A stretch of 64,000 nucleotides of DNA from Clostridia bacterium (GTDB taxonomy: Bacteria; Bacillota; Clostridia; Oscillospirales; Butyricicoccaceae): NCBI GenBank assembly GCA_017394205.1, contig JAFOPS010000115.1, positions 1 through 64,000 on the forward strand. The letters run 5' to 3'. Both the position numbers and the translations under genes were made by a program. Position 1 is the stretch's first letter, and every line of letters begins with the position of its first letter. Of this stretch, positions 1-64,000 are shown in pieces. The notes below the pieces were generated by a model that did no database searches, was not told the origin of the DNA, and was given only the letters and a program-made list of their open reading frames with translations.

Positions 1-125
1 AAAAATACTTTTCAAACTCAAATAAATTTCAGGGTTCCAATTTTCATGGTGTTGTTTAATTTACAAAGTGCTTTTTGCGCCGGTTTTCCGGGCTTTTTCC
101 GGCCCGTTTTCCCGAGCGCCTTATT

Positions 126-154
126 AGAATACCACGCCGCCTCCCGTTTGTCAA
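126..154 (-). promoter_or_regulatory. Near-consensus sigma-A promoter reading leftward out of the window
   Basis: On the minus strand a perfect -35 TTGACA (149-154) and a -10 TATTCT (126-131) are separated by 17 bases. Transcription would run toward position 1 and off the window. No credible open reading frame begins on the minus strand in bases 1-125, so the transcript has a leader of more than about 120 nt or encodes a structural RNA. The leader holds GC-rich inverted segments around 75-115. The promoter is seen directly; its target lies outside the window. Confidence 0.65.
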
Positions 155-241
155 CACCTTTTTTGAAAAAAATTCGATTTTTTTCAAGTTTTACACTTTG
201 TATTTGCCTTTTGGAATGTTTCGCCTTTTATGCGCCGTGAT

Positions 242-838
242 TTATACAACCGGTTTATAATTTCGCAGCTTTTGCAGCAGCGCGCGCCAGAGCTCCGCCA
301 GGCGAAAGCGGAGAATATATCCCTCGTCCGAAAAAATCAGACCGATCTCCTCCTCCGTCAGTCCCGCCTCCCGGGCTGCCTGTTCCGCGTCCTTCTGACA
401 GACGCCGGCGCACAGCGGCGGATAGATCACGCACCACCAGTTATGCCCCGCGGCGTTTCCGATCTCCACCCGCACCGCGTCGTAGATCCCGGCGGGCAGG
501 AAAAAGGTTTCGTACTCCCGCCGCTCGAACCAGCACTTTTCAAAGCTGACATGCACCGGCTCGTCCGAGCCGGCCTCCCGCAGCGCCTGCTGCGCCGCCC
601 GCTCCAGTTTTCCCAGCAGCGCGGCGTCCGGCTTTTCTGCGCTCGCGGCCGCCTCCAGCACCGCGTCGCGCACCAGCAGCTTGCGCGCCTGATCCGCGTC
701 GCTGTCGGAATTGGCCAGCACATGCAGCCGGGTCAGCTTTTCCGCCAGCGCTTCCCGGGCGTTCAGCGGCAGCACCTGAGTCATCATCGCCGTCACCAGC
801 GCCACGACGAGCGCCCGCTCCAAAAGATTTCGTTTCAT
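242..838 (-). CDS. spoIIR: Stage II sporulation protein R (SpoIIR)
   Basis: 198 residues. SpoIIR is the signalling protein made in the forespore and secreted toward the mother cell, where it triggers SpoIIGA to process pro-sigma-E. An N-terminal hydrophobic segment (about residues 8-26) serves as signal or anchor. The family signatures LHVLANSDSDADQ near residue 40 and GHNWWCVIYPPLC near residue 135 are both present, and the length is typical. The ATG at 838 follows the Shine-Dalgarno GAAGGAGG. The gene is divergent from the cortex hydrolase at 967. Regulation by sigma-F is expected from the family, but I could not assign a convincing sigma-F promoter in the 128-bp gap. Confidence 0.93.
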   Translation of the reverse strand: MKRNLLERALVVALVTAMMTQVLPLNAREALAEKLTRLHVLANSDSDADQARKLLVRDAVLEAAASAEKPDAALLGKLERAAQQALREAGSDEPVHVSFEKCWFERREYETFFLPAGIYDAVRVEIGNAAGHNWWCVIYPPLCAGVCQKDAEQAAREAGLTEEEIGLIFSDEGYILRFRLAELWRALLQKLRNYKPVV

Positions 839-966
839 GGACCTTGCCTCCTTCGCTTTCTGCCAGGATCATCGGCAAAAAGGAAGAAAAATATTCCGCC
901 GCCGCAAAAAAATCGGTATAACGGCGGTTTTTTCGCAGAGAATAGGCAAAAAAGGAGCGATGCTGC

Positions 967-1629
967 ATGGGATCACAACGTAAAATCCGTATTTTCGCCA
1001 TCCTGACCGCCGCCATGCTGGTGGTCATTCTGACAACGGCACCCCGGGCGGCCGTTTATCAATTGGGCAGCCGGGGCGATAACGTCCGCACCATCCAGAC
1101 CAAGCTCAAGCGCTGGGGCTATTACAACGGCTCGGTAGACGGGGTCTACGGCAAAAAGACTGCCGACGCCGTGCGGCGCTTTCAGCAGAAAAACGGGCTG
1201 ACCGTCGACGGGGTCTGCGGCGAAAAGACACTGGCGGCTCTGGGGATCGGCGGATCTTCGGTTTCCGCCGCCGGCGACAACGACCTGTATCTTTTGGCCC
1301 GGGCGATTTCCGCGGAAGCCCGGGGCGAGCCCTATATCGGGCAGGTGGCGGTGGGCGCCGTCATCCTCAACCGGGTGAAGCACCCCTCTTTTCCCTCCAC
1401 CGTGGCGGGGGTGATCTACCAATCCGGGGCCTTCAGCTCGGTGTCAGACGGGCAGTTTGCCGCGGTGACCATCACCGACAGCGCCCGCAAGGCCGCCCGG
1501 GACGCTCTCAACGGATGGGACCCCACCGGCGGCGCCATTTATTTCTACAACCCCGCCAAAAGCACCAGCAAATGGATCTTTTCCCGCCCGGTGGTGCTGA
1601 CCATCGGAGACCACGTCTTCGCCAAATAG
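967..1629 (+). CDS. sleB: Spore cortex-lytic enzyme, SleB type
   Basis: 220 residues. A likely lytic transglycosylase acting on spore cortex peptidoglycan during germination. Order of parts: a hydrophobic signal/anchor (residues 10-28), a peptidoglycan-binding repeat domain (about 35-90, with GVYGKKTADAVRRFQ), then a Hydrolase_2 catalytic domain (about 105-220). The family catalytic glutamate lies in AISAEARGEPY. ATG 967 is preceded by AAAGGAG; an ATG at 960 is out of frame. It could instead be a CwlJ/SleB-like vegetative cell-wall hydrolase, but the domain pair and the neighbouring spoIIR favour sporulation use. It ends just before a shared bidirectional terminator. Confidence 0.88.
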   Translation: MGSQRKIRIFAILTAAMLVVILTTAPRAAVYQLGSRGDNVRTIQTKLKRWGYYNGSVDGVYGKKTADAVRRFQQKNGLTVDGVCGEKTLAALGIGGSSVSAAGDNDLYLLARAISAEARGEPYIGQVAVGAVILNRVKHPSFPSTVAGVIYQSGAFSSVSDGQFAAVTITDSARKAARDALNGWDPTGGAIYFYNPAKSTSKWIFSRPVVLTIGDHVFAK

Positions 1630-1661
1630 GCACCAAAAGGCCGAGCTGTATTATTAAAAAC

Positions 1662-1692
1662 AAGAAAGGAGCGGCGCCGCCGCTCCTTTCTT
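1662..1692. terminator. Bidirectional intrinsic terminator between convergent sleB and GNAT gene
   Basis: A perfect 14-bp stem (1662-1675 with 1679-1692) closes a 3-base GCC loop. AT-rich runs flank both sides, so it can end transcription of the gene at 967 and of the minus-strand gene at 1708. Confidence 0.9.
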
Positions 1693-1707
1693 ATTTACTT
1701 ATAATGT

Positions 1708-2157
1708 TCAAAGACGCAGGACATATTTGCACGCGCTTTCGTCAGGGTCGGTAAAATAGTGCTCTTCGATTCGGTCCAGCCGGTAGCCGCAGCTTTCAAA
1801 GACCCGCCGCATGGCGGCGTTGCTGAATCGGGTCTCTCCGCAAAAGCGCCGCATCCCCAGCACCTCCATCTCCGCCGCCACATGATGCAGCAGGCGCCGG
1901 GCCAGCCCGCGCCCCCGCCAATCGGGATGAATGGCCAGATTCATCAGCTTGACGTAATCATCTTCCCCCTGCCAATTATAAATATAGACGCAGCCTGCCT
2001 GCCGCTCGCCGTCCGTCAGGGCATAATAGACAGCTCGCCCGTCGGACAGCAGGTCATCCCAATCCTCGCTTTTCCAGTAGTCCGTCGGAAAGCAGATCCG
2101 CTCCAGCGCCAGCATTTCCGGTCTGTGCTCAGCGCCCCACTTTACGATAGTAAGCAT
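1708..2157 (-). CDS. GNAT family N-acetyltransferase
   Basis: 149 residues, a single GNAT domain. The acetyl-CoA binding motif A is visible as HPDWRGRGLARRLLHHV around residue 80, preceded by the beta-4 strand LMNLAI. The C-terminal pattern FSNAAMRRVFESCGYR is typical of the RimI/ribosomal-protein acetyltransferase branch. The substrate cannot be read from sequence. The ATG at 2157 is chosen because AAGGAGG stands 5-6 bases upstream; the longer open frame begins in a stretch lacking a ribosome site. RimI is possible, but rimI normally sits with tsaB/tsaD, which are elsewhere in this window. Confidence 0.85.
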   Translation of the reverse strand: MLTIVKWGAEHRPEMLALERICFPTDYWKSEDWDDLLSDGRAVYYALTDGERQAGCVYIYNWQGEDDYVKLMNLAIHPDWRGRGLARRLLHHVAAEMEVLGMRRFCGETRFSNAAMRRVFESCGYRLDRIEEHYFTDPDESACKYVLRL

Positions 2158-2276
2158 CGGTTGCCTCCTTATAATAAAACAGCAGTCAAAAAAGCTCCGT
2201 CGCAGCCGCGCTCTCGTCCACGAGCGCGGTCCCCACGTCAAAAAAGAGCCACATGATCGGCATTCTGCCATTCCTT

Positions 2277-3305
2277 TCATACCACAGTGTTTTCCAGAAC
2301 GGAAAAGCGGCCTTTTTCGCAGTCGATACGGGCAAGGGCTCCCATGGGGATGATCCCGCTGGGGCAGTTGTGCCCGAAGCTGGCGTTGGACAAAACGGGC
2401 AGATCGCCCCTTCCGTATTCCTCCAGCACCTCCAGCGTCACCCGGTCATACAGCCGCTCGGCGGCGGGGCCGCCCAGGGGTTTGCCCATCAGCAGGCCGG
2501 AGATGCGCTGCAAAATGCCCATCTCGCCGTATTTCCGCAGGCGGGCGCGATAGCGTTCCTCGGTGGGTGTTCCGCAGACCTCAAAGAAAAAGATCACGTT
2601 TTCCCACTCCTCCGGCGGCGGGAACAGCTCCCACACGTCGGGGAACACCTCGAAGCAGCCGCCCAAAAGCCGCCCCTCGGCCACGCCGCCACGCAGCGGG
2701 CGATAGCCCGTGTCGGGGACGAAATATCGCCTCGCGGGCTGGGCCTTTTCCGACCAGGGCAGCTCGGAGCGGCTGACCATGCCGCAGGTCTCAATGTCGC
2801 CCACAGGCGACGGGTCAAAGAGCATCCTTTTCACCATCCGACGGGTATAAGGGTGCATCTGCCCCGGCTCGCCGAAGTCGTTGAGCACGTGGGCGCCGTA
2901 AAAGCTGGCGAGCCCCGCGTGCAGACAGAAAAAATCGGTGACCGTCCCGTCGGAATAGCCGGTGAAGATCTTCGGATTGTCCCGCAAAACGGAAAAATCC
3001 AAAAAAGGCAGCATGCGGATGCTGTCGCTGCCGCCGATGACGTTGAACACCGCCCGGATGCTTTTGTCCGAAAAGGCCTCCATCAGGTCGGCGGCGCGGG
3101 CCTCGGGATGATCGCTGACGTATTTTGCGGGGGCCAGCGTGTGAGGCATCTCCACCACCCGCAGGCCGAACTCCTCTTCCATTCGCTTTTTGCCCAACTC
3201 ATAACGCCATCGGATATCCGGCTCGCCGGCGGCGCCCCAGGAGAGGCTGACGGCCGCCGCCTTGTCCCCCGGCCGCAGCCGGGCGGGCTTGATCAATTTC
3301 CGCAT
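2277..3305 (-). CDS. S66 family LD-carboxypeptidase / MccF-like peptidase
   Basis: 342 residues. Family S66 serine peptidases remove the terminal D-Ala from muropeptide tetrapeptides (LdcA) or hydrolyse microcin C-like aminoacyl-nucleotides (MccF). The Ser-Glu-His triad is visible: Ser in FTGYSDGT, Glu in FFFEVCG, His in ASFGHNCPSG. The extended length is closer to the MccF-like subgroup than to classical LdcA (about 300 residues). ATG 3305 follows AAGAAAGGAG. It lies just downstream of the opp terminator and next to peptide uptake genes, suggesting a role in processing imported muropeptides (inference). Two paralogues occur at 49522 and 50671. Confidence 0.88.
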   Translation of the reverse strand: MRKLIKPARLRPGDKAAAVSLSWGAAGEPDIRWRYELGKKRMEEEFGLRVVEMPHTLAPAKYVSDHPEARAADLMEAFSDKSIRAVFNVIGGSDSIRMLPFLDFSVLRDNPKIFTGYSDGTVTDFFCLHAGLASFYGAHVLNDFGEPGQMHPYTRRMVKRMLFDPSPVGDIETCGMVSRSELPWSEKAQPARRYFVPDTGYRPLRGGVAEGRLLGGCFEVFPDVWELFPPPEEWENVIFFFEVCGTPTEERYRARLRKYGEMGILQRISGLLMGKPLGGPAAERLYDRVTLEVLEEYGRGDLPVLSNASFGHNCPSGIIPMGALARIDCEKGRFSVLENTVV

Positions 3306-3339
3306 AACAGCTCCTTTCTTTCCGGCCCGCAGCCGGAAA

Positions 3340-3367
3340 AAACGCCGGAGCAGCCGCTCCGGCGTTT
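3340..3367 (-). terminator. Intrinsic terminator of the first opp operon
   Basis: A 12-bp perfect stem (3340-3351 with 3356-3367) with loop AGCC, read on the minus strand, is followed by six T residues. It lies 10 bases beyond the oppF stop and before the S66 peptidase gene. Confidence 0.88.
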
Positions 3368-3376
3368 GGGATCGAA

Positions 3377-4318
3377 TCACGCTTCCAGTCTTGCCCGATA
3401 GCGCTCCAGCTCCTCCTGGTTCGCCATGACGAAATGTCCCGGCTCGATCTCGGTCCAGACGGGCTTGTCGGTTTCGTAATGGTGCTGCGAGGGATCGTAG
3501 ATCTCCAGGATCTTCCGTTTTTCCGACTCCGGATCGGGCAGCGGAATGGCGGAGAGCAACGCGCGGGTATAAGGATGCAGCGGATGCTCAAAGAGCTTCT
3601 CGGTTTCGGAAAGCTCCACGATCACGCCCTTGTGGATCACGGCGATGCGGTCGCAGATAAAGCGCATGACCGAAAGGTCGTGTGCGATGAACAGATAGGT
3701 CAGGCCGCGCTCCTTCTGCAGGCGGCTCAGCAGATTGAGCACCTGGGCGCGGATCGACACATCCAGTGCGGAGATGGGCTCGTCGGCGATGATGAACTCC
3801 GGCTCCATGATCAGGCTGCGGGCGATGCCGATACGCTGACGCTGGCCGCCGGAAAACTCGTGGGGGAAGCGGCTGGCGAACTCGGGCAGCAGGCCCACCT
3901 CCAGCAGCGCCTTCGCCACCATGTCCGAGCGCTCCTGCTTGGTCAGATCGGGGCGCACGTTGATCAGGCCCTCGGATACGATATAGTCCACCTTGGCGCG
4001 CTCGTTCAGCGAGGCCATGGGATCCTGGAAGATCATCTGGATCTGCTGGGTGACCTTTTTGTCCAGCTCCTTGGAAATCTTGCCGCTGATGCGCTCGCCC
4101 TTGTAGATGACCTCGCCGTCGGACATGGGATTGATGCGGATGATGGCACGGCCGATGGTGGTTTTGCCCGAGCCGGACTCACCCACCAGGCCAAAGGTCT
4201 CGCCCTTGTAAATATCGAAGCTGACTCCCTTGACCGCCACGAATTTATTTCTGCGGCTGCCGAAGGTCACTTCCATATTTCGGACGCTGACCAGGACTTC
4301 ACCGAGTGATTTGCTCAT
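3377..4318 (-). CDS. oppF: Oligopeptide/dipeptide ABC transporter ATP-binding protein OppF
   Basis: 313 residues; the second ATPase subunit of a peptide importer, on the cytoplasmic face. Walker [10 protein letters not shown] near residue 47, ABC signature [15 protein letters not shown] near 155, Walker [14 protein letters not shown] near 175, switch His in IAHDLSV. The C-terminal oligopeptide-transporter extension ([19 protein letters not shown]) is present. It overlaps the end of oppD by 20 bases and starts at ATG 4318 after GGAGGACG. It is the only OppF in the window, so it may also serve the second, F-less cluster. Confidence 0.95.
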
Positions 4319-5378
4319 TGACAGCGTCCTCCTTTTTCAGTTTCCGGATGTTGCGGATATTCTTGATGTGCTCCGGCGGCTCAACGCTGGGGGAGCGGGG
4401 ATCCAGCAGCCAGGTGCGGGCCTTGTGGGTGGGACTCACCTCAAAATAAGGCGGCCGGGCCACAAAATCCACCTTGAGAGCTCTGGGATTGCGGGGGGCA
4501 AAGGCGTCGCCGTGGATCTCGTGGAACAGATTGGGCGGCGTGCCCTGGATGGAATACAGGTCCTCGCCCTTGACGCCCAGCTGGGGCAGCGAAGACAAAA
4601 GCGCCCAGGTATAGGGGTGCTTCGGGTCGTAGAACACCTCGTCGCAGGAGCCGATCTCCACGATGTCGCCGGCATACATCACGGCGATCCGGTCGGCCAC
4701 GTTGGCCACCACGCCCAGATCGTGAGTGATGTAGATGATGGTGAGTCCGTATTTCCGCTGCAGCGCCTTCAGCAGCTCCAGGATCTGGGCCTGAATGGTC
4801 ACGTCCAGAGCGGTGGTAGGCTCGTCGCAGATCAGGATCTCGGGCACGCAGGCCATGGCAATGGCGATGACCACGCGTTGGCGCATACCGCCGGAAAACT
4901 CGTGGGGATATTGCTTGTAGCGGCGCTCGGGCTCGGGGATGCCCACGTCGGCCAGCAGCTCCAGCGTGCGCTTTTTCGCCTCGGCGGCGCTCACCTTGTT
5001 GTGCAAGGTGAAGGCCTCCTGGATCTGCTTGCCCACGGGCTTCAGAGGGTTGAGCGAGGTCATGGGGTCCTGGAACACCATGGCGATCTTTTTGCCGCGG
5101 ATGTGGAGCCATTCTTTTTCCTTTTTAAAGGTGGCCAGATCCTGCCCGGCGTATTCGATGGAGCCGGAATCCACCCAGCCGTTGTTGTCCAGAAGACCCA
5201 TAAAGGTCTTGCAGAACACACTCTTGCCCGAGCCGGATTCGCCTACGATGGCAAGGCTCTCGCCCTTGTGCAGGTCCATGCTGATGCCGCGGATCGCGGT
5301 GAGCACCTGACCGCGCAGATTGAACTTGACGACCAGATCCTTGACGCTCAGGATCACATCTTGCTTCATTTCACTCAT
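4299..5378 (-). CDS. oppD: Oligopeptide/dipeptide ABC transporter ATP-binding protein OppD
   Basis: 359 residues. Walker [12 protein letters not shown]-loop at [12 protein letters not shown], signature [16 protein letters not shown], Walker [13 protein letters not shown] and the switch histidine in ITHDLGVVA are all intact. The C-terminal Opp/Dpp extension carries [15 protein letters not shown] and [15 protein letters not shown] 5378 with GGGGAGGA upstream is preferred over an earlier in-frame ATG that lies inside oppC. It is closely similar to the second OppD at 9960 (many identical blocks), so the two clusters look like a duplication. Expected to pair with OppF as a heterodimeric ATPase. 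Confidence 0.95.
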
Positions 5379-5391
5379 GTTTTCCTCCCCC

Positions 5392-6549
5392 TTATCGATG
5401 GTTCCGCGGGTCGGAAGCGTCTGCAAACGCGTTGCCCAGAGCATAGAACGAAATAGTGATTGCTCCCACGACGATCACGGGGAAGATCAACTGATACCGC
5501 TGTGACGGCACAAGCATCACCTTGCGGCCCTCGTTGATCAGGTTGCCCAGCGACGGCAGAGAAATGGGAAGGCCCAGTCCGATATAGGTGAGGAACACCT
5601 CGGAGCTGATGGCGTCGGGGATGGCCAGCGCCGTCTGCAGCATGATGACCGACACCAGCTGCGGCAGGATGTTCTTCAGGATGATCCGCAGGCCGGGGGT
5701 GCCCAGGCAGCGGGAGGCCAGGTTGTATTCCCGGTCGCGATAGATCAGGATCTGGTTGCGGATGTACTTGGACATGCCGATCCAGCCCGTCAGGCACATA
5801 ACGAAGATCATGGTCTTGAGGCTTGGCTTCATGATATAAAGCAGCAGCATGCGCAGGATGGTATAGGGGATGTTGTCGAACAGGTTATAGATCTCGGTAA
5901 ACAGCCAGTCCATCTTGCGGGCATAGCCCCAGATCGAGCCTAAGACGATTCCGATGATATTGTTGGTGATGGCAACGCACAAGCTGATGAACAGCGAGGT
6001 CCGTGTGCCGCGCCAGATGCGGGACCACAAATCCTGGCCGATGGAGTTGGTGCCGAACCAGAACTCGGAATTGGGCTGGACGTTGCGCATCGGGGTCTCC
6101 TTGGTGAAGCCTTGGCTGTCCATGACGAAGGTGGTATGGATCTTCAGCGGATCCTTCTGATTGGGAAGCAGCGGCTGAATAAAGGTGAACAGCAGCAGCA
6201 CCACCAAAAAGACCAGCAGAAACACCGAGATCTTCTTTTTCAAAAAGACGCGCAGCGTGCTGCCCCAGTAGGAATAGTTGGAATAGCCCGAGCGCTCGGC
6301 CTCGGCGGCGTTATACTCCGCCGCGGTGAACAGATCGTCGGAAATGGGGGTCGTACCGTCGTCGCAGAAGGCAGTGGGCTCATCGGGAGAGGGCTGATTC
6401 TTCAGTTCTTCCAGTTGATCGGTCTCTTCAAATCCCTTGCCCAGGGCCTCGATCTTATGATCCTTGAAGTTGCGGAACATGGGCACGCCATGCTCTTCTT
6501 CTTCGCGGCGGATCTTTTCCCGGGCGTTTTTATCCTTGTTGTTGATCAT
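5392..6549 (-). CDS. oppC: Peptide ABC transporter permease OppC
   Basis: 385 residues. After a charged cytoplasmic N-terminal extension of about 105 residues (ending in SGYSNYSYWGSTLR) comes the first membrane helix (VFLLVFLVVLLLFTFIQPLL), a periplasm-side loop with NSEFWFGTNSIGQDLWSRI, and five further helices. The permease EAA-type loop is recognisable around LASRCLGTPGLRIILKNILPQ. Usual OppC is about 300 residues, so the N-terminus is unusually long; the paralogue at 11028 shares it. ATG 6549 overlaps the oppB stop as ATGA, indicating translational coupling. Confidence 0.94.
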   Translation of the reverse strand: MINNKDKNAREKIRREEEEHGVPMFRNFKDHKIEALGKGFEETDQLEELKNQPSPDEPTAFCDDGTTPISDDLFTAAEYNAAEAERSGYSNYSYWGSTLRVFLKKKISVFLLVFLVVLLLFTFIQPLLPNQKDPLKIHTTFVMDSQGFTKETPMRNVQPNSEFWFGTNSIGQDLWSRIWRGTRTSLFISLCVAITNNIIGIVLGSIWGYARKMDWLFTEIYNLFDNIPYTILRMLLLYIMKPSLKTMIFVMCLTGWIGMSKYIRNQILIYRDREYNLASRCLGTPGLRIILKNILPQLVSVIMLQTALAIPDAISSEVFLTYIGLGLPISLPSLGNLINEGRKVMLVPSQRYQLIFPVIVVGAITISFYALGNAFADASDPRNHR

Positions 6550-7496
6550 CAGCGGCTGCCTCCCTTCTTGACCAGCGAAATACGGGGATCGCAGACCATC
6601 ATCATAATATCGCCCAGCAGCAGGCCGACCACGCTGATGGCGGAATAGAGCAGCACCATTGCCTGGACCATGGTGTTGTCCTGCCGTTGGATCGAGGTGA
6701 TGAGCAGACCGCCCATGCCGGGAATCGAGAACAGCGACTCAACGTAAAGCGAGCCGGAGATGGTAAACAGCAGTGTGGTGGGAAGGCTCTGTGCCATGGG
6801 GATAAAGGCGTTGCGCATCACGTGGCGGAAGGCCACCTGCGACGACGTCATGCCCTTTGCACGAGCCAACCGGATATAGTCCAGATTCATCTGGTCCACC
6901 ATATAGCGGCGCATCCACATGGCGTTGGAGGCGATGCCGCCCAGCGACAGACAGATGATGGGCAGGATGCGGCTGGCGGTGTTATAGGGCTCAAAGAACA
7001 TGGGGAGGTGGAGCACCTTGGACAGATAAAGCTGGATAAACAGGAAATACACTGCCGCAGGCAGCGCGTTGATCAGCAAAATATAGAGATTGCCCAGCGA
7101 GTCAAAGAATTTACCCTTCCAACGGGCCATCAAAACGCCCATGGAATAGCCGATGAGCATCTGGAAGACCATGGCGATGGCGCCGAACTGGAACGACCAT
7201 TTTGCCTTGGGAATGATCAAGTCGACGCATTTGACGCCCTGCTGGATGACGATGGACTCTCCCAGATCGCCGTGGAACAGCAGATTTTTCCAGAAGTTGC
7301 CGAGCTGAACGTACCACGGGTCAAACAGACCCAACTGCTTCAAAATGTTGTCTTTGACCGTGTCGCTCATGGAGTCGGACCGGCCGCCGAAGTAGGTATC
7401 CACCGGCAGCAGGCGCATCAGCATAAAAACGATGGACAGCACCAAAAACATGGTGATCATGGCGCGTCCCAGACGACCAAGCGTATATCGTAACAA
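6549..7496 (-). CDS. oppB: Peptide ABC transporter permease OppB
   Basis: 315 residues, six predicted membrane helices. The N-terminal helix starts directly (RAMITMFLVLSIVFMLMRLLP), followed by the GLFDPWYVQ segment typical of OppB/DppB and the EAA loop YIRLARAKGMTSSQVAFRHVMRN. The start codon is TTG at 7496 with AAAGGGG about 9 bases upstream. It is separated from oppA by a 113-base gap holding a strong hairpin. It forms the transmembrane pore with OppC. Confidence 0.94.
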   Translation of the reverse strand: MLRYTLGRLGRAMITMFLVLSIVFMLMRLLPVDTYFGGRSDSMSDTVKDNILKQLGLFDPWYVQLGNFWKNLLFHGDLGESIVIQQGVKCVDLIIPKAKWSFQFGAIAMVFQMLIGYSMGVLMARWKGKFFDSLGNLYILLINALPAAVYFLFIQLYLSKVLHLPMFFEPYNTASRILPIICLSLGGIASNAMWMRRYMVDQMNLDYIRLARAKGMTSSQVAFRHVMRNAFIPMAQSLPTTLLFTISGSLYVESLFSIPGMGGLLITSIQRQDNTMVQAMVLLYSAISVVGLLLGDIMMMVCDPRISLVKKGGSR

Positions 7497-7535
7497 AAAG
7501 AGTCACCCCTTTATTCAGGAACGTTTGAAACTATG

Positions 7536-7563
7536 CGGAGAGCCCCCAAACGGGGGCTCTCCG
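7536..7563 (-). promoter_or_regulatory. Intercistronic hairpin between oppA and oppB
   Basis: A perfect 12-bp GC-rich stem (7536-7547 with 7552-7563, loop AAAC) lies downstream of the oppA stop. Read on the minus strand it has no T tract after it, so full termination is unlikely. By analogy with other binding-protein operons it may protect the oppA 3' end or cause partial termination, giving more OppA than permease (inference). Confidence 0.7.
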
Positions 7564-7609
7564 TTTGCGATTCAGCGAAACTCAGAAATCAGATCCGCGG
7601 ATGCTCCGA

Positions 7610-9652
7610 TCAATAATCGCGGCCCTCGGCCTGCGCCTTAGCGATCCGCTCGGCACGCTCAGCCTCCCAGATGGGCAGCTTCTCCAGATAGGTCTCGGTG
7701 TCCATGGGGGCCTTCATAACGACCTGGTACTTATAGCGGCCGTCAGACATACCGAAGGCGGCAAACTGAGACTCAAAGGGATTCATGTAGGAGGACAGAT
7801 AGCCGCAGCCGCCCAGGGTGCCCAGAGGCATGACGACGGCATTGTCCAGCAAATAAGCCTCGACCTCGGCAAAGGCGTGATAACGCTTGCTCAGATCGAC
7901 GACCTCAGCGGAAGCGGCCTTGACCATCTCGCTGTAGGGGAAGTTCTTCCAGTAGGTCTCGTCAAACTCGCGGCGGCCCTTGCGGCCCTCGGGGTCGCTC
8001 TCGCTGGTCTGCGTGGCCATGCCATCCAGATGCCACCAGTAGTTATAAGCCTGGCCCAGGTTGAAGGGGTCGGTCCAGGTCTCGGGGTCGGCATAGTCGG
8101 GGCCCCAGTAAGACATCATGAAGGAGTAGTTGCCGGCGCGGCGGGTGGTGCTCAGATAGTCGGTGGAGGGATAGCCTTCCAGCACGAACTTGATGTAGTC
8201 AGAGCCCAGATCGTTTTCGATCTGCTGGGAAACGACCTGCGCCAGCTCGACCTGCGTGGAGTCGGTCATATAGGGCATATAGGCGACGATGGGGAAGGTG
8301 ACGCCCTGAGCCTTCAGCTCCTCGATGGCCTTGTCGCGGTATTCGCGGGCCAGATCGGGCTGATACTGGGATTTCTCGGTGTATTCCTTCAGCTCATCGA
8401 AGTCGGTGAAGTCCTTACCGTCGGCAGCGCAGAAGTTCTTGGGGGTGATGGTGCGCAGCTCATAGGTCTCGGGAGTGTAAGGATCGTAGCAGGAAATGGC
8501 GCGGACACGATCCAGGCCCCAGAACAGGGACTTGCGGAAGTTCAGGTTGTTGGCGGCGGCAGTCCACTGATCGTGGCTCAGCTGATAGCCTTCCATGACC
8601 TTCTCTTCATAAGTGGGCATGCAGTTGATCAGATAGAAGTAGCTGTAAGAACCGGGGCGGTTGGGTCGGATGAGCTTTGCCTTCTCGGGGTCTCTCAGCC
8701 ATTCATCGATCTGGGAGGTGGGGATGTCGGCGTAGGTGACTTCGCCGCGCAGCAGAGCCTCGGGAGCCAGGGTGTTGGACTCGGCGTTGTAGCGGTTCTC
8801 AATGCGCTCGACATGGATATCCTCGATATCCCAGTATTCGGGGTTGCGCTCCTCGATGTAGTAGGAGTTCTGCTCCCACTCTTTGCACAGGAAGGCGCCG
8901 CAGTAAAGGATGGTCTTGTTGTTGGTGCCGAAGCGATCGCCCTGCTCTTCCATGAACTTGGCGCAGGTGGGATAGCCCCAGTTATAGGTCAGGCGGGACA
9001 GGAAATAGGGGCAGGCCTTGGTGAGATCCATGGCCAGCTCATACTTGCTGATGGCCTTCATACCGACGGTTTCGAAGTCGGGCTCGGTGGTGGCGACACC
9101 GTCCTCAAACTTCTGCATGTCGTCAAAGTATTTCTCTGCGCCGACAAAGTCGAACAGCAGGTCGGCGGTACGGGCGCCGTTGGCGGGGTTCAGGATCCAC
9201 TTGGCAGTGGTGACCCAGTCTTCGGCGACGACTTCTTCTTCGCCATAGAAGGATCCGTCGTAATTCTGCCAACGGACGCCTTCGCGGATCTTAAAGATCC
9301 AGCGCTGGCCTTCCTGCTCGTTGCCTTCCTCATCGGTATAGGTAAAGCTTTCCTTGGTCCAGCTCTCGGCCAGACAGGGCTGGCACATGCCGAAGTTGTC
9401 GTACTCGACCAGAGAGTCGATCCAGTTACACCAAGTGTTTGCGGAAGAGGGATGCAGGGGGTTCCAGTCGGAAATCTCATCATGATACAGCAGCTTCACG
9501 ACCTGCTGATCGTTGATATTGTCAGCAGACGTCGCAGCAGCGCTGCCCTGACCGCTGGTGATGTTGCCGGTGTTTCCGCCGGACTTTCCGCAGCCGGCAA
9601 ACACCGCAGCCATCATCGTCAAAGCGAGCAGCAATGCGATCCATTTCTTCAT
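7610..9652 (-). CDS. oppA: Peptide ABC transporter substrate-binding lipoprotein OppA
   Basis: 680 residues; extracellular peptide receptor anchored as a lipoprotein. The signal peptide MKKWIALLLALTMMAAVFAGC ends in a clear lipobox (VFAGC) with Cys21. The SBP_bac_5 fold is recognisable from NDQQVVKLLYHDEISDWNPL onward and from EDWVTTAKWILNP. It is longer than most OppA proteins (about 540). ATG 9652 is fixed by the signal peptide and AGAAAAGGAG. It is the first gene of the first opp cluster; its own promoter is expected in the 307-bp gap upstream. Confidence 0.95.
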   Translation of the reverse strand: MKKWIALLLALTMMAAVFAGCGKSGGNTGNITSGQGSAAATSADNINDQQVVKLLYHDEISDWNPLHPSSANTWCNWIDSLVEYDNFGMCQPCLAESWTKESFTYTDEEGNEQEGQRWIFKIREGVRWQNYDGSFYGEEEVVAEDWVTTAKWILNPANGARTADLLFDFVGAEKYFDDMQKFEDGVATTEPDFETVGMKAISKYELAMDLTKACPYFLSRLTYNWGYPTCAKFMEEQGDRFGTNNKTILYCGAFLCKEWEQNSYYIEERNPEYWDIEDIHVERIENRYNAESNTLAPEALLRGEVTYADIPTSQIDEWLRDPEKAKLIRPNRPGSYSYFYLINCMPTYEEKVMEGYQLSHDQWTAAANNLNFRKSLFWGLDRVRAISCYDPYTPETYELRTITPKNFCAADGKDFTDFDELKEYTEKSQYQPDLAREYRDKAIEELKAQGVTFPIVAYMPYMTDSTQVELAQVVSQQIENDLGSDYIKFVLEGYPSTDYLSTTRRAGNYSFMMSYWGPDYADPETWTDPFNLGQAYNYWWHLDGMATQTSESDPEGRKGRREFDETYWKNFPYSEMVKAASAEVVDLSKRYHAFAEVEAYLLDNAVVMPLGTLGGCGYLSSYMNPFESQFAAFGMSDGRYKYQVVMKAPMDTETYLEKLPIWEAERAERIAKAQAEGRDY

Positions 9653-9959
9653 AACATTCTCTCCTTTTCTCCATTTGTGTGCCGTTTGATGAATAAAAAA
9701 TCCATACTGTGGCATAAGTACACGGTTACTGTACCATATTTTTGTGTTTTTTTCCAGAGGAAAGTCCTCATTTTTTGGTGGTGAAAAAGAAAAAACGATC
9801 ATTTTTGTGAGATTTCACCGATTTAACGCCCTAAAATTGTGTAATTTCACAAGAACGGTCATTGAAATTCCCCTCTGCTTTTTTTGCCTCTCTCTCCGCA
9901 TCAGGGCAAACAGCACTTATATGTTTTATGCCGCATTCTTTCTGTATCATTTTGCTCCG
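9653..9959. other. Intergenic region between the two opp clusters
   Basis: This 307-bp AT-rich gap holds no supported gene and no trace of an oppF. On the minus strand a weak sigma-A-like pair, TGGAAA and TACAGT with a 17-base spacer, lies about 95 bases before the oppA start (around 9730-9760). No clear terminator hairpin follows oppD2, so read-through from the second cluster into oppA is possible. Confidence 0.45.
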
Positions 9960-11015
9960 TCACGTCCGTTTTTCTCTGACGCTGCGGATGTTTCGGATCA
10001 CGGTGGGCGGCTCGATCCGCGGCGCACGGGGATCCAGCAGCCAGGTGCGGGCCTTATGGGTAGGGCTCACCGCAAAATACGGCGGACGGTGCTTGAAGTC
10101 GATTTTCAGCGCGTTGGGGTTGCGGGGCGCAAAGGCGTCGCCCCGGATGGTATTGAACAGATTGGGCGGCGTGCCGTGGATGGAATACAGCTCCTCGCCC
10201 TTGACGCCCAGCTGCGGCAGCGAAGACAAAAGCGCCCAGGTATACGGGTGTCTGGGATCGTAAAAGACCTCGTCGCAGGTGCCGATCTCCACGATATCCC
10301 CGGCGTACATCACGGCGATCCGGTCGGCTACGTTGGCCACTACGCCCAGGTCGTGGGTGATGTAGATGGTGGTGAGGCTGTATTTTTCCTTCAGCTCCTT
10401 GATCAGGTCCAGGATCTGGGCCTGGATGGTCACGTCCAGTGCGGTGGTGGGCTCGTCGCAGATCAGGATCTTGGGGTTGCACGCCATGGCGATGGCGATG
10501 ACCGCCCTCTGGCGCATGCCGCCGGAAAACTCGTGGGGATATTGCTTGTAGCGGCGCTCGGGCTCGGGGATGCCCACGTCAGCCAGGATCTCGATCGCCT
10601 TTTGCCGGGCGGCCTCGCCCTTGAGCCCCTGATGGAGCTCCAGCGCCTCGCCGATCTGCCAGCCCACGGTCTTCAGCGGGTTCAGCGAGGTCATGGGATC
10701 CTGCATCACCATGGCGATCTCCCGGCCGCGGATGCGGCTCCATTCCTTCTCCGTATGATACTGCGCCAGATCCGCCGGCTCGCCGCCCATGCCGTAATAC
10801 AGGATCGCCCCTCCGTCTACCCAGCCGTTTTTGTCCAGCAGGCCGATGAAGTTCTTGGTGAACACGCTTTTTCCCGAGCCCGATTCGCCCACGATGGCAA
10901 GGCTCTCGCCCCGGTAAAGATCCAGGCTGATGCCCCGGATGGCGTGCAGCACCTTTCCCCGCAGCGTGAACTTCACGTGCAGGTCATGAACGGATAGAAT
11001 CACGGTTTGCTCCAT
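9960..11015 (-). CDS. oppD: Second OppD-type peptide ABC transporter ATP-binding protein
   Basis: 351 residues. Walker [11 protein letters not shown], signature [16 protein letters not shown], Walker [13 protein letters not shown] and switch region ITHDLGVVA are intact, and the C-terminal Opp extension ([20 protein letters not shown]) is present. It closely parallels the OppD at 4299, pointing to duplication. It is the last gene of its cluster: no OppF follows before oppA of the other cluster. ATG 11015 has TAAGGAGG upstream, 12 bases after the oppC2 stop. Confidence 0.94.
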
Positions 11016-11027
11016 GCTGCCGCCTCC

Positions 11028-12134
11028 TTACAGGTGATTCCGCGGGTCGGCAGCGTCGGCAAAGGCGTTGCCCACCAGATAAAAACAGATGGTGATGACG
11101 CTGAGGATCACCGCCGGGAAAACGAGCTGATAGCGCAGCCGGGGCGCGCTGATCATGGCCCGCCCGGTGTTCACCAGATTGCCCAGCGACGGCGTATCCA
11201 CCGAGAGCCCCAGCCCGATATAGCTGAGGAAGACCTCCCAGCCGATGGCCCCGGGCACGGCCAGCGCCATGCGCAGCATGATCACCGACACCATCTGCGG
11301 GATAAGGTTTTTCACGATGATGCGGTCGGTGGGCGTCCCCAGACAGCGGGACGCCAGATTGAAATCCCGGTCGCGGATCATCAGCACCTGATTGCGGATG
11401 AACCGGGCCAGTCCCATCCACCCCGTCAGCGACATGGCCAGGATCAGCGTCGGAATGCTGGCCCGCATCACGTAGGTGCACAGGATGAGCACGATGGTGG
11501 TGGGGATGTTGTTGAGCACGTTATATAATTCGGTAAAGAAAAAATCCAGCTTCCGGATATAGCCCCACAGCAGCCCGGTAAAGGTGCCCACCACGGCCTC
11601 GATCAGCGCCACGGCAAAGCCGATGATCAGCGAGGTGCGCGTGCCGGACCAGATCATGGACCACAGATCCTGCCCGATGGCGTTGGTGCCGAACCAGAAC
11701 TCGCCGCTGGGGCGCTGATTTTTCATGGGCATGCCGGCGTCCTTCGTGCCGACAGGCCAGTTGTAGATGCGGATGGCGTTTTTCGGTCCCTGGGCCGGGA
11801 GGACGCCTTCGGTCAGCCCCCGGGTGCCCTGTCCGGGCAGATAAGGCTGGATGATGGCAAAGCCCATCAGCAGCACGATGGCGATGAGCATGGCCACGGC
11901 CAGCCGGTTTTTCAGAAACATCCGCAGGGTCGAGCGCCAGTAGGAATAATTGGAATAGCCGATCCGCTCGGCGCGCTCGGCGTTATAAGGCACGGTCTCG
12001 AACTCTTCCGGCGCCAGCGCGCCGATCTCCTCCTCCGTCAGCTCGTCCCGCTCTTCCGCCGTTTGTTCAAGCTGCTCCAGCAGAGCCTCCTCCAGTTTGT
12101 TGGCGCGGCCTTCTTTTACGCTGAATCTGCTCAT
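11028..12134 (-). CDS. oppC: Second OppC-type peptide ABC transporter permease
   Basis: 368 residues. A roughly 85-residue charged N-terminal region rich in Glu precedes GYSNYSYWRSTLRMFLKN, then six membrane helices. The family motifs GEFWFGTNAIGQDLWSMIW and LASRCLGTPTDRIIVKNLIPQ match the paralogue at 5392. ATG 12134 directly abuts the oppB2 stop and is preceded by GGAGGGAT. The shared long N-terminal extension suggests a lineage-specific OppC form. Confidence 0.93.
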   Translation of the reverse strand: MSRFSVKEGRANKLEEALLEQLEQTAEERDELTEEEIGALAPEEFETVPYNAERAERIGYSNYSYWRSTLRMFLKNRLAVAMLIAIVLLMGFAIIQPYLPGQGTRGLTEGVLPAQGPKNAIRIYNWPVGTKDAGMPMKNQRPSGEFWFGTNAIGQDLWSMIWSGTRTSLIIGFAVALIEAVVGTFTGLLWGYIRKLDFFFTELYNVLNNIPTTIVLILCTYVMRASIPTLILAMSLTGWMGLARFIRNQVLMIRDRDFNLASRCLGTPTDRIIVKNLIPQMVSVIMLRMALAVPGAIGWEVFLSYIGLGLSVDTPSLGNLVNTGRAMISAPRLRYQLVFPAVILSVITICFYLVGNAFADAADPRNHL

Positions 12135-13076
12135 TTAGCGGGATCCCTCCTTCTTGACGAAGCTGATGCGGGGATCCACGATCCCCATCAGGATGTCGCC
12201 CAGCAGCAGTCCCAGGATGCCCATGATGGAATACAAAATCACCAGCGCCTGGACCATGTTGTTGTCCTGCCGCTTGATCACGTCCACCAGCAGTCCGCCC
12301 ATCCCGGGGATGGAATAGAGGGATTCCACATAGATCGAGCCTGAGATGGTCATCAGGATCGAGCCCGGGATAAGCTGCACCATGGGCACCACGGAATTGC
12401 GGAACACGTGTCTGCGCCAGATCACCGATTCGGGGACGCCCTTTGCCCGGGCCAGCTTAATATAATCCTTGTTCGTTTCGTCCACCATGTAGCGGCGCAG
12501 CCACATGGCATAGCCCGCGATCGAGGGCAGCGCCAGCGAAAGGATAGGCAGGATCGCCGTGCGCAGGTCGGTGGCCTTGTAAAGCATGCTGCATCCGATG
12601 AGCATGGCGCCGTAAAGCTGGATAAAGAGGAAATAGACGGCGTTTGGCACCGCTTGGATAAAGACGATATAGGCGTTGCCCAGCTTATCCGCCAGTTTTC
12701 CCTTGCCCCGCGCCATCGCCACGCCCAAAAGCATGCCCAGCGGCAGCGACACCGCCATGGCAAGGATGCCGAAACGGAAGGAGATCAGGATCTTTTTCCC
12801 CAGGATCCCCGTGATGGGCACTCCGACCCGGTAGCGGGTGGACGTGCCCAGATCCCCGTGGAGCAGCCGCCACATAAAGCGGCCCAGCTGCCGGTAAAGA
12901 GGGTCGTTCAGCCCCATCAGCGTCAGCTTGTTCTGGATCTGGGTGGGCGACATTTTGTCAAAATTGTCAAAGTAACCCTCGATGGGCATCAGCCGCAGCA
13001 GGGAAAACACCACGGCGATGATGATGACCAGCGTCAGCAGCGACCGCAGCAAACGGTTGAAAGAGTATCGCAGCAT
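12135..13076 (-). CDS. oppB: Second OppB-type peptide ABC transporter permease
   Basis: 313 residues with six predicted membrane helices, beginning MLRYSFNRLLRSLLTLVIII. The LMGLNDPLYRQLGRF segment after the first helix and the EAA-type loop YIKLARAKGVPESVIWRRHVFRN are diagnostic of OppB/DppB permeases. ATG 13076 has AAAGGA about 11 bases upstream. It follows oppA2 after a 120-base gap containing a small hairpin (13114-13128). It pairs with the OppC at 11028. Confidence 0.93.
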   Translation of the reverse strand: MLRYSFNRLLRSLLTLVIIIAVVFSLLRLMPIEGYFDNFDKMSPTQIQNKLTLMGLNDPLYRQLGRFMWRLLHGDLGTSTRYRVGVPITGILGKKILISFRFGILAMAVSLPLGMLLGVAMARGKGKLADKLGNAYIVFIQAVPNAVYFLFIQLYGAMLIGCSMLYKATDLRTAILPILSLALPSIAGYAMWLRRYMVDETNKDYIKLARAKGVPESVIWRRHVFRNSVVPMVQLIPGSILMTISGSIYVESLYSIPGMGGLLVDVIKRQDNNMVQALVILYSIMGILGLLLGDILMGIVDPRISFVKKEGSR

Positions 13077-13113
13077 GATCGTTTCACGTCCTTTGTCAGA
13101 AAAATGCGTCTGT

Positions 13114-13128
13114 GGGAGCAGCGCTCCC
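13114..13128 (-). promoter_or_regulatory. Short hairpin between oppA2 and oppB2
   Basis: A 6-bp GC-rich stem (13114-13119 with 13123-13128, loop AGC) lies in the oppA2-oppB2 gap, the same place as the stronger hairpin in the first cluster. No T tract follows on the minus strand. Confidence 0.4.
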
Positions 13129-13196
13129 GCCGCGGGCAGCCTTCAGCCGTCTCCGCGAGGGGAGCGCCGCTTTGTTTCGGGTCAGCCGCGCTTCGC

Positions 13197-15125
13197 TTAT
13201 TTGGAAGCGGCGGCGCGCTCCGCCTCCCATTCGACCAGCCGGGCGTCAAACATCTCCTGGCTCATGGCCGTGGTGTAGATATGCTGATTCACATAGCTCA
13301 GATAAGTCCAGCCGCAGGAGCTGGCAGGCGATTCGAAGGGATCCAGCGTGGTCGCGGTGTATCCGCCGCCGGTGCAGCGATAGGGGATCATCATGGCGTG
13401 GTTGATGTAGAAGGCCTCGGCGTCGGCAAACAGCTCGTAGCGCCGATCGATATCCAGCCGCTCGGCCTTGGCCGCGTCCTGCATGGCAAAGAATTCGTTT
13501 GCGATGGCCAGCGTTTCGGCGGTCTTGGTGTTCACCTCATATTTTTCGGTGGTGTCATAGGCAAAGCAATAGTTGTTCCCCGGCTCGGTGATGAAGGTCC
13601 AGGTCTCGGGGTCCATATAGTCGGCGCCGCCGTTGAGCTTCTGCATGCAGTAGTTTCCGCAGCGGCGGGTGCCCGCCAAAAAGCCGGAGGAGCCGAAGTT
13701 CAGGATGGTGACGGTGATGTAGTCAGTGCCCAGAAGGGCCTCCAGCTGCTGCTTGATCACCATGCACTCCTGGCCCCAGTCGGAAGAGCCGTTGTACTGG
13801 GTGACGATCTCGATGGGGAAATCATAGCCCCTGGCCTGCAAAAGCGGCCGCATCTCCTCCATGGCCTTGTCCCGGTATTCCTTCGCCTTTGCTTCGTCAA
13901 AAAAGTCCTCCTTCATCAGCGCCGCAAGGTCGCCGTATTCGGTGTAATCCCGGCCGTTGTTCGCCACGAAGGCAGGCGGCACCAGCGAGTTGATCATCAG
14001 CTCGTCGGCATTGGTGGGATAAGACACGCTCAGCGCGCGCTTGCGGTCCATGCCGTGGAAGATGGACTTGCGGAAGTTTTCATTGTTCACGGCGATGGAC
14101 CATTTGACATTGATCTCGTCGTTGTGATCGGTATCGGTTACGCGAGGCTCGAAATTGAAGCCCCAGAAATAGGAGTAATTGGTCTGGACGCGGGTGGTGG
14201 TGATCATTTTCGCCTTTTCGGGGTCGTTCTGCCACTCGCTCAGCAGATCGGCGCTGACGCCGGTCTCGCTGACCTCGCCCTGCAGGAACATGGTGGGCTG
14301 CAGCGTGCTGGCCTCGGCGTTGTATTTGGACTCGATCTCGGTGATATACACGTGGTCGGCGTTCCACCAGTTTTCATTTTTCACATAGTGATGGATCTCC
14401 TGCGGCTCAAACTGATCCATGATATACGGGCCGCAGTACCACATATACTCGTTGTCGGTGGCAAAGCGCTCGCCGAACTCGTCCAGACATGCCTGGCTGG
14501 TGGCGAAATAGCATCCGAACTCCAGAATGCTCAGGAAATACGGCGTGGGGTGCTCCAGCTCAAAGACCAGGGTATAATCGTCCTGGGCATGCACGCCCAC
14601 GTCCGCCAGCGTCAGAGAGGTGGCGGGCGTTTCCCCGGACAGCACGGCCGAGGTCTGGTTATAATAGGCTTCGGCGTTTTTGATGGGGAAGCAGGAATCG
14701 GAGTTGCCCGAATCGTTGGCGGCTTCCACGCACCAATAGACGGGAGCCACCCAGTCGTTGGCGGTGACGGGGCCCATGTCGTTGCCCTGATAATCATACC
14801 AGCGCTGGTCCTCCCGGATGTGGAAGGTCCAGGTCAGGCCGTCGTCGCTGACCTCGTAGCTCGTGGCACCGTTGGGCTGAAGGATGCCGTAGTGGTCCGA
14901 GGCATACAGCGTCATGGTCCCGTTGACGCCGGTGCTCATATCCACCTCGGTGGTGGAATACAGGTAGTTCAGCGTAGAGCTCTCGCTGCTGTAAAGCGTG
15001 CGGTAGATCTGCTCGGCCGCCAGTTCCCGGCCGCCGCCGTTCTCCCTTTGGGTGTCTCCGCCGCATCCGGCCAGCATCGCTGCCAGCATGGAGGCAGATA
15101 ACAGGATCGCGATCCATTTCTTCAT
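13197..15125 (-). CDS. oppA: Second OppA-type substrate-binding lipoprotein
   Basis: 642 residues. The lipoprotein signal MKKWIAILLSASMLAAMLAGC ends in lipobox MLAGC (Cys21). The SBP_bac_5 fold begins near IYRTLYSSESSTLNYLYS and contains GLTWTFHIREDQRWYDYQG and VTANDWVAPVYW. It is clearly paralogous to OppA at 7610 but more diverged than the ATPases, so the two receptors probably bind different peptides (inference). ATG 15125 is set by the signal peptide and the AAAAAGGAGGAG site. It is the first gene of the second opp cluster. Confidence 0.94.
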   Translation of the reverse strand: MKKWIAILLSASMLAAMLAGCGGDTQRENGGGRELAAEQIYRTLYSSESSTLNYLYSTTEVDMSTGVNGTMTLYASDHYGILQPNGATSYEVSDDGLTWTFHIREDQRWYDYQGNDMGPVTANDWVAPVYWCVEAANDSGNSDSCFPIKNAEAYYNQTSAVLSGETPATSLTLADVGVHAQDDYTLVFELEHPTPYFLSILEFGCYFATSQACLDEFGERFATDNEYMWYCGPYIMDQFEPQEIHHYVKNENWWNADHVYITEIESKYNAEASTLQPTMFLQGEVSETGVSADLLSEWQNDPEKAKMITTTRVQTNYSYFWGFNFEPRVTDTDHNDEINVKWSIAVNNENFRKSIFHGMDRKRALSVSYPTNADELMINSLVPPAFVANNGRDYTEYGDLAALMKEDFFDEAKAKEYRDKAMEEMRPLLQARGYDFPIEIVTQYNGSSDWGQECMVIKQQLEALLGTDYITVTILNFGSSGFLAGTRRCGNYCMQKLNGGADYMDPETWTFITEPGNNYCFAYDTTEKYEVNTKTAETLAIANEFFAMQDAAKAERLDIDRRYELFADAEAFYINHAMMIPYRCTGGGYTATTLDPFESPASSCGWTYLSYVNQHIYTTAMSQEMFDARLVEWEAERAAASK

Positions 15126-15181
15126 GATTTCTCCTCCTTTTTGCAACATGGCACGGCTGCTTTGCCGCACTCTTCGGGCCT

Positions 15182-15190
15182 ATCATATCA
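15182..15190 (-). promoter_or_regulatory. Extended -10 promoter candidate for the second opp operon
   Basis: On the minus strand TGATATGAT gives an extended -10 element (TGn followed by TATGAT), about 57 bases before the oppA2 start. No good -35 is found at 17 bases, which is acceptable for an extended -10 promoter. Confidence 0.4.
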
Positions 15191-15304
15191 CACGTCTTAT
15201 AACAGGATACCAACGTTCGCCGTTTATGGGCGTGTTCGGCGGCGTCTTTTGCGCTCCGCCGGCCGTTCTTTTCAAAAATTCCCCGATTTTTCACAAATTT
15301 TTTC

Positions 15305-15333
15305 TTTACAAGCCGGGCTCCCTGTGCTAAAAT
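15305..15333 (+). promoter_or_regulatory. Sigma-A promoter of rpsO-pnp
   Basis: The -35 TTTACA (15305-15310) and -10 TAAAAT (15328-15333) have a 17-base spacer. The predicted start near 15340 gives rpsO a leader of about 100 nt that is strongly structured. Confidence 0.8.
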
Positions 15334-15356
15334 AATTCTTGTCTGTCCGGGTGCTT

Positions 15357-15403
15357 AGTGAAGGGGCTATCGGCGCAACGCCGCATTTCCTCATCCCTTT
15401 ACT
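15357..15403 (+). promoter_or_regulatory. Structured rpsO leader, probable S15 autoregulatory RNA
   Basis: A 9-bp stem pairs 15357-15365 with 15395-15403 (one G-U pair) and encloses a second hairpin, CGGCG CAA CGCCG (15371-15383). Flanking GGG and CCC extend the outer stem. Ribosomal protein S15 is known to repress its own mRNA through leader structures in several bacterial groups. The structure is seen; its use by S15 here is inference. Confidence 0.5.
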
Positions 15404-15439
15404 CAGCCCTTGGAGAATATTATTAAGGAGGAAACCCCC

Positions 15440-15706
15440 ATGATGCAGAAAGAAACCAAGACTCAGATCATCGAGAGCCACCGCCTCCACGAGACCGACA
15501 CCGGTTCTCCCGAGGTGCAGATCGCGATCCTCACCGTTCGCATCAACGAGCTCAACGAGCATCTGAAAGAGCACAAGAACGACAAGCACAGCCAGCGCGG
15601 CCTGCTGAAGATGGTCGGTAAGCGCCGCCGTCTGCTGGATTATCTCCAGAAGATCGATATCGAGCGCTACCGCGCCGCTGTCGCTGCCAACAATCTGCGC
15701 AAGTAA
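15440..15706 (+). CDS. rpsO: Ribosomal protein S15
   Basis: 88 residues, the usual length. S15 binds the central domain of 16S rRNA early in 30S assembly. The family sequence [16 protein letters not shown] and the C-terminal [18 protein letters not shown] are intact. The ATG at 15440 (or the next codon, also ATG) is preceded by AAGGAGG. It is followed at a short distance by an 11-bp hairpin and then pnp, the widespread rpsO-pnp arrangement. Confidence 0.98.
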
Positions 15707-15713
15707 AGTCTTG

Positions 15714-15741
15714 GAAGGGGGACGGTTCCGCGTCCCCCTTC
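15714..15741 (+). promoter_or_regulatory. Hairpin downstream of rpsO (terminator-like or processing site)
   Basis: A perfect 11-bp stem (15714-15724 with 15731-15741) follows the rpsO stop by 7 bases. It lacks a T tract, so it may be a processing or attenuation element rather than a full terminator, allowing read-through to pnp. Confidence 0.65.
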
Positions 15742-15774
15742 TGCTCCATTCCGAAACCATCCCGGCCGCGCCTT

Positions 15775-15845
15775 TTAGCAGTTGAAGGTGAAAAGGGCCG
15801 CGTGTTTGCAGAAATACGCGCTTCCTTGTCAGCTTCAAGTGCTAA
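15775..15845 (+). promoter_or_regulatory. Long hairpin in the pnp leader, candidate autoregulatory/RNase target
   Basis: The outer stem pairs 15775-15787 with 15833-15845 (12 of 13 positions). An inner stem pairs 15800-15807 with 15812-15819 (8 bp, one G-U, loop GCAG). It ends 45 bases before the pnp start. In E. coli the pnp leader forms a long duplex cut by RNase III and then attacked by PNPase itself. A similar control here is inference from position and shape. Confidence 0.55.
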
Positions 15846-15890
15846 GGGTCGCCCCGGGCAAGATATTACATGAAAGGTGGTACCCGAATC

Positions 15891-18017
15891 ATGGTCAAAC
15901 ATGCAACCTTCCCCGAACATCGCGTTTATGAAACCACGCTGGGCGGCCGCAAGCTCAAGGTCGAGCTTGGCAAGATGGCCGGCCTGGCCAACGGCGCCGC
16001 GCTGGTCTCCTTTGGCGACACCAGCGTCCTCACCTGCGTCACCATGGCGAAAGCCCCCCGCGACGGCATCGATTTCTTCCCCCTGAGCGTGGACTTTGAA
16101 GAAAAGCTCTATTCCGTGGGCCGCATCCCCGGCAGCTTCATGCGCCGCGAGGGCCGTCCCGGGGAAAAGGCCATCCTGGTCTCCCGGATGATCGACCGTC
16201 AGATCCGCCCCTTCTTCCCCTCCGACATGCGCAACGACGTGTGCGTCAACTGCACCACCCTGAGCGTGGATCACAACGAGTCCCCTGAGATCCCCGCCAT
16301 GCTGGGCGCCTCCATCGCCCTGTCGGTCTCCGATATCCCCTGGCGCGGCCCCATCGCCGGCATCCAGATGGGCTACACCGAGGAAGAGGGCTATATCGTC
16401 TGCCCCAACAGCGACCAGCGCAAGCGCTCCCAGCTCCAGCTCACCGTGGCCGGCAGCATGGAGAAGGTGGTCATGATCGAGGCGGGCGCCGATCAGTTCC
16501 CCGACGACATGATGCTCACCGCCATCAAAAAGGGCCACGCCGTCATCCAGGAGCTGATCCAGTTTATCCGCAACATCAAGGCCGAGAATTTCAAGGAGCC
16601 CGCCGTTTATCCCAGCATGAAGGTCTCCGACGAGATGTTCGAGGCCGTGAAGGGCTATGCCATGAACGCCGTGAAAGAGGCTGTGGACACCGATGACAAG
16701 ACCGTCCGCGACGAGCGCATCGACGCCATCTCCGCCGACGTTTACGAGCACTTTGCCGAGGAATATCCCGACAGCCAGGCCCAGCTTGCCGAATGCATGT
16801 ACAAGCTTCAGAAATACGTGGTGCGCCGTCTGATCCTGGACGAGGGCCGCCGCGTGGACGGCCGCAGCCTCACCGAGGTCCGCCCGCTGGCCGCCGAGGT
16901 CGGTCTGATCCCCCGCGTCCACGGCAGCGGCATGTTCACCCGCGGCCAGACCCAGGTGCTCACCATCTGCACGCTGGGCACTCTGCGGGACGCGCAGGAG
17001 CTGGACACCACCTTTGAAGAGACCAGCAAGCGCTATATGCATCACTACAACTTCCCCAGCTATTCCGTGGGCGAGGCCAGACCCTCCCGTAGCCCCGGCC
17101 GCCGCGAGATCGGTCACGGCGCGCTGGCCGAGAAGGCGCTGCTCCCCGTCATCCCCTCTGAGGAAGAGTTCCCCTATTCCCTCCGTCTGGTGAGCGAGGT
17201 CCTGTCCTCCAACGGTTCCACCTCCCAGGGCTCCATCTGCGGCAGCACGCTGGCGCTGATGGACGCGGGCGTGCCCATCAAGGCTCCCGTGGCGGGCATC
17301 TCCTGCGGTCTGGTCACCGAGGGCGACCGCCACATCACCTTTACCGACATCCAGGGCATCGAGGACTTCTTCGGCGACATGGACTTTAAGGTGGGCGGCA
17401 CCAAGAAGGGCATCACCGCCATCCAGGTGGACATCAAGAACGACGGCCTGACCTACGAGATCATCGAGGAGGCCTTTGAAAAGACCCGCAACGCCCGCTT
17501 CGACATTCTGGACGAGATCATGCTCAAGGCCATCCCCGAGCCCCGTCCCGAGGTGAGCCCCTACGCGCCCAAGATGCTCAAGATCACCATCAACCCCGAT
17601 AAGATCCGCGAGGTCATCGGCAAGGGCGGCGCCGTGATCCAGAAGATCACCGCCGAAACCAACACCAAGATCGACATCGAGGACGACGGCACCGTGTGCA
17701 TCGCGGCCATCAACGCCGCCGACGGCGAAAAGGCCCGTCAGATGATCGAAGCCATCGCCAAGGATCCCGAGGTGGGCGATCTTTACTACGGAAAGGTCAC
17801 CCGCATCATGAACTTCGGCGCTTTCGTGGAGATCGCCCCCGGCAAGGAGGGTCTGATCCGCATCAATCATCTGGACAACCGCTTTGTGGAAAAGGTAGAG
17901 GACGTGCTGAACATCGGCGACGAGACCTGGTGCAAAGTCATCGAGATCGACGAGAAGGGCCGCATCAATCTTTCCCGCAAGCTGGCGCTGAAGGAAATGG
18001 CCGAAAAGGCCGAATAA
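15891..18017 (+). CDS. pnp: Polyribonucleotide nucleotidyltransferase (PNPase)
   Basis: 708 residues. It degrades RNA 3' to 5' by phosphorolysis as a trimer and is part of the RNA degradosome. Two RNase PH-like domains (about 10-225 and 310-540, with GEARPSRSPGRREIGHGALAEKAL in the second) are followed by a KH domain (IREVIGKGGAVIQKI) and an S1 domain (GKVTRIMNFGAFVEI). ATG 15891 is favoured because GAAAGGTGG lies just upstream; an in-frame ATG at 15870 lacks a ribosome site. Confidence 0.98.
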   Translation: MVKHATFPEHRVYETTLGGRKLKVELGKMAGLANGAALVSFGDTSVLTCVTMAKAPRDGIDFFPLSVDFEEKLYSVGRIPGSFMRREGRPGEKAILVSRMIDRQIRPFFPSDMRNDVCVNCTTLSVDHNESPEIPAMLGASIALSVSDIPWRGPIAGIQMGYTEEEGYIVCPNSDQRKRSQLQLTVAGSMEKVVMIEAGADQFPDDMMLTAIKKGHAVIQELIQFIRNIKAENFKEPAVYPSMKVSDEMFEAVKGYAMNAVKEAVDTDDKTVRDERIDAISADVYEHFAEEYPDSQAQLAECMYKLQKYVVRRLILDEGRRVDGRSLTEVRPLAAEVGLIPRVHGSGMFTRGQTQVLTICTLGTLRDAQELDTTFEETSKRYMHHYNFPSYSVGEARPSRSPGRREIGHGALAEKALLPVIPSEEEFPYSLRLVSEVLSSNGSTSQGSICGSTLALMDAGVPIKAPVAGISCGLVTEGDRHITFTDIQGIEDFFGDMDFKVGGTKKGITAIQVDIKNDGLTYEIIEEAFEKTRNARFDILDEIMLKAIPEPRPEVSPYAPKMLKITINPDKIREVIGKGGAVIQKITAETNTKIDIEDDGTVCIAAINAADGEKARQMIEAIAKDPEVGDLYYGKVTRIMNFGAFVEIAPGKEGLIRINHLDNRFVEKVEDVLNIGDETWCKVIEIDEKGRINLSRKLALKEMAEKAE

Positions 18018-18042
18018 GGCGCTTCGATTTTCACAAACTTTC

Positions 18043-18069
18043 AAGGGCAGGCAGCGCCTGTCCTTTTTT
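18043..18069 (+). terminator. Intrinsic terminator after pnp
   Basis: A stem of about 10 bp (18043-18052 with 18056-18065, one G-U) and loop AGC is followed by a T tract to 18069. It separates pnp from the M16 peptidase gene. Confidence 0.85.
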
Positions 18070-18088
18070 GACCGCAAGGAGGCGTATT

Positions 18089-19351
18089 ATGGTTGAAAAA
18101 CGGATCCTGCAAAACGGCGTCCGGCTGCTGTATGAGCATCTGGAGGGCGTCCGTTCCTGCGCCGTGGGCGTCTGGGTGGAAAACGGGAGCTGCCACGAGC
18201 CCGCGCATCTGAGCGGGATGTCCCATTTTATCGAGCACATGCTCTTCAAGGGCACCGAGACCCGCTCTGCGTCCGATCTGGCCGAGGCCTTCGACGCCAT
18301 CGGCGGTCAGGTCAACGCCTTTACCACCAAGGAGCACACCTGCTTTTACGCCCGCACGCTGGACGTCCATCTGCAGACGGCGGCGGAGCTTTTGTACGAT
18401 ATGGTGCACCGCTCGGTCTTCGCGCCGCAGGAGCTGGAGCTGGAGCGGGGCGTGGTGCTGGAGGAGATCGGCATGTACGAGGACACGCCCGAGGAGCTGG
18501 CGGCCGATCTTCTCGCCGCCGCCTGTTTCCCCGGCCAGCCGCTGGGGCGGCCCATCCTCGGGCGGGAGGAAACGCTGAACACCATCGATCACGACGCCAT
18601 GCTCGCCTATTTCCAAAGCCGCTATGTGGGCAGCAATCTGCTGATCACGCTGGCGGGCAGCTTCACCGAGGACGATCTTCAGGCGGTGGGCCGGCTGTTT
18701 TCCGCCATCCCCGCCGGCGACCGGGCCGTTTTCCCCGACGCCGTCTATCACCCTGCCGCGACGGAGAAAGAAAAACCCATCGAGCAAAATCATCTGCTGA
18801 TGGTCTTCCCTGCCTTTCCCGCCGCCGACCCGCGGCGCTATGCCCTGGCCGTGCTCAACAATATCCTGGGCGCGGGCATGAGCAGCCGCCTGTTCCAGCG
18901 GGTACGGGAGCAGGCCGGCCTGTGCTACTCCATTTACAGCTACACCACCCTTTACGCCAACACCGGCGTGCTGGGGATCTACACCGCCCTGAGCCGCGAG
19001 ACCCAGCGCGACGCGCTCCGGCTGATCCGGGAGGAGCTGCTTCGGCTCAAGGAGACCGGCGTCACCGAGGCCGAGCTCTCCCGCACCAAGGATCTGCTCA
19101 AGACCTCGCTCCTGCTGGGGATGGAGGGCTCTTCCGCCCGTATGAACGCCATCGCCCGTTCGGAGATGGTCTACGGCTGTCAGCACGCGCCGGAGGAAAC
19201 GGCCGCCGCTCTGGACGCCGTCACGGAGGAGCAGGTGCTGGCGCTTGCCCGGGAGGTGCTGGATTTTTCCGCCGTGTCCTTTGCGGCGGTGGGAAAAGAC
19301 CCCTCGTCCGCCGCCTCGCTGGCGCTGCTGCGGGGAAATGAGGAGGCTTGA
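18089..19351 (+). CDS. M16 family zinc metallopeptidase (MlpA/YmxG-like)
   Basis: 420 residues, the standard single-chain M16B form. The inverted zinc-binding motif HxxEH is present as HFIEHMLFKGT near residue 49, with the distal Glu in the ELERGVVLEEIGMYEDTP segment. Two M16 half-domains (about 10-200 and 210-415) are visible, the second with AGMSSRLFQRVREQAGLCYSI. The substrate is unknown; processing-peptidase-like roles are known for the family. The gene follows pnp as in Bacillus. ATG 18089 is preceded by CAAGGAGG. Confidence 0.93.
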   Translation: MVEKRILQNGVRLLYEHLEGVRSCAVGVWVENGSCHEPAHLSGMSHFIEHMLFKGTETRSASDLAEAFDAIGGQVNAFTTKEHTCFYARTLDVHLQTAAELLYDMVHRSVFAPQELELERGVVLEEIGMYEDTPEELAADLLAAACFPGQPLGRPILGREETLNTIDHDAMLAYFQSRYVGSNLLITLAGSFTEDDLQAVGRLFSAIPAGDRAVFPDAVYHPAATEKEKPIEQNHLLMVFPAFPAADPRRYALAVLNNILGAGMSSRLFQRVREQAGLCYSIYSYTTLYANTGVLGIYTALSRETQRDALRLIREELLRLKETGVTEAELSRTKDLLKTSLLLGMEGSSARMNAIARSEMVYGCQHAPEETAAALDAVTEEQVLALAREVLDFSAVSFAAVGKDPSSAASLALLRGNEEA

Positions 19352-19354
19352 AGC

Positions 19355-19858
19355 ATGATGACCGACGAATACCGCTTCCGTCCGGCGACGGAGGCCGATC
19401 TGGACGCCGTGGCGGCGCTGTACCGCGTCTGCGCCGCCAACGCCCACACCCACGGCAACGACGACTGGGCGCCCGACGAATATCCCAACCGGCAATTCGC
19501 CCAAGAGGATCTGGCGCAAAACGGTCTGTTTGTCCTGGAAAAAGATGGGGAGATCGTTTCGGCGGTGAGCCTCCTGCCCCACGGCGATCTGGACGGGCTG
19601 GACTGCTGGACGGTCGAGCCTGCCGCCTGCCCCACCCGTCTGTGCGTCCGCCCCGATCTTCAAGGGCGGCACATCGCCCAGATCACGGTGGAGCATGTTT
19701 TAGAGGAGGCCCGCAGACGCGGCTGCAAGGCCACGCGGCATCTTTCCCTGTGCACCAATGTGGCCAGCGACAAGCTTTATCGCCGCATGGGCTTTATCCA
19801 GCGGGGAACGGTGGAAATGTACGAGTTCCCCCACTATTGCTTCGAATACATTTTATAA
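19355..19858 (+). CDS. GNAT family N-acetyltransferase
   Basis: 167 residues. The N-terminal RPATEADLDAVAALY and the acetyl-CoA motif LCVRPDLQGRHIAQITVEHV (about residues 90-110) identify a GNAT domain. The C-terminal SDKLYRRMGF helix is also typical. The start (ATG 19355, or the adjacent ATG 19358) lies 3 bases after the M16 stop with GAGGAGG inside the end of that gene, so the two are cotranscribed. The acceptor substrate is unknown. Confidence 0.88.
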   Translation: MMTDEYRFRPATEADLDAVAALYRVCAANAHTHGNDDWAPDEYPNRQFAQEDLAQNGLFVLEKDGEIVSAVSLLPHGDLDGLDCWTVEPAACPTRLCVRPDLQGRHIAQITVEHVLEEARRRGCKATRHLSLCTNVASDKLYRRMGFIQRGTVEMYEFPHYCFEYIL

Positions 19859-19872
19859 GATCCGCATTGCCT

Positions 19873-19900
19873 GCGCCTCCCCATTGGGAGGCGCTTTTTT
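19873..19900 (+). terminator. Intrinsic terminator after the GNAT gene
   Basis: A 9-bp stem (19873-19881 with 19886-19894, loop CATT) followed by TTTTTT. It ends at the 3' end of the convergent spoIIID gene and may serve it as well. Confidence 0.88.
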
Positions 19901-20156
19901 ATTCGCCGTGCATCCGCCGGTATTTCTCCCGGGTAGCCTCGCCGCCCCGCAGATGGCGCTCCCGCTTGTTTTGCTCCAGCACCGCCCGCACCTGCGTCCA
20001 AAGGACCCGGTCGATATGATACAGCCGCGCCGTCACGTCCTTGTGGACGCTGGACTTGCTCAGGGCAAACCGCTTGGCCGCGCCCCGCACGGTCGCCTTG
20101 TTTTCTACGATATACCGTCCCAGCAAAAGGGCCCGGTCTTCCATGGTCTCGATCAC
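19899..20156 (-). CDS. spoIIID: Stage III sporulation transcriptional regulator SpoIIID
   Basis: 85 residues from GTG 20156. SpoIIID is the mother-cell DNA-binding regulator that adjusts sigma-E genes and activates sigK. The helix-turn-helix reads VRGAAKRFALSKSSVHKDVT and the conserved tail is RHLRGGEATREKYR. The GTG aligns with the usual family start and has GGGAG upstream. An in-frame ATG at 20177, also with a plausible GGAG site, would add 7 residues. It is divergent from the P-type ATPase at 20280. Confidence 0.93.
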   Translation of the reverse strand: MIETMEDRALLLGRYIVENKATVRGAAKRFALSKSSVHKDVTARLYHIDRVLWTQVRAVLEQNKRERHLRGGEATREKYRRMHGE

Positions 20157-20188
20157 GCTGCCACGCTCCCATCGCATTTTCCTGCTCC

Positions 20189-20217
20189 ATCCTATGCCGC
20201 GTGGCGGGCGGATATGC
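20189..20217 (-). promoter_or_regulatory. Sigma-E-like promoter of spoIIID
   Basis: On the minus strand GCATATC (20211-20217) and CATAGGAT (20189-20196) are spaced by exactly 14 bases. This fits the Bacillus sigma-E pattern KMATATT-N14-CATACAMT with one mismatch in the -35 and two in the -10. The transcript would start about 25 bases before the GTG. Confidence 0.55.
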
Positions 20218-20222
20218 CCTGC

Positions 20223-20251
20223 GCATATCTTGTCCTCCCGGCGCATAGCTT
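20223..20251 (+). promoter_or_regulatory. Sigma-E-like promoter of the Ca2+ P-type ATPase
   Basis: On the plus strand GCATATC (20223-20229) and CATAGCTT (20244-20251) are again spaced by 14 bases. The -10 match is weaker (5 of 8). The predicted start falls about 20 bases before the ATPase ATG, leaving room for its Shine-Dalgarno. It is divergent to the spoIIID promoter, the two -35 elements being 5 bases apart. Confidence 0.45.
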
Positions 20252-20256
20252 GTACC
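20229..20256 (-). promoter_or_regulatory. Two SpoIIID-like boxes
   Basis: On the minus strand GGACAAG (20229-20235) and GGTACAAG (20249-20256) resemble the SpoIIID consensus WWRRACAR-Y. They lie just upstream of the spoIIID -35 and inside the spacer and -10 of the opposing promoter. This would suit activation of spoIIID and repression of the ATPase gene; both roles are inference. Confidence 0.45.
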
Positions 20257-20279
20257 AAACTGCATTTGGGAGGGATCGT

Positions 20280-22883
20280 ATGCACGAGACCGATCTGGTA
20301 ACCGGCCTCACCCGAAAAGAGGCCGCGGCGGCGCTGGCCGCAGGCTTGGGAAACGCTCTGCCGCCCCGGCGGGGCAGGAGCTTTTTCTCCCGCCTGCTGG
20401 AAAACCTCAGTGACCCGGTGATCAAAGTTCTTTTGGCGGCGCTGTGCGTCAATCTTCTGTTTTTGCTGCGGGGCGAGGGATGGTTTGAAACGGCGGGGAT
20501 CGCCGCGGCCGCATTTGCGGCGGCCCTGTTGTCTACCCTTTCCGAGGCGGGCAGCGAACGCGCCTTTCTCCGGCTGGAAGCCGAAAACGCCCGCTCGCTG
20601 TGCCGGGTGCGGCGGGACGGACAACTGCTGGAAATCCCCGCCGAGGAGCTGGTGGAGGGCGACGTCGTGCTGCTTCAGGCGGGCGACGGGGTCCCCGCCG
20701 ACGGCATTTTGCGCAAGGGGCTGCTGCGCTGCGATCAGGCGGCTTTGTCCGGCGAGAGCCGTGAGGCGGAAAAGCGGGCAGGGCCCGTCTGTGCTCCCGA
20801 GCGCTGGGATCCTGCCGACCCCCATCAGCTTTTTCGCGGGGCCGGGGTGGCCTCCGGCGAGGGGATCATGCAGGTGCTCCGGGTGGGAGAACGCACGCTG
20901 CTGGGCAGCATGGCGCTGTCGCTGAACGATCGCCCGCCCGAAAGCCCGCTCCGCCTGCGGCTCACGCGGCTGGCAAAGACCATGAGCCGCTTGGGCTACG
21001 GCGCGGCGGCGCTGGTGGCGTCGGCCGATCTGTTCCACCGGATCGTGCTGGCCAACGGCTTTGCGCCCTCGCTCATCCTGTCCGAGCTTTCCCATCTTCC
21101 CACGCTGCTGGAGCATCTGCTCCACGCCGCCACGCTGGCCGTAGGCGTGGTCATCGTAGCGGTGCCGGAAGGTTTGCCTATGATGATCACCGTGGTGCTC
21201 TCCCGCAGCATGCTGCGGATGCAGCGGGATCAGGTGCTGGTGCGGACGCTGACGGGCATCGAAACGGCGGGCAATCTCAACATCCTCTTCACCGACAAGA
21301 CCGGCACTCTCACCCGGGGGAGGCTGACGGTAGAGGCCGTGCTTTTGGGCGACGGGACGCTGCGGGAGCGGAGCGCGCTGCCCGAGCTCCCCCTGCTGTG
21401 GCCCGCTTTGCGGGAAAGCTGCCGCTTCAACACCGCCGCCCAATGGAGCGACCGGGGCCTCTCCGGCGGCAACGCCACCGACCGTGCCCTGCTGGAGCTT
21501 TCGGGAAAAGAGCCGCTCTCCCCTCGCCGCACCCGGCATCTCCCCTTTGATTCCTCCAAAAAATACGCCGCATGCGCCCTGGAGGGCGGACTCTTTCCCT
21601 GCTATGTCACCGGCGCGCCCGAGCTGCTGCTGCCCCGATGTGTCCGCCGGCTCTCGGAAACGGGGCCCCTCCCTCTGACGGAGCAGGCCATGCTGGACCG
21701 GCTCTGGCGGGAGCAGGCTGCCCGGGGGATGCGGGTGGTCTGCCTCTGTGCGGGCGAGGTGCAGGACGGCAGCGGCATGCTGATCCTTTTGGGTCTGGCG
21801 CTTATCCGCGACGGTCTCCGTCCCGAGACTCCCGACGCTCTCCGCCGCATTGCGGGGGCCGGGGTGCGGGTCGTCATGGTCACCGGCGACAATGCCGACA
21901 CCGCCCGCGCCATCGCTGCCGCGGCAGGTCTCTTGCAGGGCGGCGGCGAGGTACTCACCTCCCGGCAGCTCAGCGGGATGACCGACCGGCAGCTCCAGGA
22001 GATCCTGCCCCGCCTGCGGGTGGTGGCAAGGGCCCTGCCCACCGACAAAAGCCGCCTGGTGCGGGCGGCGCAGGCGGCGGGGCTGGTCGTGGGTATGACG
22101 GGCGACGGCATCAACGACGCCCCGGCCCTCCGTCTGGCCGACGTAGGCTTTGCCATGGGCAGCGGCACCCGGGTGGCCAAGGAGGCCGGAGACATCGTCA
22201 TTCTGGACGACAACATCGCCTCCATCGGCCGGGCCATTCTGTACGGACGCACGGTGTTCCGCAGCATCCGCCGCTTTCTGGTCTTTCAGCTCACCATGAA
22301 TCTTTCGGCGGTGGCGGTTTCGGTGCTGGGGCCGCTTTTGGGGGTGGAAACGCCCATCACGGTGATCCAAATGCTGTGGATCAACATGATCATGGACACG
22401 TTGGCCGGGCTGGCTTTTGCCGGTGAAGCGCCCCGGGAAGAAGAGATGCGCCGTCCGCCCTATCCCCGGGATACGCCGGTTTTGACCCGGGGCATGCTGG
22501 GGCAGATCGCCGGATTGAGCCTCTGGCTGACGGGCCTGTCCGCCGCCTTTCTGCGGCTTCCCGTGTTTCGGGCCCGATTCGGCTGGGAGGAGGGCGGATT
22601 TTTAACGGCCTTTTTCGCGCTGTTCGTCTTTTCCGGGCTGGCAGCGGCCTTCTGCGCCCGCACCGCGCGGAAAAATCTGCTGGCCGGACTGGGGCAAAAC
22701 CGCTCGTTTCTTGCAGTGATGGGATTTGCCGCAGCGGTGCAGCTTCTGCTGCTCTATTTCGGCGGCGCGGTCTTCCGCACCAGGCCGCTTCCCCTCCCCG
22801 TTTTGGGGCAGGTGATCCTGCTGGCCCTTTCGGTGATCCCCGCCGACCTTTTGCGGAAAACGGTGTTTCCCGCGGAAGAATAA
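20280..22883 (+). CDS. Cation-transporting P-type ATPase, Ca2+ (P2) type
   Basis: 867 residues. It pumps cations, most likely Ca2+, using a phospho-aspartate intermediate. Order of parts: short cytosolic N-terminus, two membrane helices (about 55-95), actuator domain with ALSGES, helices 3-4 with PEGLPMMITVVLSRS, the phosphorylation motif DKTGTLTRG near residue 339, the hinge GMTGDGINDAPALR near 610, and six C-terminal helices. PEGLP in M4 is the SERCA/PMCA-type ion site. ATG 20280 follows GGGAGG. It shares its upstream region with spoIIID, so sporulation-linked expression is possible. Confidence 0.92.
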   Translation: MHETDLVTGLTRKEAAAALAAGLGNALPPRRGRSFFSRLLENLSDPVIKVLLAALCVNLLFLLRGEGWFETAGIAAAAFAAALLSTLSEAGSERAFLRLEAENARSLCRVRRDGQLLEIPAEELVEGDVVLLQAGDGVPADGILRKGLLRCDQAALSGESREAEKRAGPVCAPERWDPADPHQLFRGAGVASGEGIMQVLRVGERTLLGSMALSLNDRPPESPLRLRLTRLAKTMSRLGYGAAALVASADLFHRIVLANGFAPSLILSELSHLPTLLEHLLHAATLAVGVVIVAVPEGLPMMITVVLSRSMLRMQRDQVLVRTLTGIETAGNLNILFTDKTGTLTRGRLTVEAVLLGDGTLRERSALPELPLLWPALRESCRFNTAAQWSDRGLSGGNATDRALLELSGKEPLSPRRTRHLPFDSSKKYAACALEGGLFPCYVTGAPELLLPRCVRRLSETGPLPLTEQAMLDRLWREQAARGMRVVCLCAGEVQDGSGMLILLGLALIRDGLRPETPDALRRIAGAGVRVVMVTGDNADTARAIAAAAGLLQGGGEVLTSRQLSGMTDRQLQEILPRLRVVARALPTDKSRLVRAAQAAGLVVGMTGDGINDAPALRLADVGFAMGSGTRVAKEAGDIVILDDNIASIGRAILYGRTVFRSIRRFLVFQLTMNLSAVAVSVLGPLLGVETPITVIQMLWINMIMDTLAGLAFAGEAPREEEMRRPPYPRDTPVLTRGMLGQIAGLSLWLTGLSAAFLRLPVFRARFGWEEGGFLTAFFALFVFSGLAAAFCARTARKNLLAGLGQNRSFLAVMGFAAAVQLLLLYFGGAVFRTRPLPLPVLGQVILLALSVIPADLLRKTVFPAEE

Positions 22884-22884
22884 A

Positions 22885-22903
22885 AAAGAGGCGCAGCCTC
22901 TTT
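22885..22903 (+). terminator. Intrinsic terminator after the P-type ATPase
   Basis: An 8-bp stem (22885-22892 with 22896-22903, loop GCA) begins 1 base after the stop codon; its 3' arm ends in TTT. Confidence 0.65.
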
Positions 22904-22941
22904 CCGCCCCGCAGCTTCGCCCGTTGGAAAGCTCGCCATAA

Positions 22942-22969
22942 AAAAAGAGGAGCTCCCGCTCCTCTTTTT
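22942..22969. terminator. Bidirectional terminator between ATPase and MATE genes
   Basis: A perfect 12-bp stem (22942-22953 with 22958-22969, loop TCCC) carries A and T tracts at its base. It can stop both the rightward transcript and the leftward MATE transcript. Confidence 0.88.
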
Positions 22970-22985
22970 GATTTGACCGATATTT

Positions 22986-24383
22986 TCAGGCGGCCGACTG
23001 CTGCTTTGCGGCGTCCTCCTGCTTCCATTGCATCTCGCAGTGCTCGCGCCAGTGGCTTTTTTTGTAATAAAGATACTGCAATACGCTGCATACCAGCCAC
23101 CCCATGGGATAGCCCAGCCCCACGAAGCGCACGTCGTGAATGAAAAGACTGCCCACATACAGATAGATCTGGCGGAAAAACACGAAGGAAAACAGCATCA
23201 TGGCCATGGGGGCCTTGGAATCCCCCGCGCCCCGCAGCGCGCCCGCATACACCTGGTTGAGGCAGCAGATCACATAGAAGGGCGAGATCATGCGGATAAA
23301 CAGCCGGCCGTATTCCAGCACGCCCGGTTTTTCACTGAAGATCCGCAGCACGGGCGTGCAGAATATATTGAGCAGCCCGATAAGCACCAGCGTCACGCCG
23401 ATGGACAGCCAGATCGCCGTACTGACGCCCTTTTCCGCCCGCTTGAGGTTGCGGGCGCCGATGTTCTGCCCCACGAAGGTGGTGCCGCCCATGGTGACGC
23501 TCTGCATGGGGAGCAGGATGAATTGATCCAGCCGGTGATAGCAGCCCCAGCCCGCCATGCAGTCTGCGCCGAAATCGTTGATGTAGCCCTGCACGAACAC
23601 GTTGGAAAAGGCCGTAAGCGCCCGCTGCAGCGCCGAGGGCAGGCCGATGCTGAAAATGCTTTTGAGCACCGGAGGATAGATCCGCAGCTTTTGGGGGATG
23701 AACCGGTAATTCTCCTCGCTGCGGGAAAGCACCAGCAAAATCAGCCCCGCCGAAAGGAACTGGGCCAGGACAGTGGCATAGGCCACGCCCTCCACCCCCA
23801 TCCGGAACACCAGCACGAAGACCAGATCCAGCACGGTGTTCACCACCGAGCAGAACACCAGAAAATACAGCGGCCGCCTGCTGTCGCCCACGGCGCGCAG
23901 GATGCCGGATCCCATATTGTAAAGCACCAGCCCCAGGATCCCGGCAAAATAGATCTGCAGATAGGTCTTTGCCTCGGGGAACACATCGGCGGGTGTTTTC
24001 ATCAAACGGAGCATCAGCGGCGCCATGGTCACGCCGATGACGGTGAACAGCAGGCCGATGATGATCGTCATGGCCACCGTGGTGTGGACGGCCCGATGGA
24101 CGCCCTCGTCGTCCTTGGCGCCGAAGCGCTGGGAAATGACCACGCCCGCGCCCACCGAAAGTCCCATGAAAAAGCCCACCAGCATGTTGGTGATGGAAGA
24201 TGTGGAGCCCACGGCGGCCAGCGCCTCGGTGCTGACGAAACGGCCAACTACGATGCTGTCCACTGTGTTATACATCTGCTGAAACAGGTTGCCCAGCATC
24301 AGCGGCAGGGCGAAAGCCACCAGCTGCTTCCAGATGACGCCCTGAGTCATGTCCCGCGACTGTTTTGTCCTTGAAGCCCCCAT
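22986..24383 (-). CDS. MATE family efflux transporter
   Basis: 465 residues, twelve predicted membrane helices in two six-helix halves. The first helix holds ALPLMLGNLFQQMYNTVDSIVVGRFV, a typical MATE N-terminal signature (NorM/DinF-like branch), and the second half repeats it as GLPSALQRALTAFSNVFVQG. It likely exports cationic drugs or metabolites with Na+ or H+. ATG 24383 is my choice; GTG 24392 or TTG 24410 in the same frame are possible, since the promoter at 24425-24453 would include both. Confidence 0.9.
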   Translation of the reverse strand: MGASRTKQSRDMTQGVIWKQLVAFALPLMLGNLFQQMYNTVDSIVVGRFVSTEALAAVGSTSSITNMLVGFFMGLSVGAGVVISQRFGAKDDEGVHRAVHTTVAMTIIIGLLFTVIGVTMAPLMLRLMKTPADVFPEAKTYLQIYFAGILGLVLYNMGSGILRAVGDSRRPLYFLVFCSVVNTVLDLVFVLVFRMGVEGVAYATVLAQFLSAGLILLVLSRSEENYRFIPQKLRIYPPVLKSIFSIGLPSALQRALTAFSNVFVQGYINDFGADCMAGWGCYHRLDQFILLPMQSVTMGGTTFVGQNIGARNLKRAEKGVSTAIWLSIGVTLVLIGLLNIFCTPVLRIFSEKPGVLEYGRLFIRMISPFYVICCLNQVYAGALRGAGDSKAPMAMMLFSFVFFRQIYLYVGSLFIHDVRFVGLGYPMGWLVCSVLQYLYYKKSHWREHCEMQWKQEDAAKQQSAA

Positions 24384-24424
24384 ACGGCGCACTTCGCCTT
24401 CTTTCGTCAATCATTTCCAGCTCC

Positions 24425-24453
24425 ATGATACCGCAACCCGACGGCGTTTGCAA
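24425..24453 (-). promoter_or_regulatory. Sigma-A promoter of the MATE gene
   Basis: On the minus strand TTGCAA (24448-24453) and TATCAT (24425-24430) are separated by 17 bases, with a predicted start about 35 bases before ATG 24383. Confidence 0.65.
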
Positions 24454-24515
24454 GTATGATATTTGGTTTTTCAAGCGGCGGTCCTGTCTGAAACGCCCGG
24501 TTTTTTCCATTCAAA

Positions 24516-24531
24516 GTCCGTTTTAACGGAC
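24516..24531. promoter_or_regulatory. Perfect palindrome upstream of the small membrane protein gene
   Basis: GTCCGTT TT AACGGAC is a 7-bp perfect inverted repeat lying 48 bases before the GTG start at 24579 and just ahead of a TATTCT -10-like hexamer (24543-24548). It could be a repressor operator; no regulator is identified. Confidence 0.4.
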
Positions 24532-24578
24532 ATTCTTTCCGGTATTCTTGAAGCAAGATCCGAAAAGGAGGGGCGACC

Positions 24579-24863
24579 GTGAACACACAGATCCGAAAAA
24601 TTGCCGCGGCCCTGACCGCTCTGGGCGGCGGGCTGCTTCCCTGGAGCGCCATGCTTTCCGACGGGGGCGCGCCCATCGTGCCGGTGCTGCTGCTGGCCGC
24701 GCTGGGGCTGATCTCCCTGCTGGCGGGGGTCGGTCTGCAGTATCTCTGCTCTCCCGAGGGCCGGGCCCTCCGCCGACGGCTCTTTGCCCCGGGCGCCGCG
24801 CCTGCGCCCGCTTCCGCGTCTGTCCCCGTCTGCCCCGTCACCCCCTTTTCCAAGGCAAGCTGA
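24579..24863 (+). CDS. Small membrane protein of unknown function
   Basis: 94 residues from GTG 24579 with an excellent AAAAGGAGGGG site 5 bases upstream. Two hydrophobic segments are seen (about residues 7-25 and 31-52), followed by a basic stretch (RALRRRLF) and a Pro/Ala-rich tail. No family is recognised. The strong ribosome site, the palindrome upstream and the very strong terminator downstream support a real gene. Its function cannot be inferred from neighbours, which are on the other strand. Confidence 0.6.
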   Translation: MNTQIRKIAAALTALGGGLLPWSAMLSDGGAPIVPVLLLAALGLISLLAGVGLQYLCSPEGRALRRRLFAPGAAPAPASASVPVCPVTPFSKAS

Positions 24864-24890
24864 TATTCATTTTCTTCTTTTCTTCTGTGC

Positions 24891-24927
24891 AGAAAAGGCC
24901 TTCGGTGCTTCACCGAAGGCCTTTTCT
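24891..24927. terminator. Strong bidirectional terminator between convergent genes
   Basis: A perfect 17-bp stem (24891-24907 with 24911-24927, loop CTT) has A/T-rich ends on both sides. It lies between the small membrane protein gene and the SEDS gene end at 24943. Confidence 0.92.
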
Positions 24928-24942
24928 CCTGTTCCGACAAAA

Positions 24943-26106
24943 TCAATCGTCCGCCGAGCGGATCCACGTGGGCTTGATACGCCTTACGGCGCCGCACACA
25001 AGCCCCAGCGAGGTCAGCATGATGAGCACCGATGTGCCGCCGTAGCTCACCAGGGGCAGCGTCAGCCCGATCACGGGGAAGATCCCCAGATTCATGCCCA
25101 GATTGATGCCGATCTGCCACATGAACATCCCGCCCACGCCGGCGCAGATCAGACGGCTGAAGGTATCGGTGGAACGCCAGGCGTCGTAAAAGATCCGCAG
25201 CACCAGCGCCGTCAGCAGCGCCAGCAGCACCATGCAGCCGATGAAGCCGAACTCTTCGCCGCACACGGCGAAAACCGAATCGGTGTGGCTCTCCGGCACC
25301 CAGCCGCCCTGAATGCGCGGCCCCTGCAGATAGCCAGAGCCCAAAAGCTCGCCGTTGCTGATGGCGGCCACCGTCTGCCTGGCCTGCCAGGAATAGCGGT
25401 CGAACAGCGCCTGATCGATCTCGGCGGCCCGGGCGGGGTCAAAGACCACAAGGATGCGCATTTTCTGCCCCTCGCTCAAAAACCGCCACAGCAGCGGGAA
25501 CGCCCCCGCGGCGCAGCCGCCCGCGGCGGCCAGCCACCACCAGGAAACGCCGCCCGCCACCAGCATCACCAGAAAGATCAGCGGATACATCAGCGCCACG
25601 CCCAGATCCCGGGAGATGACGAAGACCGCCGCCATGGTAACGCCCATGTGGGCCGTGAGCTGCAAAATGGTCCAGAAGTTGTTTTTCCGCTCCCGCAAAA
25701 GGCTCATGTGGCTGGCCATGGTATAAATGAAGATGACCTTTCCCACCTCGCCGGGCTGCACGTTGATGCCGCCGGGCAGGGGGATCCAGCTCTTGTTGCC
25801 GCCCACTTCCTTCCCCAGCTTATACAGCGACAGCTGGAACAGGATGTTGAGCACCGCCGCCACCGGCCACAGCCACGGGAATCGTTTGAAATCGATGAAG
25901 GAAAAGAGGATCATGGACACAAATCCGGCGGCGATGCCGATGGTCTGCACCATCATGATGCGCCGGGGCCGCACCCGCGCAACGCTCTGGCAGCCGCTGT
26001 AAATCAGCACCAGCCCGATCAGACAGATCGTCAGCGCCAGGATCATCAGCGGCACGTCGCTTTGCGAGACATAGCGCTTGATCCCGGTCCAAAGCCTTTT
26101 TGCCAC
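24943..26106 (-). CDS. SEDS family peptidoglycan polymerase (RodA/FtsW-like)
   Basis: 387 residues, about ten membrane helices. SEDS proteins are lipid II glycosyltransferases for elongation (RodA), division (FtsW) or sporulation (SpoVE). Conserved parts are NKSWIPLPGGINVQPGEVGK in the large central region and the C-terminal FPVIGLTLPLVSYGGTSVL. The GINVQPGE pattern and stand-alone position favour a RodA-like form, but the subtype is not settled. The start is GTG 26106 after GGAGGGGG. A good promoter is at 26142-26170. Confidence 0.9.
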   Translation of the reverse strand: MAKRLWTGIKRYVSQSDVPLMILALTICLIGLVLIYSGCQSVARVRPRRIMMVQTIGIAAGFVSMILFSFIDFKRFPWLWPVAAVLNILFQLSLYKLGKEVGGNKSWIPLPGGINVQPGEVGKVIFIYTMASHMSLLRERKNNFWTILQLTAHMGVTMAAVFVISRDLGVALMYPLIFLVMLVAGGVSWWWLAAAGGCAAGAFPLLWRFLSEGQKMRILVVFDPARAAEIDQALFDRYSWQARQTVAAISNGELLGSGYLQGPRIQGGWVPESHTDSVFAVCGEEFGFIGCMVLLALLTALVLRIFYDAWRSTDTFSRLICAGVGGMFMWQIGINLGMNLGIFPVIGLTLPLVSYGGTSVLIMLTSLGLVCGAVRRIKPTWIRSADD

Positions 26107-26141
26107 GGGGCCCCCTCCTCTCCTGGATGATCACAAAAATT

Positions 26142-26170
26142 ATTCTATCATTCTGCCGCGGCTTATGCAA
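26142..26170 (-). promoter_or_regulatory. Sigma-A promoter of the SEDS gene
   Basis: Minus strand: TTGCAT (26165-26170), 17-base spacer, TAGAAT (26142-26147), about 36 bases before the GTG start. Confidence 0.7.
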
Positions 26171-26218
26171 GAAAAAGAGAAAAAACTAAAAAAAGTTCAG
26201 AAATGTAGATAAAATCCC

Positions 26219-26247
26219 TTTCAAAAAGGCCGGTAAAGTGCTATACT
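26219..26247 (+). promoter_or_regulatory. Sigma-A promoter of tsaE-tsaB-rpiB
   Basis: TTTCAA (26219-26224), 17-base spacer, TATACT (26242-26247), about 30 bases before the TTG start of tsaE. Confidence 0.65.
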
Positions 26248-26277
26248 GACATAGAATAAGATGGGGAGGTAGGAGTC

Positions 26278-26703
26278 TTGCGGCAAACCACGTATCAGAC
26301 CCACAGCGTACAGGAGACCGAGGCGCTGGGCGAATCGCTGGCCTGCGTGCTGGCACAGGCCCCGGCTGTGGCCCTTTACGGCGGCCTCGGCATGGGCAAG
26401 ACCGCCTTTGTCCGCGGGCTGGCGCGGGGGCTGGGCAGCCATGCGCAGGTCTCGTCGCCCACCTTTGCCATCGTCAATGAATATGAAGGACCCCGCCGCA
26501 TCTGTCATTTCGACATGTACCGGCTCCCCGATGCCGAAGCTCTTTTCGACATCGGCTGGGAGGATTATCTGGCTTCGGGCGCGCTGTGCGTGGCCGAGTG
26601 GAGCGAGAACGTCGAAGGCGCCTTTCCCCAGGGGACAGCCGAGGTGATCATCCGTCGGCTGGACGACGCCGACGGGCGGGAGATCACGGTGAAGCTATGC
26701 TGA
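26278..26703 (+). CDS. tsaE: tRNA threonylcarbamoyladenosine biosynthesis ATPase TsaE
   Basis: 141 residues from TTG 26278, preceded by GGGAGG and AGGAG. TsaE is the ATPase partner of TsaB-TsaD in making t6A37 on ANN-decoding tRNAs. The P-loop GGLGMGKTAFVRGLARGLG and the motif VSSPTFAIVNEYEG are diagnostic, followed by HFDMYRL. The gene overlaps tsaB by 7 bases, so the two are translationally coupled. Confidence 0.96.
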   Translation: MRQTTYQTHSVQETEALGESLACVLAQAPAVALYGGLGMGKTAFVRGLARGLGSHAQVSSPTFAIVNEYEGPRRICHFDMYRLPDAEALFDIGWEDYLASGALCVAEWSENVEGAFPQGTAEVIIRRLDDADGREITVKLC

Positions 26704-27317
26704 TACTTGCCTTGGATACCTCGGGGGCCGTTGCCTCCTGCGCTCTTTTGCAAAACGGCGAAATGCTGGACGCCTGTGCCCACGATTCCATGCTGGACCA
26801 CAGCCGCCTGCTCCTGCCCCTCTGCCAATCTCTTTTGGAGAAAAACGGGCTGACGCTGAAGGACGTGGACGTCTTTGCCGCCGTCGTCGGGCCCGGCTCC
26901 TTTACCGGGATCCGCATCGGTACGGCGGCCGTCAAGGGCTTTGCCTGGGCGCAAAGCAAGCCCTGCGCGGGGATCTCTTCCCTTTCGGCCATGGCCTGGG
27001 ACTGTGAGCAGGAGGGCACGCTCTGCTGCTCGATCCGCGCCCGCGCAGACGAGAGCTATTACGCCGTCTTCCGCCGGGAGAAGGGCTCCGTCATCCGGCT
27101 GACCGAGGATGCTGTCGGCTCCGATGAGGAGATGGGGTCCATCGCCCGGGAGCACGGCTGCACCCTCTTCCCGCGGGACTGCCAGCGGGCCTCCGGCGCG
27201 GCAAGGGCCGCCTGGGCGCTGGCCCAAAGCGGCAAACTGCAAACCTGTCACGAGATCGTTCCCTCTTACCTGCGGGCAACGCAGGCGGAACGCATGAGAA
27301 AGGAGCAAATGAAATGA
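26697..27317 (+). CDS. tsaB: tRNA threonylcarbamoyladenosine biosynthesis protein TsaB
   Basis: 206 residues. TsaB is an inactive ASKHA-fold paralogue of TsaD that scaffolds the t6A-forming complex. The N-terminus MLILALDTSG and the conserved VGPGSFTGIRIGTAAVKGFA (about residues 64-83) identify it. It starts at ATG 26697 inside the tsaE end and overlaps rpiB by 4 bases. The usual partners rimI and tsaD do not follow; rpiB takes their place. Confidence 0.95.
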   Translation: MLILALDTSGAVASCALLQNGEMLDACAHDSMLDHSRLLLPLCQSLLEKNGLTLKDVDVFAAVVGPGSFTGIRIGTAAVKGFAWAQSKPCAGISSLSAMAWDCEQEGTLCCSIRARADESYYAVFRREKGSVIRLTEDAVGSDEEMGSIAREHGCTLFPRDCQRASGAARAAWALAQSGKLQTCHEIVPSYLRATQAERMRKEQMK

Positions 27318-27751
27318 AGATCGCCATCGGCGCCGATCACGGCGGATATTCCCTCAAGGAGGTTTTGAAGAAGCACCTGCTGGAGCGGGGCTTTGACGTG
27401 GAGGATTTCGGCACCTTCGACACCCAGTCCTGCCATTATCCCGTCTATGCGGAAAAGGTTGCCCGCGCCGTGGCCGCGAAAGAGGCCGAGCTTGGCGTTT
27501 TGGTCTGCGGCACCGGCATCGGCATGAGCATCGCCGCCAACAAGGTGAAGGGCATCCGCGCCGCCGCCGTGTCCGACTGCTTTACCGCGCAGGCCACGCG
27601 GGAGCACAACGATTCCAATATCCTCTGCCTGGGCGAGCGCACCGTGGGCCCCGGGCTTGCCATGCGCATCGTGGACACCTGGCTGGACGCCTCTTTCCTG
27701 GGCGGCCGCCACCAGACCCGGGTGGACATGATCTCCGCTCTGGAGAAATGA
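27314..27751 (+). CDS. rpiB: Ribose-5-phosphate isomerase B
   Basis: 145 residues. It interconverts ribose-5-phosphate and ribulose-5-phosphate in the pentose phosphate pathway. IGADHGGYSLK at the N-terminus, the catalytic Cys region LVCGTGIGMSIAANKV near residue 65, and REHNDSNILCLGERT near 98 match RpiB/LacAB. ATG 27314 overlaps the tsaB stop as ATGA and has AAAGGAG upstream. It ends the tsaE-tsaB-rpiB operon at a terminator. Confidence 0.96.
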   Translation: MKIAIGADHGGYSLKEVLKKHLLERGFDVEDFGTFDTQSCHYPVYAEKVARAVAAKEAELGVLVCGTGIGMSIAANKVKGIRAAAVSDCFTAQATREHNDSNILCLGERTVGPGLAMRIVDTWLDASFLGGRHQTRVDMISALEK

Positions 27752-27756
27752 GTTTT

Positions 27757-27778
27757 CGCCCCTTTCGGGGCGATTTTT
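27757..27778 (+). terminator. Intrinsic terminator after rpiB
   Basis: A 6-bp GC stem (27757-27762 with 27767-27772, loop TTTC) followed by ATTTTT. Confidence 0.85.
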
Positions 27779-27838
27779 ACGGGATCGGCCCGCCAGTTCC
27801 GGTATTCTGATATTTTGAGATAAAAGGAGAAAAGCACT

Positions 27839-28477
27839 ATGGACATCATGGATCACGTTCACGTTATGGATCACCCCCTGGTGGCGCACAAGCTGACCAT
27901 CCTCCGGGACAAGAACACCAGCGTCAAGGATTTCCGCGAGCTGGTGTCTGAGATCGGCATGCTCATCACCTACGAGGCCACCCGCGATCTCCCCCTCACC
28001 ACCAAAGAGGTGGAAACTCCCATCTGCAAGGCCGAGGAGCCCACGCTGGCCGGCAAAAAGGTGGCCGTAGTGCCCATCCTGCGGGCCGGGCTGGGTCTGG
28101 TGGACGGCGTGCTGCGGATGATCCCCTCTGCCCGCGTGGGCCATATCGGCATGTACCGGGACGAGGAGACGCTGGAGCCCCACGTTTATTTCTGCAAAAT
28201 GCCCAAGGACGTAGCCGAGCGCGAGATCATGATCGTCGATCCCATGCTGGCCACCGGCGGCTCGGCCGACGCCGCCATCACCGAGATGAAGTCCCGCGGC
28301 TGCACCCACATCAAGCTGCTGGTGCTGGTGGCTGTGCCCGAGGGCATCAACCGGGTACACAGCAAGCACCCCGACGTGGAGATCTATGCCGGTGCGGTAG
28401 ACAGCCATCTCAACGAGCACGGCTATATCGTCCCCGGTCTGGGTGACGCCGGCGACCGCATCTTCGGCACGAAATAA
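27839..28477 (+). CDS. upp: Uracil phosphoribosyltransferase
   Basis: 212 residues. It converts uracil and PRPP to UMP in pyrimidine salvage. The PRPP-binding loop [16 protein letters not shown] near residue 130, the [13 protein letters not shown] segment near 78 and the C-terminal [14 protein letters not shown] are all typical. ATG 27839 has AAAAGGAG upstream. The gene stands between two intrinsic terminators, so it appears monocistronic. Confidence 0.97.
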
Positions 28478-28491
28478 CAAGCTTTTCTCAT

Positions 28492-28517
28492 GCCCGCCGC
28501 AAACGGCGGGCTTTTTT
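28492..28517 (+). terminator. Intrinsic terminator after upp
   Basis: An 8-bp stem (28492-28499 with 28504-28511, loop CAAA) followed by TTTTTT, just before the iadA ribosome site. Confidence 0.9.
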
Positions 28518-28533
28518 GAAATGAGGTGCTTTT

Positions 28534-29670
28534 TTGATTAAACTGCTGAATCATATCCTTGTGTTTCGGGAGGGAGCGTGGCGCCCCACCGAGATCCTGA
28601 TCGCCGACCGGCGCATCGCCCGGGTCGCCGACCGGATCCCCTGCTCGCTGGAGGGTCTGGAGATCATTGACGGACAGGGCATGAAGGCCATCCCCGGCTA
28701 TCTGGATCAGCACGTCCACATCACCGGCGGGGGCGGCGAGGGCGGCTTTTCCAATCAGGTGCCGCCGCTGCGCTTCAGCGCTCCCGTCAAGGCGGGCATC
28801 ACCACACTGGTGGGCCTGCTGGGCACCGACGGCACCACCCGCAGCGTAGAAAGCCTGGTGGCCAAAACCAAGGCCCTGCGGGAAAACGGGCTGACAGCCT
28901 TCTGTCTGACGGGCGCTTACGAATATCCCTCCCCCACCGTCACCGGGAGCGTCCGGCGGGACATCGTGCTGATCGAAGAGTGCATCGGCGTCAAGATCGC
29001 CATCTGCGATCACCGCTCCGCCTCCATCACCCGGGACGAGCTGGCACGTCTGGCCTCCGACGCCCATCAGGCGGGCATCCTTTCGGGCAAGCCGGGGATC
29101 GTCCATCTGCACACCGGCTCGGGCCCAGACAGGCTGGATCTGATCTTCGACGTGCTGGCCCATTCCAACATCCCCATCTCGGTCTTTCGCCCCACCCACG
29201 TGGCGGGCAAACTGGAGGACGCGCTGCGGTTTGCGCAGATGGGCGGCTATATCGACATCACCTGCTCCGCAGAAAATCCCGACAAGCGGGCCGGGCTGAT
29301 CCTCGACGCCGTTTCCCGCGCTCCCCGGGGCCTGGTGACGATCAGCACCGACGGCAACGGCTCCATGCCTGTATGGAACGAGAAGAACGAGATGATCGGC
29401 ATCGGCGCGGGCAGCGTGGCTTCGCTGCACGAAAACATCCTTGCCATGGTGCGCCGCGGCGCGCCGCTGGAGGAGGCCATCCTCCCCGCCACCGAGAATC
29501 CGGCCCGCGCTCTGAAGCTGTATCCCCGCAAGGGAGCGCTGCTGGAGGGGTCGGATGCCGACATCCTGCTGCTGGACGGCGCGGGAAGGATCGACACCGT
29601 GTTTGCTCTGGGTCGGATGCTGCTTCGCGGCGGCGAAATGCAGGTCCACTGCAATTTCGAGGACTGCTGA
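28534..29670 (+). CDS. iadA: Beta-aspartyl (isoaspartyl) dipeptidase
   Basis: 378 residues from TTG 28534 with GAGGTG upstream. It hydrolyses L-isoaspartyl dipeptides from damaged proteins. It is an amidohydrolase-fold binuclear zinc enzyme: HxH in YLDQHVHITGGGGEGG, a lysine that could be the carboxylated ligand in CIGVKIAICDHRS, His in GIVHLHTGSG and FRPTHVAG, and the catalytic Asp in VTISTDGNGS. It is followed after 12 bases by an M20 amidohydrolase, forming a two-gene peptide-salvage operon. Confidence 0.92.
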   Translation: MIKLLNHILVFREGAWRPTEILIADRRIARVADRIPCSLEGLEIIDGQGMKAIPGYLDQHVHITGGGGEGGFSNQVPPLRFSAPVKAGITTLVGLLGTDGTTRSVESLVAKTKALRENGLTAFCLTGAYEYPSPTVTGSVRRDIVLIEECIGVKIAICDHRSASITRDELARLASDAHQAGILSGKPGIVHLHTGSGPDRLDLIFDVLAHSNIPISVFRPTHVAGKLEDALRFAQMGGYIDITCSAENPDKRAGLILDAVSRAPRGLVTISTDGNGSMPVWNEKNEMIGIGAGSVASLHENILAMVRRGAPLEEAILPATENPARALKLYPRKGALLEGSDADILLLDGAGRIDTVFALGRMLLRGGEMQVHCNFEDC

Positions 29671-29682
29671 AGGAGGCGCGCT

Positions 29683-30879
29683 ATGGAATCGATCCGGACG
29701 AGTTGTTCTTCCATGCAGGGCGAGATCATCGCCTTGCGGCGGGGGCTGCATCAGATCCCCGAGCTTGGCACGCATCTTCCCGAGACCCGGGCGCTGATCT
29801 GCGAAACGCTGGACCGCTGGGGCGTTCCCTATCAAAAATCGGCGCTGGATTCCTCGGTTTCGGGCAGTATTTCCGGCGGCGCGCCGGGCAAAACCGTCCT
29901 TCTGCGGGCCGACGTAGACGGTCTGCCCATTCGGGAGGAGACCGGCCTTCCCTTTGCGTCCCGTCATCCCGGGATCATGCACGCCTGCGGTCACGACGCC
30001 CACGGCGCCATGCTTCTCGGGGCGGTAAAGGCGCTGTTTGACCGGCGGGAAACGCTTTGCGGCACCGTCCGGTTTCTCTTTCAGGCCTCCGAGGAAGACG
30101 GACGCGGCGCGAAAAATGCCATCGCCGAGGGCATTTTGGATGGCGTGGACGCCGTGTTCGGCATGCACGTGGGCTCGATCCTGGGTCCGGAGATCCCCTC
30201 GGGCACCGTTACCGCCGCGCCCGGCTGCTGCATGGCGGCGGCCGATCGCTTCATCCTGAAGGTCCGGGGCGCGGGCTGTCACGGCTCTACCCCGGAAAAG
30301 GGTGTGGACCCTGTTTCCATCTCGGCGCATATCATCCTGGCCCTGCAGGAGATCATCGCCCGGGAGATTTCATCCACCAAGGCCGCCGTGGTCACCGTGG
30401 GGCGCATCAGCGGCGGCGCCGCCTACAACATCATCCCCGACGAGGTGGAGCTGGAGGGCACCCTCCGCTGCCTGGAGCGGGGCGTGCGGGATTACGTCCT
30501 GGGCCGCATCGCCGAGATCGCCCGCAGCGAGGCCGCGCTGTTCCGCGGAAGCTGCGAGGTGGAGATCATCCCCTTTGCCCCGCCCGTCATCAGCGACCCC
30601 GCCATGGCGGCGCTGGTGGTCCGTGCCGCGAGAGAGGTGGTGGGAGAGACCCGGGTGCGCGACACGCTGCCCGCCTCCAACATGGGAGCGGAGGATTTCG
30701 CCTTTTATCTGGAGCGGGTCCCCGGATGCTATTTCTTCCTCAGCGCCGCCGATCCGGAAAAGGGCACCTGCATCCCCCATCACAACGCCCGCTTCGACGT
30801 GGATGAAAGCGTCCTCTGGGAAGGCTCCGCCGTCCTTGCGGCCGCCGCCTGCCGGTTTTTGAACGGGGAAGAAGCGTGA
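29683..30879 (+). CDS. M20 family amidohydrolase (N-acyl amino acid / hippurate hydrolase-like)
   Basis: 398 residues. The M20D family removes acyl groups from amino acids. Metal-binding signatures: LLRADVDGLPI, HACGHDAHG near residue 105, QASEEDGRGAKN near 140, MHVGSILGPEIPSG near 163 and NMGAEDFAFYL near 335. A lid/dimerisation domain occupies about 185-300. ATG 29683 follows GAAGGAGG. Together with IadA it suggests use of modified peptides and acyl-amino acids. The exact substrate cannot be read. Confidence 0.92.
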   Translation: MESIRTSCSSMQGEIIALRRGLHQIPELGTHLPETRALICETLDRWGVPYQKSALDSSVSGSISGGAPGKTVLLRADVDGLPIREETGLPFASRHPGIMHACGHDAHGAMLLGAVKALFDRRETLCGTVRFLFQASEEDGRGAKNAIAEGILDGVDAVFGMHVGSILGPEIPSGTVTAAPGCCMAAADRFILKVRGAGCHGSTPEKGVDPVSISAHIILALQEIIAREISSTKAAVVTVGRISGGAAYNIIPDEVELEGTLRCLERGVRDYVLGRIAEIARSEAALFRGSCEVEIIPFAPPVISDPAMAALVVRAAREVVGETRVRDTLPASNMGAEDFAFYLERVPGCYFFLSAADPEKGTCIPHHNARFDVDESVLWEGSAVLAAAACRFLNGEEA

Positions 30880-30916
30880 CCTCCGTTCACCCCGCAATCA
30901 TACTGCATTTTATAAG

Positions 30917-30957
30917 AGCATCAAAAAACAGCCCTCCCGGGCTGTTTTTTTGATGCT
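30917..30957. terminator. Bidirectional terminator between M20 and DUF5662 genes
   Basis: CAGCCC TCCC GGGCTG (30929-30944) is extended by A6/T6 tracts and then GCATC/GATGC around a one-base bulge, giving a stem of about 17 bp that works in both directions. Confidence 0.9.
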
Positions 30958-30959
30958 TT

Positions 30960-31496
30960 TCAATAATCCCTGTGCTCCCGCCGGTATTGCCGGATCCAGG
31001 CAAAGGTCCTGTCCTCCCCTTCGTCGGCCAGCATGGTCAGCAGCTTTTTGAGGAATTCTCCGGTCTCGGCGTGCATCACGTGTTTTCCGATGCCCCGGTT
31101 GAAGTATTCCAGCGGCTTTGCGTCGGTGTAGTTTTCTCCTTGATAGGTCTTGCAGGCGGCGATGCGGTCGCAGAACATCTCGATCACGTATTTCAGCGGC
31201 ATTTTCACCGGCTCCACTTGATGGGTCTTCATATTGTAGTCGGTCCAGTACTCGTGATGATGCTTGTTGCGCCCCTTGTGGTGGAGCCAGGAGCGGGAAT
31301 AGCCCCGCACCTCGCGCTCGTGATCGTTGGGGCTTCGGGTTCCCTGATAATGAACGGCGGAGGTCCAGAACTCCACCGGGCTGTATTTGGAAAGGTCATG
31401 GCTCAGTCCCTGCCAGCCGATCCCGGCCTTGAAGCAGTGGCGGATGACCAGATGGCGGTGATGCGTGACCGTGCGGAAATGCTTCCAGGGGTGCAT
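30960..31496 (-). CDS. DUF5662 family protein
   Basis: 178 residues. The conserved N-terminal block HPWKHFRTVTHHRHLVIRHC, the central LSHDLSKYSPVEFW and the His-rich WLHHKGRNKHHHEYW (about residues 80-95) match DUF5662, a family found in Firmicutes and phages. The many conserved His and Asp residues suggest a metal-binding HD-like fold (inference); no biochemical function is known to me. ATG 31496 follows AAGGGAGGGG. Confidence 0.85.
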   Translation of the reverse strand: MHPWKHFRTVTHHRHLVIRHCFKAGIGWQGLSHDLSKYSPVEFWTSAVHYQGTRSPNDHEREVRGYSRSWLHHKGRNKHHHEYWTDYNMKTHQVEPVKMPLKYVIEMFCDRIAACKTYQGENYTDAKPLEYFNRGIGKHVMHAETGEFLKKLLTMLADEGEDRTFAWIRQYRREHRDY

Positions 31497-31537
31497 GGCG
31501 TCCCCTCCCTTCCCGCTTATTCTACTCCACCGGCGGC

Positions 31538-31565
31538 AAAAAAACAAGGCCGCATTGCGGCCTTG
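31538..31565 (-). terminator. Intrinsic terminator of the two-component operon
   Basis: A 9-bp stem (31545-31553 with 31557-31565, loop ATT) on the minus strand is followed by a run of seven T residues. Confidence 0.9.
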
Positions 31566-31571
31566 TGGGCG

Positions 31572-32030
31572 TTATTCCAGGTTCAGCAATTTTCGGATCT
31601 GCCGGACATAGGTCGCGTCATCGGATCCGCGATAGCTGCTGTACATCGGCCCCCGGACGGGAATGACGGTGATCTTCACACCGGAAAGATCGTAGGTGGA
31701 CAAAATGAGCCGGGCGTCCTCCGGAGTCACGCCGCGCAAGCCGTGGTACAAAAGCTCGTCCCGATCCGGTCCGGGTGCGTCGCCGGAGAAAAAAGCGATG
31801 ACATGCTTATCCCGGTATCTTTCGTTGGCATAAATCTTCAGCCCGGCTTCGGTATCCAGCCCGAAAAAGTCGGGAACGCGCTCCCGAAAGATCTCCAACC
31901 GCTGCTTTTCCTCAGGCGTATACCGGGTCTTTTCGGGCAAAAGCCGGGGCGCGAGCAGGAGAACGGCCGCAACCAGAGCCACACCGGCAAAAAGCAGCGC
32001 GGCCGCTTTCTTTTTGTTCCATTTTTTCAC
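31572..32030 (-). CDS. Uncharacterised membrane-anchored protein downstream of a two-component system
   Basis: 152 residues from GTG 32030, which has GGGGAG 6 bases upstream; a longer GTG start at 32063 overlaps the kinase stop but lacks a clear site. A basic N-terminus (KKWNKKK) precedes one membrane helix (about 8-28), then an outward-facing domain of about 115 residues with no recognised family. It is the third gene of an operon with a response regulator and histidine kinase, so it may be a co-sensor or target (inference). Confidence 0.65.
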   Translation of the reverse strand: MKKWNKKKAAALLFAGVALVAAVLLLAPRLLPEKTRYTPEEKQRLEIFRERVPDFFGLDTEAGLKIYANERYRDKHVIAFFSGDAPGPDRDELLYHGLRGVTPEDARLILSTYDLSGVKITVIPVRGPMYSSYRGSDDATYVRQIRKLLNLE

Positions 32031-32059
32031 GGAGCTCTCCCCTTTTTTCGATTTTTCGA

Positions 32060-33427
32060 TCACACTTCCTTCTTTTCTTTTCGTTCTGCGGGCAGCGCCG
32101 CCTCCGCCAAAAAGCGGCGGGCGTCCTGCCGGGTCTCAAAGCTGCCGCCCATCCGCTCCAGCAGCTTGCGGCAGGTTTGCAGGCCGATGCGGGTGCTTTC
32201 GGCAACGGTAGGACGGGCGGGGATCCCGTTGGACACGATGATCTTCAGCATATCGCCCTCGAGCCGGGCCATCACCACCACAGACCTGCCAAGATCGCCG
32301 TGCTTGAGCACGTTGGAGAACAGGTTGTCCACCACCCGCTGTAAGTATTGCAGATTGACGCGAACCGTGCATTCCTCGTCCAGCGGGAAGCTCTGCACCT
32401 CCCAGCCCATGCTCTGCAGCCGGATAATATGCTCGCCCAAAAGCTGCTCCAGCAGAATGACGGCATCGTATTCCTCCAGAGCGATCTCCCGCTCCGGCTG
32501 GCCGAACACCAGAAAATAGCGGAACAGCTCGTCGGTGAGCGATTTGAGCTGCCGGGCCCGCTCGCTGCTGGCCGACAGATATTTCTTCATCTGCTCCTCG
32601 GTCTGATACTGTCCGCCCTCCAGCAGATCCAGATAGCCCATCAGCGCCGTCAGCGGCGTGCGGATATCGTGGGAAATAGCGGTGATCAGCCCCGCGTTGG
32701 CCGTCAGCGCCTCCTGCTCGCCCTGCATCCGCTGGATGATGGAGCGGCGCATCCGCTCCACCGAGCGAGCCAGATCGCCCAGCTCGTCCTCCCGGTCGGT
32801 CTGGATGGCGGCGAGGCTCTCGCTGTTCTCCACGCGCTGCACCTCGCGGGAAAGACGGATGATAGAATTGGTCAGCGACCGGTTATAAGTGAGATTGACC
32901 GCCAGCAGCGTCAGACTGGCAAGGGTCAGAGCGATCATGGTGATGCCGCTGTAATAGGGCGTTTCGGAATACTCCGTCAGACTTACCCGAAACACGCCGT
33001 CGGCAAAGGCAACCGCATAGCGGCCCTCTTCATCGGGCGTCAGCACATCGGGCGTCAGACTGTTCCCCACCGGCGCCACATTGTTGTAGACCGCGTGGGT
33101 CAGATCGACGACCTCGCCGTCGGTCTCCAGAACGGTCTGCTCGCCCTTGTAAATCACCAGATAAACGTATCGCTTCGCCCGGGCCCAGGCAGACAGCTCC
33201 TCTGCGTCGGTAGAGCGAAGCTCCTTTTCCTGAACATAGTCGCTGAGGTCACGGATATACTGCTGCTCGCGCCGGAGCGAGGATTCCTCCGACAGATAGA
33301 CGTGCTCCAGCAAATACCGTCCGCACACCACGGCGCAGAAAAACACCGCCAGCGCCAGACACAGCGAGCCAAGCTGCACGGTGAGCAGCTTGGCGTTCAT
33401 GGATACGCGCCGGTTTTCAGCCTTCAT
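32060..33427 (-). CDS. Sensor histidine kinase
   Basis: 455 residues. Two membrane helices (about 12-40 and 170-195) flank an extracellular sensor of about 130 residues; then a HAMP-like linker (about 195-250), the phospho-acceptor motif ITAISHDIRTPLTALMGYLD near residue 270, and the ATPase domain with N-box LFSNVLKHGD near 370. The G1 box is degenerate (SNGIPARP instead of DxGxG), as in some BceS/VanS-like kinases. ATG 33427 overlaps the regulator stop by 11 bases. The signal is unknown. Confidence 0.92.
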   Translation of the reverse strand: MKAENRRVSMNAKLLTVQLGSLCLALAVFFCAVVCGRYLLEHVYLSEESSLRREQQYIRDLSDYVQEKELRSTDAEELSAWARAKRYVYLVIYKGEQTVLETDGEVVDLTHAVYNNVAPVGNSLTPDVLTPDEEGRYAVAFADGVFRVSLTEYSETPYYSGITMIALTLASLTLLAVNLTYNRSLTNSIIRLSREVQRVENSESLAAIQTDREDELGDLARSVERMRRSIIQRMQGEQEALTANAGLITAISHDIRTPLTALMGYLDLLEGGQYQTEEQMKKYLSASSERARQLKSLTDELFRYFLVFGQPEREIALEEYDAVILLEQLLGEHIIRLQSMGWEVQSFPLDEECTVRVNLQYLQRVVDNLFSNVLKHGDLGRSVVVMARLEGDMLKIIVSNGIPARPTVAESTRIGLQTCRKLLERMGGSFETRQDARRFLAEAALPAERKEKKEV

Positions 33428-34112
33428 CCAATTGATACCCCTTGCCCCAGACGGTGCGGATCAGCTGAGGATTGGTATAGTCGTCCTCCAGCTTTTTCCG
33501 CAGATTCAGAATATGGACCATGACAGTGTTGGTGGCCGAAGGAAGATATTTTTCCTTCCACACGCCCTCGTAAAGGGTGCGGGCGTCGATCACCTGGCCG
33601 CTGTGATCCATGAAAAACTGCAGGATCTCGATCTCCTTGTTGGTGAGGGGCACGGCCTCGCCGCGGCGCAGCACGCAGCCCTTGTCGGGCTGGAGGACCA
33701 GCCGCCCCGAGGGGCGGTCCTCGGGCTTGCCCTTATACACCCGATAGCGCCGCAGGAGCGAATCCACCTTCATCAAAAGCTCGGTCTGGGAAAAGGGCTT
33801 GCCCAGATAATCGTCGCCCCCGGCGCCGTAAGCCTGCAGCTTGTCGCTTTCCATCGTTTTTGCCGTCAAAAACAGGATGGGCGCCTGAGAATACTTCCGG
33901 ATCTCGGCGCATGCCTCTACCCCCGACAGCCCGGGCATCATGATATCCATGACCACCAGGTCGGTGTCGGGGTGCGCTTCGATATAGGCGATGGCCTCGG
34001 ATCCGCTGGCGGCACATTCCGCGTAATAGCCCCTGCTCTCCAGCAGGATCCGCACGATCTCGCGGATATCCCGCTCGTCGTCCACCACAAGAATATGTAC
34101 GTTTTCGTTCAT
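33417..34112 (-). CDS. OmpR/PhoB family response regulator
   Basis: 231 residues. The receiver domain (1-115) has the acidic pair DDE, the phosphorylated Asp in DLVVMDIMMPG near residue 52, Thr in PILFLTAKT and Lys in LGKPFSQ. The C-terminal winged helix (about 130-230) has TNTVMVHILNLRKKLEDD as recognition helix and ends IRTVWGKGYQL. ATG 34112 follows AGGAAAGGAG. It is the first gene of an operon with the kinase and a membrane protein. Confidence 0.95.
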   Translation of the reverse strand: MNENVHILVVDDERDIREIVRILLESRGYYAECAASGSEAIAYIEAHPDTDLVVMDIMMPGLSGVEACAEIRKYSQAPILFLTAKTMESDKLQAYGAGGDDYLGKPFSQTELLMKVDSLLRRYRVYKGKPEDRPSGRLVLQPDKGCVLRRGEAVPLTNKEIEILQFFMDHSGQVIDARTLYEGVWKEKYLPSATNTVMVHILNLRKKLEDDYTNPQLIRTVWGKGYQLDEG

Positions 34113-34326
34113 GAAGCCGCTCCTTTCCTCAACAGCGTTTCATGTGCGCTCATTTCTGTTTCCATTCTATCACAGTTTTTGCGGTTGCACAGCTTTTTTT
34201 GCGCCCTTTAAGAATTTTTAAGGCCAAGTGCCACAAAGCGCTGCTTTTTTCTCAGTTTTTCGCGGTCTTTCCCCACTTTTCCCGGGTTTTCGCAGAGTCG
34301 GCACTCGGGTTTTACAAAATGTTTCC

Positions 34327-34356
34327 TTTACAGCAGGGCGGGACGGGGGGTATAAT
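34327..34356 (+). promoter_or_regulatory. Sigma-A promoter of the C39-like protease gene
   Basis: TTTACA (34327-34332), 18-base GC-rich spacer, consensus TATAAT (34351-34356), about 30 bases before ATG 34392. Confidence 0.7.
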
Positions 34357-34391
34357 AAAGGCAGAATCATCATGGATCGGAGGGATCTGTT

Positions 34392-36128
34392 ATGCTGCGC
34401 GATCATCTGGGCGAGGCCCGTCTGCTCCCCGCCTCCGGGAATCATATCAAAATAACGACCCACAAGGATTTTGCCGCCGGCGAGATCTCGGGTCTTTCCT
34501 TCGCCGACCGTCTGGGCGACGGGGCGCTCCGCCTGCGGAAAGAGGGCGAGGGCGTTTTCCTCACCCCCGTCGTCACCGCCGAGCATCCCTTTAACGACCT
34601 GGTGGCCTCCTGGAACAGCGAGACCCCCGCGGGCACCTGGATCGAGGTGCTGGGCCGGGTCTATCTGCCGGAATACGACGGCTGGACCGCTCCCGACGGC
34701 GCTGTCTGCGACGGGTGGACCGACTGGATCACCTGGGGCAAATGGAGCACCCACATCCCCCGCGCCTGTCCTGCCTGTCAGGACAGTCATCCCCGCAAGG
34801 ACAGCGAGGAGCAAAACGGCTGGGTCTTCGCCTATTCGATGCCCGGCTTCGGCGACAGCTCTCTTAACGTCCGGGGCACCTTTACCGCCGAGGCATTTCA
34901 GCTCAAGGCTGTTCTTCACGCCGATCAGAACTGCGCCGGTCTGCCCGCGCTGCGTCTGCTGGCGGCCACCTGGAAAAACACCAACGATCCCGCCTGGCAG
35001 GACGATTGCTCCTATCCCGAGGAGCACGTGACCCAGGCCGAATCGGTGCTGCTGGACACCCCCGCCATCTCCCAGATGCGGCGGGATCCCGACTATGCCG
35101 GCGTGATCTGCTCGGCCACCTGCATCGCCATGCAGATGAACGGCATGGGGGCCGACATCCTCCCCGAGGACGTTGCGCTTCTGAACTATGACCACGGCTT
35201 CGGCGGCAACGGCAACTGGAGCTTTTCCTGCGCCGCGGCGGGGGCCTTCGGCTATGAGAGCTACGTTTCCTATTCCAGCTTTTCCGCCCTGCGGCAGGAG
35301 CTGACCAAGGGCTATGCCGTGACGCTTTCCGTGAAATACAGCAACAAGGAAAACGACGATCAGCCCTATCTGGAAAACGCTCCCTGCCACACAAACGGCC
35401 ACCTGATCACCGTGGCGGGCTATTATTTCAGCAAGCAGCGCAACGAATATGTTTATTGCGTCAATGATCCCGCCGCCGGCTCCGACGCCGAAACGGCCCA
35501 CCGGGAATACTGCCAGTCCCAGCTGGACAAGTGCTGGTATCGCCGCGCCGCCTATTTCGTTCATAAAAAAGAGGCCGGGGCCGGGCTGTTCGTGCGGGAC
35601 TATGTCTCCGCCGTGCTGATGCCCGTAAAGGACCGGGCGGACGCCTGGGCGCTGGTATCTGAGGACAGCCTGCTCCAGATCCCCGCCGACTTTTTGCAGG
35701 GCAGACGCCAGACCTTCGGTCAGCATGGCACCATTTGCTATTACGCCGCCGACGAGCGTTCTCCCCTTCCCAAGACCTGCCGCCGGGTCACGGCCAACCA
35801 TGTGTTCCGCTACGAGGGGATCGGCGTCACGGACGAGGGTTATCTCACCTTTGCCGACGAGGGCGTGCGAGCGATGCTGGCAGGAGGCAAGCAAGTCAAG
35901 CTGCTGGTGCTGGATAACTGCGATACCGTTTACACCGCCGCCGCCACTCTTTCCGAGATCTTTGATCCCGCCGATCTGATGACCGAGGAAGAGGAGCAGG
36001 CCGAGCGCGACCGTCTGCGCCGCAGCGCCCGCATCGGGATGCTGGCTGCCGGCGCCGTCACCGCGGGCGTGGCCGCCGCCATCGCCATCCGCAAGCTCTT
36101 CGGCAGAGGCAAGGGCGGACAGGTCTGA
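34392..36128 (+). CDS. C39-like cysteine protease with C-terminal membrane segment
   Basis: 578 residues. An N-terminal region of about 220 residues looks beta-rich (LPEYDGWTAPDG, GTFTAEAFQLKAVLH). A peptidase_C39_2-like domain follows with candidate Cys240 (GVICSATCIAMQ), His337 (NGHLITVAGYY) and Asp359 (CVNDPAAGSD), then a region of about 140 residues, and a single hydrophobic helix near residues 550-570 followed by basic residues. There is no N-terminal signal, so the protease may sit in the cytosol as a tail-anchored protein. Substrate unknown. ATG 34392 is preceded by GGAGGG. Confidence 0.75.
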   Translation: MLRDHLGEARLLPASGNHIKITTHKDFAAGEISGLSFADRLGDGALRLRKEGEGVFLTPVVTAEHPFNDLVASWNSETPAGTWIEVLGRVYLPEYDGWTAPDGAVCDGWTDWITWGKWSTHIPRACPACQDSHPRKDSEEQNGWVFAYSMPGFGDSSLNVRGTFTAEAFQLKAVLHADQNCAGLPALRLLAATWKNTNDPAWQDDCSYPEEHVTQAESVLLDTPAISQMRRDPDYAGVICSATCIAMQMNGMGADILPEDVALLNYDHGFGGNGNWSFSCAAAGAFGYESYVSYSSFSALRQELTKGYAVTLSVKYSNKENDDQPYLENAPCHTNGHLITVAGYYFSKQRNEYVYCVNDPAAGSDAETAHREYCQSQLDKCWYRRAAYFVHKKEAGAGLFVRDYVSAVLMPVKDRADAWALVSEDSLLQIPADFLQGRRQTFGQHGTICYYAADERSPLPKTCRRVTANHVFRYEGIGVTDEGYLTFADEGVRAMLAGGKQVKLLVLDNCDTVYTAAATLSEIFDPADLMTEEEEQAERDRLRRSARIGMLAAGAVTAGVAAAIAIRKLFGRGKGGQV

Positions 36129-36151
36129 CGCGGTATTCTTTCCAAAACAGC

Positions 36152-36180
36152 CGGAGCGGGCAATGCCCGCTCCGTTTTGT
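36152..36180. terminator. Terminator between the C39-like protease and ZIP genes
   Basis: A 10-bp stem (36152-36161 with 36165-36174, loop AAT) with TTTTGTT on the plus side. Confidence 0.82.
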
Positions 36181-36947
36181 TATCCCAGCGCCACATCCAG
36201 CAGCATCATCAGGGCAAAGCCCAGTGCTGTCCCAACGGCGCCGGAGGCGTCCTTTTCCCCGCTCTGCATCTCGGGCACCAGCTCCACCACCACCACATAG
36301 AGCATCGTCCCCGCGGCAAAGGCCAACACATAGGGCAGGATCGGCCCCATCAGGCGCGTCAGCCCCAGGGTCAAAAGCGCTCCCAGCGGCTCCACCGCCC
36401 CCGAAAGCACGCCCCCCAGAAACGCCTTTCCCTTATTCATGCCGTCGGCCGCCAACGGCGCCGAAATGATAGCCCCCTCGGGCACGTTCTGCACGGTGAT
36501 GCCGATGGCCAGCGCCATCACTCCTGCCGCAGTCACGCTTCCTCCGCCGGAAAGCAGACCCGCCAGCGCCACGCCCACGGCCATGCCCTCGGGCAGATTG
36601 TGGATGGTGACGGCCAGCAGCATCATCAAATGTCCCGACCGCTTCTCCGCGGCCCGCTCCAGCGGCGAAAGCAGACGGTCCAGCCACAAAAGGCCTCCCA
36701 TCCCCGCCAAAAAGCCCAGCACTGCCGGTCCCCAGGCCAGATGTCCCGCCCGCTCCGCCAGCTCGATGGCGGGCATGAGCAGGGACCACACCAGCGCCGC
36801 CAGCATCACGCCGGAGGCGAAGCCCAGCAGCCCCTTTTTCAGCCCGGAGCGCAGCTCCTTTTTCATGCAAAACACGGCGGCGGCTCCTGCCGCCGTTCCC
36901 AAAAAAGGCAGCAGAACGCACGTTGCCGTTTCCCAGATCAAGTCCAA
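36180..36947 (-). CDS. ZIP family divalent metal transporter
   Basis: 255 residues, eight predicted membrane helices. Imports Zn2+ or related divalent metals. The ZIP metal-path motifs are VTIHNLPEGMAVG in helix 4 (about residue 112) and ITVQNVPEGAII in helix 5 (about 150). The cytoplasmic loop is short and holds few His residues. The start is TTG 36947 after AGAGGGG. It resembles the ZupT/GufA branch. The metal is not certain. Confidence 0.92.
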   Translation of the reverse strand: MDLIWETATCVLLPFLGTAAGAAAVFCMKKELRSGLKKGLLGFASGVMLAALVWSLLMPAIELAERAGHLAWGPAVLGFLAGMGGLLWLDRLLSPLERAAEKRSGHLMMLLAVTIHNLPEGMAVGVALAGLLSGGGSVTAAGVMALAIGITVQNVPEGAIISAPLAADGMNKGKAFLGGVLSGAVEPLGALLTLGLTRLMGPILPYVLAFAAGTMLYVVVVELVPEMQSGEKDASGAVGTALGFALMMLLDVALG

Positions 36948-37050
36948 AGCCCCTCTTTCCTGAAAGATTGCCCGACGCTGCTTCGGGTAACCCAGTCTAT
37001 GCCGGGATCGGGGCTCCGGTGCGGAAAAATCCGCGCCGGTTTAAAAGGCA

Positions 37051-37080
37051 AAAGGACTGCTGTTTCACGCAGCAGCCCTT
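37051..37080 (-). terminator. Terminator after the CPBP protease gene
   Basis: Stem 37051-37062 with 37070-37080 (CTGCTG/CAGCAG extended by AAAGG/CCTTT around one mismatch), with TTTT on the minus strand beyond. Confidence 0.65.
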
Positions 37081-37085
37081 TCCTT

Positions 37086-38018
37086 TTACTCGCTTTTTTT
37101 CGCGTCCATCCTGTCTAAGGCCGTTTCACAGGCCGCATTCGCGGCGGTTTTCTTCCGTGTGGCGAGGAAAAGCCAACCGCAAAGCGCCAGTTCGACCACA
37201 AGCGCCGGGAGCGCGCCTTCCACGCCGAAGGCCGCGTCATAGAGCAGGCTCTCGCGGGCTGCCTCAAGATGCAGGAACGAGCCCTCCGAAACGATCCCGG
37301 AATTGGGCAGGCCGAAAAGAATGCTCTGCGTAAAGTTCCACATGGTATGGATCGCAATCGCCATCCACAGGCTCTCGCGCACCACCATCACCAGACTCAG
37401 CGCCACGCCGACCAGCACGATATTCAGCACCGACAGCGCCGTGACCCCGGGGTTGAACAGGTGCAGCACGCCGAACAGCAGGGAATTAGCGGCCACAGCC
37501 ACCCAAACCGGATAGCGTTCCCTCAGCGCGCCGTAGAGATAGCCGCGGCACAGCATCTCCTCCGAGCCCGACTGGATCAGCACGAACAAAAAGGTGACCA
37601 GCAGATAAACCGGATAAAACTTCCCCACCGAAAAATCCAGATTCCCGTGCAGCCAGGCGGCCAGAATGCAGGCGCCGTTCATCATAAAACCGATCAGGAT
37701 GCCCAGGCCGAATTCCTTCAGCGTATTGCCCCGGATCCCGCCGCGGCGTGCGCCGCGAAACAGCGGCAGCAGTTCTTTTTCCGCGAGAGCCACGTATCCC
37801 AGCACCGCCAGAAGGGGACCGATTTCCATGAAATACATCAGCGAGAAGCGCCACATCGGCGGCATATCGGGGAACAGCAGCCGTGGCGGGATACACAACA
37901 TTCCCCCCAAGAGCGTCCCGAGCAACAAGAGCCCCAGTGCGATCAGCAGCACCCAAAGAATAAAGTGGCGTTTTCTCTTCTTTTCCGGTTCAGCTTCCAT
38001 CTTCATCTGTCTTTCCAT
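37086..38018 (-). CDS. CPBP family intramembrane metalloprotease
   Basis: 310 residues, about seven membrane helices. CPBP (Abi, Rce1-like) proteases carry EExxxR, here SEEMLCRGYLYGAL, then FGVLHLFNPG and a last motif MAIAIHTMWNF with catalytic His. All are present. Roles of the family include bacteriocin self-immunity and prenyl-protein processing; none can be assigned here. ATG 38018 is one of several possible starts (GTG 38054 and ATG 38006 also in frame). It follows the serine hydrolase at 38062 closely and is probably cotranscribed. Confidence 0.85.
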   Translation of the reverse strand: MERQMKMEAEPEKKRKRHFILWVLLIALGLLLLGTLLGGMLCIPPRLLFPDMPPMWRFSLMYFMEIGPLLAVLGYVALAEKELLPLFRGARRGGIRGNTLKEFGLGILIGFMMNGACILAAWLHGNLDFSVGKFYPVYLLVTFLFVLIQSGSEEMLCRGYLYGALRERYPVWVAVAANSLLFGVLHLFNPGVTALSVLNIVLVGVALSLVMVVRESLWMAIAIHTMWNFTQSILFGLPNSGIVSEGSFLHLEAARESLLYDAAFGVEGALPALVVELALCGWLFLATRKKTAANAACETALDRMDAKKSE

Positions 38019-38061
38019 GCCTTTCTCTTTGTTTTTTAAAATGCAGTATTTCACGGCGCGT

Positions 38062-39798
38062 TTACGCCGTCCAGAACATAAAGAGGTTCCAGTAGGCGAT
38101 GTTGGCGGCGATACCGGCGGCGGCGATCAGGACGGCGACGCGAAGGGCTTTGCGGCCCTTCGTTCCCAGCTTGCGGAAAGAGCAAAGCCCCCGGATGACC
38201 AGCGCCGCCAGCACGATCATCAGGACAAGCATCCCGATCGACCACAGGCGGTATGTCAGAGGCCTCCACATGTCAAGAGACAGCAGCGAAATTGCAAAGG
38301 GCAGGAGCATGCCTGCCACTGCCAGCGACAGCAGCGCGGCCGAAACGGCGAGGCCGTCCACTGGGCACTTCCCCCGCCGCGTCAGACAGGCGATCAGCTT
38401 CCACAGCAGCGCGGCGACGGCGAAGACGATCCCCAGCGCGCCCCAGCCCAGCATCAGGCTCATCGGCAAGACCTCGCCCGGCGTTCTCACCAGAAAATCG
38501 CCGTAGCAGGAGCAGATCTTCTCCACGCCGCCGGAAGTGCCTCGCACACAGAAATCACTCTCATAGACCCTTTCCGCATTCGCGGGCGAAAAGGTGGAAA
38601 CGATATGATAGACCTTCATAAGCCCGCTGTAGGTGGTGCGGGCGCTCTCCAGCCATCCGCGATAATCCGGCTTTTCCCATTCGCCTTTACCAAACACGGT
38701 TTCTGCCATCAAATGCGTAAAGACGCTCTCCTGCTGCTGATTGACCATCACCACCATGCCGCGGCCGCTCTCCGGATCGAGCATCAGCTTGCTGGAGCAG
38801 CCCGACGTATTGCCGCCGTGACCGATCACCGGCACGGCGTAGCAGCGGATGTGCCAGAAGCCGTGGCTGTTCAATGCCAGATCGGTGTCGCCGTAAAAGG
38901 CCGTAGGCGAAAACATCTCATAATAGGTCTCGGGCGACTGAAACCAGACCGTGTCGGGCTTCAGCAGCTCCTGCGCAAAGCGGCGCAGCTCCCGCAGGGG
39001 CGAGGCGCACATCCCTTCGGGATAGGCCACCAGATATTCAAAAGGACCCCGCAGCGGATCGCCCTTTGTGTCATATCCCCGCAGCGCCAGCCGCCGCTCC
39101 TTCACCCAGGGGTCGTCGGACAGGTCGCTGTTTAAGGCGGCGTGCTCAATGCCGATGGGCTTGAACAGGTGGTTTTGCACATACTGATAAAAGGGCTCTC
39201 CGGAGACGCGCTCCACGATATAGCCCGCCAGCGCCGTACTCCAGTTGGAGTAAGCTGTTACCGTCCCGGGCTCGTAGACCTGCGCGGGCTGATAGCGATA
39301 CAGATAGTCCTCCAGGGGCAGGATATCCCGCTCATCCGGCGTCTCCATCCCCATCACCGCATCCTCGAAGCCGCCCTGATGGTTCATCAGATGGATCAGC
39401 GTGACGGGCTCGTCATACTTCAGCCGGGTCAAAAAGCCATCCGGCAGATACGTGCGGATATCCGCCGCCAGGTCGAGCTTGCCCTGTTCCCAGAGCTGCA
39501 TGACGCTGATCCACACCGTCAGTTTGGTGATGGAGCCCCAGTCGAACACGGTGTCCTCCGTCACGGGCACGCCCGCCTCCCAGTCAGCAAAGCCAAAATA
39601 ATCCTCGTATTCCACGGCATCCGCGTCAAACACCGACACCGCCATGCCCGCCAGCGTGTCCTCGTGCTCCTGCACATAGGCTTGGATCTGCGCGCCAGCG
39701 TCCTCTTGCCCCGCCGCCAGTGCGGGCGCGGCGCAGGAGACGGCGCACAAAAGCGCCAAAACCAGGGCAAACGTCCTTTTGATCCGTTGATGCTTCAT
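38062..39798 (-). CDS. Secreted serine hydrolase, class C beta-lactamase/PBP-like, with membrane domain
   Basis: 578 residues. The signal peptide MKHQRIKRTFALVLALLCAV to about residue 28 is followed by a beta-lactamase-related domain (about 35-350): SxxK in DWGSITKLTVW, the Tyr-x-Asn in TAYSNWSTAL, and GHGGNTSG as third motif. The C-terminal 170 residues hold about five hydrophobic helices. Such PBP4*-like enzymes act as D-peptidases or esterases outside the cell. ATG 39798 has GGAAAGGAAG upstream. It has a CPBP protease downstream; this pairing recurs in Firmicutes as far as I know, with no settled function. Confidence 0.88.
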   Translation of the reverse strand: MKHQRIKRTFALVLALLCAVSCAAPALAAGQEDAGAQIQAYVQEHEDTLAGMAVSVFDADAVEYEDYFGFADWEAGVPVTEDTVFDWGSITKLTVWISVMQLWEQGKLDLAADIRTYLPDGFLTRLKYDEPVTLIHLMNHQGGFEDAVMGMETPDERDILPLEDYLYRYQPAQVYEPGTVTAYSNWSTALAGYIVERVSGEPFYQYVQNHLFKPIGIEHAALNSDLSDDPWVKERRLALRGYDTKGDPLRGPFEYLVAYPEGMCASPLRELRRFAQELLKPDTVWFQSPETYYEMFSPTAFYGDTDLALNSHGFWHIRCYAVPVIGHGGNTSGCSSKLMLDPESGRGMVVMVNQQQESVFTHLMAETVFGKGEWEKPDYRGWLESARTTYSGLMKVYHIVSTFSPANAERVYESDFCVRGTSGGVEKICSCYGDFLVRTPGEVLPMSLMLGWGALGIVFAVAALLWKLIACLTRRGKCPVDGLAVSAALLSLAVAGMLLPFAISLLSLDMWRPLTYRLWSIGMLVLMIVLAALVIRGLCSFRKLGTKGRKALRVAVLIAAAGIAANIAYWNLFMFWTA

Positions 39799-39845
39799 AC
39801 GCGCTTCCTTTCCTAACGCTCTACTCACGCAGAGAAATTCCGAAA

Positions 39846-39877
39846 AAAGCGGCGTCGGCTTTCGCAGGCGCCGCTTT
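39846..39877 (-). terminator. Terminator after the E2-like gene
   Basis: A 9-bp stem (39846-39854 with 39869-39877) and a 14-base loop; on the minus strand TTTTTT follows. Confidence 0.75.
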
Positions 39878-39890
39878 GATTCTCAAAAGC

Positions 39891-40784
39891 TCAGGCCTTT
39901 TCCCCGATCTTGGGCTGGTGATATTCGCAGCCCTTGTCGAAGCGGACGCTCTCCGGCGGCACGGTCAGCAGCTCGGGATGGTCCAGATACCGCCGCATAT
40001 CGGCGAAAAACCGGGCGTAATGCGCACCGGAGCACACCCGCTCGTCGGCGGTGATGCCGATGGGCAGATAACGCTTCATGCGGGTCTCGCCGTCTTCCAC
40101 CACGGCCACCTTCTCCGTCAGGCCAAGGCCGAAAAACAGGCTGACGTCGCCGAAGTTATAGATGTGATGGTTGACGTCGTGCAGACCGATGGAGGCGGTG
40201 TTGGTGATGTACATGCCCACGTAAAAGGGCAGCTCCTCGATCAGGACCTTCGGCGCGATGCCGTAGCGGTCCAGCAGCCGCACACTGGCCACCACAAGGC
40301 CGGGCAGACCCGGAACACGGAACAGCACGCCCAGCAGCTTATCCACAAAGCCCTTGGGCTGGTCGCCCCGGTTGGCCTCTACGTTCGCGGCCATCCGGTC
40401 GCGCACGTCGTAGATGGTGTCGGTGAGGTCAAACTTGGTCTTCACCACCGATTCTCCCTGGTCCGCGTCCTGCGGATCCTTGAGGATGGTCAGTGCCACC
40501 GAGCAGTTGTTGCGGGCATAAAGCTGCCGGTTCATGATAAAGCGGTTGACCTCGGGATTGCGGCTGACGGCGCGGACATAGGCCGCTATCACGATCTGCA
40601 TATAGGTGATCTGCTCGTTTTTTTCGGTTTTCTGCTGCCGGATGAATTTCGACATCTTTTCCATGTCGGCCCGGTGCTTCAAAAACACCTGCGCATCACA
40701 GCGCATGGGCATCACATAAGACGTGATCTGCACGATCGGGTCGATCCCCTTGACCCGGCGTCCGTCTGCTCTTCTTCCAAACAT
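39891..40784 (-). CDS. E2-type (2-oxoacid dehydrogenase) acyltransferase-like protein lacking a lipoyl domain
   Basis: 297 residues resembling only the catalytic core of E2/chloramphenicol acetyltransferase-fold enzymes, with HDVNHHIYNFGDVSLFFGLG in the core. No lipoyl or E3-binding domain is present. The usual active-site motif DHRxxDG reads DERVCSG here (Glu248 for His, Ser252 for Asp), so classical acyl transfer is doubtful. It starts at ATG 40784 after GGGGGAAGG. No other 2-oxoacid dehydrogenase subunit is nearby. Conservation of fold without catalysis suggests a binding or alternative transfer role (inference). Confidence 0.7.
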   Translation of the reverse strand: MFGRRADGRRVKGIDPIVQITSYVMPMRCDAQVFLKHRADMEKMSKFIRQQKTEKNEQITYMQIVIAAYVRAVSRNPEVNRFIMNRQLYARNNCSVALTILKDPQDADQGESVVKTKFDLTDTIYDVRDRMAANVEANRGDQPKGFVDKLLGVLFRVPGLPGLVVASVRLLDRYGIAPKVLIEELPFYVGMYITNTASIGLHDVNHHIYNFGDVSLFFGLGLTEKVAVVEDGETRMKRYLPIGITADERVCSGAHYARFFADMRRYLDHPELLTVPPESVRFDKGCEYHQPKIGEKA

Positions 40785-40859
40785 AACCTTCCCCCTCTTT
40801 CTCCGGCGGACAGCGATCCCGACGGAGATTCTTTTTGATCCATATGCGCAAAGCGGCGC

Positions 40860-41723
40860 TTACCGCTCCGTTCCCCGGAAAAACAGGCCCAGCATCCCCG
40901 GCCCCACGTGGGCGCCGGAAAACGGCTCGTGCTGGCAGATGGTGATGGGCACCTCCGGCGTGATCTCCCGCACCAGGTCGGCCAGCCGCCGGGCGTCGTC
41001 CAGACAGTCGCCGTGGGAAATGCAGACCCGCTGCTCCCCCGTGCGCACGCGCTTTTCCTCATACTTTTTCACCAGCGCCTCGATGGACTGTCTGCGCCCC
41101 CGGACCTTGGCACAGGACACGATATGTCCGGTGGCGTCGCCGTAAAGGATGGGTTTGATGTTGAGGACAGTGCCGATCTTCGCCGTCACGCCGCTGACGC
41201 GGCCGGTTTTTTTCAGGAAATTCAGATCGTCCACCGTAAAATACTGGCAGATGTGAGGCACCTCGGCGTCGAGGATGGCGGCCGCCTCTCTGGCGTCGCG
41301 CCCCTGCCGGCTCAGCTCCGCCGCCTTTACGGCCAGCAGCCCGTTGCCGAAGCCGCAGCCCAGCGAGTCCACAATGTGGACGAAGCGTTCCCGATACTCC
41401 TCCATCAGCTCCCGCGCCGCCAGCTTTGCTGCGCCGCAGGTGCCGCTGATGCCGGAGCTCATGGAAATGTAGATCACGTCCAGCCCCTGCTTCAAGACCG
41501 GGCCGAAGTGTGTCAGGAACAGGTGCGTGTTGAGAAGCGTGGTGCGGGCGATCTTCCCGTGACGAAGCTCCTCGTAAAAGGCGTGGGCGTCAAAGCGGTC
41601 CACGTCGCCAAAATACGTCTGTGGGACGCCGTCCAGGGTGTATTCGCACGGAAGGAGCGAGATCCCCTCCAGCATCGTTTCCGGCAGATTGGCGCTGCCG
41701 TCTGCAAACACGGCAAATGGCAT
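40860..41723 (-). CDS. DegV family fatty-acid-binding protein
   Basis: 287 residues. DegV (FakB-like) proteins bind a fatty acid and present it to the kinase FakA for phosphorylation. The N-terminal FADGSANLPETM, the SMSSGISGTCGAAKLA loop near residue 90 and IVDSLGCGFGNGLL near 122 match the fold. ATG 41723 has AAGGAGG upstream, and a promoter with TATAAT lies at 41768-41796. fakA is not in the window. The gap to the E2-like gene is 75 bases; cotranscription is likely. Confidence 0.9.
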   Translation of the reverse strand: MPFAVFADGSANLPETMLEGISLLPCEYTLDGVPQTYFGDVDRFDAHAFYEELRHGKIARTTLLNTHLFLTHFGPVLKQGLDVIYISMSSGISGTCGAAKLAARELMEEYRERFVHIVDSLGCGFGNGLLAVKAAELSRQGRDAREAAAILDAEVPHICQYFTVDDLNFLKKTGRVSGVTAKIGTVLNIKPILYGDATGHIVSCAKVRGRRQSIEALVKKYEEKRVRTGEQRVCISHGDCLDDARRLADLVREITPEVPITICQHEPFSGAHVGPGMLGLFFRGTER

Positions 41724-41767
41724 ATCTCCGACCTCCTTGGAATCGTCATGGCGATAAAACTGGTTTT

Positions 41768-41796
41768 ATTATAATCCCATAATCCGGTATTTTCAA
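41768..41796 (-). promoter_or_regulatory. Sigma-A promoter of degV
   Basis: Minus strand: TTGAAA (41791-41796), 17-base spacer, TATAAT (41768-41773), 45 bases before ATG 41723. Confidence 0.75.
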
Positions 41797-41860
41797 GTGC
41801 TTCCGCACGGGGAACCAACAATCGGCCGCAGTCTGCGGCGCGCGCCCGATAATACAGGAA

Positions 41861-41888
41861 AAGGCCCCGTCGAAAGACGGGGTCTTTT
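41861..41888 (+). terminator. Plus-strand intrinsic terminator without an obvious gene
   Basis: An 11-bp stem (41861-41871 with 41876-41886, one G-U, loop GAAA) ends in a T tract. No plus-strand gene precedes it within 5 kb, so it may end an unannotated small RNA or antisense transcript. Confidence 0.65.
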
Positions 41889-41916
41889 TGTCGATTCGGC
41901 ACGAAAGGAAGCCGTT

Positions 41917-41938
41917 CGCTTCGTTCGTGAACGAAGCG
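41917..41938. repeat. Perfect 10-bp palindrome
   Basis: CGCTTCGTTC and GAACGAAGCG flank two bases. It has no T tract and lies 29 bases after the preceding terminator. Confidence 0.6.
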
Positions 41939-42056
41939 TCTTCACTCCTTCATTCGCCCGCAAAAGGCGATTTCGTTGAAAAAACGCGTAAAAGTACACC
42001 GATGCAAAGAAAGAAATCCCAAAAGTACACCAATAAAGAGCTTGACGAACTGGAAT

Positions 42057-42383
42057 CTACCAGCGTTTCATATTCTTTTTGAACTTGCTGATATAGACTT
42101 GCTTTAGTTCTTCTGCTGATATTCCATAACAGAGCAAAACATCATTATAATACATAAGGACATCTGCCAATTCTTCAACGAGGTGAGATCTCAATTTCTC
42201 GTCTTGATTTGCTGTTTCTCCGCCATGTTTCTTGATGATGTCTATTACTTCGCCAATTTCTCCAATCATCCATAGCAGCTTGTTTTTCCCAATTTCCGGG
42301 GATATCGTTTCCCATATATCTTTATACTTATCCTGCAATTCCTTTTGCATTTCAAGCATTTCATTGATTCCAAAATCGTCCAT
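42057..42383 (-). CDS. MazG-like nucleotide pyrophosphohydrolase
   Basis: 108 residues from ATG 42383, chosen because GAGGTG stands 6 bases upstream. All-alpha NTP pyrophosphatase fold: the metal-binding pairs are in MIGEIGEVIDIIKKHGG (ExxE) and LVEELADVLMYYND (EExxD). Members hydrolyse NTPs or dNTPs and house-clean the nucleotide pool. The gene is AT-richer than its neighbours, as is the four-helix gene 44 bases upstream, suggesting a shared, recently acquired module. Substrate unknown. Confidence 0.82.
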   Translation of the reverse strand: MDDFGINEMLEMQKELQDKYKDIWETISPEIGKNKLLWMIGEIGEVIDIIKKHGGETANQDEKLRSHLVEELADVLMYYNDVLLCYGISAEELKQVYISKFKKNMKRW

Positions 42384-42427
42384 CTTTTTCACCTCTTCAA
42401 ATACCGATTTGTTGGGCGTCTTTTCTG

Positions 42428-42784
42428 TCAATGATTCTTTTCCTTTATAGTCATAATAGTTGAAATAAGCATGCGTCTGATTGCACCGCAGTTGTTTTGG
42501 ATCGGTTTGTATGTTTGTTCATCCATATATCCGGTTTCGAACAGCAATTCAAGCCAATACTCTGTTTCATATACTTCTTTAAGGGATATCTCGAACTTTG
42601 AAATAAAGTCTTTTGTCCCCTGTGCGTATTGTGCTTCATGGATATTTGCACCAATAGATGTTCCGCTTCTGAGCAATTGATTTGTCAGCACAGATTCGTG
42701 GTGTTCCTGCTTGATCACCCTGCAAAGAATGACGATTTGCTTTGCAAATTCTTTGGATCTATCGCGGAGAACGCTGTCTGACAT
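42428..42784 (-). CDS. Four-helix bundle protein (23S rRNA intervening-sequence / S23 family)
   Basis: 118 residues, all helical. The family signatures are VTNQ-like LTNQLLRSGTSIGANIHEAQ near residue 35 and FISKFEISLKEVYETEYWL near 62. Related proteins are encoded in intervening sequences of 23S rRNA genes in some bacteria, and the Avd proteins of diversity-generating retroelements share the fold; a role in nucleic-acid binding is thought likely. ATG 42784 follows GAGGTGATGG. It is AT-rich. Its promoter abuts the palindrome array at 42831. Confidence 0.88.
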   Translation of the reverse strand: MSDSVLRDRSKEFAKQIVILCRVIKQEHHESVLTNQLLRSGTSIGANIHEAQYAQGTKDFISKFEISLKEVYETEYWLELLFETGYMDEQTYKPIQNNCGAIRRMLISTIMTIKEKNH

Positions 42785-42803
42785 TTCCCATCACCTCGCA
42801 TCA

Positions 42804-42831
42804 ATTATAATAAAAAAGCAGTACTTTGCAA
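42804..42831 (-). promoter_or_regulatory. Sigma-A promoter of the four-helix bundle gene
   Basis: Minus strand: TTGCAA (42826-42831), 16-base spacer, consensus TATAAT (42804-42809). The last base of the -35 is the first base of the palindrome array. Confidence 0.7.
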
Positions 42832-43003
42832 GTTATATTGCGCCTGCGGCGCAGTTATATTGTCCCTCCGGGACAGTTATATTTTGCAGCGATGCCGCAA
42901 AGTTATATTATATTCGCCTTCAAACTGCGCGCAGCGCAATATCACTCGGCGTAAGCCGAATATAACTGCAACGCAATAGAACTCGCCGCAGGCGAATATA
43001 ACG
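42831..43003. repeat. Two-armed array of variable palindromes spaced by AGTTATATT / AATATAACT
   Basis: Left arm: AGTTATATT at 42831, 42853, 42875 and 42901, with three hairpins between them, GCGCC-TGC-GGCGC (42840-42852), TGTCCC-TCC-GGGACA (42861-42875) and a 7-bp stem with one mismatch (42883-42901). Right arm: the reverse complement AATATAACT at 42938 (one mismatch), 42959, 42975 (one mismatch) and 42995 (last base differs), with hairpins at 42926-42938, 42946-42959, 42967-42975 (weak) and 42983-42995. An 11-bp inverted repeat (42908-42918 with 42991-43001) ties the arms together. Stem sequences differ from one another while pairing is kept. Confidence 0.9.
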
Positions 43004-43042
43004 GAAAGAAACCTGATTTGGTAGACAAATCAGGTTTCTTTC
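43004..43042 (-). terminator. Intrinsic terminator of the tRNA operon
   Basis: A perfect 17-bp stem (43004-43020 with 43026-43042, loop GTAGA), T-rich on the minus-strand 3' side, directly after tRNA-Tyr. Confidence 0.88.
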
Positions 43043-43043
43043 A

Positions 43044-43128
43044 TGGTGGGAGCGGGTGGATTCGAACCACCGTAGGCACTGCCAACAGATTTACAGTCTG
43101 CCCCCTTTGGCCACTCGGGAACACTCCC
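43044..43128 (-). tRNA. tRNA-Tyr (GTA)
   Basis: 85 nt with an encoded CCA end. The acceptor stem GGGAGTG pairs with CGCTCCC; the anticodon stem CAGA/TCTG holds the loop CTGTAAA with anticodon GTA. The long variable arm is that of a class II tRNA, as expected for bacterial tRNA-Tyr. It is transcribed after tRNA-Thr from a shared promoter. Confidence 0.97.
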
Positions 43129-43153
43129 ATATTCCCTTTTGCGTCTGCCGGAA

Positions 43154-43229
43154 TGGAGCTGGTGGACGGATTCGAACCCCCGACCTGCTGATTACAAATC
43201 AGCTGCTCTACCGGCTGAGCTACACCAGC
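43154..43229 (-). tRNA. tRNA-Thr (TGT)
   Basis: 76 nt with an encoded CCA end. The acceptor stem GCTGGTG pairs with CACCAGC; anticodon stem CTGAT/ATCAG holds the loop TTTGTAA with anticodon TGT. The T-arm GGGGGTTCGAATCC is normal. It is 25 bases upstream of tRNA-Tyr. Confidence 0.97.
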
Positions 43230-43255
43230 TTATCAGCCTGCTCGACGCAAGAAAT

Positions 43256-43284
43256 ATATTATCATACCGCCGAAAAAAATGCAA
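43256..43284 (-). promoter_or_regulatory. Sigma-A promoter of the tRNA-Thr/tRNA-Tyr operon
   Basis: Minus strand: TTGCAT (43279-43284), 17-base spacer, TAATAT (43256-43261), 27 bases before tRNA-Thr. Confidence 0.7.
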
Positions 43285-43292
43285 GTGTTTTT

Positions 43293-43973
43293 TTACTTTT
43301 TTTCGGCCTCGGGATCGATTTTCTCGTCTACGGTGTGCAGCAGCGACAGCAGCGACGGCGACAGCCGGGGCCACGCCTGCTGCACCCGCTGGAGCGACAT
43401 ATCCAGCGCCGCGTCTTCCCCGGCGGCGATCATCTGCCGCAGCGCGGCCTCGCAGCGCTTGAGCTCGATATCACACAGCTCGGCATAGCAGGACTGGGGC
43501 GCGGCAAAGGCCTTGCGGTCGGCGCTCTCGTCCAGCTGATAGAGCATGCGGTAGATCTTGTAAAACGACAGGGTGAGATACTCCGACACCACCCGGGAAA
43601 CGCCCTTTTCCTTCCCGATCTGCTCATAGAGCAGCGAGGTGGAATTGACCAGCAGCTTTTTGCTGAGCAGTGCCGCCGCCGAGCCGTTGAGCACGTTGTC
43701 CTTGTCAGAGGAGCTGTCCACCAGATCATCGGCCAGGATGGCGCCGCCGTCGCGGGCCATGGTGCGGCCCAGCAAAAAGTCGGCCGAAACGCCGTAGTAA
43801 TCAGCTGCGCGCACCACGAAGCTCAGCCCCGGCTCACGCACGCCGTTTTCATAGTGCGACAAAAGCGCCTGAGAGACACCAAGCTCCCCGGCGGCCTTGC
43901 GCTGGCTGATCTTCCGCTCCTGCCGCAGCAGCGACAGCGTCCGCGAAAACGCTTCGATCCGTTCGATGACCAT
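43293..43973 (-). CDS. XRE family transcriptional regulator
   Basis: 226 residues. The N-terminal helix-turn-helix (about 10-60) contains ISQRKAAGELGVSQALLSHYENG and GVSADFLLGR. The C-terminal 150 residues are helical with no recognised ligand domain. ATG 43973 follows AGGATAGGA. It has its own promoter at 44009-44037. Its target is unknown, though nested inverted repeats 170 bases upstream are candidates for autoregulation. The gene end lies 9 bases before the tRNA promoter. Confidence 0.88.
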   Translation of the reverse strand: MVIERIEAFSRTLSLLRQERKISQRKAAGELGVSQALLSHYENGVREPGLSFVVRAADYYGVSADFLLGRTMARDGGAILADDLVDSSSDKDNVLNGSAAALLSKKLLVNSTSLLYEQIGKEKGVSRVVSEYLTLSFYKIYRMLYQLDESADRKAFAAPQSCYAELCDIELKRCEAALRQMIAAGEDAALDMSLQRVQQAWPRLSPSLLSLLHTVDEKIDPEAEKK

Positions 43974-44008
43974 GTTCGTTCCTATCCTCGTTTTCAAGTC
44001 GTGGTATT

Positions 44009-44037
44009 AGTTTACACCCGCGGAGCAAGGTTGTAAA
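44009..44037 (-). promoter_or_regulatory. Sigma-A promoter of the XRE regulator
   Basis: Minus strand: TTTACA (44032-44037), 17-base spacer, TAAACT (44009-44014), about 36 bases before ATG 43973. Confidence 0.7.
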
Positions 44038-44141
44038 GAGGGTTTTTGAAAACTGCGCGTAATATTTTCGGGGAAAATTTTGTGGAATTTTTTTGAAAAT
44101 TCTGCTTGACATAAACAGGCTGTTTTCAATCGGTGCAAAAA

Positions 44142-44220
44142 TGACTTGACGCCGCCGGCATAAGTCACGATATCGGGGAAAATCGCCGGAAATCGTGACT
44201 TGATCCCCCGCGTCAAGTCA
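44142..44220. repeat. Nested perfect inverted repeats
   Basis: The outer pair TGACTTGACGC (44142-44152) and GCGTCAAGTCA (44210-44220) is an 11-bp perfect inverted repeat. The inner pair AAGTCACGAT (44162-44171) and ATCGTGACTT (44192-44201) is 10 bp and perfect. All four arms carry the motif AAGTCA or its complement, as expected for repeated operators or a cruciform/long RNA hairpin. No T tract follows on either side. Confidence 0.8.
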
Positions 44221-44261
44221 AAACCGTGAATCGCGCCATGGCAAAACTGCGGCTGCGGCAA

Positions 44262-44291
44262 AAGAAAGCCCCCCGGCTTTCGCCGGGGGGC
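44262..44291 (-). terminator. Intrinsic terminator of the SLH protein gene
   Basis: A 10-bp GC stem (44268-44277 with 44282-44291, loop TTTC); on the minus strand TTTCTTTT follows. Confidence 0.88.
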
Positions 44292-44333
44292 CTTGCTTTG
44301 CGATTGTCAGTCAGCTCCTATTTCGGTTGTCGC

Positions 44334-47222
44334 TCAGAAGGGCAGATAGCCGTTGTAGGTGTTCATGACGTGGAAGACGATGACGTAGAAGACGTCGATC
44401 TCCGCATCATAGAGGAACATGCTGAACTGGGTGTAGCCCTCGTCCTCTTCGCCGATGAAGCCGATCCTGTCGAAGTCAAGATCCTTGCGCTCCACAAACT
44501 CGGTGGAATCCAGGTTCTCCAGAGCGTAGAGCCGCAGCATCTCTTCGTTCGCGATGTTCAGGCCGTGCTTCAGGGTGACCTCGGAAACCGCGATGACGGT
44601 GTCCTTGGTCAGGCCGACCCACTGGTAAGCGCCGGACTGGAGGTTGCTGAAGCAGACCTGATAGCTGTCTTCATCGTAGTCCACGATAGCCCAGGGCAGG
44701 GAATTGGCGGGAACCACGTACAGATCGTAGGTCTTCTCGATGGCGTTGTAGACGTAGAAGCAGAAGTCGTTCTCGAACAGCTCGACCTCGCCGGGATAAT
44801 CCTCATCCTCGTAGTACTCGATGTTGTCGATGTAGATGGTGTCGGTGCTGCCGTCAGAGAACTCGACCTTGACGTAGGTGCCGTTCTTGTTGGTCTTGGG
44901 CTCGCTGCGGACGATCAGGAAGTCGCCGCTCAGAGCGCCGTCCAGGTTGGCGAAGATGTAGCCGGCCACAGCAGCGGGCATACGATAGCCATTGGACTTG
45001 GTGAAGACCTGAGCGTAAGCTTCGTCGCAGTAGCCCTTACCCAGATCGGAAGCCTTGATGACGCCGTAAACGGTGTTCTTGGCAGTGGGGGGCTCAGCGC
45101 CCTTCTTGGTGTAGCCGTAGAAGTAGACGTTGTCATTGACCAGGACGTACTCATCCAGGACCTTGGTGCTGCGGGTAGCATCCAGTTCGACGTCCTCCAG
45201 CTCTTCGTAGCCGTCAGCAACAGCTCTGGAGACGTTGAAGTCGTCGTTCATGGTGTCAGCATCAATGGCGAACAGGACGACCTTGCGGCCAACGGTGACG
45301 ATGCGGAACAGACGGCCTTCAACGGTGTACACGCCGTCGTTCTTGTCGTCGTCCTGGCTCAGAGCCAGCAGATCGTCGAAGTCAACGCCGCCCTTGTTCA
45401 GAGCATAGTCGTTGTCATAGACGCCGATGTGGGTCTCGCCGTCGATGGTCATGTACTCGATGGCCAGCTCCTCACGGATGGTGTTGTGAGAATACTCGTC
45501 GTCAGCATCCAGGACCAGGACGATCTTGTTGTTGATGGCGTCCAGCGTCTTGTTGGTGTCGTCGGTCAGCTGGATGTAGACCAGCAGACCGCCGTCGTAG
45601 ACCAGGTCGAAGTCATTGCCCAGCAGGCCCTTGACCAGCAGATCCCAGTCAACTTCGCCCAGGGTAGCGACCTGATACTCTTCGCCGCCGAAGGTGTAGG
45701 TCAGCTTCTTGTTGTTGATCTCTTCGAACTCAACAGCTTCACGCATGGGCAGGACTTCCATAACGTAAGCCCAGTTGTCCAGATCCCAGGTGACGCGGAC
45801 GATCTCGCCCTTGGCCAGGGTGTCGTCGGTGATGATGCAGCTGTCGATGTACAGACGGTCTTCGCCGTTGTAGGACAGACCCTCACCAAAGGCATCCTCG
45901 GAATTGCTGCTGAACACAGCATAGACGTAGTCGCCGTATTCCTTGTGGTTGCCGGCCTTGGTGATCATCGCGTAAGCGTAGTTGACGATGAACAGGTAGT
46001 CGATCTTGCCGTTGTCATCGGTATCGATGGCCTTGACGGTCTCGTTGCCGACGAAGACACGGTTGCCGATGCGGTTGGCGTTGCCCAGAGTGCCCTCATA
46101 CAGATCAATAGGAGTAACTTCCTCGAAGTACTCGACATCGGTATGCTCGTTGGCGCCGGTCTCGAGAGCGTTGATCGTCTTGCCAGCGAAGGTCAGCTTG
46201 GTGCCGTTGAAGTCGAAGACGTACTTGTCGGCAGCCAGGTTGGCGCTGATCTTGTTGTTGATGGTGGTCTCGACATCCAGGATGCGAGCTTCATAGGTGG
46301 CGGACAGGCAGGTCTTGCCCAGAACCTTGTTGCCGCGGACATACAGGCGATAAGCCTGGCCCAGATCAGCGGCGCCCAGGTTGGAGCCGGAGAAGTCGGC
46401 AGTGGTCTTGCCGATGGCGAACTTGACCTTGCCGGGGGCGGCAGGAGCCTGGCCATCGATGACGGCGCTGTCGGTGGCGATGGCAACAGCGGTGTCGATG
46501 CAGTCAACGCCGAAATACTTCTCCATCATGGTGACGATCTCAGTCGCCATGGCGCCCAGGCCGGAGGTGGAGGTCAGCATGCCGGTGTAAGGCATAGCGG
46601 ACATATTCTCGTAGGTCAGAGCGTACATCGCGTTGGCGAACATGACGGCGACCCACTGACGGGGAGCATAGCCCACGGTGGGATAGTCATAGCCGCTCAG
46701 CAGGCCGATGATGGCAGCGTCGGACAGGACGTTCTTGTCCCAGTTGGCGCCGGTGTAGCCGCGGACTTCGGCAGAATAGCCGATGGTGGTCAGCAGCATC
46801 TTGGCGACCTCAGCGGTGGTGATGGGATCGTCGGGACCGAACTTGCCATTGCCGTAGCCCTGGACCAGCTTGGTCATGCCGGCGTAGTTGATGTAGCCCT
46901 CGGCCCAGTGGCCGGCCACGTCGGTGAACAGATTGCCGTTCTTGTAGTTGACGCCCTTGTCGTCATTGCCGTAGTTGGTGATGACATAGATCATCTTGGC
47001 AACCTCGGCACGGGTGATGAACCCGTTGGGGTTGAAATTGCCCTTGTCGTCGCCCTGCATGATGTTCAGGACGCTGACCAGTTCGATGGCTTCTTCGCAC
47101 TTGGCGTTGATGTTCGCAGCATCCTTATACTTGGACTCAGTATAAGTGCTGGCGAAAACAGGCAGTGCGAGGACCATCGCCAGAGCCAGAGACAGCGCGA
47201 GCAGTTTCTTCAGAGTGCTCAT
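44334..47222 (-). CDS. S-layer homology (SLH) domain surface protein
   Basis: 962 residues. The signal peptide (1-25, ending PVFAS) is followed by SLH repeats that bind pyruvylated cell-wall polymers: about 30-90 (NFNPNGFITRAEVAKMIYVI), 95-165 (FTDVAGHWAEGYINYAGM, KFGPDDPITTAEVAKML) and a diverged third at about 175-225 (NVLSDAAIIGLLSGYDYPT). The remaining 730 residues are acidic, rich in Asp, Tyr and Val, and match no family I recognise. Strong Shine-Dalgarno TTAGGAGG, near-consensus promoter and uniform codon choice suggest an abundant envelope protein. It could be the S-layer protein itself. Confidence 0.9.
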   Translation of the reverse strand: MSTLKKLLALSLALAMVLALPVFASTYTESKYKDAANINAKCEEAIELVSVLNIMQGDDKGNFNPNGFITRAEVAKMIYVITNYGNDDKGVNYKNGNLFTDVAGHWAEGYINYAGMTKLVQGYGNGKFGPDDPITTAEVAKMLLTTIGYSAEVRGYTGANWDKNVLSDAAIIGLLSGYDYPTVGYAPRQWVAVMFANAMYALTYENMSAMPYTGMLTSTSGLGAMATEIVTMMEKYFGVDCIDTAVAIATDSAVIDGQAPAAPGKVKFAIGKTTADFSGSNLGAADLGQAYRLYVRGNKVLGKTCLSATYEARILDVETTINNKISANLAADKYVFDFNGTKLTFAGKTINALETGANEHTDVEYFEEVTPIDLYEGTLGNANRIGNRVFVGNETVKAIDTDDNGKIDYLFIVNYAYAMITKAGNHKEYGDYVYAVFSSNSEDAFGEGLSYNGEDRLYIDSCIITDDTLAKGEIVRVTWDLDNWAYVMEVLPMREAVEFEEINNKKLTYTFGGEEYQVATLGEVDWDLLVKGLLGNDFDLVYDGGLLVYIQLTDDTNKTLDAINNKIVLVLDADDEYSHNTIREELAIEYMTIDGETHIGVYDNDYALNKGGVDFDDLLALSQDDDKNDGVYTVEGRLFRIVTVGRKVVLFAIDADTMNDDFNVSRAVADGYEELEDVELDATRSTKVLDEYVLVNDNVYFYGYTKKGAEPPTAKNTVYGVIKASDLGKGYCDEAYAQVFTKSNGYRMPAAVAGYIFANLDGALSGDFLIVRSEPKTNKNGTYVKVEFSDGSTDTIYIDNIEYYEDEDYPGEVELFENDFCFYVYNAIEKTYDLYVVPANSLPWAIVDYDEDSYQVCFSNLQSGAYQWVGLTKDTVIAVSEVTLKHGLNIANEEMLRLYALENLDSTEFVERKDLDFDRIGFIGEEDEGYTQFSMFLYDAEIDVFYVIVFHVMNTYNGYLPF

Positions 47223-47318
47223 GGTTTATTCCTCCTAATTTTTTTTGGATCCGGATCATCTTTCCCCCTGCTTCGGACATGCTTCCGCAAGGTTCCGGAC
47301 CTTCCTTATCCTGCGATT

Positions 47319-47347
47319 ATCATAATCGCCCCTCAAAAAAAAGTCAA
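47319..47347 (-). promoter_or_regulatory. Near-consensus sigma-A promoter of the SLH gene
   Basis: Minus strand: TTGACT (47342-47347), 17-base spacer, TATGAT (47319-47324). The transcript has a leader of about 90 nt with short hairpins (AAGGT CCGG AACCTT among them), which may stabilise the mRNA. Confidence 0.82.
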
Positions 47348-47397
47348 TCGTTTTGCCCCGAATGTAACATAACTGTAATACTGACCTGTTTTTTGTC

Positions 47398-47426
47398 AAA
47401 AACTGCCGCTGCGGGCGCAGCGGCAG
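47398..47426 (-). terminator. Intrinsic terminator after the membrane protein gene
   Basis: A 10-bp stem (47403-47412 with 47417-47426, loop GGGC) followed on the minus strand by TTTTT. Confidence 0.88.
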
Positions 47427-47434
47427 AGCATGGA

Positions 47435-47959
47435 TCATTTCTTTTTTCTGCGGTTTTGGCGGCGGGCGGTGGTCTCCTCCACCTTGTTGTGGAACTCCCT
47501 CGCCGTGGGGACGCCGGCGCCCTTCAGCAGGAGCATGGCTTCCTCAAGCTGGGGCCGGGTCAGGCGGATGATGCACTCCCGCGTCATCCGCGAAACGTGG
47601 AGCGTGGGCGTTTCCCCGTCGGGATCGTCCACGGAATAATAGGCCGCCCGGTCAAAGGCGATATAGCGGCCGCCGGCAAAGGCGCCGGTCCTGGAAAGTC
47701 CCGAGCCGCTGAGCCCGTAAACGAGGCACAGCGCCAGCAGGATGGCGAAGATGGGCCAGCGCGTGCCCAGCGAGCCGGAAAATCCGCCCGCCCGCCAGAA
47801 GGCCAGGGCAAACAGCAGCAGAAGGATCATCGTCGAGGCCAGCTTCATGGGTGTTTTGCCCCGGATGACGGTCGTGGTCCAGAAGCGGACCGTGTTGAGC
47901 AGCTGATAGAGCAAAAAGACCGCAGCGACGGCAAGAATGATATAATCCAGTGTGGTCAT
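47435..47959 (-). CDS. Uncharacterised membrane protein
   Basis: 174 residues from ATG 47959, with GGAGGAGG upstream; earlier in-frame starts lie inside the preceding gene. Three hydrophobic helices (about 5-22, 37-52 and 65-85) are followed by a cytoplasmic part (RYIAFDRAAYYSVDDPDG, then HVSRMTRECIIRLTRPQLEEA) and a very basic tail (TARRQNRRKKK). I do not recognise the family. It overlaps the HD-domain gene by 4 bases, so the two form an operon. Confidence 0.78.
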   Translation of the reverse strand: MTTLDYIILAVAAVFLLYQLLNTVRFWTTTVIRGKTPMKLASTMILLLLFALAFWRAGGFSGSLGTRWPIFAILLALCLVYGLSGSGLSRTGAFAGGRYIAFDRAAYYSVDDPDGETPTLHVSRMTRECIIRLTRPQLEEAMLLLKGAGVPTAREFHNKVEETTARRQNRRKKK

Positions 47960-48555
47960 CGGGGTTCCTCCTCCTGCAGCTCGTCCAGACTGAGGGAAAA
48001 GGCCGGCGCGAACTGCTCCATATAATAATCGGCTTCGGGCAGATGCATGTTTTCGATGGCCGTGCGGGTCTGCTCCGCCGCCCGGCGAAACTCGTCGTTG
48101 CCGCTTTTCAGCTCCTGGACGCATTTGACGTAGGCGCTGATCTTGTCGGCGGCCTTGATATAGCGGTATTGCGCGGGATCGTCGGTCTCGAAATCAAACA
48201 GCACCTGATAATGGGGCCGCAGCCCGTCTGGCAGCATCCGCAAAAGCGTGTCGGCGGCGGAGTGCTCGATGGATTTGTAGGCCGAGCAGATCTCGGGATT
48301 GTTGTATTTCACGGGCGTGGGCAGGTCGCCGGTGATGATCTCCGGCGCGTCGTGGAACAGCGCCGCGGCGGCGATCTTGCCGGGATCAATATCCTTTCCG
48401 AACTGCTCCTTGCCGATCACAGCCAGCGCGTGGGCGATGACGGCGGTGTCGAAGCTGTGCTCGGTGAGGTTTTCCCGGATGCTGTTTCGCATGAGGCCCC
48501 AGCGGGTGATGTTGCGCATGCGGGTCATCATGGCAAAAAAGCCGTTTTTTCGCAT
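47956..48555 (-). CDS. HD-domain 5'-deoxynucleotidase (YfbR-like)
   Basis: 199 residues. YfbR-type enzymes dephosphorylate deoxyribonucleoside 5'-monophosphates. The HD metal ligands are seen in ENLTEHSFDTA near residue 33, AALFHDAPEIITGD near 68, and a distal Asp in IKAADKISAYVKC near 136. ATG 48555 follows GAAGGG, with a promoter at 48594-48622. It is cotranscribed with the membrane protein that overlaps its stop as ATGA. Confidence 0.9.
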   Translation of the reverse strand: MRKNGFFAMMTRMRNITRWGLMRNSIRENLTEHSFDTAVIAHALAVIGKEQFGKDIDPGKIAAAALFHDAPEIITGDLPTPVKYNNPEICSAYKSIEHSAADTLLRMLPDGLRPHYQVLFDFETDDPAQYRYIKAADKISAYVKCVQELKSGNDEFRRAAEQTRTAIENMHLPEADYYMEQFAPAFSLSLDELQEEEPR

Positions 48556-48593
48556 AATTTCCCTTCTTTCGGGCGTTTTCTGATTCTCTTATT

Positions 48594-48622
48594 ATTATAA
48601 GGAAGATCCGCCGCGGGCGCAA
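48594..48622 (-). promoter_or_regulatory. Sigma-A promoter of the HD nucleotidase gene
   Basis: Minus strand: TTGCGC (48617-48622), 17-base spacer, TATAAT (48594-48599), 39 bases before ATG 48555. Confidence 0.65.
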
Positions 48623-48638
48623 GTGTAAAATCCGGAAA

Positions 48639-49508
48639 TCACAGCGCGCGCCAGGTTTCCGGGCGGAGCGCCTCCTGCCCCCGCAGCGCCGCCTCCAGCT
48701 GACGCAGCATGGCGGGCTTGTCGGCATTCAGCGTTCCCCGCAGCGAGAGATAATTGGAGGCGTGATTCATGCGGAACACGCAGCCCGGCGCGTCCAGTTC
48801 CCGCAAAAGCAGCTCGGTCTCCCGCAGGATCAGAGCGCTGTCGGGCACGGTGAAGCTCCCCTGCTCCACCCAATGGAACAGCGGCGTCCCGGGCTCCACC
48901 ATCAGGGTCAGCAGACCGATGTAATCGGGCCGCATGGCCGAAAGCGCCTTTGCCGTCTCCCGGGCGTGCTCCTGCCAGAGGGCCGTCCCGCCCAGGCCGG
49001 AGATGGCGGTCACCGAAAGGGCGATGCCGCTCTCCCGCACCTTGCGTCCCGCGGCGGCGATCTCTTGGGCGGTGTGGCCCTTGCGCATTCGTTTCAAAAC
49101 GGCGTCGCTGCCCGATTCCAGCCCCATATACACCATCTGCAGATTTTTTTGCCGCAGGCGCGAAAGCTCCTCCGGCGTGCGCTTTTGCACGCTGCCCGGC
49201 GAGGCGTAGCAGGTGACCCGCTCGCACTCGGGAAACAGGCGGGCAATCTCGTCCAAAATGCGTTCCAGATCGGCGGCGGGACGGATAAGCGCGTCGCCGT
49301 CGGCCAAAAAGACCCGCCGCACCGAGGAATAAGCCTGCCGCGCCAGTGCGAAATCCTCCAGAATCTCTTCCATGGGCCGCAGCGCGAAGGATTTTTCCTT
49401 ATACATGCTGCAAAAGGCGCAGGTGTTGTGACTGCATCCGTAGGTCACCTGCACGATCAGGCTGTACGCCTCAGAGGGCGGACGGTAAACGCTTCCGAAA
49501 TATCGCAT
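48639..49508 (-). CDS. Radical SAM protein
   Basis: 289 residues. The iron-sulphur cluster motif is GCSHNTCAFCSMYKEKSF near residues 29-46, with Cys spacing CX4CX2C rather than the classical CX3CX2C; this GCxHNxCxFC form is typical of one radical SAM subfamily. A TIM-barrel pattern follows (FLADGDALI, VYMGLESGSDAVLKRM, SVTAISGLGG). The reaction is unknown. ATG 49508 follows AAGGGAG and lies 13 bases after the S66 peptidase stop, so cotranscription is likely. Confidence 0.9.
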   Translation of the reverse strand: MRYFGSVYRPPSEAYSLIVQVTYGCSHNTCAFCSMYKEKSFALRPMEEILEDFALARQAYSSVRRVFLADGDALIRPAADLERILDEIARLFPECERVTCYASPGSVQKRTPEELSRLRQKNLQMVYMGLESGSDAVLKRMRKGHTAQEIAAAGRKVRESGIALSVTAISGLGGTALWQEHARETAKALSAMRPDYIGLLTLMVEPGTPLFHWVEQGSFTVPDSALILRETELLLRELDAPGCVFRMNHASNYLSLRGTLNADKPAMLRQLEAALRGQEALRPETWRAL

Positions 49509-49521
49509 GCTTTTTTCTCCC

Positions 49522-50574
49522 TTACAGCGTGGCCGGCTCCAGCAGGGTCAGTGTTTTTTGATCCCCGTCCAGCCGCGCCCGAACGCCGATGGGCAGCACG
49601 CCGATGGGCTCGGCATGGCCGAAGTTGACATTATATAAAATGGGCAGATCGGGCCGGCCGGCCTCAAAGCCCACCACCCGGCGGTAAACCTCTTTATAGG
49701 GCTCATATTTGCTCCGGCGGGCGGGCTTGCCCACCAAAATGCCGGAAATCACATCAAAGATCCCCTGCGCCGCCAGATTGCGAAGCAGCCAGGTAAGATA
49801 ATGGCAGGGCATATCCACCTCCGAGGTCTCCAAAAACAGGAGTTTTCCCTCCCATTCCCGCTTGTCGGGCCACAGCGCCGTGCCCAAAAGCTCCGGGAAC
49901 ACGTCGATACAGCCGCCCAGCAGCTCGCCCTCCGCGATCCCGCCGCCCTGGATCAGCTCATAGCCGATCTCCTCCGGGTGATAGGGCTTATACCGGTCGA
50001 TGTTCTTCTCGTCCCACCAGATTTTCTCGTCCTCGTCGTCGTACCAATAAGGCGCGGAGGGGATGTCCAGCGCGGGCTGAGGATCGAACAGCGTCTTGCG
50101 GATCATCTCCTCGGTATAGGGGTTGATGCGCACGTATTCCGAAAAATTGGTCATGATCGTGGCGCCGTAGTAAGAGATCACGCCCGCCTTGTACATCATA
50201 AAGTGGTTGGTGGTGGTATCGGAAAAGCCCGTGAAGATCTTGGGATTGTCCCGCAGGACGGCAAAGTCGATATGCGGCAGCAGGCGAATGGTATCGTCGC
50301 CGCCGATGGCGTTGAACACCGCCTTGATTTTGTTGTCGGCAAAGGCCTCCATCCAATCCGCCGCCCGGGCTTCGGGATGCTCATACAGATACGTCTTGCC
50401 CCGCAGCGCGTTGGGCATGGCGGTCACTTCCAGGCCGAAATCCCGCTCCAGCCGCTCTTTTGCCAGATGATATTTGTGGATGAACTGGGGCTCGCCCAGT
50501 GTTCCCGCCGACAGGCTGACCACAGCCACCCGGTCGCCGGGACGAAGATGCGCCGGTTTTTTCATCGGCTTCAC
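49522..50574 (-). CDS. S66 family LD-carboxypeptidase / MccF-like peptidase (second copy)
   Basis: 350 residues from GTG 50574, which has AAAGGAGG at good distance; the ATG three codons later is too far from it. Triad residues: Ser in FTGFSDTTTN, Glu in LLFLETSEVD, His in NFGHAEPIGVLPIG. The sequence parallels the gene at 2277 over its full length (LRPGDxxAxVSLS, AVFNxIGGxDxIRLLP). MccF-like or muropeptide carboxypeptidase function cannot be separated by eye. It lies directly downstream of a third S66 gene but after a terminator. Confidence 0.88.
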   Translation of the reverse strand: MKPMKKPAHLRPGDRVAVVSLSAGTLGEPQFIHKYHLAKERLERDFGLEVTAMPNALRGKTYLYEHPEARAADWMEAFADNKIKAVFNAIGGDDTIRLLPHIDFAVLRDNPKIFTGFSDTTTNHFMMYKAGVISYYGATIMTNFSEYVRINPYTEEMIRKTLFDPQPALDIPSAPYWYDDEDEKIWWDEKNIDRYKPYHPEEIGYELIQGGGIAEGELLGGCIDVFPELLGTALWPDKREWEGKLLFLETSEVDMPCHYLTWLLRNLAAQGIFDVISGILVGKPARRSKYEPYKEVYRRVVGFEAGRPDLPILYNVNFGHAEPIGVLPIGVRARLDGDQKTLTLLEPATL

Positions 50575-50635
50575 GATATCTCGCCTCCTTTTGCTCGATT
50601 TGTAAGAGCATAGCACAGTTTATGAAAAAAGTAAA

Positions 50636-50655
50636 GGCCCGCCATACGGCGGGCC
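50636..50655 (-). terminator. Intrinsic terminator between the two S66 genes
   Basis: An 8-bp GC stem (50636-50643 with 50648-50655, loop ATAC); minus-strand T tract TTTACTTTTTT follows. Confidence 0.88.
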
Positions 50656-50670
50656 GTTTCAAGAATCCGG

Positions 50671-51594
50671 TTACTTTCTCACCGGGCCGAAGCTGCACTC
50701 GTCCGCGTCCATGCGGAAGGCGCGGCCCATGGGCAGCGACAGCGTGGGGGTGCAGTGTCCGCAGCGGACGCCCATGATGGTGGGCTTCCCGGCGGGGGCG
50801 ATCAGCTCCTCAAACACCTGCAGAAGCTGCAGCCCGGTCTTGGGCTCGTCCTTTTCCTCGCAGTCGGTAAAGGCGCCCAGCAAAATGCCGGCGGCGTCGT
50901 CCAGCTTGCCCGCGTTGCGCAGGTTGGTCAGCATGCCGTCCACCTTGTAGGGGGGCTCGTTGACCTCCTCGATGAACAGGATCTTTCCCCGGGTGTCGAT
51001 CTCGTAGGGTGTGCCCAGCGAAGCGGCGATCAGCGAAAGATTGCCGCCCACCAGCCGCCCCTTGGCCTTGCCGGCCACCAGCGTGTTGCGGGGATAATCC
51101 ACCGGGTTTTCATAATCGATGGTCTGTCCGAAGAGCATGGCCTTGACAAAATCCATGCTGAACCCGTCCAGCGGATCGTTGTCGGGCGTGCCCCAGGCGC
51201 CCACCATGGGCATATGATAGGCCTCCATGCCGCAGATCTTGTTCAACGCGCACAGCATGGCGGTGACGTCGCTGTAGCCGCCGAAAAATTTGGGGTGCTT
51301 TTTGATGGTTTTCCAGTCCAGCAGAGGCAGGACGCGATGGAAGCCGTAGCCGCCCCGGGTGGTAACGATGCCCTTGATGCTGTCGTCGGCAAAGGCGGCG
51401 TTCAGGTCGGCGGCGCGGACGGCGTCGTTTCCGGAAAGATAGCCGTGCTTCGCCGTGGCGCTGGGATAGAGCACCGGCTCAAGATCCATCGCGCGGACGT
51501 TGGCCGCCAGCACCTCCGGGGTCAGGCTGGTGGGGCTGGAGCCGCAAAGGACGGCCAGCCGGTCGCCGGGCTTCAGCGGTTTGGGTCGGATCAT
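50671..51594 (-). CDS. Muramoyltetrapeptide LD-carboxypeptidase, LdcA type (S66)
   Basis: 307 residues, the classical LdcA length. It would remove D-Ala from the tetrapeptide stem in peptidoglycan recycling. Triad: Ser in FFGGYSDVTAML near residue 110, Glu in ILFIEEVNEPP near 210, His in VRCGHCTPTLSLPMG near 280. The ATG at 51594 is 6 bases after AAGGAGG; the ATG two codons earlier touches the Shine-Dalgarno. It follows etfA by 62 bases, with a weak hairpin between, so partial cotranscription with the butyrate genes is possible. Confidence 0.9.
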   Translation of the reverse strand: MIRPKPLKPGDRLAVLCGSSPTSLTPEVLAANVRAMDLEPVLYPSATAKHGYLSGNDAVRAADLNAAFADDSIKGIVTTRGGYGFHRVLPLLDWKTIKKHPKFFGGYSDVTAMLCALNKICGMEAYHMPMVGAWGTPDNDPLDGFSMDFVKAMLFGQTIDYENPVDYPRNTLVAGKAKGRLVGGNLSLIAASLGTPYEIDTRGKILFIEEVNEPPYKVDGMLTNLRNAGKLDDAAGILLGAFTDCEEKDEPKTGLQLLQVFEELIAPAGKPTIMGVRCGHCTPTLSLPMGRAFRMDADECSFGPVRK

Positions 51595-51615
51595 ATTCAT
51601 CCTCCTTATCGAAAT

Positions 51616-51640
51616 TGGGGAGCCCGAACCGGGCCCCCCA
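51616..51640 (-). terminator. Hairpin between etfA and ldcA, weak terminator
   Basis: GGGG-GCCCG and CGGGC-CCCC arms (51617-51637, one bulged A) form a strong stem, but only AATTTC follows on the minus strand, so termination may be partial. Confidence 0.5.
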
Positions 51641-51656
51641 AGCGGGTAATATGGAT

Positions 51657-52793
51657 TTATTTGTTGGCGATGGCCTTCTTGAACTCCTCGATCAGCAGCG
51701 GAGTCACCTTGAACAGGTCGCCCACGATGCCGTAATCGGCGATCTCGAAGATGGGGGCGTTCTCATTCTTGTTGACGGCGATGATGCACTCGGAGTCGGA
51801 CATGCCGGCCTTGTGCTGGATGGCGCCGGAAATGCCCAGAGCGATGTAAATACGGGGACGGACGGTCTTGCCGGTCTGGCCGACCTGATGATCGGCGGTG
51901 ATCCAGCCGGCATCCACGCAGGCGCGGGAGGAGCCCACGACGCCGTGCAGAACGTCAGCCAGCTCTTCGGCCAGCTTGATGCCGCCTTCGATGTCCTTGG
52001 AAATGCCGCGGCCCACGGAAACGATGACCTCGGCGCCGGTCAGGTCGACCAGCTTGCGGGCTTCCTTAACGGTCTCCAGCACCTGGGTGCGGATGTCGGA
52101 AGCGGCCAGCTTGACCTCGGGCTTGGAGATGACGACGTTGTCAGCGCGCTTCTGATCGAAGGGAGCCTTCTTCATAACGCCGGGACGGACGGTGGCCATG
52201 CAGGGACGGAAGCGGGGGCAGATGATGGAGGCCATCAGATGGCCGCCGAAAGCGGGACGGGTCATCTTCAGGTCGCGGGACACGTCGTGGGGCTTGCCCA
52301 GAACGATGGCGCTGCCCATGCCGGCGATCTTCTCCTCGGGCAGGGTGGAAGCTTCCCGCAGGAAGTCCTTATAAATGCCCATTTCCACATCCAGGTGGGT
52401 GCAGTCGGCGCACAGACCGGTGTGCAGGCGGGCCGCGCAGCGGGGAGCCAGGTCACGGCCGATGTTGGTGGCGCCCACCAGCAGAGCCTCGGGCTTGCGC
52501 TCAACCACCATGTCGCAGATGACCTTGGCGTAAGCGTCGGTGGTGTAATCCTTCAGCAGGGGATGATCGCAGACGATGATCTCGTCGGCGCCATAGCCGG
52601 CCAGTTCGCGGGCCAGGCCCTCGACCTTGTCGCCCAGCAGCAGGCCGCACAGACGGACGCCCAGCTCGTCGGCCAGCTTGCGGCCTTCAGAGATCAGCTC
52701 GAAGTCGGTGGGCATCAAAACGCCCTGGCGCTGCTCGCAGAAGACCCACACGTCTTTGAAGTCTTCCAAAACGGTATTCTTAAACTCAGACAT
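51657..52793 (-). CDS. etfA: Electron transfer flavoprotein alpha subunit
   Basis: 378 residues. EtfA with EtfB and Bcd forms the complex that reduces crotonyl-CoA; in clostridia it bifurcates electrons from NADH to ferredoxin. The N-terminal ETF domain (about 10-215) is followed by the FAD domain: VSVGRGISKDIEGG near residue 258, SSRACVDAGW, QVGQTGKTVRPRIYIALGISGAIQH near 305. ATG 52793 follows GAAAGGAG. It is the last gene of the crt-hbd-bcd-etfB-etfA operon. Ferredoxin coupling here is inferred from relatives. Confidence 0.97.
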   Translation of the reverse strand: MSEFKNTVLEDFKDVWVFCEQRQGVLMPTDFELISEGRKLADELGVRLCGLLLGDKVEGLARELAGYGADEIIVCDHPLLKDYTTDAYAKVICDMVVERKPEALLVGATNIGRDLAPRCAARLHTGLCADCTHLDVEMGIYKDFLREASTLPEEKIAGMGSAIVLGKPHDVSRDLKMTRPAFGGHLMASIICPRFRPCMATVRPGVMKKAPFDQKRADNVVISKPEVKLAASDIRTQVLETVKEARKLVDLTGAEVIVSVGRGISKDIEGGIKLAEELADVLHGVVGSSRACVDAGWITADHQVGQTGKTVRPRIYIALGISGAIQHKAGMSDSECIIAVNKNENAPIFEIADYGIVGDLFKVTPLLIEEFKKAIANK

Positions 52794-52812
52794 TCCTATA
52801 ATCTCCTTTCAA

Positions 52813-53613
52813 TCAGATGATGTGCTTGCCGGCGAGGATGCCCGCCAGCTTTTCGCACGTGGCTCTGTCAGCGCCTTCCAGCATCATGCCGGCGCCCTTC
52901 TGGGGAGGCGTAAAGGAGGTCAGGATGTTGGTGGGAGAGCCGGCCAGACCAATGGTGTCGGCCTCGATCAGGGGATCGTCCTTCAGACGAGGATAATCGA
53001 AAACCTCCATGGGCTTGCTGTAAGCGTCCACGATGCCGCCGACGCTCATGTAACGGGGCTCGTTGAGCTCCTTGATGCAGGTGAGCAGGCAGGGGGTCTG
53101 GACCTTAACGGTCATATAGCCGTCTTCCAGCATGCGCTTGACGATGATCTCGTTGCCTTTCTTCTTGATGTCGGCAACATAGGAGACCTGGGGAATGTTC
53201 AGCTTCTCGGCGATCTGGGGGCCCACCTGGGCGGTGTCGCCGTCGATGGCCTGGCGGCCGCAGAAGACGATATCGTCCTTCTCAAGGCCGATGGCATTGA
53301 TGCCGGCGGCGATGATCTGGGAGGTAGCAAAGGTATCGGAACCGCCGAACTCACGGCCGGAGATCAGCACGGCGTCGTCGCAGCCCATGGCGATCAGCTC
53401 GCGGAGCATGCCCTCTGCGGGGGGCGGGCCCATGGTGACGGCGGTGACACGGCAGCCGGTCTCGTCCTTCAGCTTCAGAGCGGCTTCGATGGCGTTTTTA
53501 TCGTCGGGGTTGGTGATGGTCTGCATGGATGCACGATTCAGGGTGCCGTCGGGATTGACAGCGACCTTACCGGAGGTATCCGGGACCTGCTTGACACAAA
53601 CAATGATTTTCAT
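52813..53613 (-). CDS. etfB: Electron transfer flavoprotein beta subunit
   Basis: 266 residues. Signature MKIIVCVKQVPDT at the N-terminus, AIEAALKLKDETG near residue 40, CGRQAIDGDTAQVGPQIAEKL near 113 and the conserved C-terminal LPRYMSV-like region (EPRYMSVGGI). It binds the second nucleotide/flavin of the Etf heterodimer. ATG 53613 follows CAGGAGG. It sits 17 bases after bcd and 19 before etfA, a compact operon. Confidence 0.97.
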   Translation of the reverse strand: MKIIVCVKQVPDTSGKVAVNPDGTLNRASMQTITNPDDKNAIEAALKLKDETGCRVTAVTMGPPPAEGMLRELIAMGCDDAVLISGREFGGSDTFATSQIIAAGINAIGLEKDDIVFCGRQAIDGDTAQVGPQIAEKLNIPQVSYVADIKKKGNEIIVKRMLEDGYMTVKVQTPCLLTCIKELNEPRYMSVGGIVDAYSKPMEVFDYPRLKDDPLIEADTIGLAGSPTNILTSFTPPQKGAGMMLEGADRATCEKLAGILAGKHII

Positions 53614-53630
53614 AGCTTCTTACCTCCTGC

Positions 53631-54803
53631 TTATTTCACGCCGAGATTGCTGGCAATGACCATTCTCTGGACTTCAGAGGTGCCCTCGTAGATCTCGGTG
53701 ATCTTCGCGTCGCGCATCATGCGCTCCACGGGATACTCACGGGTGTAGCCGTAGCCGCCAAAGAGCTGAACGGCGCGGCGGGTGACGTCGGAAGCGGCCT
53801 CGGCGGCAAAGAGCTTGGCCATGGCGGCGTCCATGCTGTAAGAGACCTTGCTGTTCTTGGCATGCTCGGCCTTCTTCATGGCGGCGGCATAGACCAGGTA
53901 CTGAGCGGCCTGCATCCGGGTGTGCATATCAGCGATCTGGAACTGGGTGTTCTGGAACTGGCTGATGCGCTTGCCGAACTGGACGCGCTCCTTGGTGTAC
54001 TTGATGGCCTCTTCCACGGCGCCTTCGCCCAGACCCAGAGCCTGAGCAGCGATGCCGATACGGCCGCCGTCCAGGGTCTTCATGGCGATCTTGAAGCCGT
54101 CGCCGATCTTGCCCAGCAGGTTCTCCTTGGGAACGATGCAGTCTTCGAAGATCAGATCGCAGGTAGAGGAGCCGCGGATACCCATCTTCTTCTCGTGCTT
54201 GCCCTGAGAGAAGCCGGGGAAGCTCTTCTCCACGATAAAGGCGGAGATCTCCTTGACCTTGCGGCCGCGCTTGTCGGTGGTCATGCCGGTGACGGCGATG
54301 ATCACGAAGACGTCGGCCACGTTGCCGTTGGTGATGAAGCACTTGGAGCCGTTCAGCACGTAATGGTCGCCTTCCAGCACAGCGGTGGTCTGCTGGCCCT
54401 GGGCGTCGGTGCCGGCGCCGGGCTCGGTCAGACCGAACGCGCCGATCCATTCGCCGGAGCACAGCTTGGGCAGATACTTCATCTTCTGCTCCTCGGTGCC
54501 GTTCTCAAAGATGGGGGCGGCGCACAGAGAAGTGTGGGCGGAGACGATGACCGCGGTGGTGCCGCAGACCTTCGCCAGCTCTTCCACGCACATGGCATAG
54601 GCCAGCGTGTCGGCGCCGGCGCCGCCGTACTGCTTGGGGAAGTAGATGCCCATCATGCCCAGCTTGGCCATCTTTTTCACGGTCTCCATGGGGAAGCGCT
54701 CTTCCTCATCGATCTCCTGGGCCAAAGGCTTGACTTCGGTCTCCGCAAACTCACGGTACATTTTGCGGAGCATTTCATGCTCTTTGCTCAAAACAAAATC
54801 CAT
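53631..54803 (-). CDS. bcd: Short-chain acyl-CoA dehydrogenase (butyryl-CoA dehydrogenase)
   Basis: 390 residues. It reduces crotonyl-CoA to butyryl-CoA with FAD. The three acyl-CoA dehydrogenase domains are present: FGLTEPGAGTDAQGQQTTA near residue 125, GSKCFITNGNVADVF near 145, and the C-terminal QLFGGYGYTREYPVERMMRDAKITEIYEGTSEVQ, whose Glu in IYEGT is the usual catalytic base. ATG 54803 follows CAAGGAGGG. Operon position between hbd and etfB supports the butyryl-CoA role. Confidence 0.96.
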   Translation of the reverse strand: MDFVLSKEHEMLRKMYREFAETEVKPLAQEIDEEERFPMETVKKMAKLGMMGIYFPKQYGGAGADTLAYAMCVEELAKVCGTTAVIVSAHTSLCAAPIFENGTEEQKMKYLPKLCSGEWIGAFGLTEPGAGTDAQGQQTTAVLEGDHYVLNGSKCFITNGNVADVFVIIAVTGMTTDKRGRKVKEISAFIVEKSFPGFSQGKHEKKMGIRGSSTCDLIFEDCIVPKENLLGKIGDGFKIAMKTLDGGRIGIAAQALGLGEGAVEEAIKYTKERVQFGKRISQFQNTQFQIADMHTRMQAAQYLVYAAAMKKAEHAKNSKVSYSMDAAMAKLFAAEAASDVTRRAVQLFGGYGYTREYPVERMMRDAKITEIYEGTSEVQRMVIASNLGVK

Positions 54804-54843
54804 AATTACCCTCCTTGCGCTTGCGCGCAATATTTAATTTGCT

Positions 54844-55680
54844 TTATTTCGTGTAGTCGTAGAAGCCCTTGCCGGTCTTCCGGCCCAGCAGGCCGCCGCG
54901 CACCATCTTGCGGAGCAGCAGCGCGGGACGGTACTTGTCGTCGCCGGTCTCGCGGTGCAGGGTCTCCATGATGGCCAGGCAGACGTCCAGACCGATGAAA
55001 TCGCCCAGCGCCAGCGGGCCCATGGGATGGTTGGCGCCCAGCTGCATGGCCTTGTCGATGTCCTCGACGGAGGCGACGCCGGTCTCCACCAGGCCGATGG
55101 CCTCGTTGATCATGGGGATCAGGATCTTATTGACCACGAAGCCGGGGGCTTCGGCAACCTCCACGGGATCCTTGCCGATCTCCTTGGAAAGGTTGTAGAT
55201 GAAATCAAAGGTCTCTTGGGTGGTGTTGGCGCCGCGGATGACCTCAACCAGCTTCATGCTGGGGACGGGATTGAAGAAATGCATGCCGATGACGGGATGC
55301 TTCAGACCGTTGCCCATCTCAGTGACAGACAGGGACGAAGTGTTGGACGCAAAGACGGTCTCGGGCTTGCACATAGCGTCCAGCTCGCACAGCAGCTCGC
55401 GCTTGGTGGCCATGTCTTCCTTGACGCACTCGATGACCAGGTCGGCGTCGGCGGCGGCGGACTTTTCCTCCACCAGCACGCGGCTCAGCAGATCTTCCTT
55501 GGCCTCGGCGGTCATCTTGCCCTTCTGAACCCGCTTCTCCAGCGAGGCCGCCAGCTTATCCTTGTGCTTCTGGGCGGAAGCGACGCTGCTGGCATACATC
55601 AGCGCGGTGTGGCCGTTGGCGGCGAAAACCTGCGCGATGCCGCTGCCCATGGTTCCTGCTCCGAAAATTGCTACCTTCAT
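54844..55680 (-). CDS. hbd: 3-hydroxybutyryl-CoA dehydrogenase
   Basis: 278 residues. It reduces acetoacetyl-CoA to 3-hydroxybutyryl-CoA. Rossmann NAD site [14 protein letters not shown] at residues 7-20, catalytic His in [21 protein letters not shown] near 137, [11 protein letters not shown] near 185 and [18 protein letters not shown] near 220. ATG 55680 follows GAGGAGG; the longer frame upstream lacks a ribosome site. It is the second gene of the crt operon. Confidence 0.97.
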
Positions 55681-55728
55681 GTTAGGATCCTCCTCGTTTA
55701 TTTTTTTAGCGATTATCTTGTTTTGCAT

Positions 55729-56505
55729 TCAACGATTGATGAACGGATCCGCCTTGCGCTTTTCCAAAAACGCGCCCATGGCGTTTTTCTGGTCCGCGGT
55801 CTCAAAGCAGGAGCCGAACAGCTCTTCCTCGATCTCCACAGCCCGATCCATATCCACCTGCAGGCCCTCGTTCACCGCCTTTTTGACGGCGCGGACGGCG
55901 ATGGGGGCGTTGGCCGCGATGCGGCTCGCCATCTTCATGGCCTCATCCATCAGAGTCTCCACGGGATAAACGCCCTGCACCAGGCCGATCGCCAGCGCCT
56001 CGGGCGCCTTGACCTTGCGGGCGGTATAGAGCAACTCCTTGGCGCGGCCCATGCCGATCAGGCGGGCCATGCGCTGGGTGCCGCCGAAGCCCGGCGTGAT
56101 GCCCAGGCCCACCTCGGGCTGTCCGAAGACCGCCGTCTCAGAGGCCAGCCGGATATCGCAGCTCATGGCCAGCTCGCAGCCGCCGCCCAGGGCAAAGCCG
56201 CACACCGCGGCGATGGTGGGGACGGGCAGCGTTTCAAGCTTGCGGAACACATCGTTGCCCAGCTTGCCGAAGGCCCGGCCCTCGGCCTTGCTCAGGCCGC
56301 TCATCTGACCGATATCGGCGCCGGCCACAAAGGCCTTCTCGCCCTCGCCGCGAACGATCAGGCAGCGCACCACATCCGGATCCACCAGATCCAGCGCTTC
56401 GCTCAATTCACGAATGACCTGATCATTCAGCGCATTGAGCGCAGCGGGGCGCGACACGGTAAGGATCCCAACGTTTCCTTCAACGGAATATTTCACGAAT
56501 TCCAT
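55729..56505 (-). CDS. crt: Enoyl-CoA hydratase / crotonase
   Basis: 258 residues. It dehydrates 3-hydroxybutyryl-CoA to crotonyl-CoA. Crotonase motifs: RPAALNALNDQVI near residue 20, FVAGADIGQM near 65 (oxyanion hole), AVCGFALGGGCELAMSCDIRLAS near 98, and both catalytic Glu residues are in the expected places (GGCELA and QPEVGLGITPGFGGTQR). ATG 56505 follows ACAGGAGG. It heads its operon from a consensus promoter at 56574-56602. Confidence 0.96.
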   Translation of the reverse strand: MEFVKYSVEGNVGILTVSRPAALNALNDQVIRELSEALDLVDPDVVRCLIVRGEGEKAFVAGADIGQMSGLSKAEGRAFGKLGNDVFRKLETLPVPTIAAVCGFALGGGCELAMSCDIRLASETAVFGQPEVGLGITPGFGGTQRMARLIGMGRAKELLYTARKVKAPEALAIGLVQGVYPVETLMDEAMKMASRIAANAPIAVRAVKKAVNEGLQVDMDRAVEIEEELFGSCFETADQKNAMGAFLEKRKADPFINR

Positions 56506-56534
56506 ATAAAGACCTCCTGTCCTGCGCGACTGAC

Positions 56535-56558
56535 CGGGCGTGAGATCCCTCACGCCCG
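56535..56558 (-). promoter_or_regulatory. Hairpin in the crt operon 5' leader
   Basis: A 10-bp stem (56535-56544 with 56549-56558) lies at the start of the crt transcript, just downstream of the -10. It may stabilise the mRNA or be read by a regulator; it lacks a T tract. Confidence 0.6.
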
Positions 56559-56573
56559 ATCACGCACAGTTTC

Positions 56574-56602
56574 ATTATAATGGTCCCTGTTAAGTTTGTC
56601 AA
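56574..56602 (-). promoter_or_regulatory. Consensus sigma-A promoter of crt-hbd-bcd-etfB-etfA
   Basis: Minus strand: TTGACA (56597-56602), 17-base spacer, TATAAT (56574-56579). All 12 positions match consensus, in the 192-bp gap between thl and crt. Confidence 0.9.
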
Positions 56603-56697
56603 AGATGAAACGATGTTTTTAAGCCGTTTTTCCGGAAATTCTCAAAAGAATTTTGAAAATTCTTCCGAAAAGCCGGTTTTCAACGGGTTTTCAGGTC

Positions 56698-57882
56698 TCA
56701 GACGCGCTCCACGACCAGCGCTTCGCCCATACCGCCGCCGATGCACAGAGCGGCGACGCCGTACTTGCTGCCGCGCTTCTGCATCTCGTAGCAGAGGGTG
56801 ACCAGGATGCGGGCGCCGGAAGCGCCGATGGGATGGCCCAGCGCGATGGCGCCGCCGTTGACGTTGACGTTCTCGGGGGTCAGACCCAGCTCCTTGTTGA
56901 CGGCGGCGGCCTGAGCGGCAAAGGCCTCGTTCAGCTCGAACAGGTCGATGTCCTTGAGCTCAAGGCCGGCCTTCTTCAGCGCCTGGCGGACAGAGGGGAT
57001 GGGGCCGGTGCCCATATAGGCGGGATCAACGCCCACAGAGCCGGTGGCAACGATCTTGGCCATGGGCTTGAGGCCGTGGGCCTTGACGAACTCGCCGGAG
57101 GCGACCACGATGGCGGCAGCGCCGTCGTTGATGCCGGAGGCGTTGCCGGCGGTGACCGTGCCGCCGTCGCGCTTGAAGGCGGGCTTCAGCTTGGCCAGCG
57201 TCTCAACGGTGGTGCCGGCGCGGGGATGCTCGTCCTTATTGAAAACGATGGGATCGCCCTTGCGCTGGGGGATGACCACGTCCACGATCTCGTCGTCGAA
57301 CCGGCCGCTGTCGCGGGCGGCAACGGCGCGCTGCTGGCTGCGGGCAGCCAGCTCGTCCTGCATTTCACGGGTGATGCCGTACTTCTCCGCCACGTTCTCG
57401 GCGGTGATGCCCATGTGATAGTTGTTGAAGGCGTCCCACAGACCGTCGTTGACCATCACGTCGGTCATGGTGGTGTTGTTCATGCGGGCGCCCCAGCGGG
57501 CGGAATTGATGGCGTAGGGAGCCATGCTCATGCTCTCCATGCCGCCGGCCACGACGCACTCGGCCTCGCCGGCCAGGATGGTGCGGTAAGCCAGAGAAAC
57601 GGAATGCAGGCCGGAGCCGCAGACCTTATTCAGCGTGGTGCAGGGGGTCTCGATGGGGAGGCCGGCCTTCAGAGAGGCCTGGCGGGCGGGATTCTGGCCA
57701 AGACCAGCCTGCAGAACGTTGCCGAAGAAGACCTCGTTCACGTCGGCGGCGTCCACGTTGCCGCGCTTCAGCGCTTCCTTGATGACGATGGAGCCAAGCT
57801 CCACGGCGGGGGTGCTCTTCAGCGCGCCGCCAAAGCTGCCGACGGCAGTACGGGCCATGCTGACCAGATAAACTTCTTTCAT
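56698..57882 (-). CDS. thlA: Acetyl-CoA C-acetyltransferase (thiolase)
   Basis: 394 residues. It condenses two acetyl-CoA to acetoacetyl-CoA, the first step toward butyrate. Active-site Cys in [12 protein letters not shown] near residue 88, catalytic His in [13 protein letters not shown] near 350 and the second Cys in [18 protein letters not shown] near 380. ATG 57882 follows GAAGGAG, with a promoter at 57957-57985. No clear terminator separates it from crt, so read-through can occur. Confidence 0.97.
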
Positions 57883-57956
57883 GGGAATACACTCCTTCTA
57901 TAAAAATATTATTTGTGCCATTGTCGGTCGTGGGTCTGCCCACTGAACCAATTTTT

Positions 57957-57985
57957 ATTATACCGAAAAACCCTTTTTGTGGCAA
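57957..57985 (-). promoter_or_regulatory. Sigma-A promoter of thlA
   Basis: Minus strand: TTGCCA (57980-57985), 17-base spacer, TATAAT (57957-57962), with a leader of about 68 nt. Confidence 0.85.
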
Positions 57986-58103
57986 CACGCAAATTGCCAT
58001 ATTTTGTACTTTTTTTCTACAAAAACCCGTGATTTTCACGGTTTTTGTTAATTTCATGTCAAATTCGTCCCGATCTTTTCACAACCCCGTTTCCTCACGG
58101 GCA

Positions 58104-58140
58104 AAAAACGGCCTGCCCCGGAATCCGGGTACAGGCCGTT
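58104..58140 (-). terminator. Intrinsic terminator of the wal-murA-rlmH locus
   Basis: AACGGCCTG/CAGGCCGTT and CCCGG/CCGGG arms around a small internal loop form a stem of about 14 bp; TTTTTT follows on the minus strand, 6 bases after the rlmH stop. Confidence 0.9.
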
Positions 58141-58146
58141 AGCGTG

Positions 58147-58605
58147 TCATTTGTGATATTTCCCGCCCGAAAGGATGGACAGGACCCGATAGATCTGCTC
58201 CAGCACCATCACCCGCGCCAGATGGTGCGGGAAGGTCATGGGCGACATGGACAGCCGCAGCCCCGCCTCCCGCTTGACGCCTTCGTCCAGCCCGCGGGAC
58301 GAGCCGATGAGGATGCAGATCCTGGACACACCTCCGGTCTGGAGCTGTCCCAGCTTTTCGGCCAGCGCCTCGCTGGACATCTCCTTTCCCTCGATGCACA
58401 TGGCGATGACGAAGCTCCCCGGCAGCAGGGCGGCGCGGATCTTGTCCGCCTCCTTTTCCAGTGCGCCGGGGCGGTCGGGCTCCTCGTCAAGCTGAAGGAT
58501 CTCCAGCCGGCAAAAGGCGCTCAGCCGCTTTTCATACTCCCTGCAGGCCTCCTGATAAAACCGTTCCTTCAGCTTTCCCACGCAGATCAGACGGATCTGA
58601 AGCAC
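58147..58605 (-). CDS. rlmH: 23S rRNA (pseudouridine-1915-N3)-methyltransferase RlmH
   Basis: 152 residues from GTG 58605 after AAGGAGGAG. It methylates pseudouridine 1915 in helix 69 of 23S rRNA. The SPOUT knot signature is ICILIGSSRGLDEGV near residue 98 and LSMSPMTFPHHLARVMVLEQIYR near 118, with the C-terminal GGKYHK. The residues before the knot differ slightly from the common IGGAYG. It is the last gene of the locus, its usual position after walJ. Confidence 0.95.
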   Translation of the reverse strand: MLQIRLICVGKLKERFYQEACREYEKRLSAFCRLEILQLDEEPDRPGALEKEADKIRAALLPGSFVIAMCIEGKEMSSEALAEKLGQLQTGGVSRICILIGSSRGLDEGVKREAGLRLSMSPMTFPHHLARVMVLEQIYRVLSILSGGKYHK

Positions 58606-58626
58606 GGGCTCTCCTCCTTCCGGATA

Positions 58627-59400
58627 TCAGAAATATACGGGATCGCACATCCCGTCCCGCGGCGCCAGGCGGACCTCCGCCCGCACCTCCGCCTTCTCCA
58701 GCGCGGCGGAGACCGCATCCAGCGCCAGCTCGGGGCGATTGTTTTCGGCGCTGAGGTGGGCCAGGATCAGGGTCTCGGTCCCCTCCCGGCAGAGTCCCGC
58801 CGCCACCCGGGCGGCAAAGGCGTTGGACAGATGGCCCCGGTCCGAAAGGATCCGCAGCTTGAGCGGATAGGGATAGGGGCCGTGCTTCAGCATTTCCTCG
58901 TCGTGATTGAACTCCAGCACCACGGTCCGGCTGCCCCGGATGGCCTCGAAGATCTCGGCCGTCACGGTGCCGGTGTCGGTGCAGAACGCCACCCGCTCCC
59001 GCTCCTCGCCCACGGCATAGCCGCAGCTTCCCGGCGCGTCGTGCAGCGTGGCAAAGGTTCGGACGGGGCAGTCCCCCAGAAGCAGCGTTTCGCCCGGCTC
59101 AAAGAGGATCCGCGGCGGATCGGGCGGGAGCTTGGCGGCGACGGCCGCATAAGTATCATAAGAGCAGACCAGCACGGCGCGGCTGTGCTTCAGCAGAACG
59201 GGCAGCGCCGAAACGTGGTCGCTGTGGCTGTGCGTGATCAGCACGTGGGTCAGATCGCCCACGCCCATCCCCAGCCGGCGGAGCTGGGACGAAAGATACC
59301 GGACGTTTTTCCCTGCGTCGATCAGGATCCTCTGCCGGCCGCAGCAGTAAAAGGCGCTGTTGCCCGAGCTGCCGCTGGCCAGCGTACAAAAATATGTCAT
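58627..59400 (-). CDS. walJ: MBL-fold metallohydrolase WalJ/YycJ
   Basis: 257 residues. The metallo-beta-lactamase motif THSHSDHVS near residue 57 and the downstream ligands FCTDTGTVT, FNHDEEMLK and LAHLSAENN identify a YycJ-type protein; relatives are 5' exonuclease-like and linked to cell-wall/division control. ATG 59400 lies after GGAGAGAGG and begins TYFCTLASGSSGNS, the usual start. It is 70 bases after murA and 21 before rlmH. Confidence 0.93.
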   Translation of the reverse strand: MTYFCTLASGSSGNSAFYCCGRQRILIDAGKNVRYLSSQLRRLGMGVGDLTHVLITHSHSDHVSALPVLLKHSRAVLVCSYDTYAAVAAKLPPDPPRILFEPGETLLLGDCPVRTFATLHDAPGSCGYAVGEERERVAFCTDTGTVTAEIFEAIRGSRTVVLEFNHDEEMLKHGPYPYPLKLRILSDRGHLSNAFAARVAAGLCREGTETLILAHLSAENNRPELALDAVSAALEKAEVRAEVRLAPRDGMCDPVYF

Positions 59401-59470
59401 GCCTCTCTCCGAAAAAGCAAAGCACACTCCGGCGCGCTCTGCGCTCCGCAATGTGCTTGCCGAATCTTCT

Positions 59471-60769
59471 TCAGTTTGCCCTGGGAATGGGGTCGGCGGC
59501 GGGCTCTTCACTGACCCGGCTGATGTCGGCGCCCAGCTTGCGGAGCTTTTCCACGAGATCCTCGTAGCCCCGCTCGATATAGCCGATCTCCTCGATCTCG
59601 GTGGTCCCCTCGGCGGCAAGTCCGGCGATCACCAGCGCGGCGCCCGCCCGCAGGTCGCTGGCGCGCACCGGCGCGCCGGTAAGGCCTTCCACGCCCTCGA
59701 TCACGGCCACCTTGCCGTCCACCTGGATCTTCGCGCCCATGCGGCGCAGCTCGTCGGAATAACGGAATCGGCTCTCCCAGACGCCCTCGGTGATCACCGA
59801 GGTGCCCTCCGCCAGGCAAAGCACGGCGGCCAGCTGGGGCTGCATATCGGTGGGAAATCCGGGATAAGGCAGGGTCTTGACCTGCAGCTTGCGCAGCGGC
59901 CCGCTGCGGGTGACGCGGATGCTGTCGTCCTCCTCTTCGATGACGGCGCCCATTTCCTCCATCTTGGCAGTGATGCAGTCCATATGCTTGGGAATGATGT
60001 TGCGCACCAGCACGCTGCCGCCGGTGGCGGCCACCGCCGCCATAAAGGTCCCCGCCTCAATCTGGTCGGGGATGATGGAATAGGTGCCGCCGTACAGCCG
60101 CTCGACGCCGCGGATCTTGATCACGTCGGTGCCCGCGCCCATGATGTCGGCGCCCATGGAGTTGAGGAAGTTGGCCAGATCGACGATATGGGGCTCCTTG
60201 GCGGCGTTTTCGATCACCGTCTGCCCGTCGGCCAGACAGGCCGCCAGCATGATGTTCATGGTGGCGCCCACGCTCACCACGTCCAGATAGACGCTGGCTC
60301 CGTGAAGCCCGCCTTTCGAAGCGTCGGCAAAAACGATGCCGTTGCGGGTCTCAATGGCGGCGCCCAGCGCCTCAAAGCCCTTCATATGCTGGTCGATGGG
60401 GCGCACGCCGCCGAAATTGCATCCGCCGGGCATGGCCACCTCGGCCCTGTGGAAGCGGCCCAAAAAGGCGCCGATCAGGTAATACGAGGCGCGCATCTTG
60501 CGATTGAGGTCGCTGACGGCGGAATATTTGTTCAGCCCGCGACTGTCGATCTCGATGGTGCTGTGATTGACGACACGGACGCCGATGCCCAGCTCCCGCA
60601 GGATCTCCATCTCGATGACCACGTCCCGCACCATGGGGATGTTTTCCACCCGGCAGACGCCGTCTACCAGAAGGGCTGCGGGGATGATGGCCACCGCCGC
60701 GTTTTTCGCGCCGCTTACCGTCACCTCGCCGAAGAGCGGTTTCCCGCCGTGAATGACGAATTTATCCAA
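59471..60769 (-). CDS. murA: UDP-N-acetylglucosamine 1-carboxyvinyltransferase MurA
   Basis: 432 residues from TTG 60769, 8 bases after AAAGGGGG; an ATG at 60805 has no ribosome site. MurA makes enolpyruvyl-UDP-GlcNAc, the first committed step of peptidoglycan synthesis and the fosfomycin target. The substrate Lys-Asn in VSGAKNAAVAIIPAAL and the catalytic Cys in MPGGCNFGGVRPID near residue 115 are both present, so fosfomycin sensitivity at this residue is expected. It lies between yycI and walJ, not a usual place. Confidence 0.95.
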   Translation of the reverse strand: MDKFVIHGGKPLFGEVTVSGAKNAAVAIIPAALLVDGVCRVENIPMVRDVVIEMEILRELGIGVRVVNHSTIEIDSRGLNKYSAVSDLNRKMRASYYLIGAFLGRFHRAEVAMPGGCNFGGVRPIDQHMKGFEALGAAIETRNGIVFADASKGGLHGASVYLDVVSVGATMNIMLAACLADGQTVIENAAKEPHIVDLANFLNSMGADIMGAGTDVIKIRGVERLYGGTYSIIPDQIEAGTFMAAVAATGGSVLVRNIIPKHMDCITAKMEEMGAVIEEEDDSIRVTRSGPLRKLQVKTLPYPGFPTDMQPQLAAVLCLAEGTSVITEGVWESRFRYSDELRRMGAKIQVDGKVAVIEGVEGLTGAPVRASDLRAGAALVIAGLAAEGTTEIEEIGYIERGYEDLVEKLRKLGADISRVSEEPAADPIPRAN

Positions 60770-60894
60770 AGAGGGTTCCCCCTTTTTTTCCGTTAAACTA
60801 AGCATATGGGGCTATTTCCCATATTGACTCTATGATAGTATATCACATACTGCCGGAAATAAAAAGCCCCTGTCGAAAATTTTTCCTGCCGCTC

Positions 60895-61686
60895 TCAGAA
60901 GATCACCTGCTTCCCCGTCAGGGCGCTGAGATAAAGCGTGTCGCTCCCGGTCCGGATCTCCCACACGGGCACCAGCACCATGGATTGCGCGTCCTCGCTC
61001 TGCAGGACGTAGCCTGCCCGAAGCCCCTCGACGCGCCGGAGCTCCAGGCTCTCCATCAGGTCGCACAGCGCCAGCACAAGCTGGGCGCGGGGCTTTCCGG
61101 CGGCGTTCTCTTCTCCGGTCTCGCCCATCAGCCAGCGTCCGCGCACGGCAAGATCGCCCGTTTCGGCCGTACACGCCAGCCTGCAATTGAAAACGGGCTG
61201 CTTTTGATAGCTCTGGATCAGCGTGATGCCGCCGCTGCTCACCTCCACCGAGGCGTCCTTCATGGAAAGCCCGCCCGCGGCAAGCCGGCTGCGGATGCTT
61301 TCACCGTCGGAATACTCGGCTCCGTGCAGACGGATCTCAACGGCGCCGCCCCGGCGAAAGCTCAGCTCTCCGGCGTCGCTCGCATAGATCACCACGCCGC
61401 CGCCGGGCTCCGTGACATCAGCCTTTCCCAGCAGCTTTTCCGCCGCGGCCCGCTCGGCCGCCGGGTCGCGCCCGATGCGGATCGCACCGTTTTTCTGGGG
61501 CATGGCCAGCACGTCCTCCAGCTGCAGTTCGATCCCCCGCGCCGCAGCCACAGTCACGGCGTTTTCGGCGGCAGTGTGCGCGATCGAGCGCTGCTGCCAG
61601 AGCTGACGGGCGATATTTCCCGCCAGGATCAGATCGGCCGCCAGCAGCAGAAGGATCAGCCATCTCCGGATCTTTTTCCACTCCAT
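60895..61686 (-). CDS. yycI: Two-component system regulatory protein YycI (WalI)
   Basis: 263 residues. One N-terminal membrane helix (RRWLILLLLAADLILAGNIA) and an extracellular domain. YycI with YycH controls WalK activity in Bacillus. The C-terminus VWEIRTGSDTLYLSALTGKQVIF matches the YycI family pattern in which the last strand ends in a tyrosine-or-phenylalanine-rich block. ATG 61686 follows GGAGG inside the end of yycH. Assignment rests on sequence hints plus the walK-yycH-yycI order. Confidence 0.82.
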   Translation of the reverse strand: MEWKKIRRWLILLLLAADLILAGNIARQLWQQRSIAHTAAENAVTVAAARGIELQLEDVLAMPQKNGAIRIGRDPAAERAAAEKLLGKADVTEPGGGVVIYASDAGELSFRRGGAVEIRLHGAEYSDGESIRSRLAAGGLSMKDASVEVSSGGITLIQSYQKQPVFNCRLACTAETGDLAVRGRWLMGETGEENAAGKPRAQLVLALCDLMESLELRRVEGLRAGYVLQSEDAQSMVLVPVWEIRTGSDTLYLSALTGKQVIF

Positions 61687-61688
61687 GA

Positions 61689-62945
61689 TCAATCCTCCGT
61701 CACGCGGCACACAGCCGGCGCAAACGCGCCCGATTCCCCTTCCAGGAGCCGGACGCACAGCCGCGCCCGCCCCTCGGGCAGCGCGGCGGACATTTTGGAA
61801 AGAGGCATCAGCAGCAGGCTTTCGCCGGGCTCCAGCACCCGGGGCGACGCCATCAGGTCGGTGAGCGCGCCGTCCCGCACCACGGCGGCGGCCCAAAGGC
61901 CCTCCCGCCGCTCGAGAAACCGTCCGCCCTCCTCCAGGCCGAACCGCAGCGCCAGCGCGCCGTCGTCCTCCCGGCGGAGCTCCTCCAGACTCAGCGTACC
62001 GCCCGCGCCGGTGAGCGACCAAAGCTGCTCCAGCAGGTCGCTGATCTTGCGGCAGACCTCCGCCTCCATTTCCGCTCCTGCGCGCTCGACGAGCGCAAGA
62101 TCGGCTTCGCCGGTATAGTGCAGATCGCCCTCGCGGCCGACGCGCACGGTGCTGCGCCCCTCTACATAAACCAGATTGCCGTCGGCGTCGGGATAGACCT
62201 TGGAAAGATAGGCGTTCATGCCCAGCGCGGTCAGAACGCTCTGGGGCAGCTCGCCCTTTTGGGCAAATTCCGTCGGCGCCGCAAAAAGCGTTTCCGCCGA
62301 AAAGCTCCGGTCGGTCAGCACCTCATCGGCGGCCAGCGACGCCTGCTCCGGCCCCGCCAGGACGGCGTTGATCTCCCGCTCTGCGCCGCAGATGCCGCGA
62401 AGCTCCTCCGCCGAGGCCACCGTTTCGGCCCGCCACCGGGCGCCGGTCTCATCTGTGAACAGGGCGATCACGTTTTCCCGCTCCAGGGTGATCACGGTCC
62501 GGCAGACCGCAACGTCGCCGTCCGTCCCGGCGCCGCCGCTCCAGATCCGCAGCAGGGAAAGCGGCTGAGGGGCGTGATACTGCACCAGCACTGCCGGCGG
62601 CTCCATCCGCCGCAGATATTCCGTTTCTTCCATCCGCGTCAGCGGTCCCGCCGAGCCCAGCGCCTCCAGATAAAAAGGCTCGATCTGCTGATACAGCAGC
62701 TCGTAATCCGTCTTTTGCAGGGGAAGCCAGACACCGCCCTCGCAAAACACGGCAAGCTGCTCGGGATAGACCGCCGTCTGGGCGGCGCTCAGACGGAGCC
62801 TCCCGCTCTCGCCGTCGGGCTCCGCCGCATCGATCTGTCCGCCGACGCGGCTGCTCCGCATGCTCAGAAACATGGTGGCGCCCGTCAGCAGGAGCATCAG
62901 CGCCAAAAGCACCGCCAAAAGGGCGTTGTTCAGCCGCTCACGCAT
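61689..62945 (-). CDS. yycH: Two-component system activity regulator YycH (WalH)
   Basis: 418 residues. N-terminal membrane helix (LNNALLAVLLALMLLLTGATMFL) and a large extracellular domain, as in YycH, which binds YycI and modulates WalK. Sequence conservation is low; identification relies on length, topology and position between walK and yycI. ATG 62945 has GGGGAG upstream and overlaps the walK stop by 8 bases, indicating translational coupling. Confidence 0.8.
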   Translation of the reverse strand: MRERLNNALLAVLLALMLLLTGATMFLSMRSSRVGGQIDAAEPDGESGRLRLSAAQTAVYPEQLAVFCEGGVWLPLQKTDYELLYQQIEPFYLEALGSAGPLTRMEETEYLRRMEPPAVLVQYHAPQPLSLLRIWSGGAGTDGDVAVCRTVITLERENVIALFTDETGARWRAETVASAEELRGICGAEREINAVLAGPEQASLAADEVLTDRSFSAETLFAAPTEFAQKGELPQSVLTALGMNAYLSKVYPDADGNLVYVEGRSTVRVGREGDLHYTGEADLALVERAGAEMEAEVCRKISDLLEQLWSLTGAGGTLSLEELRREDDGALALRFGLEEGGRFLERREGLWAAAVVRDGALTDLMASPRVLEPGESLLLMPLSKMSAALPEGRARLCVRLLEGESGAFAPAVCRVTED

Positions 62946-64000
62946 GGCGCTCCCCGCCTTCCGCAACGGGAAGCCACAGCGTCACCACGCTGCCCTTGCC
63001 GTATTCGCTGTCAAAGGTGATGCTGCCCCCGTGCGTTTCGGCGATCTGCCGGGCGATGGCCAGGCCGAGGCCGGTGCCGCCGCTCTCGCGGGAACGGGCC
63101 TTGTCCACCCGGTAAAACCGCTCGAACAGCCGGGGCAGGTCCGCTTTGGGCACGCCGATGCCCGTGTCCTCCACCCGGAGGAACACCCGGCCGGCCTCCT
63201 CGCCGCCGGTGACGGTGATGCTGCCGTTTGGCTTATTGTATTTGATGGCGTTGGTGAGGATGTTCACCACCACCTGCTGGATGCGCTCGGCGTCGCCCAC
63301 CGTGCCGGGCAGGGCGTCGGGAAGCAGATCCGTCAGCGTCAGGCCGCGGTTTTTGGCCTCCATCTCCATGGCCTGCACGGCCTTTTTCCCGATGGACAGC
63401 AGATCCATGGGCTCCATTTTCATCTCCATGCGGTTGTAATCCAGCCGGGTCAGGGTCAGAAGATCCTTGACGATGCGGGTCATCCGGTCGGCCTCGCTGC
63501 TGATGACGCTCAGGAATCTCACCTGGGTCTCCCGGTCGATGTCGTCGGCGCTCATCAGCGTTTCGGCATAGCCCCGCACGTTGGTCAGCGGCGTGCGCAG
63601 CTCGTGGGACACGTTGGCCACGAATTCCCGGCGGCTGTCGTCCAGCTTCTGCTGCTCGGTGACGTCGTGCAAAACGGCCATCAGCCCCTGCCGGTCGGTC
63701 CCCAGCCGGATGGGGGCGAAATAAATCTTCAAAAACCGCTGGTTTGCGGCAAAATCCACCTCGATGGAGCGGCCGTCCTGGGCCAGATCCTCCTGCTGCA
63801 CCTGCACGTCGGGAAAGACCTCGCCATAGGTGCTTTCGGCGGTAAGATGCTTGCCCAGCATGGTCTCGGCCGCCGGATTCGATTGCAGCAGCCGTCCTGC
63901 GCTGTCAAAGGCCACCATGCCGTCGGCCATGTGGCGGAAGAGGGTGTCCAGCTTGTTGCGCTCCTCCTCCACCTGCCGCAGGGTGGTCTCGAGCTGGCGG
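62938..64000 (-). CDS. walK: Sensor histidine kinase WalK (VicK), 5' end cut by window
   Basis: At least 354 residues are visible; the frame stays open to the window edge. From the edge: a coiled linker (LRQVEEERNKLDTLF), a PAS domain (about 10-115, DGMVAFDSAGRLLQSNP), HisKA with FVANVSHELRTPLTNVRGYA, and an intact ATPase domain (N-box NILTNAIKYNKPNG, G1 EDTGIGVPKADL, G2 GGTGLGLAIA). WalK senses cell-wall status and phosphorylates WalR. The membrane and HAMP parts, and walR, should lie just outside the window. It overlaps yycH. Confidence 0.93.
   Translation of the reverse strand, partial: RQLETTLRQVEEERNKLDTLFRHMADGMVAFDSAGRLLQSNPAAETMLGKHLTAESTYGEVFPDVQVQQEDLAQDGRSIEVDFAANQRFLKIYFAPIRLGTDRQGLMAVLHDVTEQQKLDDSRREFVANVSHELRTPLTNVRGYAETLMSADDIDRETQVRFLSVISSEADRMTRIVKDLLTLTRLDYNRMEMKMEPMDLLSIGKKAVQAMEMEAKNRGLTLTDLLPDALPGTVGDAERIQQVVVNILTNAIKYNKPNGSITVTGGEEAGRVFLRVEDTGIGVPKADLPRLFERFYRVDKARSRESGGTGLGLAIARQIAETHGGSITFDSEYGKGSVVTLWLPVAEGGERHA

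What the first reader, a model, noticed from the sequence alone, without database searches (positions are those of the whole stretch)
42831..43003. Two-armed array of sequence-variable palindromes spaced by a fixed AT-rich 9-mer
Four copies of AGTTATATT alternate with short hairpins in the left arm, and four copies of the reverse complement AATATAACT alternate with hairpins in the right arm. The hairpin stems (GCGCC/GGCGC, TGTCCC/GGGACA, TCGGC/GCCGA, TCGCC/GGCGA and others) differ in sequence while keeping pairing, so pairing rather than sequence seems to be selected. Loops are mostly 3 bases (TGC, TCC, GAT, GCA). A spacer near 42910-42925 joins the arms and an 11-bp inverted repeat links them. 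The array touches the promoter of a four-helix-bundle gene. It is neither CRISPR (hairpins are the variable units) nor a known REP/BIME form to my knowledge. It could be a mobile non-coding element, a binding platform for the four-helix protein, or a structured RNA.
Basis: partly seen in the sequence, partly recalled or inferred. Interest (0 to 1): 0.82.

Follow-up and report, generated by a model that had tools for sequence, protein, structure and literature searches.

The report
Hairpin array of an IVP-linked mobile element
The striking pattern of eight repeated words separated by little DNA hairpins is real; it is one copy of a widespread family of small, apparently mobile DNA elements in gut Clostridia that travel with a four-helix-bundle protein gene, settle behind tRNA genes and inside transcription terminators, and whose repeat word changes with the protein, which gives a concrete handle on protein and repeat families whose function is unknown.

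Summary
The array at 42831-43003 is real: two inverted arms, each of four 9-nt words alternating with hairpins. It is a dispersed family: 51 of 394 genomes of the order carry it. Left-arm stems pair at 92-96% of positions against 51-53% when partners are swapped. One arm matches Rfam Gut-1 RNA (RF01706), a gut-metagenome motif of unknown function, here below its gathering score, so the motif was partly known. New here, as far as could be searched: (1) arrays of this geometry lie upstream of 52 of 67 PF05635 (IVP/S23) genes, with lineage-specific words that follow the IVP tree (8 changes; shuffled 33.9; host family 37); (2) units lie behind tRNA terminators far above chance; (3) array-only relatives sit inside terminator-hairpin loops, with two empty sites; (4) IVP genes outside the order carry tandem heptamers instead; (5) downstream accessory genes vary (MazG here). 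Best reading: an IVP-linked mobile element whose folded DNA array is the IVP recognition site. Spread is inferred from comparison; IVP binding and the cutting enzyme are not shown. No reverse transcriptase was found in 14 of 15 array-bearing genomes.

The parts
42831..42909 (+). Left arm: words AGTTATATT at 42831-42839, 42853-42861, 42875-42883, 42901-42909, alternating with hairpins 42840-42852 (GCGCC-TGC-GGCGC), 42862-42874 (GTCCC-TCC-GGGAC), 42884-42900 (TTGCAGC-GAT-GCCGCAA)
   Evidence: sequence; covariation among 87 related arrays
42910..42937 (+). Core: ATATTCGCC (complementary to the right end GGCGAATAT) followed by a central hairpin GCGC-GCA-GCGC
   Evidence: inverted pair I6; the same core/right-end complementarity is read by eye in other word classes
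42938..43003 (+). Right arm: words AATATCACT, AATATAACT, AATAGAACT, AATATAACG at 42938, 42959, 42975, 42995, alternating with hairpins 42947-42958 (CGGC-GTAA-GCCG), 42968-42974 (GCAACGC), 42984-42994 (CGCC-GCA-GGCG); matches Rfam Gut-1 on the minus strand
   Evidence: Gut-1 match 42934-43004, 43.7 bits, below the gathering score of 50
43004..43042 (.). Terminal hairpin and intrinsic terminator (17-bp perfect inverted repeat) abutting the last word; ends 4 nt from the tRNA-Tyr 3' end; homologous with the hairpin beside arrays at other sites in other genomes
   Evidence: shared unit ends at about 43045 in several comparisons
42804..42831 (-). Predicted promoter of the IVP gene: -35 TTGCAA (42826-42831), -10 TATAAT (42804-42809), spacer 16; the -35 box overlaps the first array word
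   Evidence: sequence; similar geometry in at least 21 of 52 IVP units by a strict pattern
42428..42784 (-). IVP / S23 four-helix-bundle protein (PF05635), 118 aa
   Evidence: model pLDDT 93.8 matches 2rld, 2gsc and, weakly, DGR Avd
42057..42431 (-). Accessory gene: MazG-like, overlapping the IVP gene by 4 nt; its homologue in G008 stands elsewhere without IVP
41940..41988 (.). Degenerate right end of a second array, resembling the TGAAAT/ATTTCA word class, with half of a terminator hairpin (GAAAAAACGCG)
   Evidence: read by eye; not found by the Rfam scan; inference

Best explanation
The array is the folded non-coding end of a small mobile element. The unit seen here is: tRNA-Tyr, terminator hairpin, two-armed array, promoter, IVP gene, accessory gene (MazG). 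Shown by comparison: the unit from terminator to IVP end recurs in other families at other sites; array-only copies are dispersed in genomes; in one genus they lie inside the loops of host terminator hairpins. Inferred: the IVP (an S23/Avd-fold protein, pentameric in its solved relatives) recognises the lineage-specific words held between hairpins, in DNA that is single-stranded or extruded, and directs insertion at hairpin-forming DNA such as terminators. Array-only copies would then be mobilised in trans. The cutting and joining enzyme is unknown; no reverse transcriptase gene was found in 14 of 15 array-bearing genomes, so a resident one is unlikely.
For: Dispersal: 51/394 genomes of the order carry the word array; the reversed-pattern control is near zero. 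Genomes with arrays have an IVP gene far more often (42/51 against 121/343; p = 3e-10). Transfer: the unit from the IVP 3' end to the terminator is shared at 77-83% DNA identity with several other families while flanks are unrelated; two sampled congeners lack an IVP of this type, and the orthologous tRNA locus in five congeners has no such unit. Cognate pairing: two-armed words (at least 7 copies) upstream of 52/67 IVP genes against 12/670 dinucleotide shuffles; word class needs 8 changes on the IVP tree, shuffled mean 33.9, 0 of 200 as low, host family 37. Site: tRNA on the same strand within 500 nt upstream of 31/67 IVP genes against 8/310 control genes (p = 1e-19); the second copy in this genome follows tmRNA. 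Array-only elements in genus g33 lie between complementary terminator halves (permutation p < 0.0005); empty sites with an intact terminator for two of them. DNA-like pairing: 1157 Watson-Crick, 21 G-T, 13 A-C, 55 other positions in 255 distinct hairpins. RVT_1 absent in 14/15 genomes.
Against: No movement was observed; all is comparative. The IVP has no known catalytic activity. 9 of 51 array genomes show no IVP hit (incomplete assemblies or loss possible). In the tRNA-type units, including the window, no split terminator was found, so loop insertion is shown only for the array-only subfamily. A target-site duplication is seen at most once (AAG, L062). The distal boundary of IVP units is not defined, so accessory genes may be neighbours rather than cargo in some loci. 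Y1 and other transposases were not searched for.
Confidence: 0.62

Rival explanations
1. The arms are a structured RNA (Gut-1): each arm is transcribed and works as a small RNA, perhaps bound by IVP as Avd takes part in an RNA-protein complex in diversity-generating retroelements.
For: Rfam RF01706 matches arms of several word classes above its gathering score; stems covary; IVP fold resembles Avd in the DGR ribonucleoprotein 8ub7.
Against: Both arms occur inverted in one element, so either strand folds; wobble pairs are rare (21 of 1246 positions) and not clearly strand-biased; a terminator hairpin lies between the upstream gene and the arm, and no conserved promoter pointing into the arm was seen. 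Palindromic DNA gives the same covariation.
Confidence: 0.15
2. The array is a regulatory DNA site: IVP binds it to control its own promoter, and dispersed copies are further operators.
For: The -35 box overlaps the last word in many units; words follow the IVP lineage.
Against: Does not explain insertion inside terminator loops, sharing of whole units between families at different sites, or copies far from any IVP gene.
Confidence: 0.13
3. The array is a recombination platform that exchanges accessory genes, working like an integron attC site.
For: The gene behind IVP differs in nearly every locus, with a 4-nt overlap in about 11; the same gene occurs behind different IVP lineages (L128 and L159).
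Against: The joint lies at the IVP 3' end, not in the array; no integrase was sought or seen; variable neighbours are also expected from insertion at different sites.
Confidence: 0.08
4. Chance local duplication without function.
For: None beyond the short length of the words.
Against: Recurrence, shuffles and covariation.
Confidence: 0.01

Closest known systems
Gut-1 RNA, Rfam RF01706 (Weinberg et al. 2010, PMC2864571)
   Same: Three hairpins joined by a fixed word; the Gut-1 consensus word UGAAAU is one of the word classes found here; strong members pass the gathering score.
   Different: Gut-1 describes one arm only, as a non-coding RNA seen only in human-gut sequences; no second arm, IVP gene or insertion site in the passages read. 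The window's own arms score below the gathering cut-off.
23S rRNA intervening sequences (IVS) with the S23/IVP reading frame, e.g. Coxiella (PMC4990558)
   Same: Same protein family; sporadic, horizontally spread; located at stem-loop helices (9, 25, 45) of 23S rRNA; heptamers GACAGAT just upstream of the Coxiella reading frame.
   Different: Not in rRNA; has its own promoter, a hairpin array in place of heptamers, a terminator hairpin and an accessory gene.
REP/BIME palindromes with RAYT (TnpA-REP)
   Same: Dispersed, inverted palindromic units next to a protein gene that has non-autonomous copies elsewhere (works like).
   Different: IVP is not a Y1 tyrosine transposase; the unit is a multi-hairpin word array. 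Comparison from general knowledge.
Heptameric short tandem repeats of cyanobacteria and Beggiatoaceae (e.g. TAACTGA, PMC4679880)
   Same: IVP genes outside the order have tandem repeats of period 7 upstream (23 of 32).
   Different: Those repeats have no hairpins between units; the cited paper does not mention IVP or intervening sequences.
Group IIC introns
   Same: Preference for terminator stem-loops (general knowledge).
   Different: No intron or reverse transcriptase here; 14 of 15 genomes lack RVT_1.

Membership tests
Gut-1 RNA (RF01706) | Covariance-model score at or above gathering (50 bits) | tested here: not met
   Window arms 43.7 and 36.7 bits; relatives L045, L120, L171, L013, L017 reach 53-74 bits
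Gut-1 RNA (RF01706) | Expressed as a non-coding RNA | not testable with these tools
   No expression data
IVP / S23 protein family (PF05635) | Profile match above curated cut-off, four-helix-bundle fold | tested here: met
   94.1 bits against 33.8; fold match to 2rld TM 0.92
23S rRNA intervening sequence | Located inside a 23S rRNA gene | tested here: not met
   Lies between tRNA-Tyr and MazG; Rfam shows no rRNA in the window
23S rRNA intervening sequence | Insertion at the loop of a stem-loop | tested here: inconclusive
   Shown for array-only relatives in genus g33; not seen at the window locus
REP/RAYT | Associated Y1 (HUH) transposase | not tested
   Neighbouring gene is PF05635; the genome was not searched for PF01797
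MITE | Terminal inverted repeats and target-site duplication | tested here: inconclusive
   Hairpins at both ends of the array-only subfamily; one possible 3-bp duplication (AAG)
DGR / Avd system | Reverse transcriptase in the genome | tested here: not met
   RVT_1 absent in G000 and 13 of 14 other array-bearing genomes
CRISPR array | Direct repeats with unique non-palindromic spacers | tested here: not met
   Variable units are palindromes and the arms are inverted

The most novel reading that the evidence does not exclude
IVP proteins belong to a broad class of small mobile elements, without a classical transposase or reverse transcriptase of their own, that recognise lineage-specific repeat words (tandem heptamers in most bacteria, hairpin-spaced words in these Clostridia) and insert at hairpin loops of DNA. 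This would unite Gut-1 'RNAs', heptameric short tandem repeats and 23S rRNA intervening sequences under one mechanism.
Probability: 0.4. Interest if true: 0.93.

Novelty: new variant of a known kind. Interest (0 to 1): 0.8.

Why it matters
Three unexplained things meet here: the S23/IVP protein family of unknown function, the Gut-1 candidate RNA, and bacterial heptamer repeats. A repeat word that changes in step with a small protein looks like a natural specificity code that can be tested directly by binding assays. If insertion into terminator loops is active, it is a mode of spread that disturbs hosts little and could carry accessory genes.

Tried and rejected
Chance duplication: rejected. 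CRISPR: rejected from anatomy. A resident reverse transcriptase: not found in 14/15 genomes. Strand assignment by G-T versus A-C wobble: 21 against 13, no clear answer (right arm alone 11 against 2; left arm 10 against 11). A ladder of four-way junctions made by pairing left with right words: possible by sequence, but the minimum-energy folds pair the arms in ways that depend on the window's own hairpins, so it is not claimed. A first word detector (exact 6-mers) missed degenerate arrays and was replaced by one allowing a mismatch. Eight of the nine literature searches that ran found nothing on IVP with such arrays (one search was rejected by the tool); the ninth found only the Gut-1 paper. 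Subscription journals and preprints are not held, so absence there proves little.

Full report
Observation. The array at 42831-43003 is as described: four AGTTATATT words alternate with hairpins on the left, and four reverse-complement words (one exact, three with one mismatch) on the right. Between them lies a core beginning ATATTCGCC, complementary to the right end GGCGAATAT. At the right the array abuts a perfect terminator hairpin (43004-43042), then tRNA-Tyr and tRNA-Thr on the minus strand. At the left lies the promoter and gene of a PF05635 IVP/S23 protein, overlapping a MazG-like gene by 4 nt.

It is a family. The genome holds one more word array, at C92, next to tmRNA. In a draw of 394 genomes of the order 51 match, and 38 stretches were found in named species genomes. 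Full elements share one layout, mostly 169-181 bp. Across 87 arrays, 255 distinct hairpins pair at 1157 of 1246 stem positions by Watson-Crick rules. Own partners pair 92-96% in the left arm against 51-53% when partners are swapped among hairpins of the same slot and length; the right arm is more conserved in sequence and says less. Distinct hairpins were compared, so relatedness among copies is only partly removed.

IVP linkage. Among about 60 arrays of this word, some 15 have an IVP gene, always on the left side and divergent, usually with its start codon 44-48 nt from the array. Conversely, 67 IVP genes of the order were examined upstream: 52 have two-armed words with at least 7 copies, against 12 of 670 dinucleotide shuffles. 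The words differ: the ATAT class, AATGATG, AGTGATG, RTGAAG, TGAAAT, AGCTAAA, ATGAATT and AGTTATG. I assigned classes by eye before building the tree, and left out loci whose word was unclear. On the IVP tree the eight classes need 8 changes (least possible 7; shuffled 33.9; 0 of 200), whereas host family needs 37. Several genomes hold IVPs with different words. So the word goes with the protein, not with the host.

Transfer and site. The stretch from the IVP 3' end to about the terminator end is shared with units in other families at 77-83% identity and stops there on both sides in most comparisons. The orthologous tRNA locus in congeners has either no array or, in G002, what reads as a degenerate array of another word; terminators differ between them. 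In G008 a GNAT gene lies beside DegV and in G002 a like gene lies beside the tRNA, which suggests that the MazG-IVP-array stretch replaced or displaced it (inference). A tRNA on the same strand lies within 500 nt upstream of 31 of 67 IVP genes against 8 of 310 control genes; the controls come largely from array-containing loci, so the contrast is conservative.

Array-only relatives. In genus g33, elements of about 330-390 bp carry hairpins at both ends. Their outer flanks are complementary halves of terminators: best stem 8.5 nt on average against 5.5 with swapped partners, permutation p < 0.0005 over 14 elements, of which two are near-copies. For L062 the orthologous site in G400 and G670 is an intact terminator; for L264 a similar intact terminator is seen in G670 and G400. 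Loop insertion was not seen at the window locus itself.

Beyond the order. IVP genes of other Clostridia, Treponema, Nostoc, Planktothrix and Bernardetia show tandem repeats upstream: 23 of 32 significant at period 7 among periods 4-12, against 2 of 220 control genes and 8 of 42 other genes in the same loci. Heptamers also precede the S23 reading frame of the Coxiella IVS (PMC4990558). Several of these IVP genes lie beside 23S rRNA sequence or at the end of another gene (read by eye).

Known motif. Rfam Gut-1 (RF01706) matches both window arms below its gathering score and passes it in relatives of several word classes. The 2010 paper lists it as a non-coding RNA found only in environmental sequences (PMC2864571). 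The arm is therefore not new; its two-armed context, protein partner and insertion sites are, within the literature that could be searched.

Protein. The IVP model (pLDDT 93.8) matches 2rld and 2gsc and, weakly, Avd. A pentamer is reported for the Xanthomonas relative (cited in PMC4990558). No catalytic function is known. RVT_1 was found in 1 of 15 array-bearing genomes, not in the window's.

Mechanism. Shown: dispersal, lineage-matched words, sharing of units between families, tRNA/terminator location, loop insertion for one subfamily. Inferred: that IVP reads the words and directs insertion; that DNA rather than RNA is the folded form (rare wobble pairs are suggestive only); that array-only copies move in trans; that downstream genes are cargo. 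Unknown: the cutting enzyme, the distal boundary, and whether any copy is active now.

Noticed in passing
L033:3873-4045 (G000:C92): The second array of the window's genome lies directly behind the terminator of the tmRNA gene (tmRNA at L033:4086-4432).
   Followed up: partly
L131-L134, L146, L274, L279-L281: A conserved motif GGGTTTGGG...TACAAATGCGATGCTGGTTCT follows the IVP gene in some units and the array promoter in others; 12 copies by pattern, no Rfam match of its own.
   Followed up: partly
L128 and L159: The same downstream gene (MKKNYxYWVTPQN...) stands behind IVPs of different lineages and word classes.
   Followed up: no
window 41940-41988: Apparent remnant of another array with half a terminator, on the far side of MazG.
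   Followed up: no
L034, L035, L040 (G027): Arrays alternate with a second repeat (CGCGCGATTTGATA...), giving tandem composites.
   Followed up: no
L295-L299: Another dispersed hairpin repeat (AAACTCTCGCTTGCAATAGGTTGCTATTGC...) fills intergenic DNA near the L264 site.
   Followed up: no
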